NCBI GenBank assembly: GCA_902606835.1
Contig: CACLHW010000003.1
Coordinates: 62,001 to 126,000, forward strand
Source of the DNA: an uncultured Pelagibacteraceae bacterium
Lineage (GTDB): Bacteria; Pseudomonadota; Alphaproteobacteria; Pelagibacterales; Pelagibacteraceae
Direction: 5' to 3'
DNA: 64,000 nucleotides
Of the stretch, positions 1 through 64,000 are shown in pieces (position 1 is the stretch's first letter; each line of letters opens with the position of its first letter). A program made the position numbers and the translations under genes. The notes below the pieces were generated by a model, which saw only the letters and a program-made list of their open reading frames with translations, was not told the DNA's origin and searched no databases.

Positions 1-360
1 CGTTACGTTAACAATTATTCCACATCTTGCATAAGTAGATTTTCCTAGACATATGACCAAAATATCTTTTGGAATTTTAAAATATTCAACTGTACTAGCA
101 AGAACGAAGGAATTTGGAGGTATAATGCACTCGTCAGCCTTTCTTGAAACAAAACTATTGTTTTTAAAATTTTTTGGATCAACTATAGCAGAATCTACGT
201 CTGTAAAGATTTTAAATTCATTAGAAACTCTTGCATCATAACCAAATGAAGAAAGACCATATGAAATTACGTTATTTTTTTTTTGCTCATCTATAAATGG
301 TTTAATCATTTCTTTTTCAATAGCCATTTTCTTAATCCAACGATCTGATAAAACGCTCAT
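1..360 (-). CDS. dcd: dCTP deaminase, N-terminal part (runs off the window)
   Basis: This is the first 120 codons of a dCTP deaminase, which converts dCTP to dUTP for thymidylate synthesis. The start is the ATG at 360, giving [19 protein letters not shown]. The segment [20 protein letters not shown] and the later [15 protein letters not shown] are hallmarks of the alphaproteobacterial-type enzyme, and the second holds the Ser/Arg residues of the nucleotide site. The family is usually about 185 residues, so roughly a third lies outside the window. The start overlaps the stop of a tiny upstream ORF as ATGA, so the two may be translationally coupled. The family call is secure. Confidence 0.95.
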
Positions 361-473
361 TTGTTTTCTATTTTTTTGATTTTTTTTTGAAAGACTTTTC
401 TTTTTTTGAGATTAATTTTTAATAATTTCTCAATTCTTTGTCGTCTTAAATCTTTTTTTAAATTTATCTGCAT
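357..473 (-). CDS. 38-residue Lys/Arg-rich protein of unknown function, coupled to dcd
   Basis: A 38-codon ORF fits exactly between its neighbours. It starts 5 nt after the stop of the 67-residue ORF upstream, and its TGA overlaps the ATG of dcd (ATGA). The product begins [20 protein letters not shown] and is almost entirely Lys, Arg, Ile, Leu, Asn and Gln, which predicts one basic amphipathic helix. I recognise no family. The tight, non-random packing argues for a real gene; the short length and A-rich composition argue for chance. A competing ATG at 477 in another frame gives only 15 codons. Confidence 0.45.
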
Positions 474-478
474 CCATT

Positions 479-682
479 TTACTTCTGGCTTGGGTTTGTC
501 AGATCGTCTAATGTGATTGTTTTTTTAATATCGTGTGTTTTAATTTCTTCTTTTTCTACTGGAGATGAATTTGAAGAAAGCATTCTTTTTGCTCTTCGCT
601 GAGCCAATCGGGCTTTTCTTTTAGCTTCTTTTAGCATCGCCCTTTCACCACGCTTCGATTTATAATCGTAATGTATGCCCAT
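479..682 (-). CDS. Small basic conserved-looking protein, 67 residues
   Basis: A 67-residue protein of unknown function. Residues 8-35 are strongly basic (KRGERAMLKEAKRKARLAQR) and should form a charged helix. The tail is acidic and polar and ends in TLDDLTNPSQK. No signal peptide or membrane segment is seen. It heads a three-gene minus-strand run with the 38-codon ORF and dcd, so it may be co-expressed with nucleotide metabolism. It could be a nucleic-acid- or ribosome-associated small protein, but that rests only on charge. Confidence 0.6.
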   Translation of the reverse strand: MGIHYDYKSKRGERAMLKEAKRKARLAQRRAKRMLSSNSSPVEKEEIKTHDIKKTITLDDLTNPSQK

Positions 683-844
683 AAATCTACCATTTATTTA
701 AGTTACTTTTTACTTTGTTGATTAGAGTTATGTCAAGTTACATAAATAATATGGCAATTTGTTGTTAATTAATCTGTGTGTATTTTCCAGTTCTAACACC
801 ACGAGAACCTACATTGTTCAGAAACACTTGAAAATTCGATTCAA

Positions 845-1774
845 TTAATGAAAAAAATTGTCCTTCAATTTTTGTATTTCTAAATTTGTTGAGAAATTCA
901 GTTTTTCCGAAATAGTTTGCAAAAGCCTAATATGACCAAATATTAGCATTAGACTAATAAATTCTTTTTCTCTTGATAAAATAATTTTTTTTCCAAATTC
1001 AGTAAAATAATTTGGAATAAAAATCATGTCCATTTCTGCTGGTGTCCGAGTCAAATGTTTTCCTATTTCTATCCATTCACATATCATAAAGTTCATTTCA
1101 TAAAGATAATTCAATAATTGGCTCCAATTTGGGACATTTTCATACATTGGAATGATTTGGGCTTCTATTTTTATTATTAATGGAAAATATTCTCCAAGAC
1201 CCTTTAAAACTTCTAGTTCAGAGCCTTGTGTATCTACCTTTAAAAAATCAAGATTTTGTATTTTAAAATCACTTAAACTTTCTTTTATCGTTGTACAATT
1301 AACCTCAATTTCATCTGTTACTTTAAATTGTGAAAAATTTTCTTTTTTAAAACCATAAATATTAAGTGATTCTTTATTGGGCCTGTACATTGAAGAACTT
1401 CCCGGTCTGCTTCCCAGTATATATAGTTTCTTTTTACATTTTGTGCTCCAAATTCCATTTTTTATAACTTTGTAATTTTGATTAACTAATTTTTCAGCCT
1501 CACTTGGTATAGGCTCAACTACTACAGGATCAAAAAAAGAATTGTATTTCTTAGAAAAAATACTTCCATTAAAAAATCCGCCCTGAGCTCCCACATCTAA
1601 TGCGATTAACCTTTGTTTGCCCAATAGTTTAGAAATAAAGTTGCTATGATCTTGATTTTTATGAGATTCAGAACGTAATTTATTAAATTGATTTATTACC
1701 CTGGAGCGTATTTTTAATACGACTAGGATTTTTGAAATCATTTCTATTATTTTTGAAAGTAAAACCTTGATCAT
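845..1774 (-). CDS. FkbM-family SAM-dependent methyltransferase
   Basis: A Rossmann-fold methyltransferase of the FkbM family, commonly involved in O-methylation of surface glycans. The SAM-binding motif I is ALDVGAQGGFF (residues 58-68), the acidic end of strand 2 is VEPIPSEAEK (86-95), and the family signature FLKVDTQGSELEVLKG spans 177-192. A short basic N-terminal helix precedes the domain. The gap to the oxygenase-like gene upstream is 20 nt, so the two probably form an operon. The final 26 codons look unlike a normal domain end. A second frame (926 down to 765) stays open for 53 further codons, so the annotated stop may result from a frameshift. Confidence 0.85.
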   Translation of the reverse strand: MIKVLLSKIIEMISKILVVLKIRSRVINQFNKLRSESHKNQDHSNFISKLLGKQRLIALDVGAQGGFFNGSIFSKKYNSFFDPVVVEPIPSEAEKLVNQNYKVIKNGIWSTKCKKKLYILGSRPGSSSMYRPNKESLNIYGFKKENFSQFKVTDEIEVNCTTIKESLSDFKIQNLDFLKVDTQGSELEVLKGLGEYFPLIIKIEAQIIPMYENVPNWSQLLNYLYEMNFMICEWIEIGKHLTRTPAEMDMIFIPNYFTEFGKKIILSREKEFISLMLIFGHIRLLQTISEKLNFSTNLEIQKLKDNFFH

Positions 1775-1794
1775 TTCTTAATATTATAAACAGT

Positions 1795-2490
1795 TTATTT
1801 TTTAGTAAAAGTAGTTAAGCCTAATTTCTTGTGGTTGATTCTTGAAGAGGCGCAATGAATATGGCTTCTGTCTACAATAAGAGTTTCTCCAACTTTCCAT
1901 TCATATATAAATTCCACCTCCATTCCTTTAAGATTGTTAATATCAATATGAGTCAAATATTTTGTATGAATTTCTTCATTAAATTCTTTATCTCCCAGGT
2001 GTTTATTTGATCTATCATTTTGATCAGCTTTAGGTTTAAATTTTAATTCTTCAGGATCAATAGTAAAAGTAGTTGATCTACCATACCATCTTTTTTTAAA
2101 AAAAATTGTATCTCCTACAGGAGCTAAAGGTGTAACGACTTGTTTATAAATAATATCTTCTTCATCAAATCCAGAGTCAACATGAATAGGGAGCGGCGAA
2201 AAACTCTCGTGGAAAAGTCCATACAGATCATCTCCTTTTTCTGATTTTAAATTGTCCATTTTAAAATCTCCCAGAATTTCCTTTAGTTTGCTAAAATATA
2301 TTTTATCTAATTCAGTATTATAATTTTGTTCCCAAGCTTTTTTTCTAACTTTTTGTTTTTTGTTAAAAGTTCTTTCAGGAAGATCATTGTAAAGTTCTTG
2401 TATCATTTTTATTTCTTTATCTGAAAAGATATTTACTTTTTTGGGTGGGCCTTCTAAACTTTTAATCTTGTCTAAATATTTATGTTTCAT
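1795..2490 (-). CDS. 2OG-Fe(II) oxygenase-like protein
   Basis: A 231-residue protein with the layout of a double-stranded beta-helix dioxygenase. It has an HxD pair at H103/D105 (PLPIHVDSGF) and a distal His in VDRSHIHCASSR (H210 or H212). A basic residue about ten positions later (R217 or K221) could bind 2-oxoglutarate. The WKVGETLIVDRSH stretch matches the usual pattern before the second metal ligand. It has no signal peptide, so it should be cytoplasmic. The substrate cannot be read from sequence. Its place upstream of an FkbM methyltransferase suggests, by inference only, small-molecule or glycan modification. Confidence 0.6.
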   Translation of the reverse strand: MKHKYLDKIKSLEGPPKKVNIFSDKEIKMIQELYNDLPERTFNKKQKVRKKAWEQNYNTELDKIYFSKLKEILGDFKMDNLKSEKGDDLYGLFHESFSPLPIHVDSGFDEEDIIYKQVVTPLAPVGDTIFFKKRWYGRSTTFTIDPEELKFKPKADQNDRSNKHLGDKEFNEEIHTKYLTHIDINNLKGMEVEFIYEWKVGETLIVDRSHIHCASSRINHKKLGLTTFTKK

Positions 2491-2567
2491 AAAATAATAA
2501 AATTCGACACTAAACTTTCTGGTTATAAATACAACATTTTAAAAAAATTTAAATTTAAATCAATAAT

Positions 2568-3293
2568 CTATTCTTTGAAGTAATACTTTTTAATTAAAAC
2601 TGCGACAATTAAAAGAATAAAAAAACCTATTATAGGTAAATAAATTTCTGGAGATAGAAGTACGGTAAAAATATCCAATGATGCATTTTGGTCAATAACA
2701 TTTTCAATTCCGCTGCCAAGTGAAACAGTAACAAACATTGAAGGCATGCATCCTATAAATGTAGCTATTACATAATTTTTAACTGACATATCAAATAAAA
2801 TTGGTAAAACATTTTGAATTGCATACGGAGCTCCTCCGCCTCCTATAAATCTAAAACTTGTAAAATAAAGTATATCATTTTTTACAAAAAATTCTTTTAG
2901 CTTAGAAAATTTTGTAGCTAATTTATTTTTTATTGCTTCTCTGAAAAAAAAGCCAACTAACAGGTACAACAGTGTTGCTCCCATCGTTGTTGCGGTTAGT
3001 ACAATTACTATCCCCCACCATTTGCCAAATACGAAACCTGAAAATATTAAAAGTGGCATTGCAAATCCTAGAAGCAAAACCCATACAATTGAAAAAATAA
3101 AAAAAATTATGGTTAATAATAAGAAATTTTCATTTTTATATTTAAGAATGATATCCTTATTTTCTCTGATAAATTCATAACTCATCAAATCTTTGATATC
3201 GATAGCTGAAAATAAAAAATATAAACCTGTTGAAATTATTAACAAATATATTGCTCCAAAAATGAGCTTTAGGTTTAGTGAATTTAAATTCAT
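2568..3293 (-). CDS. TVP38/TMEM64 (VTT domain, DedA superfamily) membrane protein
   Basis: A 241-residue integral membrane protein. An N-terminal helix (about 10-30) is followed by the VTT core, with hydrophobic segments near 55-85 and 90-115, the conserved FRFIGGGGAPYAIQNVLPIL (about 148-167) with its Arg, Gly-rich stretch, Pro and Asn, and two final helices. This family is proposed to scramble or transport lipids; no substrate is assigned here. It is divergent from rpmH across a 79 bp AT-rich gap that must hold both promoters. The family call is good and the function open. Confidence 0.85.
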   Translation of the reverse strand: MNLNSLNLKLIFGAIYLLIISTGLYFLFSAIDIKDLMSYEFIRENKDIILKYKNENFLLLTIIFFIFSIVWVLLLGFAMPLLIFSGFVFGKWWGIVIVLTATTMGATLLYLLVGFFFREAIKNKLATKFSKLKEFFVKNDILYFTSFRFIGGGGAPYAIQNVLPILFDMSVKNYVIATFIGCMPSMFVTVSLGSGIENVIDQNASLDIFTVLLSPEIYLPIIGFFILLIVAVLIKKYYFKE

Positions 3294-3372
3294 AATTTAA
3301 TTTTTAACTGTACTTATAAGAACTTATTACCTATAAATATCAAAAAATTTTAACAAGAACTAAATAAATTTT

Positions 3373-3507
3373 ATGAAAAGAACCTATCAACCAAGCCGAA
3401 TTGTAAGAAAAAGAAGACATGGTTTCAGGTCGCGAATGAAAAAAAAAGGCGGTAGAAAGACTTTAGCAAGAAGAAGAGCAAAGGGTAGAAAAAGAATATC
3501 TTTATAA
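3373..3507 (+). CDS. rpmH: 50S ribosomal protein L34
   Basis: A 44-residue protein beginning [20 protein letters not shown] and ending [13 protein letters not shown], the full and canonical L34 sequence. It binds 23S rRNA in the large subunit. It starts the classical rpmH-rnpA-yidD-yidC order, 14 nt ahead of rnpA, and is surely cotranscribed with it. It is easily overlooked because of its size. Confidence 0.97.
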
Positions 3508-3521
3508 ATCTAAGTGCCCAA

Positions 3522-3881
3522 ATGATCAAATTCAAAAGCCTTAATAAAAGTAAAGATTTTATAAAAATTTTGAAAAAAGAAAAATTAAATACAAAATATT
3601 TTACAATTTATTTTAACAAAAATTTAAAAAAAACTGAAAAATATTTAAATGTAAGTTTTGTCATGAAAAAAAATGTTGGAAATGCAGTAATCAGAAACAA
3701 AATTAAAAGAAAGCTAAAGTATGCTGTTCAGAAAATTTTAAAAGAAAGGCAGCTAATAGACTTAAACTACACTTATGTAATTTTTGGAAAAAATAATGTA
3801 TACAAAGATGAATTTGCAAATGTATTAAATGTTTTAAATGAAACTTTTAAAAAAATAAAAATAGCTAATAGCAACTTATGA
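3522..3881 (+). CDS. rnpA: Ribonuclease P protein component
   Basis: A 119-residue basic protein that assists the RNase P RNA in trimming the 5' leader from tRNA precursors. The diagnostic RNR motif is GNAVIRNKIKRKLKYA (about residues 52-67). The N-terminal MIKFKSLNKSKDFIKILKK corresponds to the usual start of the fold. It overlaps the next gene yidD by 4 nt (ATGA), as in many bacteria. Confidence 0.95.
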   Translation: MIKFKSLNKSKDFIKILKKEKLNTKYFTIYFNKNLKKTEKYLNVSFVMKKNVGNAVIRNKIKRKLKYAVQKILKERQLIDLNYTYVIFGKNNVYKDEFANVLNVLNETFKKIKIANSNL

Positions 3882-4129
3882 AAATATTAAATCAACTATT
3901 AATTGGTATAATTAAATTTTATAAATATTTTATTTCACCATATCTTCCTGCAAGCTGCAGATACCTACCAACTTGTTCTGAATACTTTATAGAATCTTTA
4001 AAACTTAATGGAATATTCTTAGGTTCTTTTTTAGGAATAAAAAGAGTTTTTAGATGCCATCCAATTAAGATCTTGGGGGGGCGTAGCGGGTATGATCCGG
4101 TTCCTAATTTAAAAAAAGGAAAAAAATAA
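3878..4129 (+). CDS. yidD: Membrane protein insertion efficiency factor YidD
   Basis: An 83-residue membrane-associated protein thought to aid YidC-dependent insertion. It has an amphipathic N-terminus, the conserved block ISPYLPASCRYLPTCSEY with two of the family's cysteines, and a C-terminal RCHPIKILGGRSGYDPVP. Length and motifs match the family. The 4 nt overlap with rnpA and zero gap to yidC make an obvious operon. Confidence 0.95.
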   Translation: MKILNQLLIGIIKFYKYFISPYLPASCRYLPTCSEYFIESLKLNGIFLGSFLGIKRVFRCHPIKILGGRSGYDPVPNLKKGKK

Positions 4130-5815
4130 ATGGAAGGTAGAAATGTATTATTAGCAGTCGCGCTCTCAACAATAGTTTTAATATTTTGGGCAACTTTTTT
4201 TGAAGCTCCTATTGTTGAGCAGCCATCTGAAGACAAGCAAATAACAAAAAATGAAGATGCCTCTTCTCCTTCAATCGATGAAGATCAAAAAAATTTAGTA
4301 AATGAAATTACAAGAGATGAACTGGTAGGTGATACAAAAAGAATAAAAGTTGAAAACGAAAATATTAAAGGGTCAATATCATTACAAGGTGCAATTATAG
4401 ATGATATTATTTTCAAAAATTACAAAGAAACTTTAAATAGTGAAAACAAAGTAATTTTTTTAAATCCAAAAAATTCTTCAGAAGAATATTTTATTGAAAC
4501 AGGTTGGGCATCAGGTGGAAATGAAAAGATAAAATTACCACTAGGAGATACAATTTGGAAGGTTAAAGGTAATAGTACTCTAACACCAAATAATCCAGTT
4601 ACAATCGAGTGGGACAATGGTGAAGGTTTGATTTTTACAAAAAAAATTGAATTAGATGAAAAGTTTTTATTTAAAATTACACAAGGTATAAAAAATAATT
4701 CAAATAAATCCTTTCAATTCTATCCATACGCACAAATTACTCGAGGGGGCAAGCCTGAGGGAATGCAAATATATATTTTACATGAAGGTTTCCTTGGAGT
4801 ATTTGGAGAAGAGCTTGTAGAAGAAGATTATGATGATGTTGAAAAAGAAAAATTTACTATCAATAGCTCAAAAGGTTGGTTGGGTATTACAGATAAATAT
4901 TGGCTAACTGCAATAGTTCCAGAAAAGGGAAATGAATTTAAAGCCGAGTTTGTTTTTAAAAATGAAAAATATAGAGCCAATTATATAATAAAAAATCCAA
5001 AAGTTCTTAATCCTGGCAATTCTATTGCTAACAATATAAATGCATTTGTAGCAGCTAAGGAAGTTGCTGTTATTGATGGTTATGCTGAACAATTAAAAAT
5101 AGATAAATTTGATTTAGCTATTGATTGGGGTTGGTTTTATTTCTTTACTAAACCTTTATTTTTTATAATTGACTACTTTTTTAAATTAACTGGCAATTTT
5201 GGGTGGGCAATAGTTATTATAACTGCTTTGGTTAGGCTTATATTTTTCCCGCTCGCTAATTATTCTTTTAAATCAATGGCAAAAATGAAAATACTGCAGC
5301 CAGAAATGATTAGGCTTAAAGAGTTGCATAAAGAAGATAAGGTCAAACTACAACAAGAAATGATGGCTTTATACAAAAGAGAAAAAGTAAATCCGATTTC
5401 AGGTTGTTTACCAGTTTTAATACAAATCCCATTTTTCTTTGCAATTTACAAAATGTTATATGTTACTTTAGAAATGAGACACCAGCCTTTCTTCGGTTGG
5501 ATTAAAGATTTATCAGAAAGAGACCCTACTTCTATTTTTAATTTATTTGGATTAATTCCTTGGGATCCTCCTACTTTTTTAATGATTGGGGCGTGGCCAA
5601 TATTAATGGGGGTTAGCATGTACGTTCAGCAAAAATTAAATCCAACTCCACCTGATCCGGTTCAAGCAAAAATATTTATGTTCTTTCCTCTTTTTTTAAC
5701 AATAATATTAGCTCCTTTTCCTTCAGGGTTGGTCGTGTATTGGACTGTTAACAATATACTAACTATAGCTCAGCAATGGGTAATAATGCGTGGAACTAAA
5801 GTTAAAACAGTCTAG
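4130..5815 (+). CDS. yidC: Membrane protein insertase YidC
   Basis: A 561-residue inner-membrane insertase that integrates proteins alone or with Sec. The N-terminal anchor (about 7-25) is followed by an acidic linker and a large periplasmic beta-sandwich (about 60-330). The core of five helices follows, with NFGWAIVIITALVRLIFFPL and the cytoplasmic coiled hairpin KMKILQPEMIRLKELHKE. The arginine in ALVRLIFF is the conserved groove residue. Length is normal for Gram-negatives. The next gene begins only 3 nt after the stop; engB, which often sits here in Alphaproteobacteria, is absent. Confidence 0.97.
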   Translation: MEGRNVLLAVALSTIVLIFWATFFEAPIVEQPSEDKQITKNEDASSPSIDEDQKNLVNEITRDELVGDTKRIKVENENIKGSISLQGAIIDDIIFKNYKETLNSENKVIFLNPKNSSEEYFIETGWASGGNEKIKLPLGDTIWKVKGNSTLTPNNPVTIEWDNGEGLIFTKKIELDEKFLFKITQGIKNNSNKSFQFYPYAQITRGGKPEGMQIYILHEGFLGVFGEELVEEDYDDVEKEKFTINSSKGWLGITDKYWLTAIVPEKGNEFKAEFVFKNEKYRANYIIKNPKVLNPGNSIANNINAFVAAKEVAVIDGYAEQLKIDKFDLAIDWGWFYFFTKPLFFIIDYFFKLTGNFGWAIVIITALVRLIFFPLANYSFKSMAKMKILQPEMIRLKELHKEDKVKLQQEMMALYKREKVNPISGCLPVLIQIPFFFAIYKMLYVTLEMRHQPFFGWIKDLSERDPTSIFNLFGLIPWDPPTFLMIGAWPILMGVSMYVQQKLNPTPPDPVQAKIFMFFPLFLTIILAPFPSGLVVYWTVNNILTIAQQWVIMRGTKVKTV

Positions 5816-5818
5816 ATA

Positions 5819-6691
5819 ATGCTTTCAACTGAAAATTTAGATAATAAAATAAAAGAAATTTGGCCCAAAGATGGTCCCCCCGCGCAAGCTATAAATAAAT
5901 ATGTAAAAAAATATGCTAAGGAAAAAATTGTTATAAAATGTGGTGGTAGAGTGCTTTTAGATCCTGATCTTTTTAACAACTTCATCAATGATATTACAAT
6001 ACTAAAAAACCTTGGATTGACACCCATTGTAGTTCATGGTGGCGGGCCAAGAATTAAAAAAAAATTAGATGAATTAAATGTTCAAACTAAATTTATCATG
6101 GGACTAAGAGTAACTGATGACAAGGTTATTAAAGTTGTTGAAGAAGTGATGATAAAATTTAATACAGAAATAGTTAATGCCTTAGAAAAAAAAGGTTGCC
6201 CAGCAAAATCTATAACTATTAAAGAAAATAATATAATTAATGTTGAACAAAAAAATATAGAATTAGGTTATGTTGGTAAGCCCACAAAAATTAATGATCA
6301 AATCATAAAAAAATTTATAAAAGAAAATTTAATACCAGTAGTTTCTCCCATGGGCCTGGATGTTAATAATCAAGCTTACAACATTAATGCCGATACTGCT
6401 GCGGGAGCTATAGCTAGAAGCATTAAATCAAGAAGATTAATGTTGATGACAGATGTTGAGGGTGTTTATGATAAAAACAAAAAATTAATTTCAGAAATAA
6501 AATCAACAGATGCAGAAAAATTAATTTACGATCAAACAATTAGTGAAGGTATGATACCAAAAATAAGAACTTGTATTAAAGCTCTTAACGATGGTGTTAG
6601 AGGTGTTGTTATTATTGATGGAAGAAAGCCACACTCAATTCTCTATGAATTATTTTCTGACGAAGGAGCTGGGACACTTATAAGAAAATGA
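5819..6691 (+). CDS. argB: Acetylglutamate kinase
   Basis: Phosphorylates N-acetyl-L-glutamate in arginine synthesis. Visible motifs of the amino acid kinase fold are IVIKCGGRVLLD (about 40-51), VVHGGGPRIKKKLDEL (about 71-86), and the nucleotide-side NADTAAGAIARSIKSRRLML with MTDVEGVYD. The protein is 290 residues, typical of the family. It ends in a 4 nt overlap with the HAD gene. The lysine-proximal N-terminus is slightly long, as in other alphaproteobacterial ArgB proteins. Confidence 0.96.
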   Translation: MLSTENLDNKIKEIWPKDGPPAQAINKYVKKYAKEKIVIKCGGRVLLDPDLFNNFINDITILKNLGLTPIVVHGGGPRIKKKLDELNVQTKFIMGLRVTDDKVIKVVEEVMIKFNTEIVNALEKKGCPAKSITIKENNIINVEQKNIELGYVGKPTKINDQIIKKFIKENLIPVVSPMGLDVNNQAYNINADTAAGAIARSIKSRRLMLMTDVEGVYDKNKKLISEIKSTDAEKLIYDQTISEGMIPKIRTCIKALNDGVRGVVIIDGRKPHSILYELFSDEGAGTLIRK

Positions 6692-7359
6692 AAATGCTAG
6701 AATCTATAAAATTTTGGATATTTGATTTGGATAATACTTTATATTCTGGCAAAACCAAAGTCTTTGAACAGGTAGATAAAAAAATGTCAAAATATATATC
6801 AAAAAAACTTAATGTAACTATTGAAGAAGCTAGAAAAATCCAAAAAAACTATTTTCATGAATATAACACAACTTTAAACGGCATGATTAAAAACCATAAA
6901 ATTGATGCAAATGAATTCTTGGACTTTGTGCATGATATAAATATAGATTTTTTAAAAAAAGATCTAGAGCTTGGTGAAGAGTTAAAAAAACTTGAAGGAA
7001 AAAAAATAATATTTACAAATGGATCAAAAAAACACGCAATGAATGTAACCCAAAAAATTGGAATTGATCAGTATTTTGATGACGTTTTTGATATTGTAGA
7101 TTCAGAATTTATTCCAAAACCCGCTATTGATCCCTATAATAAACTAGTGAAAAAACATAAAATTGACCCAAAATTATGTGTATTTATTGAAGATATTGCA
7201 AGAAATTTAAAACCGGCATATGAAATGGGTATGAAAACTGTTTGGATTAAAAATGATGAACCTTGGGCAAGTAAATTTTCGGATAGTAATTTTATTAACT
7301 ATAGAATCGACAATCTATCTGATTTTTTAAAAAAAATTAATTTATTGAAGGCTGCATAA
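6688..7359 (+). CDS. HAD-superfamily phosphatase, pyrimidine 5'-nucleotidase type
   Basis: A 223-residue haloacid dehalogenase-like hydrolase. Motif I is [13 protein letters not shown] (nucleophile D13, acid D15), motif II is [11 protein letters not shown], the motif III region has [13 protein letters not shown], and motif IV is [17 protein letters not shown]. This pattern resembles the SDT1/YjjG-like nucleotidases commonly placed between argB and dapD in Alphaproteobacteria. The physiological substrate is not evident. It overlaps argB by 4 nt and dapD by 1 nt (TAATG). Confidence 0.88.
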
Positions 7360-8186
7360 TGAACACAACATCTTTTGAAAATATTATTAACAAAGCTTGG
7401 GATAATAAAAGTAAAATTAATTCCAAATCTGATAAAAAAATAATCAGCGCTATCAATAAAACAATAGACTTATTAGATTCTGGAAAAATACGTGTTGCTG
7501 AAAAAAATGATAACAATTGGTCAGTTAACCAATGGATTAAAAAGGCAATTCTATTAAGCTTCAAAGTAAATAAAATGAAAATTTCTAAAGGTCCTTATGC
7601 TGCTTGGTACGACAAAGTAGAGGGTAAAACTCATAAGTGGAATGAAAAAAGATTTATAAAAGAAGGTTTTAGATATGTTCCAAATGGAGTAGTAAGAAAA
7701 GGTGCTTACATTGCAAAAAACGTTGTCTTAATGCCTTCGTTTGTAAACATTGGAGCTTATGTAGACCAAGGAAGTATGATTGACACGTGGGCATCCGTTG
7801 GGTCTTGCGCTCAAGTCGGAAAAAATTGTCATATTTCGGGTGGAGCTGGAATTGGTGGAGTATTGGAACCTATGCAGGCAAACCCTACGATAGTTGAAGA
7901 TAACTGTTTTATAGGAGCTAGAGCAGAAATAGCAGAAGGGGTTGTTGTTGGAAAAGGTTCAGTACTATCTATGGGAGTTTATGTAGGTGCTTCAACACGG
8001 ATTTTTGACAGGTCAACTGGTGAAATATATTACGGAAAAGTTCCAAATTATTCTGTGGTAGTGCCTGGATCTATGCCGAGCAAAAATAATCCTGATGGAC
8101 CCTCATTATATTGTGTAGTTATCGTAAAAAAAGTAGACGAAAAAACAAGAAGTAAAACTTCAATTAACGATTTATTGAGAGACTAA
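7359..8186 (+). CDS. dapD: Tetrahydrodipicolinate N-succinyltransferase
   Basis: Transfers succinyl from succinyl-CoA to tetrahydrodipicolinate in the lysine and meso-diaminopimelate pathway. The 275 residues include the N-terminal helical part with [14 protein letters not shown] and a left-handed beta-helix of hexapeptide repeats ([20 protein letters not shown] onward). The conserved [19 protein letters not shown] is present. Length matches the family. It is followed after 6 nt by dapE, giving two consecutive steps of one pathway. Confidence 0.96.
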
Positions 8187-8192
8187 AAGCTC

Positions 8193-9332
8193 ATGACAAT
8201 CAGTGAACTAAAGTTAGCAAAAGAATTGATTCGTAGACCAAGTGTTACACCAAAAGATGCTGGGGCAATAAATATTTTAGCAAAAAACTTAAGATCTCTT
8301 GGCTTTAAATGCCAATTAATAAATTTCAAAAATGTAAAAAATCTATACGCAAAGTTAGGAAAATCATCTCCTAACTTTTGCTATGCTGGGCATACGGACG
8401 TTGTTCCTCCAGGAAATATAAAAGATTGGAGTGTTAATCCCTTCAAACCAGCTATTAAAAATAATAAATTAATTGGTCGAGGAGCTAATGACATGAAAGC
8501 TTCGATTGCTTGCTTTGTGGCTGCAGTAAGTAAATTCAAAGCAAAAAATAAAAAATTTAATGGTTCTATAAGCCTTTTAATTACTGGAGACGAAGAAGGA
8601 ATAGCAATTAATGGAACGAAAAGAGTCATAAAATATTTAAAAAAAAAAAGAGAAAAAATCAATTTTTGTTTAGTTGGAGAACCAACTAATCCAAGTAAAC
8701 TTGGGGAAATGATAAAAATTGGAAGAAGAGGAAGCATAACAGGTCGACTTACTGTAATTGGCACGCAGGGTCATGTAGCCTATCCAAATAGAGCAAATAA
8801 TCCATCAATTACAATGATTAAAATCTTGCAAAAAATAAAAGAAATAAAATTAGATAAAGGTACAAAAAATTTCCAACCATCAAACTTGGAAATAACTAAA
8901 ATTAATATAGATAATCATGCTGACAATGTAATTCCGGGATCGGCAAATGCTGTGTTTAATATTAGATTTAACGATAAACATTCTTCTAGCTCACTAAAAA
9001 GAAAGTTAAATACCTTATTTAGATCAATAGCTAAAAAAGCTAAGTGTAATTTTAAAGTAAAATACGAAGTTTCTGGTGAAGCTTTTTTAACAAAGCCAAA
9101 TAAAACAACTTATATGATTCAAAATACGATAAAAAAAATTACTGGAATTAAACCTAAATTATCAACTTCAGGAGGAACTTCCGATGCAAGATTTATCAGA
9201 AAAATAACACCTTGCTTGGAATTTGGATTAGTTGGAAAAACCATGCATAAAATTGATGAATCTGTTCCTTTGTCAGATCTAAAGAAATTAACTAAAATAT
9301 ATTTAAATATTTTAGAAAATTACTTTAAATGA
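8193..9332 (+). CDS. dapE: Succinyl-diaminopimelate desuccinylase
   Basis: A di-zinc M20-family hydrolase that removes succinate from N-succinyl-LL-diaminopimelate. Visible metal and catalytic motifs are CYAGHTDVVPPG (His ligand and Asp), GRGANDMKASIACF (bridging Asp), ITGDEEG (catalytic Glu pair), and the C-terminal GKTMHKIDES with the last His ligand. The inserted dimerisation domain lies at about 175-290. The 379 residues are typical. It overlaps the next gene by 4 nt. Confidence 0.96.
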   Translation: MTISELKLAKELIRRPSVTPKDAGAINILAKNLRSLGFKCQLINFKNVKNLYAKLGKSSPNFCYAGHTDVVPPGNIKDWSVNPFKPAIKNNKLIGRGANDMKASIACFVAAVSKFKAKNKKFNGSISLLITGDEEGIAINGTKRVIKYLKKKREKINFCLVGEPTNPSKLGEMIKIGRRGSITGRLTVIGTQGHVAYPNRANNPSITMIKILQKIKEIKLDKGTKNFQPSNLEITKINIDNHADNVIPGSANAVFNIRFNDKHSSSSLKRKLNTLFRSIAKKAKCNFKVKYEVSGEAFLTKPNKTTYMIQNTIKKITGIKPKLSTSGGTSDARFIRKITPCLEFGLVGKTMHKIDESVPLSDLKKLTKIYLNILENYFK

Positions 9333-10258
9333 AAACTGGATTAGTAACTACTGACACCTACTTAAATCATAATACAGGTCAAGGGCATCCTGAAAGAGCG
9401 GACCGTGTAACAGTAGTTATAGATCACTTAAAAAAATTAAAATTAAAAAATTTAATTTGGAAGAAGCCTGCAAAATTTGATCTTAAATATTTAGAGTATG
9501 CTCATGATAAAAACTACTTGAATATCGTGACTGAATCTTTTCCTAAACAAGGTTTAAATTTTTTAGATGGAGATACAATAGTATCCCCGGGTAGCAAGGA
9601 AGCTACTAAAGATGCCGTAGGTTCAATTTTAACCGCAATAGATGGTGTGATGAAAAAAGATTTTAGTAATGCTTTCTGTGCTGTAAGACCACCAGGACAT
9701 CATGCGGAAAAACAAAAGGCGATGGGGTTTTGCGTTTATAATAATGTAGCAGTTGGAGCTTATTATTTACTAGAAAAATACAAATTAAAGAAAGTAGCCA
9801 TTATTGATTTTGATGTGCATCATGGTAACGGAACACAAGATATATTTTATGATAATGAAAAAGTTTTATACATTTCTTCTCATCAATACCCCTATTATCC
9901 TGGTTCTGGAGCCGCAAATGAAAAGGGCAATAAAGATAATGTGCTAAATGTTCCGCTAAATGCTGGAACTCAACCGCATGAATTTTTAAATGCTTACGAC
10001 AGTATTTTTAAAAAACTTAAAACATTTAAACCTGAATTTATTCTACTATCTGCAGGATTTGATGCTCACAAAGATGATCCCCTTGCACAAATTAATTTGG
10101 AATCGAAAGACTATTATACCCTAACAAAAAGAATATTGACGGTCGCAAAAGAACTTTGTGATGGAAAAGTTGTTTCCATTTTAGAAGGTGGTTATGATTT
10201 AAATGCTTTAAAAGAAAGCGTTGATTATCACGTAAAATCATTAATGGAGCAAAAATAG
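9329..10258 (+). CDS. Histone deacetylase-family amidohydrolase
   Basis: A 309-residue zinc amidohydrolase of the arginase/deacetylase fold, related to class II deacetylases and acetylpolyamine amidohydrolases. It carries GQGHPERADRV near the N-terminus, the tandem histidines in RPPGHHAEKQKAMGFC, metal ligands in AIIDFDVHHGNGTQDIFY, and the third ligand in LLSAGFDAHKDDP. Bacterial members deacetylate small acetylated amines or proteins. The substrate here is unknown, but its place at the end of the argB-dapD-dapE run hints at an acyl-amino compound. Confidence 0.9.
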   Translation: MKTGLVTTDTYLNHNTGQGHPERADRVTVVIDHLKKLKLKNLIWKKPAKFDLKYLEYAHDKNYLNIVTESFPKQGLNFLDGDTIVSPGSKEATKDAVGSILTAIDGVMKKDFSNAFCAVRPPGHHAEKQKAMGFCVYNNVAVGAYYLLEKYKLKKVAIIDFDVHHGNGTQDIFYDNEKVLYISSHQYPYYPGSGAANEKGNKDNVLNVPLNAGTQPHEFLNAYDSIFKKLKTFKPEFILLSAGFDAHKDDPLAQINLESKDYYTLTKRILTVAKELCDGKVVSILEGGYDLNALKESVDYHVKSLMEQK

Positions 10259-10261
10259 AAA

Positions 10262-10999
10262 TTAATAAATAATATTTTTTAAATAAAGGCCACAAGCAGG
10301 AGCGGGGGGCGCGCATTTGGACCGTTTTTTTGACTTAAATGCTTTTTGAAATGTATCAATGCTCCACTTCCCTTCTCCCAAATACTTAATGCAGCCAACC
10401 ATAGATCTAACTTGCTGTTGTAAAAATGACCTTGAAGTAAACTGTAAAGAAATTTTATCTTTGTTTTTTTTTATAAAAATTTTTTCCATAGTTTTAACCG
10501 GAGATTTGGCTCCACAGGATGCAGCTCTATAAGTTGAAAAATCATGTGTGCCTAATAAAAATTTTGCTCCTTTTTTCATAGCTTGTATGTCTAACTTTTT
10601 TCTTATGTGCCACGCTTTATTCTTTTGAAGTGTTAAGGGAGACTGTCTGTTAACAATTAAATATTCATAAGTTCTTTTTTGAGCATCATGTCTAGCATGA
10701 AAGTTTTTACTTACCCTATTTATTTTCAAAACCGTTACCGATTTATTAGAAATATTTTGGTTAATAGCAGGTAAAAGATTTTTTTTTTGTATTTTTTTTT
10801 TTAAATCAAAATGAGCGATTTGCGACAAGGCGTGAACTCCTGAATCTGTTCTTCCTGCACCTGTCACGACTACCCTTTCTTTTGAAAAATTAAATATTGC
10901 TTTTTGCAATACTTCTTGAACAGATTGCCCATTTTTTTGAAACTGCCACCCCACAAAAGGTGTGCCTTCATATTCTATTTTAATTTTATACCTTTGCAT
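10262..10999 (-). CDS. truA: tRNA pseudouridine(38-40) synthase
   Basis: Converts uridines 38-40 in the anticodon arm to pseudouridine. The catalytic aspartate lies in VTGAGRTDSGVHALSQIAHF. The N-terminus IKIEYEGTPFVGWQFQ and the conserved FLGTHDFSTYRA and SRSFLQQQVRSMVG blocks complete the family picture. The 245 residues are standard. Its start overlaps the stop of fmt by 1 nt (TAATG), so it is third in a def-fmt-truA operon, a common alphaproteobacterial arrangement. Confidence 0.96.
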   Translation of the reverse strand: MQRYKIKIEYEGTPFVGWQFQKNGQSVQEVLQKAIFNFSKERVVVTGAGRTDSGVHALSQIAHFDLKKKIQKKNLLPAINQNISNKSVTVLKINRVSKNFHARHDAQKRTYEYLIVNRQSPLTLQKNKAWHIRKKLDIQAMKKGAKFLLGTHDFSTYRAASCGAKSPVKTMEKIFIKKNKDKISLQFTSRSFLQQQVRSMVGCIKYLGEGKWSIDTFQKAFKSKKRSKCAPPAPACGLYLKNIIY

Positions 11000-11919
11000 T
11001 AAGCCAAAACCATACCTTTATTAATTTTCTTACCGAGTAAAAATTCTTTGGTAGATTGCCTGCTTTTTCCTTGGCGTTGTATTTCTAAAATTTGAATGGA
11101 ATTTAATCCACATCCTATAGTTAAATGTTCATCAAGAACATGGCCAAACTTTCCATCTTTTAATGATATTTTTGCCTTTAAAACTTTAAATCGCTCTTTT
11201 TCAAACTCAAACCATGCTCCAGGACTTGGGCTTAAGCCATGAATAAGTGCTAGAACTTTATTGGCATCCAAATTCCAATTAATTTTTGCTTCACTTTTAT
11301 TTATTTTTTTAGCGTAAGTAGCCTGAGAATGATTCTGTTCTACAAATTTTGACTTACCAGATTCAATATTTTTCAGACTTTTAATTAATAAGTCTGCTCC
11401 CTCTAAAGAAAGTTTTTCCTCAATTTCACCATGTGTGCTATTTTTATCTAATTCAAATTCTTTTGAAATTAAAATAGGACCACTGTCCAATTTTTCCTCA
11501 ATCTTCATAATACTAATACCAATTTTTTTATCTCCATTAATTATAGCTCTTTGAATTGGTGCGGCCCCTCTCCATCTAGGTAATAAAGAGGCATGAATGT
11601 TAATAAATCCCAATTTTGCAATTTTTAAAAAATTTTTTGGAATTATTTTTCCATAAGCGACAACAACAACCAAATTTGCTGACAAATTTTTAAAATTTTC
11701 CAATTCATCTTTGCTGTCTAAGTTTGTAGGATTCCTAAAATTTAATTTATTTTTTTTACAATACTCCTCAATTGGTGATGGATTAATTTTTTGGCCCCTT
11801 TTTGATTTTCTTGGTGGTTGAGTGTAAACTTCTACAACATTAAATTTATTTTTTATTAATAAGTTTAAAGTGGGAACTGAGAACTTTGGGGTTCCCATAA
11901 AAACTATTTTAAGCGGCAT
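10999..11919 (-). CDS. fmt: Methionyl-tRNA formyltransferase
   Basis: Formylates initiator Met-tRNA using 10-formyl-THF. I place the start at the ATG at 11919, giving MPLKIVFMGTPKFSVPTLNL, because homologues begin at this strand. The longer ORF from 11955 would overlap def and add 12 unlikely residues. Motifs are ASLLPRWRGAAPIQRAIING (active site Asn/His/Asp region) and HGLSPSPGAWFEF at the C-terminal domain. The gap to def is then 16 nt. Confidence 0.95.
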   Translation of the reverse strand: MPLKIVFMGTPKFSVPTLNLLIKNKFNVVEVYTQPPRKSKRGQKINPSPIEEYCKKNKLNFRNPTNLDSKDELENFKNLSANLVVVVAYGKIIPKNFLKIAKLGFINIHASLLPRWRGAAPIQRAIINGDKKIGISIMKIEEKLDSGPILISKEFELDKNSTHGEIEEKLSLEGADLLIKSLKNIESGKSKFVEQNHSQATYAKKINKSEAKINWNLDANKVLALIHGLSPSPGAWFEFEKERFKVLKAKISLKDGKFGHVLDEHLTIGCGLNSIQILEIQRQGKSRQSTKEFLLGKKINKGMVLA

Positions 11920-11935
11920 CAAACTATTATTGAAT

Positions 11936-12460
11936 TTAAACCACAATCCTTTCAACTGTTTTCTTTTGCTTAGAAAGTTTTTTTATAATCATTGATTTTT
12001 TTAGTTTGGATAAATAGTCAATAAAAAGAATACCTTCTAAATGATCCATTTCATGTTGAATGCAAGTGGCAAGCATACCTTCTGCTTTGATTTCTTTAGG
12101 TTGACCATAATAATCTAAATATTTTACATGACATTTGTCGGGTCTATCAATTTCAGCGAACTGGCCTGGAACTGATAAACACCCTTCTTCATATGTTGAA
12201 TTATTTTCAGATTTCTCAATAATTTCCGGATTTACAAAATATATTGGTTTTTTTGGTTTATCCTTATGATCTAAATCAAGCACAATAACTCTTTTGGGTA
12301 CACCTACTTGAATTGCTGCCAAACCAATCCCTGGTGCTGCATACATTGTTTCCAGCATATCATCCATAAGTTTTTGTAAATCTTTATCTACTTTCTCAAC
12401 TTTTAAAGATTTCTGTCTTAAAACTTCATTTGGTTCTGTTAAAATTTTCCTTAATGCCAT
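11936..12460 (-). CDS. def: Peptide deformylase
   Basis: Removes the formyl group from nascent proteins. The three family motifs are PGIGLAAIQVG, EEGCLSVPGQ (Cys metal ligand) and QHEMDHLEGILF (HExxH). The 174 residues match the family, with a basic C-terminal tail (KKLSKQKKTVERIVV). It is the first gene of the def-fmt-truA unit, so deformylation and formylation are co-expressed. Confidence 0.97.
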   Translation of the reverse strand: MALRKILTEPNEVLRQKSLKVEKVDKDLQKLMDDMLETMYAAPGIGLAAIQVGVPKRVIVLDLDHKDKPKKPIYFVNPEIIEKSENNSTYEEGCLSVPGQFAEIDRPDKCHVKYLDYYGQPKEIKAEGMLATCIQHEMDHLEGILFIDYLSKLKKSMIIKKLSKQKKTVERIVV

Positions 12461-12511
12461 TTAAATATGATTAAATTATAAGACTATTATAGTCAAGCAG
12501 TTGGAAAGTAA

Positions 12512-14248
12512 TTAGACTCTTACCGGAAGAGCTTCGCTTAAGATATTGTTTCTAATCTTTTTTAAATTTAGTTCATTTAGTATTTTATTTAAGAAGTATA
12601 TGGTCTCTGGATCTAAATTTCTAATATTGTCTTCACCAATTATTTCTACAATTTTAAGCATAACCAAACCAATTTGATTTTGATTGGCTAAATCATACAA
12701 GTTTTTTGGAACAGTCAATTCTGCAGACAGCTTTGAATAGTCAAGATCATCAGGTAAACTTACGCCATCAGCAGCGAGAGAATCAAGAACAACTATGTCT
12801 TTTATAGAAATAAAATATTTTTTGTTTCTTTTAATTTTTTTATATACTGATTTAAAATCTTTTTCTGTTCTACTTAAAACTTCTTGATCATTTAAAAAAT
12901 GTCGTATGACTTTTGATCTATGCAATATATCATTATTAAATTTTATTTTTGTTGTCTCTTTTTGATCTATATGATCTTTTACCAATTCATCATATTCCGC
13001 GGGGATTTGGCTGGGATTAAATGATTTTAAAATATTGGATAACTCTGCTTTATAAACATTTAAAATTTTATCTTTAACAAACAATTCTTTTAATAAAAAA
13101 GCTAAATAGAGTTTTTTTTCAACATTATCGCTTAACAATATACTTTGATAGATTAAGCCTCTTGCTTTGTAGTTGGGTAAATTTTTATAAATTTCTTGGG
13201 CATTAACTAATTGGTTAAAATTAAAATTCATTTTTAAATAAATCTGGAAGATTTCATCACTGTCAAAAGAATCTTGAGAAGCAGCTTGCTCATAGGATAA
13301 TATTGTTTCTTCATCTTCAAAATCATTAACTTGAATTAAATTTGCTGCTGATAAATATCTCCATATGTATGTGTTTGTTTTATCAGTAGGCTCATATTTA
13401 AAATTATCACTTGTAACATATGATAAATAAAAATTTAAAAGATCGTTGTCTAAAATTTTTTGAGTAGTTTTGTCATTTATTCCAAGTAAAAAATTAATTT
13501 TATCCTCAAAAAATTTATCTTTAAGACCTCTTTCAATTAAAAGGTCTAAAACTATTTGGGCTTCTTCTTTCCGATCATTATTGATTAGACAATAAATGGT
13601 AAATTTTTCTAAATAATTGTTTTGAACTTTTGAATCTATAAAGCTAACTTTTTCACAAGCTGACTTAATATCAGCTGAAGAAAGATATTCATTAACTAAA
13701 AATTTTATGGCTTTAGAATTTTTTCCTACTTCAGGATTAGTATTTAATAAAGTTTCTAAATCTCTAATTCTCTTTTTATTTATCAGCCAATCTATTTTTA
13801 TTTTTAAAAATTCTTCTGATGACAAATTTTTTTGAGGAGGGTAAGCGTTTGTAAACAAAACTTGAAAAAGTAAATCTTCAGAAAGTTTTGAAAGTTTTAG
13901 CTTGTCTATTCTTTTTAAAATTTTTTTAATTTCTAGGCCATCTGTTTCTGACCACATATTTAAATTAAAATTATTTTCTTCTGGGTCAAATATTCCTATA
14001 ACTGATTCGCTTTCTTTTTCAATCTCATCTTCATCAATCTTAATAATTATTTTTTCAACACTGTCGGAAAGAATTGGACTTTCAATTGTTATATCTTTTT
14101 TATCTTCCTTGCCATTTTGTTCACTTTGTTCATCATTATCTTCCCATATATCTGCAGGCTCATCAGTGCCGAGCACAGGGCCAAGGGTTAAAAAAACAAA
14201 AAAGACTGTAAATATTATTAATTTATTTAAGTGTAATAAGCTTATCAT
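12512..14248 (-). CDS. Secreted or envelope protein of unknown function, 578 residues
   Basis: I recognise no family. The N-terminus has a hydrophobic segment (about 8-27, KLIIFTVFFVFLTLGPVLG) that reads as a signal peptide, followed by a strongly acidic stretch (about 29-75, with EPADIWEDNDEQ). The rest is mostly helical, with repeated Leu/Asp/Asn-rich helices that could be TPR-like but have no clean repeat. It overlaps the small membrane gene upstream by 26 nt, and the pair is divergent from aroK-aroB. A periplasmic, envelope-associated role is likely but the function is open. Confidence 0.7.
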   Translation of the reverse strand: MISLLHLNKLIIFTVFFVFLTLGPVLGTDEPADIWEDNDEQSEQNGKEDKKDITIESPILSDSVEKIIIKIDEDEIEKESESVIGIFDPEENNFNLNMWSETDGLEIKKILKRIDKLKLSKLSEDLLFQVLFTNAYPPQKNLSSEEFLKIKIDWLINKKRIRDLETLLNTNPEVGKNSKAIKFLVNEYLSSADIKSACEKVSFIDSKVQNNYLEKFTIYCLINNDRKEEAQIVLDLLIERGLKDKFFEDKINFLLGINDKTTQKILDNDLLNFYLSYVTSDNFKYEPTDKTNTYIWRYLSAANLIQVNDFEDEETILSYEQAASQDSFDSDEIFQIYLKMNFNFNQLVNAQEIYKNLPNYKARGLIYQSILLSDNVEKKLYLAFLLKELFVKDKILNVYKAELSNILKSFNPSQIPAEYDELVKDHIDQKETTKIKFNNDILHRSKVIRHFLNDQEVLSRTEKDFKSVYKKIKRNKKYFISIKDIVVLDSLAADGVSLPDDLDYSKLSAELTVPKNLYDLANQNQIGLVMLKIVEIIGEDNIRNLDPETIYFLNKILNELNLKKIRNNILSEALPVRV

Positions 14249-14408
14249 TATTGATTTCTTGTTTGATAAATTTTGTTGGTGCTGGAAAATCTATTTTATC
14301 AAGCAAAAATATTCCTAGGAAGAAAACTACTAAAATTAAAATAATTTTAATTGCCAAATTTCTTCTCTCTACGTTTTTATTGATGCTAGGTCTTAATCTA
14401 AGTTGCAT
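14223..14408 (-). CDS. Small single-pass membrane protein, 61 residues
   Basis: I choose the ATG at 14408, which gives MQLRLRPSINKNVERRNLAI followed by one hydrophobic segment (about 21-38, IILILVVFFLGIFLL) and a short outer tail. The longer reading from 14462 would run into the aroK promoter region. The topology is Lys/Arg-rich inside and tail outside. It overlaps the 578-residue secreted protein gene, so the two probably work together in the envelope. No family is recognised. Confidence 0.6.
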   Translation of the reverse strand: MQLRLRPSINKNVERRNLAIKIILILVVFFLGIFLLDKIDFPAPTKFIKQEINNDKLITLK

Positions 14409-14482
14409 AATCTTTAAATTATATTTAAACTCGAAAAATAAGACATAATTGTGAAAAATCAAATTTAAAATTTCTGGAAACA

Positions 14483-14992
14483 GTGAAAAAGAACCTTATT
14501 TTGTTGGGAATGATGGGTGTTGGAAAATCAACATTAGGTAAAATTGTAGCCAAAAGACAGAATTTAAAATTTATTGATACTGACTTAAATATCGAGAAAA
14601 AATGCTCAATGAAAATTTATGAAATTTTTAAAAAAAAAGGTGAAGAATTTTTTAGAGAAGAAGAAAAAAAAGAGGTGCTAGAAACACTAAAAAAAAATGG
14701 CTGTGTTATTGCATTAGGTGGCGGAGCATTTCTTGATAAAGAAATTAGAAATGAGGTACTAAAAAACTCTTTATCTATATGGTTAGATATAAACTTAAAA
14801 ACTTTAAATAGAAGAGTGAGTTGGAATAAAAAAAGACCTTTACTTGATGGAGAAAATAATCAAACTAAAATTAATAAGTTGTATATGGAAAGAAAAAATA
14901 TTTATAAATTAGCAAAATGCAAGATTAACTGTAACAATTTAAGTAAACAAAGTGTTGTAAAAAAAATTATAGCTTTATATGAAAAACACTAA
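14483..14992 (+). CDS. aroK: Shikimate kinase
   Basis: Phosphorylates shikimate in aromatic amino acid synthesis. It has the P-loop GMMGVGKSTLGK (residues 8-19), the shikimate-binding aspartate in FIDTDLNIE, REEEKKEVL with its Arg, and the GGGAF loop. The start codon is GTG at 14483. The 169 residues are standard. It overlaps aroB by 14 nt, and aroK-aroB is a classic pair. Confidence 0.95.
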   Translation: MKKNLILLGMMGVGKSTLGKIVAKRQNLKFIDTDLNIEKKCSMKIYEIFKKKGEEFFREEEKKEVLETLKKNGCVIALGGGAFLDKEIRNEVLKNSLSIWLDINLKTLNRRVSWNKKRPLLDGENNQTKINKLYMERKNIYKLAKCKINCNNLSKQSVVKKIIALYEKH

Positions 14993-16091
14993 GCTAATAG
15001 TAAAAACAAAAAGTAAATCTTATCCAATATATTTCGGAAAAAATATTTTAGAACAAATGGATAAGTTGATGAAAAAAAATATCCCTGGTGTAAAAAAAAT
15101 ATGCATAATTAGTGACAATAAATTATCTAAAATATTGTTAAATAAGTTAGTAAGAAAATTAAAAAAATATGATTTGAAAATTTATAAACTTTCCGCTAGT
15201 GAAAAAAATAAAAGTCTTAAAGTTGCAAATAAAATAATTGAACAACTTCTTAAATATAACTTTAACAGAACAGACTGTATAATTTCATTAGGAGGCGGTG
15301 TTGTGGGTGACTTGTCAGCATTCATTTCAAATTTAACAAAGCGAGGGTTAAAATTTGTTAATATCCCTACGACATTACTATCTCAAGTCGACGCTTCAAT
15401 AGGTGGAAAAACAGGAATTAATACAAACCAAGGAAAAAATCTTATAGGAACTTATTATCAGCCCGATTTTGTGCTCAGCGATGTAGCAATCTTGAAAAGT
15501 TTACCTCAAAGAGAAATGATTGCAGGTTATGGAGAAATATTAAAACACTCATTAATTTTAGATAAACTATTTTTTTTATGGCTTTCAAAAAAAGGAAAAA
15601 AAATAATATATGAAAGAAATGACAGACTATTAGTAGAAGCAATTATTAAAAGCTGTAAAATTAAAAGCAAAATAGTAGCTAAAGATGAAAAGGAAAAAAA
15701 CCTGAGAATGATTTTAAACTTCGGTCATACCTTCGCTCATGGATTTGAAAAAGCAAAAAATTTTTCTAAAAAACTTAATCATGGCGAAGCAGTGCTTTTA
15801 GGCATGATGATTGCAAGCGAATTATCATACCAAAAAAAATTATTAACTTTGCATGAACTATTTTTGATTAAAAACCACTATATTAAATTTAATTTACCAA
15901 GAAAAATAAATAAAATATTTAAGCAAAATGAAGTAAATAAAATTATTACTTATATGAAAAAAGATAAAAAAAATATTAATGAAAAAATTAACTTGATTTT
16001 ATTGAAAAAAATAGGAAAAACTACTAAGCCTAAAACAATTTCATTAAAAGCAAAAGAAATTAAAAAATTTTTAAACTCTTATTATTCATAA
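14979..16091 (+). CDS. aroB: 3-dehydroquinate synthase
   Basis: Cyclises DAHP to 3-dehydroquinate, with NAD and a divalent metal. Motifs are ISLGGGVVGDLSAF (NAD site), IPTTLLSQVDASIGGKTGIN, GEILKHSLI (Glu metal ligand), NFGHTFAHGFE and LNHGEAVLLGM (His ligands). The 370 residues fit the family. It ends 3 nt before the convergent bolA gene. Confidence 0.96.
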   Translation: MKNTKLIVKTKSKSYPIYFGKNILEQMDKLMKKNIPGVKKICIISDNKLSKILLNKLVRKLKKYDLKIYKLSASEKNKSLKVANKIIEQLLKYNFNRTDCIISLGGGVVGDLSAFISNLTKRGLKFVNIPTTLLSQVDASIGGKTGINTNQGKNLIGTYYQPDFVLSDVAILKSLPQREMIAGYGEILKHSLILDKLFFLWLSKKGKKIIYERNDRLLVEAIIKSCKIKSKIVAKDEKEKNLRMILNFGHTFAHGFEKAKNFSKKLNHGEAVLLGMMIASELSYQKKLLTLHELFLIKNHYIKFNLPRKINKIFKQNEVNKIITYMKKDKKNINEKINLILLKKIGKTTKPKTISLKAKEIKKFLNSYYS

Positions 16092-16094
16092 AAA

Positions 16095-16349
16095 CTATAT
16101 TATTTCAATTTCCAAAGCATGAATTTTACTATTCATTTCCTCTTTTAAAATTGAAAAAATTTTTTTATGAACTTCGATTTGATTCATTTTTTTTAATTCT
16201 GCAGATTTTATAATAACTTTGAGATGATATTTTTTTGGATCAAAAAATTTGTGTTTCGAATGTAGACTGGAATTGTCTATTAATGTCACGCTTTCTGGAT
16301 TAATTTGTTTAATTATTTTTTCTTTTATTTTGTCTAAAAAATTCATCAT
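16095..16349 (-). CDS. BolA-family protein
   Basis: An 84-residue BolA protein. The LIDNSSLHSKHK segment (about 24-35) and HLKVIIKSAELKKMNQIEVH (about 43-62), with their conserved His residues, match the family. BolA proteins act with monothiol glutaredoxins in iron-sulfur cluster handling. It begins with two Met codons, and either could be used. It is divergent from the J-domain gene across 40 bp, an arrangement seen widely in Alphaproteobacteria. Confidence 0.88.
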   Translation of the reverse strand: MMNFLDKIKEKIIKQINPESVTLIDNSSLHSKHKFFDPKKYHLKVIIKSAELKKMNQIEVHKKIFSILKEEMNSKIHALEIEII

Positions 16350-16389
16350 TTTACTTCTAAAAGCTTAAAACATATAATAATTATAAACA

Positions 16390-16908
16390 ATGGAAAATAT
16401 TTGCGATTGGGAAAACTGTAAAAAAATTGGAGAGTTCAAGGCTCCTTTGGAAAAGGATAATAGTAAAAATCACAGATGGTTATGTGAGGAACATATTAAA
16501 CTGTTTAATAAAAGCTGGAATTACTTTGAAGGGATGAATCAAAATCAAATTGAGAAATTTTTAAAATCAGATGTTACCTGGCATCGACCAACTCAAGAAT
16601 TTGGTTCTTCTGATAATTATTTTAATATTCTGTGGAATAATGCGTTAAATGATAAGTTAAGTTTCTTTAGCAAAGATTCAAATATGCAGAATCTAAATGG
16701 AAGGCAACTAAATGAAAAAGATAAAGATGCGTTTAGGATTATGGGACTTGATTTTAATGCTAGCTGGCCAATTATTAAAAAACAATTTAAAACTCTTGTA
16801 AAAAAGTTTCATCCTGATAGAAACGCAGGAAATAAACAGTTTGAAGATAAATTGAAAAAAATAACACTGGCCTATAGCCACTTAAAAATTATAATGATTA
16901 GAAAGTAA
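16390..16908 (+). CDS. J-domain protein with N-terminal Cys/His zinc-like motif
   Basis: A 172-residue co-chaperone. The N-terminus has a probable metal site formed by CDWENC and WLCEEH (about residues 5-10 and 34-39). The C-terminal J domain (about 115-170) contains the Hsp70-activating HPD in [15 protein letters not shown]. This architecture is the one usually found directly upstream of cobS in Alphaproteobacteria, and here cobS follows after 5 nt. It probably recruits DnaK to a specific client; the client is unknown. Confidence 0.85.
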
Positions 16909-16913
16909 GTAAC

Positions 16914-17888
16914 ATGACAAGCTTAACAGAACTAGCTCCTGATATAAAAATTTCGGTAAACCAAATTTTTGGAATAGATACAGAAATGAAAGTTGATGGA
17001 TTTTCAAAGAAAAGCGAGTATGTTCCAGAAATTGATAGTAACTATAAATTTGACCGTGATACTACATTAGCTATCATTTCTGGTTTTGCATTTAATAAAC
17101 GTGTTTTAATTCAAGGTTACCATGGAACAGGAAAGTCAACTCATATAGAGCAAGTTGCTGCTAGACTGAATTGGCCTTGTTTAAGAGTAAACTTAGATAG
17201 TCATATAAGCCGAATAGATTTAATAGGTAAAGATGCAATTGTAATTAAAGATGATAAACAAATTACAGAATTTAAAGAAGGTATACTTCCATGGTCTATA
17301 CAAAATCCTGTAGCTTTAGTTTTTGATGAATATGATGCGGGACGACCAGATGTCATGTTCGTAATACAAAGAGTGCTTGAAAAAGAAGGGAGTTTTACTT
17401 TATTAGATCAAAACAAAGTTTTAAAACAACATCCTTTCTTTAGATTGTTTGCAACAACTAATACTATAGGATTGGGAGACACAACTGGTCTTTACCAGGG
17501 CACACAACAAATAAATCAAGGTCAGTTAGATAGATGGAATATTATAACGACTTTAAATTACCTAAAATTTGAAAAAGAATTAGAAATTATTCTTGCTAAA
17601 TCTAAAAGTTTTAATACGAAAGAGGGAAAAGAAATTATCTCGAATATGATTAAAGTTGCTGACCTAACAAGAAAAGGATTTGTTAGTGGTGATATTTCTA
17701 CAGTTATGAGCCCGAGAACAGTTCTTCATTGGGCAGAAAATTCAGAAATATTTAAAGATGTTGGTTATGCATTTAGAGTTACATTTTTAAACAAATGTGA
17801 TGATTTAGAAAAAAATATAATAGCAGAATATTATCAAAGATGTTTTGGTGATGATTTGCCAGAATCTTCGATAAATATAAAAATTTAA
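16914..17888 (+). CDS. cobS: CobS-like AAA+ ATPase (cobaltochelatase subunit family)
   Basis: A 324-residue MoxR/CobS-type AAA+ ATPase. Walker A is [15 protein letters not shown], Walker B is [15 protein letters not shown], and sensor 1 lies in [17 protein letters not shown]. The acidic N-terminal [16 protein letters not shown] matches CobS. In aerobic B12 synthesis CobS and CobT power the CobN cobalt chelatase. No cobN or other corrin gene is visible here, so its real partner is uncertain. It sits 9 nt ahead of cobT. Confidence 0.88.
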
Positions 17889-17897
17889 AATTCTAAA

Positions 17898-19709
17898 ATG
17901 GATGAGCAGGAACTTTTAAAAGAAAGATTTAAATCTGCAGTATCTTCTGCGGTTAAAGCTATTTCTGAAAACTTTGACCTTGATATAAAATTTGGTGGCA
18001 ATTCACCTGAAAAAAAAAATTCTTTATCTTTGCCGGAGATAGTGAATCTAAAAAAACTTCAAGATTTTACTAATTTAAGAGCTTTTGCCGACTCTGAGGC
18101 TCTTAAGATAAAATATACAGATAAAAAAATTTATACCGAAAATGAACCGGAAGGATCAATGGCTAAAGCTTTATACGCTATTGCAGAAAAAATTAGATAC
18201 GAAAAAATAGGTTCGAATAAATTAAAAGGTGTTAAAAATAATATAATTAATTGTTATGAAAACAAATTTAAAGGTAAAAAAATTGAAGAAATTAAAACAG
18301 AGGCAGATGTTCCTGTTACTGAAGCTTTTGAATTGTATTTAAGAAGCCATTTTTTTAAAATAAAACAAAATAATATAACAAAAAAAATATTAAGTTATTG
18401 GAAAGATTTGTTTGATAAAAATTTAAAACAAAAATTGAAAGATTTAGATTATAATATCGAAAACCAAAAAGAATTTAGCCAACTAGTTTCTGAATTGATT
18501 AAAAATTTAAATTTTGAAGACCCAAACTCGAATGAAAGAAATGAAAAAAATGAAACAGCTAAAGACGATTCAAGCTCTTCTGATGAAAATCAAGAAAATG
18601 ATAGTTCGACGCAAAAAAATGATGCAGATAGTGAAGAATCTGATTTAAATGTAGTTGAAAGCAGTCTCGAATCATTTAGTGAAAAGCAAGACTCTTCTGA
18701 TAAAGAATCTAAAGAAATTGAAGCCGATACGGCTCTGCTAAGGAAAAATAAAAAAAATGTATTAAAAGATAAATATAAAATATATACGAACGAATATGAT
18801 GAAGTTAAGAATGCGGAAGAATTAGAAAAAGAAGAGGATATTTTAAGACTAAGAAAAAATTTAGACCAACAACTTACAAGTTTACAAAGCTTAGTTTCTA
18901 AACTTGCAAATAAATTGCAAAGACAACTTTTGGCTAAACAAAATAGATCATGGGAATTTGATTTAGAAGAAGGAATGCTTGATGCTTCAAAATTATCAAG
19001 AGTAATTGTTAATCCTCTTCACTCTCTATCTCACAAAATGGAAAAGGAAACAGAATTTAAAGATACAGTAGTATCACTTCTTATAGATAACTCAGGGTCT
19101 ATGAGGGGAAGACCTATTTCTGTTGCTGCGATTTGTGCCGATATTTTATCGAGGACTTTGGAACGATGTTCAGTAAAAGTTGAAATTTTAGGTTTCACGA
19201 CTAAAAATTGGAAGGGAGGTAAAAGCAGAGAAAAATGGAATGCAGAAAATAAACCCTCAAACCCTGGTAGATTAAATGATTTAAGACATATAGTTTATAA
19301 ATCTGCCGATAAACCTTGGAGACAATCAAAAAAAAATCTTGGATTAATGCTTAAAGAAGGCTTGTTGAAAGAAAATATCGATGGGGAAGCGTTGCTGTGG
19401 GCATTTAAAAGAATAGTTTCAAGAAAAGAAGAGAGAAAAATATTAATGGTAATTTCAGATGGTGCACCTGTCGATGACTCAACTTTATCTGTTAATTCTG
19501 GAGACTATTTGGAAAAACATCTAAAACAAACTGTTAAATGGATTGAGGAAAACTCAAAAGTTGAGGTTTTAGCTGTGGGGATAGGACACGATGTTACAAG
19601 ATATTACAAAAAAGCTATTAAAATTGCAGATGTACAAGAACTTGGCGATGTAATGATAAATCAATTAACAAAACTTTTCTCTGAAAAAAGTAACAAAACT
19701 ATACATTAA
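17898..19709 (+). CDS. cobT: CobT-like von Willebrand A-domain protein
   Basis: A 603-residue protein with the CobT layout: an N-terminal helical region, a Ser/Asp/Glu-rich low-complexity linker (about 210-280), a conserved block around [20 protein letters not shown], and a C-terminal vWA domain. The MIDAS site is [14 protein letters not shown] (DxSxS), and [13 protein letters not shown] carries the later metal-site residues. It forms the motor with CobS. The convergent yhhQ-like gene overlaps its last 11 nt. Confidence 0.9.
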
Positions 19710-20286
19710 TTTTTTTTTCTATAATAGAAACATCTTTAATGCGTGAAAGTAAAATTCTAAATGGAATAAGCATTATCAAAGAAACAAATATTTTAACGAA
19801 CAAGTCACCAAAAGATAATGTTATCCAATTAATTCCGGTTCCATAAAAAGATATAAAAAAGAATAAAAAAGTATCTACACAAGAACCTATAAATGAAGAT
19901 ACTAATGGAGCAAGAAACCAAACTTTTTTTCTTAGTTTATCGAATATCTGTACGTCAAGTAATTGTGCAGTTAAAAAAGCTACCCCTGACCCAAAGGCAA
20001 TTCTTTTTGATATTAAATTTGAAAAATCTGTAGAAAAATATAGGGTTAAAACCACACCTAAAACAAACCCAATATAAACAATTTTTTTAGCTATTTTTTT
20101 ACCATATTTCCTATTGGCCAAATCAGTAATTAAAAATGCTACTGGATAAGTAAAAGCCCCATAAGTAAATATATCTTGAAGATTAAAATAATTAACAGGA
20201 AATTGTACAAGATAGTTAGAAAGAGCAACTATCAAAGCCATTAAAAAAGCTAAAATAAAAAATAAACGATTTTCTGCCTCAATCAT
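19699..20286 (-). CDS. YhhQ/VUT-family transporter (probable queuosine precursor transporter)
   Basis: A 195-residue membrane protein with about six hydrophobic segments. Family signatures are [20 protein letters not shown] (about 43-62) and [19 protein letters not shown] (about 128-146). The family imports 7-cyano- or 7-aminomethyl-7-deazaguanine for queuosine synthesis in E. coli; substrate transfer to this member is inference. It lies just downstream of rpmB on the same strand, 6 nt away. Confidence 0.85.
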
Positions 20287-20292
20287 TAAAGA

Positions 20293-20571
20293 CTAGGTTT
20301 TGGCGAGTATTCTACTTTTTAATTTTTTTGCTTTTGAAGATAGTTTAAACGATCTAACGCTTTTCAAATAAAAATCTAAACCACCTTTATAGTCCACGGT
20401 TCTTAAAGCTGAATTACTAACGTTGAGCCTTATGTTTCTCTTTAATATGTCACTTTTAAAAGTCACTTTTTTTAAATTTGGCATAAATTTTCTTTTAGCC
20501 TTATTGTTAGCATGACTAACTTTATGACCTTTTAAAGAAGACTTTCCTGTAAGTTCACATTTTCTGGACAT
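20293..20571 (-). CDS. rpmB: 50S ribosomal protein L28
   Basis: A 92-residue ribosomal protein. MSRKCELTGKSSLKGHKVSH and NNKAKRKFMPNLKKVTFKSD are the canonical L28 start and core. The basic C-terminus ends SRILAKT. The gene is divergent from ccdA across 101 bp and is followed by the YhhQ-type gene. The two Cys of zinc-type L28 are not paired here; only one Cys is seen. Confidence 0.96.
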   Translation of the reverse strand: MSRKCELTGKSSLKGHKVSHANNKAKRKFMPNLKKVTFKSDILKRNIRLNVSNSALRTVDYKGGLDFYLKSVRSFKLSSKAKKLKSRILAKT

Positions 20572-20627
20572 TTCAATTTTCCCTAAGGGTATATAGATGT
20601 AGACGCTAATGAAATCAAGTTAATATA

Positions 20628-20656
20628 TTGACAACTTTAGCGTCGAGGATTAGTTA
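20628..20656 (+). promoter_or_regulatory. Likely sigma-70 promoter of ccdA
   Basis: A perfect TTGACA lies at 20628-20633, followed by a 17 bp spacer and TAGTTA at 20651-20656. Transcription would begin near 20663, ten bases before the ATG at 20673. The TTG of this -35 box also opens a longer ccdA reading frame, which is thus unlikely to be translated. Confidence 0.5.
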
Positions 20657-20672
20657 TGTTTATAGATTTCAA

Positions 20673-21389
20673 ATGGATGTTTACTTACCTGTAGCTTTTT
20701 TTGCCGGATTAATTAGTTTTCTATCACCTTGTGTGCTGCCTATAATTCCAGGATATATTGCTTATATCTCTGGAAACTCCCTTGATACGCTTGTTAAAAA
20801 AAAAGATAGTTTAGTTGTAATAAAAACTATTTTTTTTACTTTAGGCTTTTCTCTTGTTTTTATAGCGCTAGGTTCAACAGCATCTTTTATTGGAAATTTT
20901 TTTTTAACAAATTCTAATATTTTAAGAATTACAGCTGGTACAATTATAATATTCTTTTCTCTACAACTAATGCAGATTATTAATTTTAATTTTATGAATA
21001 AAGATGTAAGATTTTTTACTAGTAAATATAATAACAATTTAGCTTTTCCATTTATTGTTGGAGCTGCTTTTGGGTTTGGATGGACGCCTTGTATAGGTCC
21101 TATTCTGGGATCAATTATAACTTTGGCTGCATTAGAAGAAAATATGAGTAGAGGAATTTTGTTATTATCATTTTACTCTTTAGGCTTAGCCATACCTTTC
21201 ATTATATCTGGTTTTTTAATTGACAAATTTTTATTATTTTCAAAAAATTTTAAAAAATATATTTCAATTATTTCAAAGGTGGGGGGATTTATTTTATTAT
21301 TAACTGGGATAGCTATTTTAACTAATCAGTTACAAATTTTAGGTTTCTTTTTACTGGAATACTTTCCTGCTCTTGGGAATATTGGCTAA
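20673..21389 (+). CDS. ccdA: Cytochrome c biogenesis protein CcdA-type thiol-disulfide transporter
   Basis: A polytopic membrane protein that passes reducing power across the inner membrane for cytochrome c maturation. I start it at the ATG at 20673 (MDVYLPVAFFAGLISFLSPC) because a -35-like box covers the longer TTG start. The two redox cysteines sit in FLSPCVLPIIPGY and FGWTPCIGPILGS. Six hydrophobic segments are visible over 238 residues. It converges on pyrD with no gap. Confidence 0.92.
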   Translation: MDVYLPVAFFAGLISFLSPCVLPIIPGYIAYISGNSLDTLVKKKDSLVVIKTIFFTLGFSLVFIALGSTASFIGNFFLTNSNILRITAGTIIIFFSLQLMQIINFNFMNKDVRFFTSKYNNNLAFPFIVGAAFGFGWTPCIGPILGSIITLAALEENMSRGILLLSFYSLGLAIPFIISGFLIDKFLLFSKNFKKYISIISKVGGFILLLTGIAILTNQLQILGFFLLEYFPALGNIG

Positions 21390-22436
21390 TTAGATTCCCA
21401 GGCCTACGGCTTCTTTTATATTTTTTATTCCTTCTGTTTTTAAAATTTGAATTAGTTCTTTTTTAATATCTCTCGCAGCAGTAGGTCCTCTATAAACAAA
21501 ACTAGTGTAGAGTTGTAACAATGATGCACCGGAAATAATTTTTTCATACGCAGATCTGCCTGAGTCAACTCCACCAACACCAATAATAGGAACTTTTCTA
21601 TTTAATTCTTTGTAAAACTTTTTAATCATATTAGTTGATATTTTTTTTAAAGGTTCTCCTGAAAGACCACCCTCTTCTTTCTTCATTTCGCTTATTAAAT
21701 TATTTTTATTGGCATTTGTAGTATTTGTAAGAATAATTGCAGAAATATTATTTTTTATTGCGGTCTCTGCTATTTCTGGTATGTGGTCGCTGCTAATATC
21801 TGGGGAGATTTTTAGTAGTAAAGGAATATTGGTTTTATTATCTTTTTTTATTTTATTAAGAGCATTTATAAGATCTACAAGTTTTTTTTGGTCATGAAAA
21901 TCTCTCAGGCCCTCAGTATTTGGTGAAGAAATATTTACTGTAATATAATCTGCTACGTCAAAAAAATTTTTTAATCCTAAACAAAAATCATTTTTTTGAT
22001 CATTTGTTTCTTTGTTTGGCCCAATATTAACTCCTAATATACCTTTCTTTTTCTCTGAGATAATTCTAGCTTTTATCTCCTCCATTCCATCATTGTTAAA
22101 TCCTAACCTATTTATTAAAGCTTGGTCATCTTCAAGCCTAAATATTCTAGGCTTGGGATTTCCATACTGTTTCAATGGTGTAACAGTTCCAACTTCTATA
22201 AATCCAAATCCTAGTTTTAAAAGTGAATTATAAGCTTCTGCACTTTTATCAAAGCCTGCTGCTAGCCCAATAGGATTGGGAAAATTTTTCCCTAATAAAT
22301 CAATATTTAACATTTGTTCATCATCGACTTCGAATATTTTTCTAGGCAATGGGTTATATTTCAGTGATTTAATAGCCAAATCGTGTGCGGTTTCTGGGTC
22401 TAAATTAAATAAAAAAGGTCTTAAGATTGAAAACAT
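21390..22436 (-). CDS. pyrD: Dihydroorotate dehydrogenase (quinone), class 2
   Basis: Membrane-associated flavoenzyme of pyrimidine synthesis. An N-terminal amphipathic extension (about 1-40, with DPETAHDLAIKSLKY) marks class 2. FMN and substrate motifs are NPIGLAAGFDKSAEAY, VNISSPNTEGLRDF (base Ser region) and IPIIGVGGVDSGRSAYEKI-like segments. The 348 residues match the family. Its start overlaps the stop of lysK by 1 nt. Confidence 0.96.
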   Translation of the reverse strand: MFSILRPFLFNLDPETAHDLAIKSLKYNPLPRKIFEVDDEQMLNIDLLGKNFPNPIGLAAGFDKSAEAYNSLLKLGFGFIEVGTVTPLKQYGNPKPRIFRLEDDQALINRLGFNNDGMEEIKARIISEKKKGILGVNIGPNKETNDQKNDFCLGLKNFFDVADYITVNISSPNTEGLRDFHDQKKLVDLINALNKIKKDNKTNIPLLLKISPDISSDHIPEIAETAIKNNISAIILTNTTNANKNNLISEMKKEEGGLSGEPLKKISTNMIKKFYKELNRKVPIIGVGGVDSGRSAYEKIISGASLLQLYTSFVYRGPTAARDIKKELIQILKTEGIKNIKEAVGLGI

Positions 22437-23998
22437 TATTTAATATATTTATTAATCAGTTCTATACTTTCTTTAATACCATAAAAACTTATAAAAAATC
22501 CCATTCTTGGTCCATCTTGATCACCAAAAATTATTTCATAAATTGTTTTAAACCATTCTCTTAAATTTTCTTTATAACCATTATCTTTACCTACAGAATA
22601 AACAATTGTTTGTATAGCTTCTGGATCAGTTTGTTCTTTGCAATTTTTTAATCTTTCAACCAAATCTAAAAGAGCTTTTTTTTCTTTTTCATTTGCTTTT
22701 CTATATTTTTTTTTTGGTTTAACTATATCAGCAAAATATTTTAAAGCATAAATAGTTAAACTATCCAAAATAGGATGATCTGAAATTTTTATATCTTTTT
22801 TATATTTTTTAATAAATTTCCATAATACATCTTTATCAGTTGCATTGCTTGTGCCAACCAGGTTCAATAAAACTGAAAATGGCATAATTGATTTTTCTTT
22901 TGGAGGTTTTCCATTGTGAATATGCCAAACTGGATTAAGTATTTTTTGTTTTTCATCTTGTTCCATAAATTTATCTATGTTGCTTAAATACTCATCAACA
23001 GCCTTGGGTACTACATCTGCATATAATTTTTTTGCTCTTTTTGGATTTTGATACATGTATAATGAAAGACTTTCAGGTGAAGCATATTTTAACCACTGGT
23101 CTATGGTTATTCCATTTCCTTTAGATTTAGAAATTTTTTCTCCTTTTTCATCTAAAAACATTTCATAAGCAAAACCATTGGGGCTTCTTTTTCCTAATAT
23201 CTGACAAATTTTACTTGAAAGAATTGCGCTCTCAATTAAATCTTTTCCGTACATTTCGTAATCAACGTCAAAAGCAAACCATCTCATTGCCCAATCTACT
23301 TTCCACTGTAATTTACATTTTCCGTTTGTAATTTCTGTCTCAATTTTCTTGTCACCATTTTTATATATAATTTTTCCTTCCTTTTTTTTAATTTCAAGAA
23401 CTGGAACTTCTAAAACTTGACCTGTTTTTGGGCAAACTGGTAAAAATGGACTATAGGTTTTTTGTCTCTCTTTACCCAAAGTGGGAAGAATTATTTCATT
23501 AATTTGTTCATATTTTTCAAGAACTAAAAGCAAAGAAGAATTAAAAAATCCATTTTTATATGTGTCCGTAGAACTTTTAAAAGTATATTTAAATTTAAAT
23601 TCATTTAAAAATTTTTTTAGCATTTCATTGTTATGTTCTCCAAAACTTTTATATTTTTTAAATGGATCAGGAATACTAGTAAGAGGTTTATGTAAATTTT
23701 TTTCTAAAATTTCTTTATTAGGAATGTTGTCTGGTATTTTTCTCAGCCCATCCATATCATCTGAAAAAGTAATTATTTCAGTTGGAATATCAATAATTTG
23801 TCTAATAGCATTTACCATCATAGTTGTTCTAGCCACTTCTGCAAATGTTCCGATGTGAGGCAATCCGCTGGGACCATAACCAGTCTGTAAAGTAATTTTA
23901 CCTTTTTTGTCTAAAATTTTTTGGCGCTCTTTAACTAACTTTCTTGCTTCCACGAAAGGCCAAGAACTAGTTGTTTGAATTATTGATTTATCAATCAC
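22436..23998 (-). CDS. lysS: Lysyl-tRNA synthetase, class I
   Basis: A 520-residue class I LysRS, the archaeal-type enzyme also used by many Alphaproteobacteria in place of class II. The HIGH-like motif is GPSGLPHIGTFAEVARTT (about 43-60) and the KMSKS-like motif is GEKISKSKGNGITID (about 286-300). The C-terminal helical anticodon region follows. The symbol lysK is also used for this class. It forms an operon with pyrD and is divergent from trkH. Confidence 0.95.
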   Translation of the reverse strand: MIDKSIIQTTSSWPFVEARKLVKERQKILDKKGKITLQTGYGPSGLPHIGTFAEVARTTMMVNAIRQIIDIPTEIITFSDDMDGLRKIPDNIPNKEILEKNLHKPLTSIPDPFKKYKSFGEHNNEMLKKFLNEFKFKYTFKSSTDTYKNGFFNSSLLLVLEKYEQINEIILPTLGKERQKTYSPFLPVCPKTGQVLEVPVLEIKKKEGKIIYKNGDKKIETEITNGKCKLQWKVDWAMRWFAFDVDYEMYGKDLIESAILSSKICQILGKRSPNGFAYEMFLDEKGEKISKSKGNGITIDQWLKYASPESLSLYMYQNPKRAKKLYADVVPKAVDEYLSNIDKFMEQDEKQKILNPVWHIHNGKPPKEKSIMPFSVLLNLVGTSNATDKDVLWKFIKKYKKDIKISDHPILDSLTIYALKYFADIVKPKKKYRKANEKEKKALLDLVERLKNCKEQTDPEAIQTIVYSVGKDNGYKENLREWFKTIYEIIFGDQDGPRMGFFISFYGIKESIELINKYIK

Positions 23999-24039
23999 GA
24001 TATAAAAGATTTATTAAATTTCATAAGGAAAATACACAT

Positions 24040-24057
24040 ATAATAAGTTCTTATTAT
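24040..24057. promoter_or_regulatory. Perfect palindrome between divergent lysS and trkH
   Basis: ATAATAAG and CTTATTAT are separated by TT, an 18 bp dyad in the 100 bp between two divergent genes. It could be an operator or overlapping -10 elements for both directions. In such AT-rich DNA short dyads arise by chance, so the call is tentative. Confidence 0.25.
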
Positions 24058-24098
24058 GTTGAATTTCAATTATTTTTAAATAACCTCCAACTTCAAAA

Positions 24099-25550
24099 AT
24101 GAATAACAGCAAAACCGTTTTCTTTGCAATTGGTGTGCTTCTAATAATTTTAGGAGCATTTATGCTTATACCATTTTTTGTACAATTTATATATGACGAG
24201 AAAAATACAACTTTTTTGTCTTCATTCTCTCTCACTACGTTTATAGGAATCCTTCTTGTTCTTACAAATTTAGAGGAAAATAGAAAATTAAATTTACAGG
24301 AGGCTTTTCTTTTAACTACTTTATCTTGGATTAGTATAGCAATTTTTGGATCTTTGCCTTTTATACTTTCTGATCTCAATCTATCAGTAGTTGATGCTTT
24401 TTTTGAAAGTATGTCAGGTATTACAACTACTGGTTCAACAATTATTACTAATTTAGAAAACGTCCCAAAAAGTATTTTGATTTGGAGATCTATATTACAA
24501 TGGTTAGGTGGCATAGGTGTAATTGTAATGGCAATAACTATACTTCCGTTATTAAGTGTGGGAGGCATGCAATTATTCAAACAGGACCGGTTGTCAGATA
24601 CAACTGAAAAAATTTTACCAAGAACGCGAGAAATTACTTTGATAATTTCATTAATATATCTTTCTTTAACTTTAATTTGTGCAGCTGCTTATTGGTCGGT
24701 TGGAATGAACATATTTGATAGTATTGCACATTCAATGACTACCATTGCAACAGGTGGTTTTTCAACATATAGCGATTCAATAGGTTACTTTCAAAATCCA
24801 AAAATTGAAATTGTTTCAATAATATTTATAATTTTAGGCAGCTTACCTTTTATAGCTTACCTAAAATTTATAAAAGGTGATTCAAAAATATTTTTTAAAG
24901 ATTCTCAAATCAAAGGTCTTGTTTATATCTTGATTGTTTCTGTTATGTTGATGTTTCTTTATTTAATACTAATTAATCAAGATTATACTTTGTTAGAAAA
25001 TTTAAGAGTATCTGCTTTTAATGTTGTCTCTATTCTATCTGGAACCGGATACGTTACCTCAGACTTTAGTATGTGGGGAAAGTTTCCATTAATTTTCTTT
25101 CTTTTTTTAATGTTTGTTGGTGGTTGCGCAGGTTCAACAACTTGCGGTATAAAAATTTTTAGATTCCAGATATTAGGTAGCTTTATTATTAATCAAATTA
25201 AAAAATTAATTTACCCTCGTGGAATATTTTCTTTAAAATATAATAATGAAAAAATCAGCAATACATTTATATATTCAATAATGACTTTTGTTTTTCTTTA
25301 TTTCTTTATTTTTTTTATTTTAGCAGTTCTTTTATCAATAAATGGATTGGATTTTATAACTGCTGTCTCTGGTTCTGCCTCAGCAATATCAAATGTAGGC
25401 CCGGGATTAGGTGACATAATTGGTCCTAGTGGTAACTTTAGTAACTTGCCTGACTTTTCCAAATTAAGTTTGAGTTTTGGAATGCTTCTTGGTAGGCTAG
25501 AATTGTTTGCTGTATTAGTTTTATTTTTTCCTTCATTTTGGAAAAATTAA
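24099..25550 (+). CDS. trkH: TrkH-family potassium uptake protein
   Basis: A 483-residue inner-membrane K+ transporter of the Trk/Ktr/HKT superfamily, with four membrane-pore-membrane repeats. Selectivity-filter regions are visible as SMSGITTTGSTIITN, TTIATGGFSTYS, SILSGTGYVTSD and SGSASAISNVGPGLG. It normally works with the cytoplasmic regulator TrkA, which is not in this window. The AmpG-like gene starts 16 nt downstream, so they may be cotranscribed. Confidence 0.94.
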   Translation: MNNSKTVFFAIGVLLIILGAFMLIPFFVQFIYDEKNTTFLSSFSLTTFIGILLVLTNLEENRKLNLQEAFLLTTLSWISIAIFGSLPFILSDLNLSVVDAFFESMSGITTTGSTIITNLENVPKSILIWRSILQWLGGIGVIVMAITILPLLSVGGMQLFKQDRLSDTTEKILPRTREITLIISLIYLSLTLICAAAYWSVGMNIFDSIAHSMTTIATGGFSTYSDSIGYFQNPKIEIVSIIFIILGSLPFIAYLKFIKGDSKIFFKDSQIKGLVYILIVSVMLMFLYLILINQDYTLLENLRVSAFNVVSILSGTGYVTSDFSMWGKFPLIFFLFLMFVGGCAGSTTCGIKIFRFQILGSFIINQIKKLIYPRGIFSLKYNNEKISNTFIYSIMTFVFLYFFIFFILAVLLSINGLDFITAVSGSASAISNVGPGLGDIIGPSGNFSNLPDFSKLSLSFGMLLGRLELFAVLVLFFPSFWKN

Positions 25551-25566
25551 AATTTTTTGGTGATAT

Positions 25567-26937
25567 ATGGAAATTCAAAAAAAACAAACGTTGTCTGAAA
25601 CTTTTTCAATTTATTTTGAAAGAAGAATGGCAAGAATATTATTGCTGGGAATTATAAGTGGTTTTCCTTGGGTGCTTATTGGTAGCAGTTTAAGTTTATG
25701 GTTAAAAGAAGATGGTTTAAGTCGAAGCACAATTGGTTGGGCAGGATTAATTTTTGCAGTTTATGCTTTTAATTATTTATGGGCACCAATAATAGACAGA
25801 ATACGTGTCCCTTGGCTGACAAACAAAATTGGTCACAGACGTGGTTGGATTGTAATAATGCAACTTATTATTTTGATAAGCTTAATATGTTGGAGCGTAG
25901 TTGACCCCACAGCAAATTTAGCATTGGTAATAACGATTGGTTTAATAATTGCTATAGCATCGGCAACTCAAGATATCACTGTAGATGCCCTAAGAATTGA
26001 ACAAATAGGTAAAGATGAAGGAAAGTCAATGCAGGCTGGTGCTGCAATGGCGGTTGTTGGCTGGTGGACCGGTTACAAATTAGGAGGAGTTATAGCATTA
26101 AACGCTGCTGATTATTTTCAACAAGCGGGATTTGATAATTATTGGCAAATTACTTTTTTAATACTTGGTGTAGTTATCATTGCTTGTAATATTGGTCTAA
26201 TGTTTGTCCATGAGCCTCAGCCAACCGAAAGACAAGAATCTCAAAGAAAAACTGATCAAATGATTGAAGAAAAATTAGGAGCATCTAATGTTGCCACAAA
26301 ATCATTTGCATGGATAAGTGGAACAGTAGCTGGACCAGTAATTAGTTTTTTTCAAAAAAATGGATTTAAAATTGCTTTAGGTATTTTAGGATTTGTTTTC
26401 CTTTTTAAAATTGGTGAAGCTTTTCTTGGACGTATGTCCATTATATTTTATAAAGAAATAGGTTTTTCTAAATCAGATATAGCTCTTTATTCCAAAGGTT
26501 TAGGTTGGATAACCACAGTTGTGTTTACACTTTTGGGTGGTTTATTTGCAATACGGTCAGGTGTGATTAAAGCAATGTTTGTTTCTGGAATATTAATGGC
26601 TTCAACAAATCTTCTTTTTTCCATATTGGCATGGACAGGAAAATCTGAGTGGTTGTTTGCTTTTGCTGTTATTTTTGATGATATGGCTGCAGCATTTGCT
26701 ACTGTAGCTTTTGTTGCATTTATTTCATTACTAGTAGATAGAACTTATACAGCAACTCAGTATGCGCTACTTGCATCAATTGGAACTGCTGGAAGAACCA
26801 CACTAGCAGCTTCTTCGGGCGCATTGGTTGATTGGTTAAATGGCGACTGGGGTATATTTTTTGTTTTAACTGCTATAATGGTCATACCATCTTTAATTTG
26901 TCTTTGGTTTATTAGAAACAAACTTAAACTGCAGTGA
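25567..26937 (+). CDS. AmpG-like MFS permease (muropeptide importer family)
   Basis: A 456-residue major facilitator with about 12 membrane segments. The N-terminal GFPWVLIGSSLSLWLKEDGL and the DAL-type segment ATQDITVDALRIEQIGKDE are characteristic of the AmpG/PAT group. AmpG imports anhydromuropeptides for cell-wall recycling. That role fits the next gene, a YkfC-like peptidase whose GTG start overlaps the stop here by 4 nt. Assignment to the subfamily is good; the substrate is inference from context. Confidence 0.82.
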   Translation: MEIQKKQTLSETFSIYFERRMARILLLGIISGFPWVLIGSSLSLWLKEDGLSRSTIGWAGLIFAVYAFNYLWAPIIDRIRVPWLTNKIGHRRGWIVIMQLIILISLICWSVVDPTANLALVITIGLIIAIASATQDITVDALRIEQIGKDEGKSMQAGAAMAVVGWWTGYKLGGVIALNAADYFQQAGFDNYWQITFLILGVVIIACNIGLMFVHEPQPTERQESQRKTDQMIEEKLGASNVATKSFAWISGTVAGPVISFFQKNGFKIALGILGFVFLFKIGEAFLGRMSIIFYKEIGFSKSDIALYSKGLGWITTVVFTLLGGLFAIRSGVIKAMFVSGILMASTNLLFSILAWTGKSEWLFAFAVIFDDMAAAFATVAFVAFISLLVDRTYTATQYALLASIGTAGRTTLAASSGALVDWLNGDWGIFFVLTAIMVIPSLICLWFIRNKLKLQ

Positions 26938-27662
26938 GAAATATACAATCTGTCATAAATGTATATGAAACTAAAAGTAAAAAATCTAAAGTTGCTACAC
27001 AACTTTTATATGGGGATACATTTAAAATAATACAAAACTATGGATCGTGGATAAAAATCAAAAATGATTTTGATAAATATAAAGGTTTTATAAAGAAAAA
27101 AAAATTTTCTGATAATAAAATAAACACTCATAAAGTTTCAAGCTTATCTGCAAAATTGTACTCTAAACCCAATTCGGAAATTAAAAAGAGGCTTAGCTTT
27201 GGATCTAAAATTAAAGTAATAAAAAAACAAAAGAATTTTTATAAATTTGACAATCTGTGGATAAAAAAAAAAGATTTAAAAAAAATAAATTATAGAACAA
27301 AAAATATATTTAAAAATATTAATAAATTTATAAATGTAAAATATAAGTGGGGAGGAAAACACTATTCTGGAATTGATTGTTCTGCTCTCGTTCAATTGCT
27401 TTTTAGCTTCAACAATAAATTTTGTCCAAGAGACACAAAAGATCAAATCAAATATTTTAAAAAAAAAATTTATATTAAAGATATTAAAAAGAACGATTTA
27501 ATTTTTTGGAAAGGCCATGTGGCCATAGCAATATCGAGAAAAAAACTTGCACATGCTTACGGTCCGGTAAAAAGGACAGTAACCATGCCTATCAAAAAAA
27601 CTATTGATAAAATTTACAAAACTGCGAATTTAAAAGTAATCGGAATAAGAAGAGTATCTTAA
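26934..27662 (+). CDS. Cytoplasmic SH3b-SH3b-NlpC/P60 peptidase, YkfC-like
   Basis: A 242-residue protein with two bacterial SH3-like domains (about 5-57 and 64-115) and a C-terminal NlpC/P60 cysteine peptidase. The catalytic Cys149 is in GIDCSALVQ, His195 in FWKGHVAIA, and His207 in LAHAYG. No signal peptide is present, so it should act in the cytoplasm. This layout equals that of YkfC-type gamma-D-glutamyl-L-amino-acid peptidases of murein-peptide recycling. The GTG start overlaps the AmpG-like stop (GTGA). Confidence 0.82.
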   Translation: MRNIQSVINVYETKSKKSKVATQLLYGDTFKIIQNYGSWIKIKNDFDKYKGFIKKKKFSDNKINTHKVSSLSAKLYSKPNSEIKKRLSFGSKIKVIKKQKNFYKFDNLWIKKKDLKKINYRTKNIFKNINKFINVKYKWGGKHYSGIDCSALVQLLFSFNNKFCPRDTKDQIKYFKKKIYIKDIKKNDLIFWKGHVAIAISRKKLAHAYGPVKRTVTMPIKKTIDKIYKTANLKVIGIRRVS

Positions 27663-27713
27663 CTACTTATTCATATACCAAATAACAACTACTGCTGCTG
27701 CAACCCAAACCAT
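27663..27713 (-). CDS. 16-residue hydrophobic mini-protein with strong Shine-Dalgarno
   Basis: The ORF MVWVAAAVVVIWYMNK is a minimal membrane helix ending in Asn-Lys. AGGAG lies at 27725-27721, exactly 7 nt before the ATG, which is rare in this AT-rich window. TATAAT occurs at 27747-27742 on the same strand, giving a leader of about 22 nt. This is a complete expression unit between two plus-strand genes. It is far below usual gene-calling cut-offs. I know no named family; small regulators or subunits of membrane complexes have this size. Confidence 0.5.
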   Translation of the reverse strand: MVWVAAAVVVIWYMNK

Positions 27714-27741
27714 GATATTTCTCCTATTAGTTAAACTTCGA

Positions 27742-27747
27742 ATCAGA
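27742..27747 (-). promoter_or_regulatory. -10 element of the 16-residue ORF
   Basis: A consensus TATAAT on the minus strand lies 29 bases upstream of the ATG at 27713. No good -35 box is seen at 16-18 bp, so the promoter call rests on the -10 and on the good ribosome site downstream. Confidence 0.35.
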
Positions 27748-27810
27748 TTCAATTATAAACCATTAAAAACCCTTTTAAAATCAACTATTAGTTTAAAACA
27801 AAACCCCTTA

Positions 27811-27816
27811 TATAAT
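27811..27816 (+). promoter_or_regulatory. -10 element of the MORN-protein gene
   Basis: A consensus TATAAT ends 13 bases before the ATG at 27830. Transcription would start about 7 bases before the start codon, so the mRNA would be nearly leaderless; no Shine-Dalgarno site is seen there. TTAGTT at 27788-27793 is a weak -35 candidate with 17 bp spacing. Confidence 0.4.
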
Positions 27817-27829
27817 AGAATTATTTTAA

Positions 27830-29110
27830 ATGAGAAAAATATTAACCATAGCCATATTTAGCTGTTTGTTTTGCGGTAGCAGTTTCGCTGAATCTTACTT
27901 TTTTAAAGGGTGTGAAATAAGTAGCGTGGTAACCGGAAGTTACGTAATCAATATTAAAAAGAATGTAATTGAAGTTGAATTAAAAAGCGCAGATGGCCTA
28001 ATTCAAAATTTTTCGGACAAAATTAAATCTATTAAAGCTGGTAAGATTATTAGCGAAAAAATAAAAAGTGGTAAAGGAGAAAACATTTACTATCAGTATT
28101 TTTTAAATTCTAAAGCTAAGTCTGTAATAAAGTTAGAATTTATTAAAGAAGGTGGAGCAGAAATGAGTGTATTTAAATTAAACTCAAAAAGAGTAAGTTA
28201 TTGTTCAGATATTAAAGGAGGATGGGATAAGCAAAAAATAGAAAAAGCTAAGATTGAAAAAGAACAAGAAGAAATATTAAAAGCCCAAGAAGAGTTAAGA
28301 AAAGAACAAGAGAAAATATTTGAGTGTCAGGGAAAAGATGTTAAAGAATGGGAAAATTGTAAGGGCTCTTATAAATCAGAAACTGGACTTGTTTACAAAG
28401 GAATGTTTAAAAACGGTAAAATCGTTAAAGGAATTTCAATATATCCAGGAGGTTCAAAATATGTTGGGGAATTTATAAATTTTAAACCTGAAGGATATGG
28501 AACCTTTCTTTGGGATAATGGTGATAGATATTATGGTAATTGGAAAAATGGTAAGGCGCATGGAAAAGGAACAAAACTTTGGAGTGATGGAAGAGAATAC
28601 GACGGAACATTTAAAAATGATAAGTTAGATGGAGAAGGCAGTCTTTACTACCCTGATGGAAAAAAATATGAAGGAGGATTCTTAAATGGAAAACGTCACG
28701 GTGAGGGAATTTTTACATATCCTGATGGTACTGCATATATAGGAAAATTTTTAGCTGGAAAAGAACAGGGTATTGGAGATTGTGTTGCTGTAGATGGATC
28801 TGTTGTTAAATGTAAAAGCAAAATAGAAACTCAGGCTAAAAAATTTACTGGAAAAGATACCCGTGATATTTCAATAGTTGCAAGAAGATGGGTTAGAATT
28901 AGTCAATATGAAGCTAATTCGAAAAAAGGAAAAAAAATTATGGATAAATTAAAAGCTGACTTTGAAGTTAAAGCAAAAGAAGCTTGCATGCCTAAATCAT
29001 ATAACACACTGGAAAAGAAAATTGATGTATTGGAAATTGACGAAACGCCAGCTTACGGTTTAGAAACTAAACTTAAAATTGGTATTAACGGTGTTGTTGA
29101 GTGTATTTAA
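27830..29110 (+). CDS. Secreted MORN-repeat protein
   Basis: A 426-residue exported protein. The signal peptide (1-20) ends SCLFCGSSFA. An unassigned beta-rich domain follows (about 21-125), then a charged coiled-coil stretch (about 130-165) and six MORN repeats of about 23 residues (about 185-325), each like YYGNWKNGKAHGKGTKLW. A final helical/beta domain (about 345-426) closes the protein. MORN arrays commonly bind lipids or act as scaffolds. The next gene starts directly at its stop. The exact role is unknown; an envelope location is likely. Confidence 0.8.
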   Translation: MRKILTIAIFSCLFCGSSFAESYFFKGCEISSVVTGSYVINIKKNVIEVELKSADGLIQNFSDKIKSIKAGKIISEKIKSGKGENIYYQYFLNSKAKSVIKLEFIKEGGAEMSVFKLNSKRVSYCSDIKGGWDKQKIEKAKIEKEQEEILKAQEELRKEQEKIFECQGKDVKEWENCKGSYKSETGLVYKGMFKNGKIVKGISIYPGGSKYVGEFINFKPEGYGTFLWDNGDRYYGNWKNGKAHGKGTKLWSDGREYDGTFKNDKLDGEGSLYYPDGKKYEGGFLNGKRHGEGIFTYPDGTAYIGKFLAGKEQGIGDCVAVDGSVVKCKSKIETQAKKFTGKDTRDISIVARRWVRISQYEANSKKGKKIMDKLKADFEVKAKEACMPKSYNTLEKKIDVLEIDETPAYGLETKLKIGINGVVECI

Positions 29111-29806
29111 ATGAAAAAATTATCCTTACCCAACGTTACACTTTTGGCGGCTACCTCGGTTGAAATAGATCAAGCTCAAATTTCAATGAGAATTTCACTA
29201 CACAATATAAAATTCGGAGCGGTTAAACTATTGTCTTCCTCTGCTCCAAAAAAAAAATATCCAGACATAGAATATGTATCTATACCTAATATGGATTTCT
29301 TAGGTTATAACCGATTAATTCTAGAAGATTTGCATAAATATTTTGAAACATCTCATTGTTTAATTATTCAAGCTGATAGTTTTGTTGTTAATTCTAGTTT
29401 GTGGAAAGATGAATTTTTAAACTTTGACTATATAGGCGCACCTTGGTCAGAAAAAGTTCAGATTAAACCTGAACTTACTTTACATATGAAAAAAAACTGT
29501 GTAGGAAATGGCGGTTTTTCTTTAAGAAGTCGTAAATTAGTTGAGAGAACTGCAAAAATAAAGTTTAGTTCATTAGATCTTCCTATCTATCATGAAGATG
29601 TCATTATATGTCATTATCTATACGAAAAAATGATAGAAAGTGGCATAAACTTTGCCCCTCCAAAACTTGCGTCTGAATTTTCAATAGAAAATGTTAATCA
29701 TCTTTACGGACAAGATGTAAATACTGTATTTGGCTTCCACGGAAAGCACCTAAGAGCCCATTTTTTAAAAAAATATGCACTACGTGCACCAATAGGAGAG
29801 TGGTAA
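29111..29806 (+). CDS. DUF5672-family protein (probable glycosyltransferase-like)
   Basis: A 231-residue protein matching DUF5672. It opens with LPNVTLLAATSVEIDQAQIS and has LIIQADSFVVNSSLWKDEFL, the DYIGAPW segment, and GNGGFSLRSRKLVER followed by HEDVIICHYL. The pattern of an Asp motif, GGFSLRS and ED resembles GT-A glycosyltransferases. It is immediately downstream of the MORN gene (0 nt gap) and upstream of the radical SAM and GT2 genes, so it is part of a glycan-related set. The acceptor and donor are unknown. Confidence 0.7.
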   Translation: MKKLSLPNVTLLAATSVEIDQAQISMRISLHNIKFGAVKLLSSSAPKKKYPDIEYVSIPNMDFLGYNRLILEDLHKYFETSHCLIIQADSFVVNSSLWKDEFLNFDYIGAPWSEKVQIKPELTLHMKKNCVGNGGFSLRSRKLVERTAKIKFSSLDLPIYHEDVIICHYLYEKMIESGINFAPPKLASEFSIENVNHLYGQDVNTVFGFHGKHLRAHFLKKYALRAPIGEW

Positions 29807-29836
29807 ATTTATAAAAAAAAATATAGTATTTAACAA

Positions 29837-31147
29837 ATGTTAAAAAAATATAACCTTACAAATCTTAAAAAAGTATTAAATTATAATAATAATAAAGTTG
29901 TTTTAAGGGGAGCGGGCTCACTTGGTAAACTGGCTATAAATGCTTTGCAAAAATTAGATATCAAAGTAGATTATTTTTGGGACAAAAATCCAAGAAAACA
30001 AGGATTAAAATATTGTAATGTTGAAGTTGTTGGTGATAAAAAAATTATAGAGCTTGGAAAAGAAATAAATATTTTTATCTGCAGCAATTACTTTTCTTTA
30101 GTAATACCCGAGCTTGAAAAATTAGGACTAAAAAATGTTTTTGACTGTTGTGAATTAATAGAAAATACTGATTATTCAAAAATTGCATTTAAAACAAATC
30201 AAGAAATACATGATTTTGGTAATATATTTAATAATTCTCCCTTTAACCAAAATCCTATAGAAGTAAAAAGAGTTTTAGATTTACACAGAACTGGTTTGGA
30301 AACTCAAAATAGCCAAAATTATAAAAATAATATTTCTAAAAAATTAAATATAAAATATATAGATATAGTAATTACAGAAAAATGTTCAATGAAATGCGTA
30401 GATTGCTCAAATTTAATGCAATATTACGTAGAACCAAAAGATAGTAGCTTAGAAATTCTTTTTGAAACTATAAAAAAGACTATGTCTTCAATAGATCACT
30501 TGTCAGAATTTAGAGTGATTGGTGGCGAGCCGTTTATGAATAGAAATATAGGAAAAATATTAGATTACTTAAAAACATTTGAAAACTTTTCAAGAATAAT
30601 TATTTATACAAATGCAACAATAATTCCTAAAAATAATAATTTAAAAGCTTTAAAACATCCAAAAGTATCACTGGATATTACACACTATAAAGATTACAAA
30701 TATTCTTTTAAAAATCATCCAAAGCTTATTAAAGTCTTAGAAGAAAATAAAATTAACTATGTGAGTCATACAGCGGATAGATGGACTGACAGTGGAAGAA
30801 TAAAAAAATATCACAGGACTGATGATCAGTTAAAAGATATTTTTTTAAACTGTTGTGTAGGAGATGTATTGACAATATTAAACGGAAAAATGTATAGATG
30901 CCCTTTTTCTGCTAACGCTCACAATATAAATGCCATACCATTTAATAAAGATGATATAATAAACGTGCTTGATAAGGACTTAGATCAAATAAAATTAAGG
31001 GAAAAAATAACAAAATTATATACAAGAAAAGATAGAAAAGAATATTTATCTGCCTGCAAATATTGCAAAGGTAGAGATTTTAATACAACAGAAATACCTG
31101 CTGGAATACAAACAAAAGAAATATTAAAAAATCCCAAATTTAATTAA
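29837..31147 (+). CDS. Radical SAM protein with N-terminal Rossmann-like module
   Basis: A 436-residue protein of two parts. The first (about 18-110) resembles a nucleotide-binding fold with KVVLRGAGSLGKLAINAL and a later VDYFWDKNPRK. The second is a radical SAM domain with the cluster motif EKCSMKCVDC (C183, C187, C190) and the GGEPFM motif. Late cysteines, NCCVGDVL with MYRCPF and ACKYC, could bind a second cluster in SPASM style. A surface-sugar or peptide modification role is plausible from the neighbours, but the substrate cannot be named. Confidence 0.75.
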   Translation: MLKKYNLTNLKKVLNYNNNKVVLRGAGSLGKLAINALQKLDIKVDYFWDKNPRKQGLKYCNVEVVGDKKIIELGKEINIFICSNYFSLVIPELEKLGLKNVFDCCELIENTDYSKIAFKTNQEIHDFGNIFNNSPFNQNPIEVKRVLDLHRTGLETQNSQNYKNNISKKLNIKYIDIVITEKCSMKCVDCSNLMQYYVEPKDSSLEILFETIKKTMSSIDHLSEFRVIGGEPFMNRNIGKILDYLKTFENFSRIIIYTNATIIPKNNNLKALKHPKVSLDITHYKDYKYSFKNHPKLIKVLEENKINYVSHTADRWTDSGRIKKYHRTDDQLKDIFLNCCVGDVLTILNGKMYRCPFSANAHNINAIPFNKDDIINVLDKDLDQIKLREKITKLYTRKDRKEYLSACKYCKGRDFNTTEIPAGIQTKEILKNPKFN

Positions 31148-31176
31148 TTAATAAAAATTGGTAGTTTTCTAAAAAG

Positions 31177-32547
31177 ATGAAAGAAAAACCTTTAATTTCA
31201 ATTATAATACCAGTTTATAATACGGAATTTAAACTTTTAAAGAGATGCTTAAATTCAATTATAAATCAAAAGGTTTCTTTTGTTGAAATTATCATTGTAA
31301 ATGACGGGTCAACTACAAAAGTAAAAAAATTTTTATTCAATTATAAAAGAAAATGTAAATTCATAAGAATTGTAGATAGTAAAAAAAATTGCGGCACTTC
31401 AATATCAAAAAATAAGGGTCTTAAAAAAGCCAAGGGCGATTATATAAATTTTGTAGACTCGGATGATTGTATTTATAAAAATACATTAAAGAAAATAAAA
31501 CATAATATTATCAAGGAAAACTTTCCTGATATGATTATCGCGAAATATAACACAAATTTAAGTGAAATGAGGGGGGAAAAAAAATTCAAAGATGGAAGTT
31601 TCACTTATAAAAATTATGATAAAAAATATATTTTTAATAATAAAATAAATTTTACTTATAAAATTGATTGTTTGTGGAGATACTTTATTCGAAGAAAATT
31701 AGTAATAAAAAATAATATATCCTTTGAACCTACAGCCTATAAAAATGAAGATAAAGAATTTATGGTTAAAACTTTTTTAAGCGCCAAAAGTTTTTTCTTT
31801 GTGAATTTAATTTATTACTACTACTTTTTACACAACAAGAATTTAAGTTGGACAGATAGATACTCTTTTTACAAAGTATGTCTTGGTAATTATAATTGCA
31901 TTAAAAATATTATTTTTTTCCTTAAAGAAAATAAAATAAATGATGAAAAAAAGCTTGAATTTGCTTTCATTTTTTTAAATGATCTTGTTTTAATGTTAAA
32001 TTTGAATATTTTAAATTTAGATTTCAACCAAGTTAAAATTTTTCAAAATAAAATAAACAAACAAAGAAAAATATTTAATTTTTATCATAAATACTTTTTC
32101 TTTGAATTTCTTAAAGCATCTTTAAAAGAAAATATTGACAGAATTAATAATATATTTTTATCAAAATTGTACTTTTTAGATCAAGAAAGGAAGAGGAAAA
32201 TTTATGTTTATGGTGCTAGTGAATATGCATTGCCGCTTTTGAAAGTCCTTAGAAAAAAACATTACCCAATATTAGGTTTTTTGGACTCAAATTTTTATAG
32301 ATTCGATAAAAAAACATACAAACTGAAAATTTTTTCTACTAAAGATATGCTTATAAAACTTAAAAAGTATAAAAATGATATGATAATTATTGTTTGTCAT
32401 CCTCATATACAAACATGCAAAAGAATTGAGAGACGACTTATCCGACTTGGTGTAAATAAAAAAAATATGATCAGGTTAGATGAAAATATATTAGGTTTAT
32501 TTAGTTCATTTACCAAAATATCAAGCAACTATAAATTTTTAAGATAA
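31177..32547 (+). CDS. GT2 glycosyltransferase with C-terminal Rossmann-like module
   Basis: A 456-residue protein. The N-terminal GT-A domain has SIIIPVYNTEFKLLKRCLNS, the nucleotide-binding IIVNDGST, and the metal-binding NFVDSDDCIY. After a very Lys/Asn/Phe-rich middle, the C-terminus (about 345-440) has KIYVYGASEYALPLLKVL and PILGFLDSN, like the N-terminal module of the radical SAM protein just upstream. It ends 1 nt before the 3' end of the convergent tRNA-Lys. It probably adds a sugar to a surface glycan. Confidence 0.82.
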   Translation: MKEKPLISIIIPVYNTEFKLLKRCLNSIINQKVSFVEIIIVNDGSTTKVKKFLFNYKRKCKFIRIVDSKKNCGTSISKNKGLKKAKGDYINFVDSDDCIYKNTLKKIKHNIIKENFPDMIIAKYNTNLSEMRGEKKFKDGSFTYKNYDKKYIFNNKINFTYKIDCLWRYFIRRKLVIKNNISFEPTAYKNEDKEFMVKTFLSAKSFFFVNLIYYYYFLHNKNLSWTDRYSFYKVCLGNYNCIKNIIFFLKENKINDEKKLEFAFIFLNDLVLMLNLNILNLDFNQVKIFQNKINKQRKIFNFYHKYFFFEFLKASLKENIDRINNIFLSKLYFLDQERKRKIYVYGASEYALPLLKVLRKKHYPILGFLDSNFYRFDKKTYKLKIFSTKDMLIKLKKYKNDMIIIVCHPHIQTCKRIERRLIRLGVNKKNMIRLDENILGLFSSFTKISSNYKFLR

Positions 32548-32548
32548 A

Positions 32549-32624
32549 TGGTGGACTGTGTGAGGATCGAACTCACGACCTAATGATTAAGAGTCATCCG
32601 CTCTACCAACTGAGCTAACAGTCC
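32549..32624 (-). tRNA. tRNA-Lys (anticodon CTT)
   Basis: A full 76 nt cloverleaf with an encoded CCA. The acceptor GGACTGT pairs with ACAGTCC, the discriminator is A, the D-arm has AGCTCAGTTGGTAGAGC, the anticodon stem GATGA/TCATT encloses CTCTTAA (anticodon CTT), and the T-arm has GTTCGATCC. It reads the AAG codon. Confidence 0.95.
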
Positions 32625-32632
32625 ACAATCAA

Positions 32633-32800
32633 TTAGTTTAAAATCAAATACATTGCTATTAAAACCAAAACCATTAAGACAATTGATCCACTTGTATAAT
32701 ATTTTTGACGTTCTAATGCTTTCATTTTTTTATAGATAGGAGTTTGTAATTCCTCTGTATAATATTCTTTTATAGGCAGACCGTTTTTATCGTATTTCAT
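32633..32800 (-). CDS. Small single-pass membrane protein, 55 residues
   Basis: A 55-codon ORF directly upstream of tRNA-Lys on the same strand. The product has a soluble part, MKYDKNGLPIKEYYTEELQT and onward, then one hydrophobic helix at the C-terminus (about 38-55, SIVLMVLVLIAMYLILN). The mixed composition and clean topology look like a real tail-anchored protein. No Shine-Dalgarno site is obvious, and no family is recognised. Confidence 0.5.
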   Translation of the reverse strand: MKYDKNGLPIKEYYTEELQTPIYKKMKALERQKYYTSGSIVLMVLVLIAMYLILN

Positions 32801-32844
32801 AATAATTAGTTTACTAAAAAGTATTTTTTAAGAAAATAAAAAAA

Positions 32845-32912
32845 ATGACGGAGAGAGTGGGATTCGAATCCGCGGTACCTTTGACAGTACACAAGCTTTC
32901 CAAGCCTGCGCC
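32845..32912 (-). pseudogene. Decayed 3' fragment of tRNA-Ser (attachment-site-like repeat, copy A)
   Basis: This 68 bp segment matches 34578-34645 with three mismatches. It covers the anticodon arm, variable arm, T-arm and 3' acceptor strand of the intact tRNA-Ser gene, but the 5' acceptor strand and most of the D-arm are missing. Two differences break pairs in the T-stem and one spoils the terminal CCA, so it cannot be a working tRNA. It bounds a 1.7 kb unit on the side away from the intact tRNA, as expected of a displaced target end after tRNA-site integration. Confidence 0.8.
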
Positions 32913-33018
32913 GAGAACTTTGGTATATATGCCTGAATTACGAAACCCAAAGTGAACTCTTTGGTACCTTTTTAGTGGCTAAAATAGGTGTACAATAATT
33001 CTTTGTTTGAGAGGGATT

Positions 33019-34578
33019 ATGGGGAAAAAATCTAAAAAGAGAGTTAAAAAAAGAAAAACCAAAAAATATAATAAAAATAAAGTTAATGGAGCGGGTATAG
33101 ATCTACAAAAAGCTGTAGATCTTAAATTTAAAACTCTAGGCAAAATTTATAAAAATTTTACAGAAAAACGCGAAAGAGAAAAAAAAGAAAAAGTAAAATT
33201 AAAAGAAAAAAATAGAGAAAAACAAATTAAAGAAGAACAAAAGCAGTTAAAAGAAGATGAAAAACGGTTAAAAAAAGAGGAAGAAAGTAGATTAAAAGAA
33301 ATTAGCTTTATAAGAATTGAACAAGAGAGAAAGACAAAAGAAGAACAAGAAGAGCGAGAAAAAATTGATCCAATTTATAAGGAGGGTATAGCAAAAGCAG
33401 AACAAGAAAAGCTGGAAGAACTTGAAAGGATTTCTCGATTAAAAGAAAAGCGAATAATAGATGAGCAACAAAAATTAGAAGAGATGAACCAAACTTACAC
33501 TGAAAAATTAGAAAAAATAGAAAATGAAAACATAATAGCTCTTGAGGAAATCAATAAATTAAAAGAAAAAAGAATAGAAGAAGAACAGAAAGAAAAGGAG
33601 AAATTAGATCAACATTATAAGGAAAAAATAGAAAACGAAAAACAAAGAAGAATCGCAAAAAAGGAATTAAAAAAAGCTAAAGCTGAAGAAGCAAAAAGAT
33701 TAGAATTAGAAGAACTATCAAAAATAAAAGAAGAAAACAGAATACTAAAAGAAAAAGAAGAGAATAATTTAAAAAAAGAAAAAGAAAGAAGGTTAAAAGC
33801 TGAAGAAAAAAGAAGATCAAATGATGAGACCATAAGAAAAATAAGAGATGAACAAATATTACTAAAGGAAAAAGAAAAAAGCTTAGAAGAAGAATCTATA
33901 AGAATATTGGAAGAGGAAGAAAATATAAGATTTAAAGAGGAAGAAAAAAGAAGATTACTAGATGAAACTAGAAGATTGAAAGAAGAAGAAAGGAAAATTA
34001 AAAAAGAAAAAAAAATAAAATTAGAAGAAGATGAAGAAAGAAGATTACTAGAAGAAGAGGAAAGAAAAATAAAAGCAGATGAAGATGAAACTTCAGAAAA
34101 ATTAAATTTAATAAAAATAAAAAAAGAAAAAGGAATTGAAGAAGAGAGGAAATTAATTGAAAAAACGGAACAAACTTACAAAAATAAATTGGATGACGCT
34201 GAAGAAAAAAAACTCTCACACCTTGAGGAAATAAATAAATTAAAAGAAAAAAGAATATCAGATGAAAATGAAGCTAGAAGAAAATTGGATAAAATTCATA
34301 AAAATAAAATAGAAGAAATAGAAAAAGATAAATCAAACCGTCTTGAAGAGGCAAAAAGAATAATAGAAAAAAAATTAAAAGAAGAAGAGAAAAACAGGAG
34401 ATTAAAAGAAGAACAAGAAAGAAAACAAAGGGCAGAAGAAGCTAGAAAAATACAAATTAAAGAAGTAGAAACAGCAAAAGAGATTGAAAGGAAAAATTTA
34501 AGAAAAATTGAAGAAAGAAGGTTAGGTCTACCTCTCGAACAGGAAAATTCAGAACAAGAAAAAAAGGATCAGAGTTAA
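33019..34578 (+). CDS. Lys/Glu-rich coiled-coil protein with 40-residue repeats
   Basis: A protein of about 519 residues. I prefer the ATG at 33019, behind GAGAGGG, over the TTG at 33007. The first 25 residues are very basic (MGKKSKKRVKKRKTKKYNKN), followed by a short normal segment (GAGIDLQKAVDLKFKTLGKI). The rest is a highly charged helix. Counting from 33007, Tyr124, Tyr164 and Tyr204 are exactly 40 apart and sit in repeats ending near LKEKRI; a second pair holds Tyr391 and His431. No enzyme motif, signal peptide or membrane segment is seen. A -10-like TACAAT lies at 32991. The stop touches the tRNA-Ser 3' end. Confidence 0.7.
   Translation: MGKKSKKRVKKRKTKKYNKNKVNGAGIDLQKAVDLKFKTLGKIYKNFTEKREREKKEKVKLKEKNREKQIKEEQKQLKEDEKRLKKEEESRLKEISFIRIEQERKTKEEQEEREKIDPIYKEGIAKAEQEKLEELERISRLKEKRIIDEQQKLEEMNQTYTEKLEKIENENIIALEEINKLKEKRIEEEQKEKEKLDQHYKEKIENEKQRRIAKKELKKAKAEEAKRLELEELSKIKEENRILKEKEENNLKKEKERRLKAEEKRRSNDETIRKIRDEQILLKEKEKSLEEESIRILEEEENIRFKEEEKRRLLDETRRLKEEERKIKKEKKIKLEEDEERRLLEEEERKIKADEDETSEKLNLIKIKKEKGIEEERKLIEKTEQTYKNKLDDAEEKKLSHLEEINKLKEKRISDENEARRKLDKIHKNKIEEIEKDKSNRLEEAKRIIEKKLKEEEKNRRLKEEQERKQRAEEARKIQIKEVETAKEIERKNLRKIEERRLGLPLEQENSEQEKKDQS
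33338..34360 (+). repeat. Degenerate 120 bp (40-codon) repeats in the coiled-coil gene
   Basis: Two blocks are visible. Three units cover about residues 110-230 (33334-33696) and two cover about 377-451 (34135-34359), counting from 33007. The repeated phrase is EEINKLKEKRI, present near 180-190 and 407-417 and in altered form at 140-150. The two blocks are separated by a stretch of shorter EEERRLLEEE-like repeats. Confidence 0.55.
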
Positions 34579-34668
34579 TGGCGGAGAGAGTGGGATTCGA
34601 ACCCACGGTACCTTTGACAGTACACAAGCTTTCCAAGCCTGCGCCTTAAACCGCTCGGCCATCTCTCC
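34579..34668 (-). tRNA. tRNA-Ser (anticodon GGA)
   Basis: A 90 nt class II tRNA with a long variable arm and encoded CCA. The acceptor GGAGAGA pairs with TCTCTCC, the discriminator is G, the anticodon loop is TTGGAAA (anticodon GGA), and the T-arm is GTGGG/CCCAC around TTCGAAT. It reads TCC and TCT codons. Its 3' two thirds are repeated at 32845-32912. Confidence 0.95.
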
Positions 34669-34763
34669 TTAATCATCTAGTTATTATTTTACTCTAGCAC
34701 GTTTTTTAATTAAACAAACTTATAGTTGGTAAATCAAAATTTTGTTTAATATATATTAAATAC

Positions 34764-36836
34764 ATGTATAAAAATTATCGTCCAGAAATTGATGGTCTTC
34801 GAGCTTTAGCTGTTTTGCCTGTCATACTATATCACGCTGGCATCGAAATTTTTAAAGGTGGTTTTGTTGGGGTCGATATTTTTTTCGTAATTAGTGGTTA
34901 TCTAATTACAACTATAATTTTAAAAGATATCGAAAAAAATAATTTTAGACTAACTTATTTTTATCAAAGAAGAGCAAGAAGAATATTACCCGCATTAATA
35001 ACTGTCATAGCATTAAGCTTGCCTGTTGCCATTTTTTTATTACCCCCAGAAGACTTAATGAATTTCTCAAAAAGTGTTATTTCATCTCTAACTTTTTGGT
35101 CAAATTTCCAATTTTCATCTGAAACTGGATACTTTAATACACCCGGAGAATACAAGCCTTTGCTACATACGTGGAGTTTATCAATAGAAGAACAATTTTA
35201 TATTTTTTATCCATTATTTTTTATTTTGCTATTTAAATTTAAAAAAAAATTTTTTAATTTATCTCTAATTTTAATTTTTATTTTAAGTTTATTTTTTGCC
35301 CAATGGAGTGGGAATTTTAATCGTACTTATCCGTTTATAGATACAAACCTACAATTTTATTCGCAGTCTGCCTTCTCTGAATTTATGATGCCGTTTGGTC
35401 GAATCTGGGAATTAGCACTTGGTGCAATTTGTGCCATGACAATAAACTATAAAAATAATTATTTTAGTTTTGCTCGAATTAAAGAAAAAGAAAATTTTTT
35501 GTTTAATATTTTTTCTCTAGTAGGTTTTCTTTTAATATTTTTTTCAATTTTTTATCTATCAACAAGTCATCCATATCCAAGCTTTTATACATTAATTCCA
35601 ACTTTAGGAACGGCTTTAATTATCCTTTTTTCCAGAGAAAATACGTTAATTCAAAAAATATTGTCCAATAAAATTTTAGTTTTTTGTGGTCTTATTTCTT
35701 ATAGTGCTTATTTATTTCATTATCCTATTTTTTCATTTATTAAATATTTAAATGTAGAAATAAAAATTTATTCTTACTTTTATTTAATTCCTCTAATTTT
35801 GCTCATTTCATTTTTGAATTGGAAATGGGTAGAAAAGCCATTTAGAAAAAAAGATGCGTCAGTTAGTAAACTAATAAAATTTATTGTTTTTTCATATCTC
35901 ATAATAATTCCTGTGTGCTTTTTTATCTATAGTGGCAATGGTTTAGATAAAAGGCAAAAATTTGAATTACCAAAAAATATTTCAAATTCATTTGTTTTTG
36001 AAAAAGATGGTAAAAACTGTTTTGATATTAATTATATTCATCAAAAACAAAATGAAGAAAAAATTTGCAAAATAGGAAAAATAGAAAATAAAAAAATTGA
36101 CTTTATTGCTTTCGGAGATAGCCATTTAATTAATTTTTATCCATTGCTTGATGTTTTGGCAATAAAACATAACAAAAAAGGATTATTTTTAGGTTATCAC
36201 GGATGCCCACCTTTAATTGGTGTTTACCCATTAAGGCCTGATCAAAATGAAAAAAATTGTTATGAATTAAACAAATTGGTTTTAGAAATTGCTAAAGAAA
36301 ATAATATTAAAAATTTAATCCTTGTATCCAGATGGACTTATTACACCGGTGGAGACGCCCAAGGTGATAATATTCAATACTTAAATTTAAAACCTGCTCG
36401 AAGTTCAAATAAAATACTTTCAAGAGAGGCATTTGAAAAAGGATTAGATGATACGCTAAAAAATTATGCAAATCAAAATACTACAATTCATCTAGTTGAA
36501 CAGTTGCCTTTCCAAAAAATTGATGCAAAGAAAATTTATTACAGGTCTTTTGATAATAATTCAAAAATATTTAGAAATAACCTAATTAAATATTCTGTCG
36601 ATGTAAAAGAACACAACCAATTACAACTATTTGTTAATAAAATATTTAAAAAAATTGCTACTAAATATAGTAATTTAAATTTAGTTAATTTTGATGATAT
36701 ATTTTGTGATAAAAAAATTAAAAAATGTTTAATAGGAAATGAAAATTATTCTTTTTACGTTGATAAAGGGCATTTAACAGTTGAAGGTGCAAATTTGACT
36801 CACGAAAAAATTAGCATTTTATTTAGAAAATTTTAA
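34764..36836 (+). CDS. Acyltransferase-3 / SGNH O-acetyltransferase (OafA-like)
   Basis: A 690-residue membrane enzyme likely to O-acetylate surface polysaccharide. The N-terminal acyltransferase-3 domain (about 1-350) has [20 protein letters not shown] with its active-site His and about ten membrane helices, plus [14 protein letters not shown]. The C-terminal SGNH domain begins near 440 with [13 protein letters not shown] (Ser nucleophile) and ends with KGHLTVEGA (catalytic His). It follows tRNA-Ser by about 95 bp and overlaps the convergent lepA stop by 4 nt. Confidence 0.92.
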
Positions 36837-38641
36837 ACGTCTCTATTTATTTTTAAAACTCCAATGAAAGCTTCTTGTGGAATTTCAACCTTTCCAAATT
36901 GTTTTGCTCTAGCTTTCCCTTTTTTTTGTTTATCTAATAATTTTCTTTTCCTATCTCTTGCTCCTCCACCATGGATTTTGGTAAGTACATCTTTTTTAAA
37001 TCCTTTAATAGTTTCTCTAGCAATAATTTTTCCTCCTATAGCTGCCTGGATAGGAATTTGAAAGTTATGTCGTGGAATTAATTCTTTAAGTTTTTCGCAA
37101 ACTTGCCTACCTTGGGACTGAGCAAAATCTTTGTAAATAATCATAGATAAAGCATCTACAGGTTCTGCATTAACAAGTATTCCCATTTTAACTAAATCAC
37201 CTTCCTTATAACCTGTAATTTCATAATCAAAACTAGCATATCCGCTCGATAAGGACTTTAGTCGATCATAAAAATCAAAAACAACTTCATTTAATGGTAA
37301 TTCATAACTTAATACTGCGCGGTTCCCTGAATAGGTTAAATTATTTTGAGTGCCTCTTTTATCTTGGCATATTTTAATTATTGAGCCTAAATATTGATCT
37401 GGAGTAATAATCGTAGCTTTAATCCAAGGTTCTTCTATGGATAAAATTTGGGTTGGATCTGGCATATCAGTTGGGTTTTGTAATTCTTTAATAGATCCAT
37501 CTCTTTTATTAATTTTATAAATTACACCTGGCGTTGTTGTAATTAGATTTATATCAAATTCTCTTTCTAACCTTTGTGTTACGATTTCTAAATGAAGCAA
37601 ACCTAAAAAACCGCAACGAAAACCTAACCCCAAAGCGCTTGATGCCTCTGGTTCATATGAAAAACTTGAATCGTTAAGTTTTAATTTTGCAATTCCATCT
37701 TTAAGTTTTTGATATTCAGAATTATCAACAGGAAATAAACCGCAGAAAACTACTGGTTTACTTGGTTTAAATCCTGGCAATGGCTTATCTATAGGATTTT
37801 GCACATCACATATTGTATCTCCAACTTTGGTATCGGATAAATTTTTTATTCCAGTAATAATAAAACCAATTTCTCCTGATGAAATTTTATCAACATCTTT
37901 TGGTTTGGGAGTAAACACTCCTACTTTCTCAATTGTATGCTCAGTGTTATTCGACATCATTCTAATTTTCATTCCTTTTTTCAAACTTCCATCAATAGTC
38001 CTTACTAAAATTACAACTCCCAAGTAGCTGTCATACCAACTGTCTACAAGCAAACACTTTAGTGGATTTTCTAAATTTCCTTTGGGTGGAGGTAAAATTT
38101 TTACTATAGATTCTAAAATATCATCTACTCCTTCTCCTGTTTTTCCAGAACAATTTATTGTTTTACTAGTATCTATTCCAATCACATCCTCGATCTGTTT
38201 TTTTACTTTCTCAGTGTCTGAAGCAGGTAAATCAATTTTGTTTAGCACGGGAATAATTTCATGATTATTATCAAGCGCTTGATATACATTTGCTAGAGTT
38301 TGCGCTTCGACACCTTGTGAACTATCAACGATCAAAATAGAACCTTCGCATGCTGATAATGATCTACTTACCTCATAACTAAAATCAACATGTCCCGGGG
38401 TATCAATAATATTAAGAATATAATCTTTTCCGTCTTTTGATTTATAGTTCAACCGAACCGTTTGTGCCTTTATTGTAATACCTCTTTCTCTTTCTATGTC
38501 CATTGAATCTAAAACTTGTTCTTTCATTTCTCTTTCTGTAAGACCTCCACATTTATGAATTAATCTATCAGCTAATGTAGACTTTCCGTGATCGATGTGC
38601 GCAATTATTGAAAAATTGCGAATATTTTCATTGTTTGACAT
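36833..38641 (-). CDS. lepA: Elongation factor 4 (LepA)
   Basis: A 602-residue translational GTPase that acts on ribosomes during elongation or assembly. GTPase motifs are [20 protein letters not shown] (G1), [10 protein letters not shown] (G2), [12 protein letters not shown] (G3) and NKIDLPASD (G4). The C-terminal [20 protein letters not shown] is the LepA-specific end. It is last in a minus-strand translation block, overlapping the pheT stop by 1 nt. Confidence 0.97.
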
Positions 38642-41043
38642 TAGGACCTTAAAGTAGCGCCCGTTGTTTCTTGAACAATTGATATAATTTTTTTGCTTAC
38701 TTCATCAATATCTTTTTCGCTTAAAGTTTTATCTTTAGGTTCTAAAATTACACTAAAGGCTATAGATTTTTTACCTGAAGTAATATTTTCTCCCTGATAA
38801 ACATCAAAAATTTTTACATTTTTTATCAATTCCTTATCAATTTTTTTAACAAGGTTAATAATTTCTCCAGAGCTATATTTTTCATCAATAACAAAAGCAA
38901 AATCTCTAACCACTTTTTGGTAATCTGAAACAGTAAATTGAGGTTTTGACTCTCTAATTTTCTTTCTAGACTCAGGTATGTTATCTAAAAAAATTTCAAA
39001 ACCTAAAATATTATCTGTTTTTAGGTCTAATTTTTTAATAATTGATGGATGAATTTCTCCAAAGTATGCTAGTTCTGGACCACTTGCTGATCCCAATGAT
39101 AACAAGCCTGATCTTCCTGGATGGTACCACTTTTTTGATTTATTACTCACCGTAATCTTTGAACTATCAATTCCAATCTCGTTTAAAGTTCTTAAAGCAT
39201 CATTTTTAATATCAAAAACATCAAAGTTTCTTTCTTTTTCAATCCAATTTTTTCTTGAATATTTTCCAGTTTTCATTGCCCCAATCATAGTTGACTGCTC
39301 ACCTGGTTTGCTACCCTTAAAAACAGGCCCTATCTCAAACAACATTAAATCCTCAAAATTTCTATGAATATTTTTTTTTACTCCAATAATTAAATTTGAA
39401 TAAAGAGATGATCTTAATACATCTAAATCAGTCGAAATAGGATTAGATAATTTAATCTCATTTTTTAATTCCGAGAATAGAATATTTGTTTTTGAATCTG
39501 TAAACGACCATGTAACTGCTTCTGTATAACCTTTTGAGGCAACAGATCTTTGTGTAAAATGAAAAAGTTTTTGTCTAAAATTTAATGTATCTTTAACATT
39601 TTCTTTTTCTGGATTAATTAAAGGTACTTTATCGTAACCTTTAATTCTTGTTAACTCTTCTATAAGATCTACATCCTCTTTTATATCTGGTCTCCAAGTA
39701 GGAGGAAGAACTTTAATTTTTTTTCCACTCATTTTTAAAGAACAGCCTAAAGACATTAAAATTTTTTTTATTTCTGCGCTCGTAATTGTAAATCCAGCAA
39801 CTTTTGAAAATTTTTCTGGTTCCAAATCAATTTTTTTTCTTTCATCTTTTAATTTACCTACTATTGAAAACTTGCTTGGCTCACCGCCACACATATCCAA
39901 TATCATGCACATTCCAAGCTCTAAACCTAATTTTACAGAATCGGGATCTATACCTCTTTCAAACCTATATTTTGCATCAGTATCAATATTTAATATTTTG
40001 GAAGTTTTTCTAGTTGAAGGTGGAAAAAAATATGCAGATTCCAATAAAATATTTTTTGTAGAAAGTTCTGTGCCGGACCTAGTGCCGCCAATAATTCCGC
40101 CAAGACCTAAAATACCTGATCTGTCACTTATTGCACACATATTATTTTCAAGTGTATATTTTTTATTGTCTAAAGCCTTAAATGATTCACCTTTTTTTGA
40201 ATTTCTAACAATAATTTCCTGATCAATTTTATCTGCATCATAAGCATGTAAAGGTCGATTTAAATCAAACATTACATAATTAGTAGCATCTACGATTGCC
40301 GAAACCGGTTTCAAACCTAAAGAAATAATTCTTTTTTTTAGCCAATCGGGACTTTCTTTATTTTGAACATTTTTAATATAAACGCTCCCAAAAACACCGC
40401 AGCCTTGCCCTTTTTCTTTTTTTATTGAAACTTTAATTGGATTTTTAAATTTTTGATCTATTTTAATAGGAGGTTGTTTTTTTAGACGTCCAATGCCAGT
40501 AGATGCCAAATCTCTAGCAATACCTCTGACTCCTAGGCAATCAGGTCTATTTGGGGTAATGGCAATATCCATAGTTTTTTCTCCGGTATTTTTAAAATAT
40601 TTTTCTCCAATATTTTTTTCTTTTTTATTTAATTCAATAATTCCTTCTTTGTCTGACGATTCACCAAGTTCATAACCTGAGCAAAGCATTCCGTGTGATT
40701 CTATTCCTCTTATTTTTGCTATTTTTAATTTCATATTATTTTTTGGAATAACTGCTCCAGGAGGTGCATAGACGGCAAATAGGCCGTCTCTGGCATTTTG
40801 CGCTCCACATACAACTTTAACCAAGGTTCCTGAACCTATATCTACATCACAAAGTTTTAATTTATCTGCGTTAGGATGTTTTTGTGCTTTTAGAATTTTG
40901 CAAATAATAAAATTATCTAAATTGCTATCTGATGATTTTATGCTTTCTACTTCAAGTCCTATTTCAGTTAATCGTTCAGCTACTTGATTTAAGTTTAATT
41001 TAGTTTCTAAATGATTTTTTAACCAACTCAAGGAAGTTATCAT
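38641..41043 (-). CDS. pheT: Phenylalanyl-tRNA synthetase beta subunit
   Basis: An 800-residue subunit of the alpha2-beta2 synthetase. An EMAP/tRNA-binding domain (about 40-150, [20 protein letters not shown]) is followed by the B3/B4 editing domain, B5, a synthetase-like core and a C-terminal anticodon-binding domain ([20 protein letters not shown] onward). It overlaps pheS by 4 nt, as usual, and is complete. Confidence 0.97.
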
Positions 41044-42107
41044 CTGCTTAAACCTCTATAATTTGTAGGAACATCAAGAGGGTCAAATCCGTAAAATTCT
41101 AACCATCTTATATCACTCTCAAAAAAAGCTCTAAGATCATTAATTCCATATTTCAACATGGCTAATCGATCAATTCCTACTCCAAAAGCGTATCCTTGAT
41201 ATTGTTTAGGGTTTACTTTTACATTTTTTAAAACATTAGGATGTACCATTCCACAACCAAGAATTTCTAACCACTTATCACCTTCTCCAATTTTTATTTT
41301 TCCATCTTCTATTTTATATCCAATATCTACTTCTGCTGATGGTTCAGTAAAAGGAAAATGGCTAGGTCTAAACCTTATTTTTACTTTTTCGACTTCAAAA
41401 AATTTCTTCACAAAATAATACAAACAGCCTTTAAGATGTCCCATATTAATATTTTTATCTATATGTAAACCTTCTAATTGATGGAACATTGGTGAGTGTG
41501 TTTGATCACTGTCATGTCTATAAGTTCTTCCTGGTGCGATTATTTTAAATGGAGGCTTGCTTTTAAGCATTGTCCTAATTTGAACTGGAGAAGTATGTGT
41601 TCTTAAAAGCAAATCTTTGGAATGGTCAAGATAAAAAGTATCATGCATATCCCTCGCTGGATGATTATCTGGGGTATTTAATGCTGAAAAATTATAATAC
41701 TCATTTTCTACATCAGGTCCTTCTTCAACTGAAAATCCAATTTCAGAAAAAATAGAAGTAACTTCATCTATTACTTGAGAAACTGGGTGAATTTTTCCTG
41801 AAAAATAATTTCGCCCTGGTAAAGTTACATCTATTTTTTCATTTTTAAGTTTTTTATTGATTTCTGATTGATCAAAAGTTTCAAGTTTTTTATCTAGAAT
41901 TTCTGTTACCTTTGTTTTCAAAGAATTTAAGTTTGAAGCATAATCTTTTCTTTGATCTTGATCTAAACTACCTATTTTTTTAAAAAGTTCAGTAATTACT
42001 CCTTTTTTTCCAAAAATTTCAGTTTTAATCGATTCGTAAGAACTTCGATCTTTTATATCTTTTATTTTATTTAAAATTTCAGATTCAATTTTATTAAAAT
42101 TTTCCAT
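41040..42107 (-). CDS. pheS: Phenylalanyl-tRNA synthetase alpha subunit
   Basis: The 355-residue catalytic subunit of class II PheRS. A helical N-terminal coiled-coil arm (about 1-90) precedes the catalytic core with [34 protein letters not shown] (motif 2) and the final [16 protein letters not shown] (motif 3). It is 99 bp downstream of rplT. It is often regulated by attenuation in other bacteria, but I see no leader peptide here. Confidence 0.97.
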
Positions 42108-42206
42108 ATCAAATTTCGTTAATGATTCTCTGTTTTATTGAAGATACACTATCTCTTTTTCCTTTAAAATAGGGATGAAGCAGCTTCAAAATTTTAATTC
42201 TTTATA

Positions 42207-42563
42207 TTAGTTAAGGGAAGATTGCGCTTTTTTTACAATAGATTTGAATACTTCTGGGTTATTATAGGCAATATCTGCTAATACTTTTCTATCAAGCTTA
42301 ATTCCTGACTTGTTCAGACCATGGATGAACTTTGAATAAGTGATTCCCTCAGCTCTTACACCAGCATTTATTCTTTGTATCCATAGAGATCGAAATTCTC
42401 TTTTTTTAGATCGTCTATCTCTATAAGCGTACTGCATTGCTTTTTCTAGAGCCTGTTTTGCAACACGTATAGTATTTTTTCTTCTTCCAAACTGACCTTT
42501 AACTTGTTTTAAAACTTTTTTGTGTCGAGCATGACTTGTTGTTCCTCTTTTTACCCTTGCCAT
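42207..42563 (-). CDS. rplT: 50S ribosomal protein L20
   Basis: A 118-residue protein with the canonical start [20 protein letters not shown] and helical body [20 protein letters not shown]. It organises domain I of 23S rRNA during assembly. It follows rpmI by 1 nt in the infC-rpmI-rplT operon, where L20 represses the operon in E. coli; no such site can be shown here. Confidence 0.97.
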
Positions 42564-42564
42564 T

Positions 42565-42771
42565 TTATCCTCTTAAGCTGTAAGGCATGTACGACTTCAC
42601 TATTTTTGAATCTTGTTTGGACATAATCGTAGTACCTCTTTGTTTTCTAATTTGCGAATTTGTTCTTTTAATCATACCATGTCTTTTGCCTGCTTGAGGC
42701 ATTTTTACTTTACCTCTAGCAGTTAATCTAAATCTTTTTTTTGCTGAACTTTTAGTTTTTAATTTAGGCAT
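42565..42771 (-). CDS. rpmI: 50S ribosomal protein L35
   Basis: A 68-residue protein beginning [20 protein letters not shown], with [20 protein letters not shown] in the middle, as in other L35 proteins. It lies between infC (47 nt away) and rplT (1 nt away). Confidence 0.96.
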
Positions 42772-42818
42772 AAAATCAACGGAGTTTATACAAACTTTAT
42801 ATTTATTTTACAATAAAA

Positions 42819-43364
42819 TTATAAAGATTGAATTATCATTATTATTTGTTTTCCTTCAAACTTGGGGTTTACTTCAACTTTTCCATATTTAGAAGTGTCA
42901 TTTATTATACGTTGCATAAGATCGTAGCCTAAACCTGTGTGCTGCATCTCTCTTCCTCGGAACTGAACTGTAAACTTTACTTTGTCGCCTTTTGTTAAAA
43001 ATCTTTGTGCATTTTTAATTTTAAAATTGTAATCGTGTATTTCGGTAACTGGCCTCAATTTAATTTCCTTTAAATTAATTACCTTTTGTTTCTTTTTTGC
43101 TTTATTTGCTTTTTTTTGTAAATCATATTTATATTTTCCAATGTCAATAATTTTGCAAACAGGTGGATTTGCGTTTGGTGAAATTTCTATTAAATCTAAA
43201 CCTTCTTGCTTTGCCATGTTAATTGCTTCCTGCGTATTAATGGTGCCAAGATTTTTACCATCACTACTTATCACTTGTACTTGTGGAGCCCTAATCCTTT
43301 CATTTGCTTTTGGGCCCTTAGGCTTAGTTCTTTTTTGAAAATAATTTTGTTTTTGAAATGACAC
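42819..43364 (-). CDS. infC: Translation initiation factor IF-3
   Basis: A 181-residue IF-3, which keeps the 30S subunit free and checks initiator pairing. ANERIRAPQVQVISSDGKNL starts the N-domain, a Lys-rich linker helix is seen (KYKYDLQKKANKAKKKQK), and the C-domain has FRGREMQHTGLGYDLM. The start is GTG at 43364, directly after the thrS stop. E. coli infC uses a rare ATT start; here an ordinary GTG serves. Confidence 0.96.
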   Translation of the reverse strand: MSFQKQNYFQKRTKPKGPKANERIRAPQVQVISSDGKNLGTINTQEAINMAKQEGLDLIEISPNANPPVCKIIDIGKYKYDLQKKANKAKKKQKVINLKEIKLRPVTEIHDYNFKIKNAQRFLTKGDKVKFTVQFRGREMQHTGLGYDLMQRIINDTSKYGKVEVNPKFEGKQIIMIIQSL

Positions 43365-45281
43365 TTAGTTTATTGGGAACTTGTTTTTTTCAGATATATT
43401 TTTAATTGCTTGATCAAGTGGAAGCGTTTCTTGCTTTTCAGATCCTAATTTTCTAATAGTTACACTATTATTATCAACTTCTTTCTGCCCACATATTAAT
43501 AACAAGGGCACTTTAGATAACGAATGCTCTCTAATTTTGTAATTTATCTTTTGATTTTTTAAATCCACTTCGGTGTTTATACCTGCTTTAATACATTGTT
43601 TAAATATATTTTTTGCATAATTGTCAAATTCAGAAGCTATTGGTAAAACTACAACTTGTAACGGGGCAAGCCATAATGGTAATTTTCCAGCATAATGTTC
43701 AATCAAAATTCCGATGAATCTCTCCAATGAACCAAATAAGGCACGATGTAGCATTACAGGAACTTTTTTCGATCCATCGGTAGCAACATAGGATGCTCCT
43801 AACCTTGAAGGAAGATTTAAATCTACTTGTAAAGTTCCACACTGCCAGTCACGTCCAATAGTATCTCGAAGTACAAAATCTATTTTCGGCCCGTAAAATG
43901 CTCCCTCTCCCTTATTAATTTCGTACTTTAACTTTGATTCTTTAATTGCTTTTAATAACGCTGATTCAGCTTTATCCCAAATTTTATCATCTCCTACTCT
44001 TTTTTCTGGTCTATCAGAAAATTGCAGCAAAACATTTTCAAATCCAAGGTCTTTATAAATTTCCAATATTAAATTAGTTATACTTAAACATTCGTCTGTA
44101 ATTTGATCCTCTGTACAAAAAATATGTGCATCGTCTTGGGTAAAGGCTCTGACTCTCAACAAGCCATGTAGAGCTCCGGAGGGTTCGTATCTGTGAACTT
44201 TACCAAACTCTGATAGCTTAAGAGGAAGATCTCTATAACTTTTAAGTCCTTGATTAAATACTTGAATACATCCGGGGCAGTTCATTGGTTTTATTGCAAA
44301 TGTTTTTTCATCAGGTGTGTCTGAAGTAAACATATTTTCACCAAATTTTTCCCAATGTCCTGATTGTTCCCATAAAGTTTTATCTAATATTTCTGGAGTA
44401 TTTATTTCTTTATAACCAGCTTTTTTTTGTTTTTTTCTCATATAATCAACTAGGGTTTGAAATAAAGTCCATCCTTTATGATGCCAAAACACTGCTCCGG
44501 GACTTTCTTCTCTAAAGTGAAATAAATCCATTTCTCTGCCTAATTTTCTGTGATCTCTTTTTTCTGCCTCTTCTAATCTTTGAAGATATTCGTCTAATTC
44601 TTTTTTACTGGCCCAACATGTACCATATATTCTTTGCAACATTTCATTTTTTGAATTACCTCTCCAGTATGCTCCTGAAACTTTTGTAAGTTTAAAAGCT
44701 TTGCCAATTTTTCCCGTAGACGCAAGATGAGGTCCTCTGCATAAATCATGCCATTTGCCATGATGATAGATAGAAACCTCTTCATTTTTTGGTATGTCCT
44801 TTATTATTTCAGCTTTGTAATGTTCTCCTATTTTTTTAAAATGTTTTATTGCTTCTTCCCTTTTCCAAACTTCTCTTTTAGTTTCTTCATCACGATCTAC
44901 AATATCTCTCATTTTTTTTTCTATTTTTACCAAATCTTCATTAGTAAAAGGTGCTTTCCTAGCAAAATCGTAATAAAAACCATCTTCTATAACTGGACCG
45001 ATGGTTACTTGTGTTCCAGGAAATAATTCTTGTACTGCCATAGCTAATACATGCGCAGCATCATGCCTAATAACTTCTAAACCTTCTTTATCTTTTAGTG
45101 TTATTATTCTTACCTCAGCATTTTTACTTATTGAAAAACTTAAATCTTTTAAGCTCCCATCAACACTCATAATACAAGCTTCTTTAGCTAGAGATTTGCT
45201 GATCTTACTTGCTATTTCAAACCCATTTATTTTTTTTGAAAATGGAATCTTTTTCCCATCTGACAATTTTATATCTGGCAT
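43365..45281 (-). CDS. thrS: Threonyl-tRNA synthetase
   Basis: A 638-residue class II synthetase. It has an N-terminal TGS domain (1-60), the editing domain (about 65-225) with HDAAHVLAMAVQELFPG and the zinc-like HxxxH site, the catalytic core with MNCPGCIQVF (zinc Cys) and RVRAFTQDDAHIFC, and a C-terminal anticodon domain. It is followed by infC with no gap, the common thrS-infC arrangement. Confidence 0.97.
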   Translation of the reverse strand: MPDIKLSDGKKIPFSKKINGFEIASKISKSLAKEACIMSVDGSLKDLSFSISKNAEVRIITLKDKEGLEVIRHDAAHVLAMAVQELFPGTQVTIGPVIEDGFYYDFARKAPFTNEDLVKIEKKMRDIVDRDEETKREVWKREEAIKHFKKIGEHYKAEIIKDIPKNEEVSIYHHGKWHDLCRGPHLASTGKIGKAFKLTKVSGAYWRGNSKNEMLQRIYGTCWASKKELDEYLQRLEEAEKRDHRKLGREMDLFHFREESPGAVFWHHKGWTLFQTLVDYMRKKQKKAGYKEINTPEILDKTLWEQSGHWEKFGENMFTSDTPDEKTFAIKPMNCPGCIQVFNQGLKSYRDLPLKLSEFGKVHRYEPSGALHGLLRVRAFTQDDAHIFCTEDQITDECLSITNLILEIYKDLGFENVLLQFSDRPEKRVGDDKIWDKAESALLKAIKESKLKYEINKGEGAFYGPKIDFVLRDTIGRDWQCGTLQVDLNLPSRLGASYVATDGSKKVPVMLHRALFGSLERFIGILIEHYAGKLPLWLAPLQVVVLPIASEFDNYAKNIFKQCIKAGINTEVDLKNQKINYKIREHSLSKVPLLLICGQKEVDNNSVTIRKLGSEKQETLPLDQAIKNISEKNKFPIN

Positions 45282-46448
45282 TTATTGAGACAACTCTATC
45301 AATTTTTTATATTCAGTAAAGGTAGTCTGACACATTTTATCAACATCAAACTTTTTTAATACATTTTTTCTACCCTCAATACCAATAGATTTTAGTGAAT
45401 TGTAGTCTTTTTGCATTACTGTAATAATTGCGTCGGCTAAAGCCTTTGGATCCTTATTTTTAAATAGATATCCAGTTTTGCCGTCAATTATAGTTTCTCT
45501 TGAACCTCCTATATCACTAGCAATTATTGGAATCTGCATTGATTGCGCTTCAACTGAAACTCTTCCGAATGCTTCTGGCTCATATGAAGTTGAACAAACC
45601 AAGTTAGCTACTCCATATGCAACTGGCATCTCTTCACAACCATCTATAAATTTAATAATTTTAGAAAGTCTGTATTGTTGAACTAGAACAAGTAATTGTT
45701 TCTTATAAACATTCCTTCCTTGATCGCCGCCAAGAATAATTGCCTCAAATGAAGATGCATCTTTATTTTCTGAAAGCAGTTTTATTGCCTCTATAAATAT
45801 TTTTTGTCCTTTCCAGGCTGTTAATCTGCCAGGCAATAAAATAATAAATTTATTTCTATCTATATTATTTTGTTTAGAAAATTTATCTAACTTAATAGGT
45901 AAAATTTTTTGGGGATTAAAATAATTAGTATTTATTCCTCTGAAAACAACTAAAAGTTTTCTTTTAGAACTTTTAAAAAAATTTTCATAATTTTTATTTA
46001 TATGAGAAAAAATAAAATTTGATCCTGCTATTACTAGGTGAGATCTGACCATTATTGAATTATAAAATTTTTTAACATTATTACTAAAATTATAAGTTCC
46101 ATGAAATGTTGTTACAAATTTTCTAAAGGAAAGTTTTGAAGCCAAAAAACAAGACCAAGCTGGCGCTCTGCTTCTGGCATGAACAATATTAATATTGTAA
46201 ATAAGTATTATAAAAAAGATTATTATTGTATTTAATAACATTAAAATTGGATTTTTTGAGTGAACTGGCAGTCTAAATACTTTTACTTTTTTTTTGTTAA
46301 CAAATTTTAATAGTTCTCCTCCATTAGTTATGACAAAAGATTTTGCACCTTGCTCGTGCAAAAAATGTGCTAGATCAAAACAGCCTGTTTCTGCACCTCC
46401 ATAACCTAGTCTAGGTATAACTTGTAAAACTTTGATTTTTTTTTTCAT
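45282..46448 (-). CDS. GT4-family glycosyltransferase
   Basis: A 388-residue GT-B glycosyltransferase. The N-terminal acceptor domain has RLGYGGAETGCFDLAHFL, and the donor domain has FIILLPGRLTAWKGQKIFIE followed by EPEAFGRVSVEAQSMQIPII with the E-x7-E motif. It likely builds a lipopolysaccharide or other envelope glycan. Its stop abuts the thrS start, so it may be cotranscribed with the translation block, though functionally unrelated. Confidence 0.88.
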   Translation of the reverse strand: MKKKIKVLQVIPRLGYGGAETGCFDLAHFLHEQGAKSFVITNGGELLKFVNKKKVKVFRLPVHSKNPILMLLNTIIIFFIILIYNINIVHARSRAPAWSCFLASKLSFRKFVTTFHGTYNFSNNVKKFYNSIMVRSHLVIAGSNFIFSHINKNYENFFKSSKRKLLVVFRGINTNYFNPQKILPIKLDKFSKQNNIDRNKFIILLPGRLTAWKGQKIFIEAIKLLSENKDASSFEAIILGGDQGRNVYKKQLLVLVQQYRLSKIIKFIDGCEEMPVAYGVANLVCSTSYEPEAFGRVSVEAQSMQIPIIASDIGGSRETIIDGKTGYLFKNKDPKALADAIITVMQKDYNSLKSIGIEGRKNVLKKFDVDKMCQTTFTEYKKLIELSQ

Positions 46449-46474
46449 TGTTTTGAAATATTATAGTATGTCAA

Positions 46475-47236
46475 ATGAGTTACAAAAGATCTAAATATTT
46501 TACAACTTTAAACAAAGAAAAAATTAAATATTTATTTATGAAAAAAAATAGCCAAATAATGGTTGTTTTTTTTCATGGTTTTATGTCAGATATGGTGGGA
46601 AAAAAGCCTACTGCTATCCAAAAGTTTTGTAGAAAGAAAAAGTTAAATTTTCTTAAATTTGAATATTCGGGTCATGGAAAATCTACAGGCAGCTTTGAAA
46701 AAGGCAATATAACAAAATGGACCGCCCAGGCTAAACAACTAATTAAATCAAAAATAAATAAAAATAGTAATTTAATTTTTATAGGATCGAGTATGGGCAG
46801 TTGGATAGCTTTAAATCTTTTCTCAACTTTTAAAAAAAAAATAAAAGGCTTTATTGGTATTGGGTCTGCCCCAGAATTTCTAGAAAATTTGATGTGGAAA
46901 AAGTTTAGTAAAAAAATAAAAGATACAATTATGAAAAAAAAAATATACCAACTTGAACATGGGAAATATATATATCCAATTACGAAACAGTTAATTTTTG
47001 ATGGTAGAAAAAATAAAATACTAAGTAATAAAATTAATTTAAAAATTCCTATTGTTTTATTTCATGGAACAAAAGATGAGTCTGTACCATTTATTTATTC
47101 GAAAAAAATATTTAACATTTGCAAAAATTCAAAAAGAAAATTGATTAAAATTAAAAATGGAGATCATAGTCTTTCAAGTAAAGTACATATAAAAAAAATA
47201 TGTAGAGAATTAAACTATATTATTAAAGAATTATAG
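46475..47236 (+). CDS. Alpha/beta hydrolase
   Basis: A 253-residue serine hydrolase. The oxyanion region is VVFFHGFMSDMVGKK, the nucleophile elbow is IGSSMGSWIAL, the acid is likely in FHGTKDESVPF, and the His in KNGDHSLSS. No signal peptide is seen, so it is cytoplasmic. It stands alone, divergent from the glycosyltransferase and converging on gltB. The substrate is unknown; it may be an esterase or thioesterase. Confidence 0.85.
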   Translation: MSYKRSKYFTTLNKEKIKYLFMKKNSQIMVVFFHGFMSDMVGKKPTAIQKFCRKKKLNFLKFEYSGHGKSTGSFEKGNITKWTAQAKQLIKSKINKNSNLIFIGSSMGSWIALNLFSTFKKKIKGFIGIGSAPEFLENLMWKKFSKKIKDTIMKKKIYQLEHGKYIYPITKQLIFDGRKNKILSNKINLKIPIVLFHGTKDESVPFIYSKKIFNICKNSKRKLIKIKNGDHSLSSKVHIKKICRELNYIIKEL

Positions 47237-47242
47237 GTTTTA

Positions 47243-50200
47243 TTAAACAGCTTTTGAAACTTTTAATTTATATGTTAATGGATTTGACAATTTATTTAGC
47301 ATCTCTTTTGGACAAACTTGTTTAAATTTTTTAACTTCATGACTAAAATTTATTAATATTTTTTCTGCAATTTTAGAATTTGTTTCTTTATGATGTTCAT
47401 CAATTAAATTTTTTAAATAATTTTTCCAATATTCTGTTTCTGGTTTTTGCCAAACTACAGAATTATTATTTACATAATTTTCAAATTCTTCTGTTGGGTC
47501 ATAAATAAAAGCCATTCCCCCGGTCATTCCAGCTGCAAAATTATCACCAACTTTTCCTAAAATAACAACACAGCCACCTGTCATGTATTCACATCCATTT
47601 GAGTCACAACCTTCTATTACAGCTTCTGCTCCAGAATTTCTGACAGCAAACCTTTCTCCTGATTGCCCAGCAGCAAAAAGTTTTCCAGATGTAGCTCCAT
47701 ATAGCACTGTATTTCCAATAATTGTATTTTCATAACTTACTAAATTACTTTCTGAGGAAGGTTTTACAATTATTGTTGCCCCCGAAAGACCTTTCCCCAC
47801 GTAGTCATTGGCGTCACCTATAACATTTAGCTTTAAACCCTTTATAGCAAAAGCTCCGAGAGATTGGCCTGCAGAGCCTTGTAAATTAATTGTAATAAAA
47901 TCTTTATGAATTTTTTCTTTTCCTAGCTTCTTATAAATATAATGAGATAGTCTAGTACCTACTGCTCTATGTACATTTTTAATTTCGTAATTTAAATTAA
48001 TTTTATTTTTTTGATCAAGCAATTTTTTAATATCAATGTAAATTTTTTCATCTAAAGTTGGTGGAACTTCATTAATAAAGTTTGGTAAACCGTACCTGTT
48101 ATTTTTTCCTGGATCAGCTTGAACTAATAGTGGGCTCAAATCTAAATCATCTAGATCTTTTGTTCCTCTACTTACTTGTTTTAAAAGATCTGTTCTTCCT
48201 ACTATTTCGTTTAAAGTTCTAAATCCTAAACTAGCCAAAATTTCTCTTACTTCTTCGGCAATAAAAGAAAATAAATTAACAACTTTTTCTGGTGTCCCTG
48301 TAAATTTTTTCCTCAAACTATCATCTTGCGTGCAAACTCCAACTGGACATGTATTTGAATGACATTGTCTAACCATTATGCATCCCATGGCTACAAGCGA
48401 TGTCGTTCCAATTCCAAACTCTTCCGCACCCATCATAGCTGCAATAACAACGTCCCTCCCTGTTTTTATTCCGCCATCTGTTCTTAGAGTAACTTTGTGT
48501 CTAAGACTATTAAGAGTTAAAATTTGATTTGCTTCTGTCAATCCCATCTCCCAAGGAATACCAACATACTTCACGCTAGTTTGAGGACTGGCGCCAGTAC
48601 CTCCAGAATGCCCTGAAATTAAAATTACATCTGCTTTAGCTTTTGCAACGCCTGCAGCAATAGTTCCAACTCCTGTGGATGCTACTAATTTTACACCTAC
48701 CCTTGCCTTTGGATTGGCCTGTTTAAGATCATAAATAAGTTGGGCTAAATCCTCGATTGAATAAATATCATGATGTGGCGGAGGTGATATTAAAGTTACA
48801 CCAGGTGTAGAGTGTCTTAGTCTTGCTATTTCCTTTGATACTTTAAATCCGGGAAGCTGACCACCTTCGCCCGGTTTAGCACCTTGAGCAATTTTTATTT
48901 CAACTTCGGTACAATTATTTAAGTATTCTATAGTAACCCCAAATCTAGCTGATGCTATTTGTTTTACTTTAGAATTTGCACTATCACCATTGTCCATTTT
49001 AATAAATCTTTTTGGATCTTCGCCACCTTCACCACTGCAAGATGCAGCTCCAATCCTATTCATTGCTATGGCTAATGTCTCGTGAGCTTCGGCAGATAAA
49101 GCTCCATGTGACATACTTCCGCTTCCAAATCTTTTTCTTAATTCATCAATAGTTTCAACTTCTTTAATATCAATTGGTTTTTTTATATTTTTAAAATCTA
49201 AAAGATCTCTTAAATTTATCACTGGTAAATCATAGATTCCTCTTGCATATTTTTTATAGTCTTCGTAGGAGTTTGTGGCTACGGCATTCTGCAGCAAATG
49301 TATTAATTGCCCTTGATACTGATGAGTTTCGCCATTTTTTCTGTATTTGTAAATTCCGCCTATTGGAAGAATAGAAATACTTTTTTGAAAAGCTTTTTTG
49401 TGTAGTGATTTTATTTTTTTTTCTATACCAAAAATTCCAATGCCTGAAATTCTCGACACCATACCTGGAAAATATTCTGCTACAAGTGCTCTACTTAAAC
49501 CAACAGCCTCAAAATTGCACCCACCTCTATAAGCGCTAAGAACAGAAATACCCATCTTAGACATAATTTTAAGCAAACCGTTATCGACTGATTTTATAAA
49601 GCGACTTATACATTCTCTAAAATTTAAACTTCCAAACAACTTTTTTTCGTACCTTTGATAAATTGAGTCGAATGCAATGTATGGATTAATGGTTGTTGCT
49701 CCAACGCCTAATAAAACTGCAAAAGAATGTGTATCAAGAACCTCTCCAGTTTGAACATTAATTGATGCAAATCCCCTTATTCCTAGATCTACTAGTCTAG
49801 AATTTATTGCCCCGATAGCCAATGCCATAGGTATAGGAGCTCTTTTTTCATTAATATTTTTATCACTTAAAATTAAATTTTTACTCCCTTCTCTAACAGC
49901 AATTTCAGATTCAACTCTTAATTCGTTTAATCTTTCTTTTAGTCCTTTGTTAATATCAAAAGTACAGTCTAAAACTTTTATATTTTTTTTGAAAAAATTA
50001 AAGAATTTTTCGAATTGCGAATTTGATAAAATTGGACTATTTAACACATAAATATTTTCTTTTGTTAAATTTTCAAAATCTAAAATGTTTCCGAGATTTC
50101 CAAATCTGGTTTTTAAACTCATTACTTCGTTCTCTCTTAAAGAATCAATTGGAGGATTAGTAACTTGGCTAAAGTTTTGTCTAAAGAAATGTGATAAAGG

Positions 50201-51745
50201 TCGATATCTATCTGATAATACTGCTGTAGGTGTATCATCCCCCATAGATCCGACTGCCTCTTTCGACAGTTCCACCATTGGATGTAGTATAAGCTCAAGA
50301 TCTTCAATATTCATCCCAGCCAAAAATTGTCTTCTTCTTAATTCTTCGCCAGTAAAGTAAAATTTTTCTTTTGATATATCAAATTTTTTATCTAAATCTA
50401 TTATCTGTTTATTATATTTTTTATAATCTCTTGAAATTATATTTTTAATACTTTTGCTGTCGTAAATTTTACCTTTTGTTAAATCTACAGCAATAATTTG
50501 TCCAGGACCTAATCTGCCTTTAGAAATAATTTTGTCATTTAAAATCGGAACCATACCTGTTTCTGATCCAGCGAACAAAAATTTTTCTGATGAAACCGTA
50601 TATCTTAACGGACGAAGTCCATTTCTATCTGAAGCAGCAATTATCCATTTGCCATCTGTAGCTGATATGGCGGCCGGTCCATCCCATGGTTCAATACTAC
50701 TATTTAAAAAATTAAATAATTGTTGGTGAATTTTAGGAACTGTTTTTCTTCTTTTAGACCATGCATCAGGTATTAACATAAGTTTTGCTAACGGAACTGA
50801 CTTTCCTGATCTAACAAGTAATTCAAAAACATTATCTAAAGCAGCTGAATCGGAAGCTCCAGCTGAAATAACTGGTTTTAATGTCTCTATATCACTATCG
50901 CTAAAAAGTTTATTACTCATATCTTGTTCATGAATTTTCATCCAATTAATATTCCCTTTAAGTGTATTAATTTCCCCGTTATGGGCTAAAGTTCTAAAAG
51001 GTTGCGCCAAATCCCAACTTGGAAAAGTATTTGTAGAATATCTCTGATGAAAAATTGCAAATCGTGAAATAAATCTTTTGTCTCTTAAATCTGGATAAAA
51101 GTCTGATAATGCTTCAGCCAAAAACATGCCTTTATAAATAATTGATCTTGAGCTAAATGAGCATATATAAAAATCTTTAATATTTTCCTCACTAGATTTC
51201 TTTTCAATTTTTTTTCTGACAACAAATAAATCTCTTTCAAGATCATCTTCACTTAGATCATTATTTGATTTAAATATTATTTGGACAATCTCTGGTCTAT
51301 TATTTTCTGCTTTAATTCCAAGCACATTGGTATTAACGGGCACTTGTCTCCAGCGATAAATATAGTAATTTCGACTTAATAATTCGTTTTCTACTATAGT
51401 TTTACATTTTTCTTGAGAAGAGTAATCATTTCTAGGAAGAAAAATCATGCCGACACATATTTTTCCACTATCGTGTTTTCTTCCAGCGTTTTCTATTCTT
51501 TCTATAAAAAATTTATCTGGAATTTCAATATGAATACCTGCGCCATCGCCCGTTTTTCCATCTGCGTCTACTGCACCTCTATGCCAAACAGCTTTTAAAG
51601 CTTCTATGCCAAACTCGACAACTTTTCGAGATTTTATACCTTCGGTTGATGCTATAAAACCCACTCCACACGCATCATGTTCATAATTTGAATTATATGC
51701 TTTCGCTTTTATTAATTTTTTTAAATTTTTTTTATATAATTTCAT
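47243..51745 (-). CDS. gltB: Glutamate synthase, large subunit
   Basis: A 1500-residue GOGAT alpha subunit that makes glutamate from glutamine and 2-oxoglutarate. The class II amidotransferase Cys is in HDACGVGFIAS (about residue 26) behind a short propeptide. The FMN-barrel part has GEGGQLPGFKVSKEIARLRH and the cluster cysteines in CIMVRQCHSNTCPVGVC. The C-terminal GXGXG beta-helix has GDANDYVGKGLSGATI. It follows gltD by 1 nt. Confidence 0.97.
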   Translation of the reverse strand: MKLYKKNLKKLIKAKAYNSNYEHDACGVGFIASTEGIKSRKVVEFGIEALKAVWHRGAVDADGKTGDGAGIHIEIPDKFFIERIENAGRKHDSGKICVGMIFLPRNDYSSQEKCKTIVENELLSRNYYIYRWRQVPVNTNVLGIKAENNRPEIVQIIFKSNNDLSEDDLERDLFVVRKKIEKKSSEENIKDFYICSFSSRSIIYKGMFLAEALSDFYPDLRDKRFISRFAIFHQRYSTNTFPSWDLAQPFRTLAHNGEINTLKGNINWMKIHEQDMSNKLFSDSDIETLKPVISAGASDSAALDNVFELLVRSGKSVPLAKLMLIPDAWSKRRKTVPKIHQQLFNFLNSSIEPWDGPAAISATDGKWIIAASDRNGLRPLRYTVSSEKFLFAGSETGMVPILNDKIISKGRLGPGQIIAVDLTKGKIYDSKSIKNIISRDYKKYNKQIIDLDKKFDISKEKFYFTGEELRRRQFLAGMNIEDLELILHPMVELSKEAVGSMGDDTPTAVLSDRYRPLSHFFRQNFSQVTNPPIDSLRENEVMSLKTRFGNLGNILDFENLTKENIYVLNSPILSNSQFEKFFNFFKKNIKVLDCTFDINKGLKERLNELRVESEIAVREGSKNLILSDKNINEKRAPIPMALAIGAINSRLVDLGIRGFASINVQTGEVLDTHSFAVLLGVGATTINPYIAFDSIYQRYEKKLFGSLNFRECISRFIKSVDNGLLKIMSKMGISVLSAYRGGCNFEAVGLSRALVAEYFPGMVSRISGIGIFGIEKKIKSLHKKAFQKSISILPIGGIYKYRKNGETHQYQGQLIHLLQNAVATNSYEDYKKYARGIYDLPVINLRDLLDFKNIKKPIDIKEVETIDELRKRFGSGSMSHGALSAEAHETLAIAMNRIGAASCSGEGGEDPKRFIKMDNGDSANSKVKQIASARFGVTIEYLNNCTEVEIKIAQGAKPGEGGQLPGFKVSKEIARLRHSTPGVTLISPPPHHDIYSIEDLAQLIYDLKQANPKARVGVKLVASTGVGTIAAGVAKAKADVILISGHSGGTGASPQTSVKYVGIPWEMGLTEANQILTLNSLRHKVTLRTDGGIKTGRDVVIAAMMGAEEFGIGTTSLVAMGCIMVRQCHSNTCPVGVCTQDDSLRKKFTGTPEKVVNLFSFIAEEVREILASLGFRTLNEIVGRTDLLKQVSRGTKDLDDLDLSPLLVQADPGKNNRYGLPNFINEVPPTLDEKIYIDIKKLLDQKNKINLNYEIKNVHRAVGTRLSHYIYKKLGKEKIHKDFITINLQGSAGQSLGAFAIKGLKLNVIGDANDYVGKGLSGATIIVKPSSESNLVSYENTIIGNTVLYGATSGKLFAAGQSGERFAVRNSGAEAVIEGCDSNGCEYMTGGCVVILGKVGDNFAAGMTGGMAFIYDPTEEFENYVNNNSVVWQKPETEYWKNYLKNLIDEHHKETNSKIAEKILINFSHEVKKFKQVCPKEMLNKLSNPLTYKLKVSKAV

Positions 51746-51746
51746 T

Positions 51747-53186
51747 TCATGCCGCTTTAATTTTATTTAGTTTTTTATTTTGCAAATATTTTTGTATTGA
51801 CAGAGCAGCCTCTCTGCCATCTCTAATTGCCCAAACAACCAAAGATGCACCGCGTATTATATCGCCAGCTGCAAAAACGCCAGGTATATTGGTTTCCATT
51901 GTTTTCAAATTAACTTTTATAGTCCCCCACTTAGTAACTATAAGATTTGGGTTGTTGAATAGCTTGGGTAAATTCTCTGGATCAAAACCTAAAGCTTTTA
52001 TTACCATATCAACTTTCATTTCAAAATCAGAATTTTGAATTGGTAAAGGTTTTTTTCTGCCAGATTCATCTGGTTCACTTAATTTCATTTTTTCAACTAT
52101 TGCTGAAGAAACTTTCTCTTTTCCTATAAATTTTTTCGGATTTGATAACCAAATAAATTTTACACCCTCTTCTTCCGCATTATAAACTTCCCGCGCGGAA
52201 CCAGGCATGTTTTCTCTATCCCTTCTGTAAAGGCATTTAACAGATTTTGCGTTTTGCCTAATTGCAGTTCTTACACAATCCATAGCGGTATCTCCTCCTC
52301 CGATTACAATAACATCTTTATTTTGAGTATTAAGATCTCCATTATCAAAATTTTTAACCTTATCCCCTAATCCTTTACGATTAGAGGCAGTTAAAAATTC
52401 CATAGCAGGAAAAATATTTTTTAAATTGTTCCCGGGTAAATCAACTTCTCTAGGTTTGTATACTCCAGTTGCTATTAAAACCGCATCATGTTTTTGTTTT
52501 AGCGTTTCTAATGAAATTTCCTTACCAATTTCAATGTTTTGTTTAAATTCAATTCCACTTTTTTTTAATAAATTAGTTCGTCTTTCAACTACAAACTTTT
52601 CTAATTTAAAATTCGGTATACCATAAATTAATAATCCTCCCGCTCTATCGTAACGATCATATATTACTATTTTATAACCTAATTTTCTAAGTTCTTCAGC
52701 ACAGGCTAGGCCAGCTGGACCTGCTCCAATAATACCAACGGACTGATTAATTTCTTTAGAAATTTTAAATGGTTTTATCCATCCTTTTTCCCAAGCAGTA
52801 TCTGTAATATATTTTTCAATAGATCCTATCGTAACTGTTCCATGACCAGATCTTTCAATAACGCAATTTCCTTCACACAATCTATCTTGCGGACATATAC
52901 GGCCACAAACTTCGGGCATGTTATTTGTACTATGTGCTAATTCACTTGCTTCTTGCAATCTTCCCTCTGCAGCAAGTTTTAACCAATCTGGAATATTATT
53001 GTGTAAAGGACAGTGTATCTGACAAAAAGGAACTCCACATTGAGAACACCTGCTTGATTGTTCTTTAGCCTTCTCATTAATAAATTCATCATAAATTTCT
53101 TTAAAATCATCAACCCTTTTTTTAACTTCCCTTTTTTCAGGGGTTTGTTGATTAACTTTTACAAATTTTAACATTTTGTCTGACAT
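51747..53186 (-). CDS. gltD: Glutamate synthase, small subunit
   Basis: A 479-residue beta subunit that supplies electrons from NADPH to GltB. The N-terminal iron-sulfur cysteines are in SSRCSQCGVPFCQIHCPLH and CGRICPQDRLCEGNC. FAD binding is seen in GIIGAGPAGLACAEELRKLG and NADPH binding in VIGGGDTAMDCVRTAIRQ. It precedes gltB, so both subunits are made from one transcript. An extended -10-like TGGTATAAA lies about 30 bases upstream of its start. Confidence 0.96.
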   Translation of the reverse strand: MSDKMLKFVKVNQQTPEKREVKKRVDDFKEIYDEFINEKAKEQSSRCSQCGVPFCQIHCPLHNNIPDWLKLAAEGRLQEASELAHSTNNMPEVCGRICPQDRLCEGNCVIERSGHGTVTIGSIEKYITDTAWEKGWIKPFKISKEINQSVGIIGAGPAGLACAEELRKLGYKIVIYDRYDRAGGLLIYGIPNFKLEKFVVERRTNLLKKSGIEFKQNIEIGKEISLETLKQKHDAVLIATGVYKPREVDLPGNNLKNIFPAMEFLTASNRKGLGDKVKNFDNGDLNTQNKDVIVIGGGDTAMDCVRTAIRQNAKSVKCLYRRDRENMPGSAREVYNAEEEGVKFIWLSNPKKFIGKEKVSSAIVEKMKLSEPDESGRKKPLPIQNSDFEMKVDMVIKALGFDPENLPKLFNNPNLIVTKWGTIKVNLKTMETNIPGVFAAGDIIRGASLVVWAIRDGREAALSIQKYLQNKKLNKIKAA

Positions 53187-53295
53187 ATATTAATTTCCAG
53201 CTATGTTTTTATACCAATATATATGGGGCTAAAAGCCTTTTTAGGACATATTTACTGACCTATAATTTAAAAAATCCACCAAATTTGTGATTTAT

Positions 53296-53316
53296 ATTGC
53301 ATATCTGCTATGCAAT
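53296..53316. repeat. Inverted repeat at the uppP start region
   Basis: ATTGCATA and TATGCAAT are perfect complements separated by TCTGC. The dyad spans the first possible ATG of uppP (53310) and lies just before the preferred ATG at 53328. As RNA it could form an 8 bp hairpin near the ribosome site; as DNA it could be an operator. Confidence 0.35.
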
Positions 53317-53327
53317 ACTGGTTATCC

Positions 53328-54095
53328 ATGCTTTCTTCTGTAGAAATATTAATTCTTGCAATCATTCAAGGAGTATCGGAATTTTTACCTGTTAGTTCTG
53401 CTGCTCATTTGGTTTTGGTTTCAAACTATTACTCTTTTGTAAATCAAAGTTTATTAATTGATATATGTTTGCACTTAGGGTCATTAATAGCAATTGTATT
53501 TTATTTCAGAAAAGATTTATTTAATTTTATAAAAAATAAAAATTTTTTAATAAAAATTCTTATAGGTACTATTCCAATTATACCTGTTGGATACATATTA
53601 TATGAAACAGGAATTATAAATAATCTCAGAAGTTTAGAACTCATTGGTTGGATGAGTTTAGTATTTGGAGTTTTGCTTTATATAAGTGATAAATCAAAAA
53701 TTTCTAAAAAAATTGAAAAAGAATTTAATAAAAGATCCGCAATTTTTATAGGTCTATTTCAAATACTATCTCTAATACCAGGAGTCAGTAGATCGGGTAT
53801 TACTATCACTGCGGGAAGATTTTTAGGCTTTGGAAGAATTGATTCAGCAAAAATCTCATTTTTCCTTTCAATCCCCACCTTAGCTGCCGCAAGTCTCTTA
53901 GGAATATATGATATATATAAAGTGGGAAGCCCAGAATTAAATTTTTTAGCTATAATCGCAATCATATTCTCCTTTATATTTTCTTATATAACAATTGCAC
54001 TTTTTTTTAATTTTATTAAAAAATTTAGCTTAAGTATATTTATAGCGTATAGAATAATTCTATCCTTTTTTATTTTAGGAATAGTTTATTTATAA
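53328..54095 (+). CDS. uppP: Undecaprenyl-diphosphatase (BacA/UppP)
   Basis: An integral membrane phosphatase that recycles the lipid carrier for peptidoglycan and glycan synthesis. I prefer the ATG at 53328 (MLSSVEILILAIIQGVSEFL), where family members begin; the ATG at 53310 adds six residues. Active-site motifs are QGVSEFLPVSSAAHL and SLIPGVSRSGITITAGRFLG. It has about eight membrane segments in 255 residues. Its 3' end overlaps the convergent EamA gene by 10 nt. Confidence 0.95.
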   Translation: MLSSVEILILAIIQGVSEFLPVSSAAHLVLVSNYYSFVNQSLLIDICLHLGSLIAIVFYFRKDLFNFIKNKNFLIKILIGTIPIIPVGYILYETGIINNLRSLELIGWMSLVFGVLLYISDKSKISKKIEKEFNKRSAIFIGLFQILSLIPGVSRSGITITAGRFLGFGRIDSAKISFFLSIPTLAAASLLGIYDIYKVGSPELNFLAIIAIIFSFIFSYITIALFFNFIKKFSLSIFIAYRIILSFFILGIVYL

Positions 54096-54979
54096 TTTCT
54101 TTTATAAATTGGTGCTAACTGTGATAACAAAACACCGCCGAGAATAAGCGTACACCCAATTATATTATTAATTCCCAATATTTGACTTAAAATTAGCCAT
54201 GCAGAAATTGCTGCAACAACTCCTTCAAGTGACATTACTATTGCCGCTGGAGCAGCTGAAATATTTTTTTGTCCAAATATTTGTAAAGCAAATGCAGCAC
54301 CGCCTGATAAAATTCCTGCATATAAAATTTCTATTGTTTCCAACTTAATTTTTGAAAAATCTACTTCCTCAAATATTAAAACAAGCACAAAAGATAAGGT
54401 CGCTACTATTAGATTTTGCATTAAAGCAATAAAAAAAGGTAAATCAAATTTAAGGATAATTTTGCCAATATAAATAATATGCAATGCCCAAAATACAGCA
54501 CCGATTAAAACGAGCGCATCACCAAATCTAACTTCAACATTATTAATATCGCTTAAAAAATAACCCCCAACTACACATGCAAATACAGATGGCCATATAG
54601 ACCAGTGTAGCTTTTCAGAGAATAAAAAATAAACAATAATAGGGACCATTGGTACGTAAAATATTGTAAAAAAAGCAGAATTTGCCACATCTGTATAAAG
54701 CAAAGAAACTTGTTGAAAAATACATCCTAAAGTCAAAAATATTCCTACTGGAATTATAAGTTTTATAAATTCAGAAGATCTATTTCTTGTTTGCTGTTTT
54801 ATTTTTTTTTTTTCAAATAAAAAAACAAAAGGGGCTACAGCTAAAAAGCCAACATAAAATCTTACACTATTAAAGGTAAAAGGGCCTATATTATCCATGC
54901 CCTGATCTTGTGCTATAAAAGTAGTCCCCCAAATTAATGTGCAAACAACTAAACAAGTAAACGATACAGCTTTTTTCAT
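54086..54979 (-). CDS. DMT-superfamily (EamA) transporter
   Basis: A 297-residue membrane protein with ten helices in two EamA repeats. The first starts VCTLIWGTTFIAQDQGMDNI, and the second has ALVLIGAVFWALHIIYIGKI. Such proteins export amino acids or other metabolites, but the substrate is not evident. It is 8 nt downstream of the pyruvate dehydrogenase E2 gene on the same strand and could be cotranscribed. Confidence 0.88.
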   Translation of the reverse strand: MKKAVSFTCLVVCTLIWGTTFIAQDQGMDNIGPFTFNSVRFYVGFLAVAPFVFLFEKKKIKQQTRNRSSEFIKLIIPVGIFLTLGCIFQQVSLLYTDVANSAFFTIFYVPMVPIIVYFLFSEKLHWSIWPSVFACVVGGYFLSDINNVEVRFGDALVLIGAVFWALHIIYIGKIILKFDLPFFIALMQNLIVATLSFVLVLIFEEVDFSKIKLETIEILYAGILSGGAAFALQIFGQKNISAAPAAIVMSLEGVVAAISAWLILSQILGINNIIGCTLILGGVLLSQLAPIYKRNYK

Positions 54980-54987
54980 AAATAGAA

Positions 54988-55899
54988 CTATACCGCTAAT
55001 TTATAGGCGAAATCTTTTCCTAAACTTTCTCTTAAATGAGCACAAAAACGTGCTCCTTCTGCACCGTCTATAACTCTATGATCATAGGATAAAGATAAAG
55101 GAAGCATTATTTTATTTTCATATTTATTATCTACAAAAACTTGTTTGGTTGTTGCTCTTCCAATACCCAAAATAGCAACTTCTGGCTGATTAATAATTGG
55201 TGTGAAAAAACTACCACCAATTCCTCCCAAGCTTGAAATTGTCATTGATCCACCAAAAAATTCTTTTTTATCAATTTTTAGATCTTTGCAGAGTTTGGCG
55301 ATTTTTTTTAATTCTTTTCCTAGCTCAGTTATGTCTTTTTTGTCTGCATCTCTAATTTTTGGAACCATCAAGCCATGAGGCGTATCCATTGCTACTCCTA
55401 TGTGAAAGTATTTTTTATATATAAGTTTTTCTTTTTTTAAATCTAATGAAGAATTAAAATTTGGATAATCTTTTAAAGCTTTTACTAAAGCTCTTATAAT
55501 AAACGGTAATGCAGTAATTGAAAGTTTTTCTCCGGTATAGAGATCTCTTAAAGATTTTCTAAACTTTTCTATTTCAGTAATATCCGCTTCATCATGTTGT
55601 GTAACATGTGGAATTTCTCTCCACGAATTTTCTAGGTGGGGACCTGCAATTTTTTTTAAACGCGGAATAGGTTTTATATCAATTTCACCAAATTCGGAAT
55701 GTTCATACTGCAATGAAGTTGTGGCTTGTTTTTTTTCTATTTTTCCAGAAATTGATTCTTTAACAAATGATTTTACGTCTTCTTCCGAAACTCTTCCTTC
55801 TCTTTGAGAACCTTGTATTTGATATATATCCGCTCCAAACTCTCTTGCTAATTTTCTAACTTTCGGACTTGCGCTGACTATTTTTTTTTCATCTGACAT
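54988..55899 (-). CDS. aceF: Pyruvate dehydrogenase E2 without a lipoyl domain
   Basis: A 303-residue dihydrolipoamide acetyltransferase. It begins almost at once with the peripheral subunit-binding domain (about 9-42, ASPKVRKLAREFGADIYQIQ) and, after a linker, has the catalytic domain (about 70-303) with the active-site LSYDHRVIDGAEGARF. There is no lipoyl domain, which normally forms the N-terminus of E2. The missing domain is found on the E1 encoded just upstream. The gap to aceE is 2 nt. The start at 55899 leaves no room for a hidden lipoyl domain before the aceE stop. Confidence 0.93.
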   Translation of the reverse strand: MSDEKKIVSASPKVRKLAREFGADIYQIQGSQREGRVSEEDVKSFVKESISGKIEKKQATTSLQYEHSEFGEIDIKPIPRLKKIAGPHLENSWREIPHVTQHDEADITEIEKFRKSLRDLYTGEKLSITALPFIIRALVKALKDYPNFNSSLDLKKEKLIYKKYFHIGVAMDTPHGLMVPKIRDADKKDITELGKELKKIAKLCKDLKIDKKEFFGGSMTISSLGGIGGSFFTPIINQPEVAILGIGRATTKQVFVDNKYENKIMLPLSLSYDHRVIDGAEGARFCAHLRESLGKDFAYKLAV

Positions 55900-55901
55900 T
55901 T

Positions 55902-58900
55902 TTATAATTCTGTAGGAATAGGTTTATCTTTATCAATGCTATATTTCTTCATTGCCTTTTCAGCATACTTTGATGGAATAAGCTGTTCTTTAGCTAATGC
56001 ACTTAATGCATATGTTACAATGTGTTCTTTATCAACTTCAAAAAATTTTCTCAATTTTTTTCTACTATCACTTCTTCCGTACCCATCAGTTCCAAATGAA
56101 TAAAATGGTTTTGAAAGATAGGGTCTTATTTGATCTGCGTAACTTCTCATATAATCAGAGGCAGCTATAATTGGTCCATCTCTTTTGCTTAAGCATTTTT
56201 GAACATATGATTTTTCTGGTTTTTCCCCAGGATTAAGAAGATTTTTTCTTTCAGTCTCCATTCCTTCTCTTCTTAATTCATTAAAACTTGTTACACTCCA
56301 AACATCGCTATCAACGCCATACTCTTTACTTAAAACTTCTGCCGCAGCTAACATTTCTCTCAATATTGTTCCACATCCCAGTAATTGAATTTTAGTTTTT
56401 CCTTTATTGTTAAATTCCTTAAACAAATACATTCCCTTGAGTATGCCTTTTTCACAATCTCTTGGAATTGTTGGGTGCTTATAATTTTCATTCATTACAG
56501 TCACGTAATAAAAAATATTTTCTTGTCTATCATGCATTCTGGTTAACCCTTCTTTTAAAATCACTGCTAGCTCATAAGCAAAAGTAGGGTCGTAGCTAAC
56601 ACAATTTGGAATGGTTGATGCAAGTAAGTGACTATGTCCATCTTGGTGTTGTAGCCCTTCCCCTGCTAAAGTTGTTCTGCCTGCTGTTGCTCCTATTAAG
56701 AATCCTCTAGCTTGAGAATCACCAGCGGCCCAAATAAGATCCATAACTCTTTGAAAGCCAAACATAGAGTAAAAGGTATAAATTGGTATCATTTCTAAAT
56801 CGTGATTAGTATAAGATGTGCCTGCCGCTATCCATGAGGATATTGATCCTGATTCCGTAATTCCTTCTTCTAAAACTTGGCCTTTTTTATCTTCTTTATA
56901 AGAGCTCAGCTGCTCAGAATCTTCGGGTTCATATTTTTGTCCTTCGTGTGCATAAATACCAATCTTTTGAAAAAAACCTTCCATTCCAAAGGTTCTAGCC
57001 TCATCTGGAATGATTGGCACCAATCTTGCAGCAATATTTTTATCTCTTAGCAAACTGGTTAGCATTCTTACAAGGGCCATTGTCGTAGACATTTCACGAT
57101 CTCCTGAAGATTTTAGCATATTTTCAAAAATATCTTTCGAAGGTTTTTTTATAGGTTTCGCATAAGAAGTCCGCTCTGGTAAATTTCCACCAAGCTTCAT
57201 TCTTCTTTCTTTAAGATATTTTATTTCCTCTGATTTTTCTCCTGGTTTATAAAATTCAATATTTTTTACTTGTTTATCAGTAAGTGGAATGTCAAATCGA
57301 TCTCTATAATAAAGAAGATCTTCTTCTCCTAATTTTTTTTGTTGGTGAGTAATATTGGTACTTTCTCCAGATTTACCCATGCCATAGCCTTTAATTGTTT
57401 TGGCTAAAATAACTGTAGGTTGACCCTTGTTTTTCATGGCAGCATCATAGGCGGCATAAACCTTGTGAGGGTCATGTCCTCCTCTATTAAGTTTCCATAC
57501 ATCTCTATCAGTCATAGATGATACTAAATCTTTTAGTTCGGGATACTTGCCAAAAAATTTCTCCCTTACATAAGCTCCTCCTTTAGCTTTAAAAGCTTGG
57601 TACTCCCCATCTACACACTCATTCATTCTTTTTACTAATAAACCACTTTTATCTTTTGCTATTAAAGGATCCCAATACGAGCCCCAAATTACTTTTATTA
57701 CATTCCAGCCTGCTCCTCTAAAAATACCTTCTAATTCTTGAATGATTTTTCCATTTCCTCTAACGGGCCCATCTAATCTTTGTAGGTTGCAATTAATAAC
57801 AAATATTAAATTATCTAATTTTTCTCGTGCTGCTAATCCAATAGCTCCTAAAGATTCAGGCTCATCCATTTCTCCATCACCAAGAAAGGCCCAAATTTTT
57901 CTATCTTCATTTTTTAATAAACCTCTATTAATTAAATATTTTGTAAATCTAGCCTGATAGATTGATAAAATTGGACCAAGACCCATTGATACTGTGGGGA
58001 ATTGCCAAAATTTAGGCATTAGCCAAGGGTGAGGATAAGATGAAAGTCCATTGACACCCACTTCTTGTCTAAAATTACCTAATTGATTTACCGTAAGTCT
58101 TCCTTCTAAAAAAGCTCTTGCATACATTCCTGGAGCGCTATGACCTTGAAAATAAATTAAATCTCCTCCAAATTTATTATTTTTTGCTCTCCAAAAATGA
58201 TTCATACCAACATCATAAAGAGTGGCTGCTGAAGCAAATGTACCTATATGACCACCAAGTTCTGGATTTTTTTTATTTGCTTTTACAACCATTGCAGCGG
58301 CATTCCATCTAATTAAAGATCTTATTTTTCTTTCAATATTTTGATCACCAGGAGATTTAACTTCATTCTCTGGTAATATAGTATTTATATAGGGAGTGTT
58401 TCTTGTTAATGGTTTATTAGCGCCCTCTTTGTAAGTTTCATCAATTAATTTTTTTAAAATATAATGTGCTCTATCCGAACCATCTTTAAGGATTACTGCG
58501 CTTAAGGAATCTAGCCATTCTTTTGTTTCTACCGGATCAATATCAGCTCCATTTGAGCGAGCAGGAATTTTTTTTATTATTTCTTTTTTTTTCGGTTTAA
58601 TTACTGTTGATTCCGCTTCTTTGATAATCCTTTCTGTTTGAGGCAAAACTTCTTCATCTTTTAATACCAGCGGTTTCTCTTCTTTTTGATTAACTTGTTG
58701 TGGTTTTTCATTGTGTTTTATTTTTTCAGAAACTTTAGATTGATTTTCTTCAATAGTTGCTAAAATACTTCCTTTTGAAACTTTATCTCCTATTTTTACT
58801 TCCACGGAAGAAATTTTTCCTTCAAAAGGCGATGGAACTTCTACGCTCGATTTATCACTTTCCAATGTAACAATAGGGTCATTTTTTTTAATTAAAGAAC

Positions 58901-58976
58901 CGGGCTTAGTTAAGATTTCGATTATCTCTACATTTTCAAAATCACCTATATCTGGAACAGTTATTTTTGTGGCCAT
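55902..58976 (-). CDS. aceE: Pyruvate dehydrogenase E1 (homodimeric) with fused N-terminal lipoyl domain
   Basis: A 1024-residue fusion. I start it at the ATG at 58976 (MATKITVPDIGDFENVEIIE); the longer reading to 59033 adds 19 residues. Residues 1-78 are a lipoyl domain with the target Lys42 in TLESDKSSVEVPSP. A Lys/Pro/Glu-rich linker (about 80-150) leads to a full AceE, starting DPVETKEWLDSLSAVI. The ThDP site is LGDGEMDEPESLGAIGLAAR with NCNLQRLDGPVRGNGKI. Ordinary AceE is about 890 residues and lacks a lipoyl domain. The E2 that follows lacks one too. Confidence 0.95.
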   Translation of the reverse strand: MATKITVPDIGDFENVEIIEILTKPGSLIKKNDPIVTLESDKSSVEVPSPFEGKISSVEVKIGDKVSKGSILATIEENQSKVSEKIKHNEKPQQVNQKEEKPLVLKDEEVLPQTERIIKEAESTVIKPKKKEIIKKIPARSNGADIDPVETKEWLDSLSAVILKDGSDRAHYILKKLIDETYKEGANKPLTRNTPYINTILPENEVKSPGDQNIERKIRSLIRWNAAAMVVKANKKNPELGGHIGTFASAATLYDVGMNHFWRAKNNKFGGDLIYFQGHSAPGMYARAFLEGRLTVNQLGNFRQEVGVNGLSSYPHPWLMPKFWQFPTVSMGLGPILSIYQARFTKYLINRGLLKNEDRKIWAFLGDGEMDEPESLGAIGLAAREKLDNLIFVINCNLQRLDGPVRGNGKIIQELEGIFRGAGWNVIKVIWGSYWDPLIAKDKSGLLVKRMNECVDGEYQAFKAKGGAYVREKFFGKYPELKDLVSSMTDRDVWKLNRGGHDPHKVYAAYDAAMKNKGQPTVILAKTIKGYGMGKSGESTNITHQQKKLGEEDLLYYRDRFDIPLTDKQVKNIEFYKPGEKSEEIKYLKERRMKLGGNLPERTSYAKPIKKPSKDIFENMLKSSGDREMSTTMALVRMLTSLLRDKNIAARLVPIIPDEARTFGMEGFFQKIGIYAHEGQKYEPEDSEQLSSYKEDKKGQVLEEGITESGSISSWIAAGTSYTNHDLEMIPIYTFYSMFGFQRVMDLIWAAGDSQARGFLIGATAGRTTLAGEGLQHQDGHSHLLASTIPNCVSYDPTFAYELAVILKEGLTRMHDRQENIFYYVTVMNENYKHPTIPRDCEKGILKGMYLFKEFNNKGKTKIQLLGCGTILREMLAAAEVLSKEYGVDSDVWSVTSFNELRREGMETERKNLLNPGEKPEKSYVQKCLSKRDGPIIAASDYMRSYADQIRPYLSKPFYSFGTDGYGRSDSRKKLRKFFEVDKEHIVTYALSALAKEQLIPSKYAEKAMKKYSIDKDKPIPTEL

Positions 58977-59042
58977 AATTACTGTTTTATTTATACCACA
59001 ATTTAATCCTTTTTCAGCCATGTAAATATTCACACTACAGCT

Positions 59043-59156
59043 ATGACGCTAATTTTAGAAAATTTAGGAAAACTATTTGTGCCTAAATATAAAAATTTAG
59101 ACGGAAAATTTTGGGTACAAAAAGTAATTCTAAAAAAGTATTTAAAAAAAAATTAA
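59043..59156 (+). CDS. Possible 37-residue basic protein
   Basis: A short [23 protein letters not shown] and on to KKYLKKN, lies divergent from aceE. Its stop overlaps the convergent thiolase stop by 4 nt. The composition reads like protein (Trp, Pro, Gly and a patterned basic helix), but no Shine-Dalgarno site is seen and the length is minimal. The call is tentative. Confidence 0.3.
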
Positions 59157-60286
59157 GAATTACGCTCTAAACACATTGCTATTCCCATACCTCCGCCAAT
59201 ACAAAGGGTAGCCAGTCCTTTTTTAGAATTCCTTTTTGCCATCTCGTGTAAAAGTGTCACAAGGATACGTGCCCCTGAAGCTCCGATTGGATGGCCTAAA
59301 GCAATAGCTCCTCCATTAACATTTACCTTTTCATTTGGTATTTTTAAATCTTTTATTACCGCCAAACTTTGGGCAGCAAAGGCCTCATTTGACTCGATTA
59401 AATCTAAATCATTTACTTTCCATCCAGCTTTTTCTAAAGCTTTTTTTGATGCGGGAATTGGGCCTGAACCCATTAAAGATGGATCTACTCCACACGTGGC
59501 CCAACTAATAATTTTAGCCAGGGGTTTTAAATCTCTTTTTTTAGATTCTTCTTCTTGCATTAAAACAACTGCTGCAGCTCCGTCATTTATTCCCGAAGAA
59601 TTCCCTGCTGTTACAGTACCATTTTTTTTAAATGCAGGTTTTAATTTTGATAGTCTTTCTAAAGTCATGCCCTCTCTAGGATGTTCATCTTTTTCAAATT
59701 TAGCTTTTTGATTTTTAATAGATAATGAAATAATTTCATCTTTAAACTTTCCTTCTTTTTGTGATTTGTTAGCTTTTAGTTGTGATGACAGAGCAAAATT
59801 ATCTTGCTCTACTCTTGAAATTTCCCATTTCTTTGCAACATTTTCTGCGGTAACTCCCATATGATAATTATTAAACGCATCCCAAAGACCATCTTTAATT
59901 ACTGTATCTTTTGCATTTGACATACTTTCTTGTCCGCCTGCAACTACTATGCTTGAATCATTTAAAGCAATTGATTGGTGCCCTGCAGCAACTGCTCTCA
60001 GTCCTGATCCACAAACTTGATTAATTATATACGCAGTTTTTTCAATCGGTAAACCAGCATTAATTGCAGCTTGCCTAGCAGGATTTTGTCCTGCGCCTCC
60101 TGTTAAAACTTGCCCCATTATTATTTCATCTATTTCATGAGGTTTTAAATTTGATTTTTTTATAGCTTCTTTGATAACGATTGATCCAAGATCGTGTGCC
60201 TGTATTTTTTTTAATGAGCCATTAACCCCGCCTATAGCAGTTCTTACTGCAGATGTAATTACTATATTTTTTTGTTTAAAACTCAT
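59153..60286 (-). CDS. Acetyl-CoA acetyltransferase (thiolase)
   Basis: A 377-residue thiolase that condenses or cleaves acyl-CoA. The nucleophile Cys is in [20 protein letters not shown], the active His in [16 protein letters not shown], and the second Cys in [12 protein letters not shown]. It is slightly shorter than the usual 390 residues but has all motifs. An acetoacetyl-CoA thiolase role is most likely; a fatty-acid-type thiolase is the alternative. It stands alone. Confidence 0.92.
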
Positions 60287-60412
60287 AATTAACTAATGTG
60301 TTAAACGATAAAATAATTTCGATCAATAACAACATATAATATTGGAATTGCAAAAAAAATTACGCATAAAGACGCTTCAAATAGGACTTATTCTTTGATA
60401 ATAAAACATTGA

Positions 60413-60489
60413 GCGCCTGTAGCTCAATTGGATAGAGCGCTTGGCTACGGACCAGGAGGTTCTGGGTTCGACTCCTAGCAGGCGCGCCA
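60413..60489 (+). tRNA. tRNA-Arg (anticodon ACG)
   Basis: A 77 nt cloverleaf with encoded CCA. The acceptor GCGCCTG pairs with CAGGCGC, the discriminator is G, the anticodon loop CTACGGA holds ACG, and the T-arm is GGGTTCGACTCC. A34 is normally edited to inosine to read CGU, CGC and CGA. Confidence 0.96.
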
Positions 60490-60522
60490 AATAAGACTTT
60501 TTATGATTAAATAGATAAACTT

Positions 60523-60600
60523 ATGCCACTTCAAAAAGCAGTTATATATTTTTTTATTTTAATACTTATATTTATATTAGTTTTAACATTTATATTTTAA
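60523..60600 (+). CDS. Possible 25-residue membrane mini-protein
   Basis: MPLQKAVIYFFILILIFILV and five more residues form one long hydrophobic helix with a short polar N-terminus. It ends 5 nt before the thioesterase gene. No Shine-Dalgarno site is evident, and TA-rich DNA encodes such helices easily, so this is tentative. It may alternatively just be the thioesterase leader. Confidence 0.3.
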   Translation: MPLQKAVIYFFILILIFILVLTFIF

Positions 60601-60605
60601 TAGCT

Positions 60606-61025
60606 ATGAATAAAGAGTTTGAACAGATTAGTATTAAACCAGGTTTTATGAAACACAATGGTGGACTTCTATTTAAAACTATTTCGGAAAATGAATATCA
60701 ATTTAAAACTACAATAAACGAAAATCACTTAAATGCTGCTGGTATTACTCATGGTGGTTTTTTATCTGCTGTCGTTGATGCTGGCGCAGGTACAGCTGCG
60801 CACAGAGCAGCTGACAATAGCCCGTGTGTGACCATTTCTTTGGAATTAAAATTTATTTCAGCAGTTAAGTTAGGTCAAGAATTAGTGGGAATTACAAAAA
60901 TTCAAAAAAAAACTAAATCAATGGTTTTTTTAACATGTGAATTATCTGTTTCAAACAAAATTGTAGCAACTGCTTCCGGCGTTTGGAAAATATTAAAATT
61001 ATCTGGGGCTGGACCAGGTGGGTAA
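60606..61025 (+). CDS. PaaI-family hotdog thioesterase
   Basis: A 139-residue acyl-CoA thioesterase-like protein. The conserved NAAGITHGGFLSAVVDAGAG (about 46-65) carries the catalytic Asp and HGG loop, and the C-terminal strands TISLELKFISAVKLGQEL complete the fold. The acyl group is unknown. Its last 27 nt overlap the convergent DUF6580 gene, which is unusual but not rare in compact genomes. Confidence 0.9.
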   Translation: MNKEFEQISIKPGFMKHNGGLLFKTISENEYQFKTTINENHLNAAGITHGGFLSAVVDAGAGTAAHRAADNSPCVTISLELKFISAVKLGQELVGITKIQKKTKSMVFLTCELSVSNKIVATASGVWKILKLSGAGPGG

Positions 61026-61553
61026 AGATTTATAAATAAATATTGTTGGATAAGCAAAAATTAAAGTCGATAAAAAAGTATTTCCAAAAAATGGAATTGC
61101 TAAAATATAACATTCTATTAAGCCAGTTAAATTTCTTTCATATGGAATATCGCCAGGTCCAGGACTTCCTGATGCCCAAACACCAAAATTTGAAACTATA
61201 AAGAAAATAAGTGAACCGGCAAAACTGTATATAAACAAATTTTTAAAATTTATTTTTTTTATTATTTTAAAAAATACAAATGTAATTAATGCTAGTGATA
61301 AATAAACAAAAATCATATTTTCGTAAAATCCTATGAATACATCTGCAATTAACATTGATATTAGTAAGATAAACAAAGAAAAATATATATTTTTAAAAAA
61401 ATAACCGCTCATCATTGCTACTGCTATAACTGGAGTAAAATTCCATGGGTGAGGAATAAGTCTAGATAAAGCTAGAATTAAAACTAGTCCTATTGGGAAC
61501 ATTTGTTTTTTGCTAATGTTAAATAATTTATTCATCTTACTTTTACTTACCAT
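60999..61553 (-). CDS. DUF6580-like membrane protein in a B12-riboswitch operon
   Basis: A 184-residue membrane protein with about five or six helices. RLIPHPWNFTPVIAVAMMSG (about 32-51) is the family-type signature. It has the size and hydrophobic pattern of an ECF-transporter S component. It is third in the operon btuB, DUF1289, DUF6580 behind a cobalamin riboswitch, so a part in inner-membrane uptake of cobalamin or a precursor is a reasonable inference, not a demonstrated role. Confidence 0.75.
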   Translation of the reverse strand: MVSKSKMNKLFNISKKQMFPIGLVLILALSRLIPHPWNFTPVIAVAMMSGYFFKNIYFSLFILLISMLIADVFIGFYENMIFVYLSLALITFVFFKIIKKINFKNLFIYSFAGSLIFFIVSNFGVWASGSPGPGDIPYERNLTGLIECYILAIPFFGNTFLSTLIFAYPTIFIYKSLPTWSSPR

Positions 61554-61566
61554 ATAATTGGAAATA

Positions 61567-61731
61567 TTAAAAATTTTTATTTCTATTCTTTATTGAGGTA
61601 AGAACCTGTTTTTTCTGTTTATCATTATAAAATAGCCAATTGGCTATTTCTTCTTGCGTACGACCACATCCTTTACACAACTCACTGTTTGGATCTTTTG
61701 TACAAATATTATTGCATGGAGAGTCGATCAT
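61567..61731 (-). CDS. DUF1289-family Cys-rich small protein
   Basis: A 54-residue protein, too short for many gene finders. MIDSPCNNICTKDPNSELCK and GCGRTQEEIANW give the family pattern of four Cys (PC-x3-C, then C-x2-C) before the Arg-Thr and Trp, so it likely binds zinc or an iron-sulfur cluster. It starts 1 nt after the btuB stop and ends 13 nt before the DUF6580 gene, so all three are one unit. Confidence 0.85.
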   Translation of the reverse strand: MIDSPCNNICTKDPNSELCKGCGRTQEEIANWLFYNDKQKKQVLTSIKNRNKNF

Positions 61732-61732
61732 A

Positions 61733-63640
61733 TTAATAAGATCGTCTTATTCCAAAATTATAAGATCTATCCATTTGAGAATAATCTCTAACGGTCTCAT
61801 ATTTTTCATCCAAAATATTGTTTATATCCAAAAATAGATCAAAACTATTCCATAAATTATACTTTATCGATAAATCATTTACTATATAATCATCTAATCT
61901 TTCATCTCGCCACGTTCTGTTTCCGTTTCCATAATCTCTGGCATCATCTGAAAACTTTGTGTTTAGAGAAAAATCTAAGTCTTTATAACTTGGAATTTTG
62001 AAATTTGTTTTTAAATTAATTAAATGCCTAGGAACTCGAACCAATTCTGTCATGAAATAACTTGCATTCTGATCAGGGTCGTCTTGCTCTGCTCCATCAT
62101 AAGTGGATGTATAAGTATAATTCAAACCAAAATTTAACTGATCGCTTTTTAACCATTTGCCATCAAGTTCCAAACCTTGAGATTTAACTACACCAGGGAA
62201 GTTGTGTGTAGTCCAATCTCCTGTTCCCTTCCAACCTTCAAGTGTATCGTTATACTTTATGTTAAAATAGGTAGCATCAAAACTTAAACCTGAGTTTAAA
62301 AAAGATTTTTCAATTCCAAAATCAAAACTTTCGCTGGTTTCCGCTTTCATTGAAGATTTGAATGAGTTAAGCCAATTAAGTTCGTAAAGAGAAGGAAAAC
62401 GGAATCCTGTTCCATAAGAACTTTTTAACTTTGTAGTTTTGTCATCAAAAAGATAAGCCAATGTTGCTCTATGTGAATCTTCATTGCCTGCATGTTTATG
62501 TTCATCAAATCTTGAGCCTAATGTTGCGTAAATATTATTAGTAACTCTGCTTTGATAATCAAAATAGGTTGATGTTACATATGCATGGTCATCTTTACGA
62601 CCACTCATATTTTTGTTGTATCCCATTTTATCCTCTTCTCTTTCAAATCCGAACACAACACTGTTATCAAGATTAAAGTTATAGTTACCTGAGTACATAA
62701 ACCCATATCTAGTTCCATAATAATTATCTTGAGCTGTGTTACCGCTATTTGGAGTTTCCGCAACAATTCTTTCGATATAAGCATTTGATAATGTTAATTT
62801 ATTAGTGAATTGACTATTGGGTTCATAAACTAAAGATATGTTTGCTGAAGATTGTAGAGCATCTAACTCTTCACTATGATCTGCTGTAGAAGTGTCGACT
62901 TCTTTGTCATACTGAGAATAAGTTTCAGCAACTCTTAGATTGCTTTCAAATTTTATTTTATCTGAAAATTTACGACCATAATTTGCAACTATAGTATTAT
63001 TTCTATATCTATCTTCTTCATCATTATGAGTCATTGCTGACATCCCGTCGGTTTGAAATCTTTCTATACCAACATAAAAATCATCATTGTCATTTGCCCC
63101 AGATAATGAAAGTGATAAATTATGAGTTCCATGGGATGCGTTATTGTATTGTAGATTTTTTTGAAAACCGGGTTCACCTTTTTTAGTTGTAATATTTATG
63201 GTTCCTCCTATAGCCCCACTTCCATAAACGGAACTTTGATTACCTTTTAAAATTTCTACTCTAGCTATATTTTTTGTTAAAATATGATTAAAATTAAAAT
63301 CGTTCGATGGACTTGCTGGATCTGACATTTTAACACCATCGATATAAACTGTTGAATATCTTTTTGGCATACCTCTTAATTGAATAGCTGAAGTTTGTCC
63401 GTGACCACCACTTTGAAAGAAATTAATGCTGGTTGAGTTCGTTGATAAAGCATCTCCTAAAAAAAGCTCATTTGAATTTTTAAAAAATGTTTCATCAAGC
63501 ACTGTTACAGATGTTCCTACGGTTGAAACAGATTGCGCTTTTTTACTTGGAGCAATTACAATTATTGGTACATCAGATGCAAATACTGCATTAAATGGAA
63601 AACTTAAAATTATTAATATTCTTACTAATTTTATTAGCAT
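61733..63640 (-). CDS. btuB: TonB-dependent outer-membrane vitamin B12 receptor
   Basis: A 635-residue TonB-dependent receptor. I prefer the ATG at 63640 because AAAGGA (63653-63648) is 7 nt from it but only 1 nt from the ATG at 63646. The signal peptide (about 1-22) ends FPFNAVFA. The plug domain has VTVLDETFFKN and RVEILKGNQSSVYGSGAIGG, and a 22-strand-type barrel follows, ending in an aromatic residue (RSY). The cobalamin riboswitch upstream supports B12 or a corrinoid as substrate. Confidence 0.92.
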   Translation of the reverse strand: MLIKLVRILIILSFPFNAVFASDVPIIVIAPSKKAQSVSTVGTSVTVLDETFFKNSNELFLGDALSTNSTSINFFQSGGHGQTSAIQLRGMPKRYSTVYIDGVKMSDPASPSNDFNFNHILTKNIARVEILKGNQSSVYGSGAIGGTINITTKKGEPGFQKNLQYNNASHGTHNLSLSLSGANDNDDFYVGIERFQTDGMSAMTHNDEEDRYRNNTIVANYGRKFSDKIKFESNLRVAETYSQYDKEVDTSTADHSEELDALQSSANISLVYEPNSQFTNKLTLSNAYIERIVAETPNSGNTAQDNYYGTRYGFMYSGNYNFNLDNSVVFGFEREEDKMGYNKNMSGRKDDHAYVTSTYFDYQSRVTNNIYATLGSRFDEHKHAGNEDSHRATLAYLFDDKTTKLKSSYGTGFRFPSLYELNWLNSFKSSMKAETSESFDFGIEKSFLNSGLSFDATYFNIKYNDTLEGWKGTGDWTTHNFPGVVKSQGLELDGKWLKSDQLNFGLNYTYTSTYDGAEQDDPDQNASYFMTELVRVPRHLINLKTNFKIPSYKDLDFSLNTKFSDDARDYGNGNRTWRDERLDDYIVNDLSIKYNLWNSFDLFLDINNILDEKYETVRDYSQMDRSYNFGIRRSY

Positions 63641-63717
63641 AAGCATATCCTTTCATGCCACTGCTAATTTTGCATTGCAGAACTAGACTTTTCCTGGCCT
63701 TCGTTCAACAGCGGGCT

Positions 63718-63810
63718 ATACCGGGTGGCGCTCGGACTTAAACTTGCGTTTTTACCGTTGCAGGAACAGTCAATGAATTTCACATTGTTCCCCACCTAAA
63801 CTTCGGTATT
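63718..63810 (-). promoter_or_regulatory. Cobalamin riboswitch upstream of btuB
   Basis: Read on the minus strand, the aptamer shows GGTGGGGAACA, TGAAATTCA, CTGCAACGGTAA and AAGTCCGAGCGCCACC, the conserved elements of the cobalamin family. AATACCG at 63810-63804 pairs with CGGTAT at 63723-63718 as the closing stem. The 70 nt that follow to the start of btuB would be the expression platform and include the ribosome site AAAGGA. Binding of adenosyl- or other cobalamin should lower expression of the operon. Confidence 0.92.
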
Positions 63811-63816
63811 AATAGC

Positions 63817-63845
63817 GTATTACAAAAAAGTATTTTATTTGTCAA
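63817..63845 (-). promoter_or_regulatory. Promoter of the cobalamin riboswitch operon
   Basis: On the minus strand a perfect TTGACA (63845-63840) is followed by a 17 bp spacer and TAATAC (63822-63817). Transcription would begin near 63810, exactly at the closing stem of the aptamer. The -35 box lies inside the last codons of the preceding gene. Confidence 0.6.
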
Positions 63846-64000
63846 GTTTTAAATCTTGGTCTTGAATATATTTAAAACCATATTTGAGAGATAGTTCGGC
63901 TTTTTGAAGTTCAATACCCATATCAGCTGCGTGTTGAAGCGTCGAAATAAATTTTTCTCTTATTAATGTATTAACTATTTCTATTGCTGTTTTTCCTTTA
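63835..64000 (-). CDS. C-terminal end of an unidentified protein, DUF4346-like
   Basis: The last 55 codons of a gene that continues past the window. The visible part has KGKTAIEIVNTLIREKFIST and QHAADMGIELQKAELSLKYG, then KYIQDQDLKLDK. The His-Ala-Ala, Gly-x-Glu-Leu, Lys-Ala-Glu and Gln-Asp pattern resembles the C-terminus of DUF4346 (dihydropteroate-synthase-like) proteins. The resemblance is from memory and the rest is missing, so the call is weak. Its final codons contain the -35 box of the btuB promoter. Confidence 0.45.
   Translation of the reverse strand, partial: KGKTAIEIVNTLIREKFISTLQHAADMGIELQKAELSLKYGFKYIQDQDLKLDK

Follow-up and report, generated by a model that had tools for sequence, protein, structure and literature searches.

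Cis-mobilizable elements (CIMEs) are integrase-less elements that lie between attachment repeats and have been described as decayed ICEs or IMEs (PMC5704250). Islands without integration modules are also described at the ssrA gene of Dehalococcoides (PMC3146451). tRNA-targeted cassettes of additive flexible genomic islands are described in Actinomarinales (PMC7771536), in fGI-2 of Methylopumilus (PMC10872708), and in Alteromonas (PMC4119200). Tycheposons, found in Prochlorococcus and others, measure 4-200 kb and carry a tyrosine recombinase, according to PMC10872708. Integrons and integrase-less cassette arrays (CALIN) are a further system of this kind (PMC11389934).

The window, a 64,000-nucleotide stretch of DNA analyzed here, comes from a SAR11 (Pelagibacteraceae) host whose nearest lepA matches are the single-cell genomes AG-464-A03 (97% protein identity) and AG-414-G15 (93%). 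It contains a tRNA-Ser(GGA) gene that, with reasonable confidence, serves in SAR11 as a dock for small integrase-less cassettes, most likely moved in trans by tyrosine integrases. As part of this explanation as a whole, the truncated tRNA-Ser copy in the window is probably the scar of one small site-specific insertion behind the gene. The units, each about 0.4-3 kb long and holding one to a few genes, would enter beside the intact tRNA-Ser(GGA). Because each insertion would leave the tRNA whole at its near end and only in part at its far end, later units would stack and push older ones outwards. Most units would carry the attachment ends of a tyrosine integrase, consisting of two arms about 44 bp past the tRNA and a matching far arm. 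These integrase-less units would most likely be moved by tyrosine integrases of phage or satellite type with the same tRNA as their target, presumably through a circular intermediate, and strand exchange would occur in the anticodon arm.

The full tRNA-Ser(GGA) gene occupies positions 34579-34668 on the minus strand, with its 5' end at 34668 and its CCA end at 34579 (ARAGORN and sequence), and its role as the insertion target is assigned on the basis that it is the insertion site in many relatives. A repeat search aligns 32844-32912 with 34577-34645 as a 69-nt same-strand repeat of 96% identity with 3 mismatches and a spacing of 1,733 bp, which matches the preliminary description of a 68-bp same-orientation tRNA-Ser repeat with 3 mismatches at a distance of 1.73 kb. 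The outer copy (32844-32912, minus strand) is a distal attachment-site repeat covering tRNA positions 24-92, a numbering that includes two bases past the CCA. It has lost the 5' part of the gene, carries TCA where CCA stood, and has two broken T-stem pairs (GTGGG/CCCAC to GCGGA/CCCAC), all of which had been noted earlier and are evident in the sequence; ARAGORN calls no tRNA at this copy. An ordinary second tRNA-Ser gene is rejected for the outer copy on account of these losses, and a chance repeat is implausible because 69 bp at 96% identity is far above chance.

The two copies enclose one ORF (33007-34578, with an ATG at 33019) and no integrase, in line with the earlier claim of a single coiled-coil gene. 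This cargo gene, F11 (33019-34578, plus strand), encodes a 519-aa Lys/Glu-rich coiled-coil protein with about 24% Glu and 22% Lys, and its TAA stop overlaps the two bases just past the tRNA-Ser CCA end. Its assignment draws on the ORF list and on codon-position divergence, in which third codon positions are the most variable, a pattern that indicates a real coding gene. The protein has no Pfam, PHROG, or PADLOC match. The right end of the unit extends from the truncated copy to the cargo start (32913-33018) and carries GAGAACTTTGGTATATATGCCTGAATTACGAAACCCAAAGTGAACTCTTTGG, which is kept beside the F11 gene in the relatives G006 and G015 and more weakly in G010.

On the left, the insertion site is marked by lepA (36833-38641, minus strand), which in most of the related genomes of the genus stops 2-3 bp short of tRNA-Ser. 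An acyltransferase-SGNH gene sits between lepA and tRNA-Ser in the window genome (34764-36836), and G008 has a different three-gene insert there. On the right, beyond the truncated copy, are a small ORF of 55 aa (F21; 32633-32800, minus strand) and tRNA-Lys(CTT) (32549-32624, minus strand; ARAGORN). G014 shares this right flank, with the F21 side and tRNA-Lys following a decayed tRNA-Ser copy, and carries other units upstream, which indicates that the array turns over at the window's own place. Beside tRNA-Lys is a variable stretch (27830-32547) encoding MORN-repeat-like, radical SAM, and glycosyltransferase proteins, several genes of which are missing from relatives at the same place.

The same architecture recurs across the genus. 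When 23 genomes of the genus are searched with the 92-bp tRNA-Ser, partial copies of 64, 69, 76, or 84 bp adjoin the full gene in many genomes, in the order lepA, tRNA-Ser, unit, truncated copy, unit, truncated copy, core genes. At least one truncated copy is present in 11 of the 16 genus genomes having the locus, in stacks of up to three (three copies in G006, three in G010, and two in G012), and the array contig of G020 carries two truncated copies in addition to one that is nearly full-length. Both a truncated copy and the coiled-coil gene are lacking in G008 and G021, the outcome that the proposed comparison with relatives had been expected to give under insertion. Rather than being shared by all relatives with core-like divergence, the coiled-coil gene is present in only 9 genomes and at different places in the array. 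Integration at the tRNA 3' end, as proposed in the preliminary description, is supported by these recurrent truncated copies and by the occurrence of both empty and filled sites. Many of the compared genomes bear single-cell assembly names, which argues against binning artefacts.

Across the family, a truncated copy occurs at 9 of 73 lepA-anchored loci with tRNA-Ser, and a restrictive left-end pattern is found in 18 of 397 genomes from four genera, which is a lower bound. The 37 units delimited in several genera measure 438-3,243 bp (median 1,210 bp), counts that include related units and come from incomplete genomes, and the genome set may hold overlaps such as G376 and the AG-914-D06 record. 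Presence and absence of units vary between strains. Their cargo includes small secreted or lipoprotein-like proteins, DUF805, a nuclease, an HNH-WYL protein, a methyltransferase, and large repeat proteins, and ORF lists of the units together with family scans of part of the cargo reveal no integrase or conjugation gene.

Several side observations concern the cargo and the scars. The L126, L129, and L155 units encode repeat proteins of 578-579 aa whose parts appear swapped within units; over their last 1,000 bp the L126 and L129 units agree at 98.3%, and by eye their N-terminal halves seem unrelated. Otherwise different cargo proteins in G006, G010, G012, G014, and G020 have nearly the same signal sequence at the N-terminus, MKKLLGILVLGLL, perhaps a preferred expression or secretion leader. 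ARAGORN calls some attachment scars real tRNA-Ser(GGA) genes (L048:11268-11354 and, in tRNA orientation, L207 2262-2344 and L212 3162-3244), and SAR11 annotations may count decayed attachment copies as extra tRNA-Ser genes.

The window unit itself has crossed between species. Third-codon divergence of F11 is 0.06 between the window genome (G000) and G006 and 0.02 between G000 and G015, where a 97-codon fragment is present, compared with 0.22-0.44 for lepA, pheT, and other neighbors in the same comparisons; this is far from the core-like divergence that would have spoken against insertion. For the same gene in G001 and G009, third-codon divergence is 2% over 129 codons versus 30-52% for neighbors. 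The block of identity between G000 and G006 (95.7% over 1,842 bp) runs from the tRNA start to 13 bp beyond the truncated copy, and the next aligned flanks are 87% and 77% identical. The limits of this block and the low third-codon divergence together indicate that the unit moved between species with these boundaries. The exchange was recent; its route is less certain, because the unit lacks arms.

Transfer between genera is also evident. G070 (genus g9) and G352 (genus g4) share a 1,182-bp unit at 99.3% identity; tRNA copies aside, a blastn comparison of the surrounding regions (12.0 and 10.8 kb) detects no further similarity. The G070 flank is truly that of g9, with G030, G080, G042, and G075 at 77-79% and G064 at 73%. 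In G030 and G080 the same flank directly follows the tRNA-Ser CCA end, so that for this unit, which is of the same kind as that of the window, relatives preserve the exact empty site. The F28 gene is 97.3% identical at the nucleotide level between G010 and G005, and the neighboring core genes are at 73-81%. Such near-identity across genera or species shows that the units moved as small units.

These comparisons leave very little room for local segmental duplication of the tRNA and its neighborhood without any mobility. The same-strand orientation of the copies and the short distance between them would suit such an event. From genome to genome, however, the DNA between the copies varies, its divergence is unlike that of core genes, and empty sites lack it; duplication is rejected on these grounds. 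They also bear on the choice, posed in the preliminary description, between a minimal cargo unit mobilized in trans and a remnant of a larger island: the near-identical small units across genera and species fit the former better and the latter more poorly. It is rather improbable that the units are decayed remnants, left from full islands or satellites after loss of the integrase and other genes and now immobile. Decay does occur in the arrays, with distal copies falling to 95% and then 80% in G014, and this agrees with a remnant origin, whereas the cross-genus and cross-species copies do not.

Attachment ends provide the next line of evidence for site-specific insertion. In most units an 8-mer is repeated with a period of exactly 11 bp about 44 bp downstream of the tRNA CCA end, with left arms such as TGGTCGTCGTATGGTCGTC, TGGTCGCACTATGGTCGCA, and TGCCGTCGCTGTGCCGTCG, and a related far-end motif lies about 70-85 bp before the truncated copy. 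Of 27 units in a period scan, 18 have 7 or 8 of 8 positions matching at period 11 (1% in shuffles), and no unit does so at periods 8-10 or 12-15. The left motif agrees with the right end of its own unit at 7.12 of 8 positions and with the right ends of other units at 5.62 of 8, a difference reached in 0 of 20,000 permutations, a count that is not an exact probability because the unit set includes relatives. Such paired arms are features expected of lambda-type integrase arm sites. Some arm pairs are degenerate or missing, the window unit included, which would suit decayed remnants; against such decay, gene starts closely follow the left arm in many units, and the unit ORF lists contain no integrase fragments.

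The window unit has no period-11 arm pair at either end, and its left end is coding sequence; consequently, it cannot be assigned to the same integrase. It may have another type of end, or it may have moved by homologous recombination across its tRNA repeats. As a general explanation, homologous recombination through the shared tRNA-Ser sequence or repeats, swapping cargo without a site-specific enzyme, is unlikely, though not negligible. It would account for the armless window unit and for identity blocks that start and stop at tRNA repeats, and 64-92-bp repeats, often 100% identical, are available for it. It leaves unexplained the fixed arm position and 11-bp period, the match of left and right arms within a unit, and how truncated copies newly arise at empty sites. 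Some of the transfers could still have come about by recombination across the tRNA repeats.

Where strands would be exchanged during site-specific insertion is suggested by chimeric tRNA copies. The first two truncated copies of G010 combine two tRNA-Ser types as reciprocal chimeras, and the switch falls within ten bases, GCTTGGAAAG, comprising the anticodon loop and adjoining stem. In G028, tRNA-Ser is split directly behind the anticodon loop by a 5.4-kb element whose other end bears a complete tRNA-Ser. Together, the G010 chimeras and the G028 break point to the anticodon arm as the likely place of strand exchange. G070 is also chimeric and fits anticodon-arm exchange only if its host earlier had the tRNA type of the other genus. 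Exchange at the 3' end was also considered; it fits G070 and fails on the reciprocal chimeras of G010.

Candidate enzymes for movement in trans are tyrosine integrases found at the same tRNA. G020 carries a 346-aa tyrosine integrase directly 3' of the full tRNA-Ser. The G028 element encodes an integrase with 47% identity to that of G020, a primase/helicase-like AAA protein, and a terminase-small-subunit-like protein; this element (L169:15011-19901, continuing into L170) is a possible very small SAR11 phage satellite. The integrase family is rare, occurring in 12 of 397 genomes, and its sites include tRNA-Ser, tRNA-Met, tRNA-Arg, and tmRNA, among others, with only two members at tRNA-Ser. The window's assembly (78% complete) contains no relative of the tRNA-Ser integrase. 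In 7 of the 12 family members a period-11 repeat lies just before the integrase start codon, compared with 3.7% in shuffles and 1 of 12 XerC/D-like controls. The G102 integrase repeat ACGGTCGCACTATGGTCGCA is the same motif as in a G006 unit, and the G028 arm TGGACGTCGTGTGGGCGTC resembles the arm TGGGCGTCATATGGGCGTC of an AG-325-J13 unit. By eye, the G020 integrase element shares a cargo relative with a unit in G052, a likeness that speaks for a remnant origin.

Scans of viral contigs and phage records with the tRNA-Ser core, with a unit end joined to the core, and with the G020 and G028 integrases find none that combines the core with the integrase. Phage records contain only distant integrases (<60% identity), and the best matches listed among them are mostly ordinary phage tRNA-Ser genes. 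Insertion of cassettes at tRNA-Ser(GGA) by integrases acting in trans is weakened as an explanation by the rarity of the matching integrase and by the armless window unit. A broader picture, offered tentatively, is an integron-like economy without integrons, in which the tRNA-Ser dock receives cassettes of about 0.4-3 kb with their own tRNA end and two arms, the cassettes stack there and are traded between genera, tyrosine integrases are borrowed from passing satellites or phages, and different arm types would correspond to different integrases.

The analysis pins down the insertion site and the anatomy of the units, points to a candidate enzyme family, and provides sequence evidence that units recently moved between species and genera, all of which is testable. 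If the explanation is true, borrowed integrases allow elements that consist of little beyond a gene and two short ends to spread. A partial tRNA accompanied by arms of 11-bp period provides a search signature for other tRNAs. In the open-access subset of the literature, no description was found of the unit anatomy as a whole, with usually one to a few genes per unit, 11-bp arms in pairs that have a matching arm at the far end, integrases whose family bears the same arms, and near-identical copies in different genera; earlier descriptions may exist.

The partial-tRNA cassettes of additive islands and CIMEs are already known, and the unit anatomy in SAR11 is what appears to be new. CIMEs and the ssrA islands resemble the SAR11 units in their attachment-repeat flanks, their lack of integration or transfer genes, and their accretion at one tRNA or tmRNA end. 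Unlike CIMEs, the SAR11 units are only 0.4-3 kb long, usually hold one to a few genes, mostly have conserved arms at both ends, and include near-identical copies across genera. As to an origin by CIME-type decay, no ICE or IME remains are seen in them, and the cargo relative of the G020 integrase element occurs, judged by eye, in a G052 unit. The cassettes of additive islands, in the available portions of their reports, are likewise added beside a tRNA and bounded by direct repeats of part of it, and those portions do not describe the arm repeats, unit anatomy, and candidate integrase given here for SAR11 tRNA-Ser. Tycheposons, as far as the available portion of the source describes them, are also cargo elements of marine bacteria bordered by tRNA genes, but the SAR11 units are 438-3,243 bp long and carry no tyrosine recombinase. 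Integrons and CALIN share with the SAR11 units small, stackable cassettes that depend, in SAR11 putatively, on an integrase in trans. They differ in the repeated site, which in SAR11 is a piece of tRNA-Ser accompanied by phage-type arms, and in the full tRNA that every SAR11 insertion leaves behind. Phage satellites (PICI, PICMI, and VEIME) are similar in their tRNA target, in their integrase family, and in the terminase small subunit of the G028 element; the SAR11 cassettes are without integrase, replication, and packaging genes, which only the 5.4-kb G028 element possesses.
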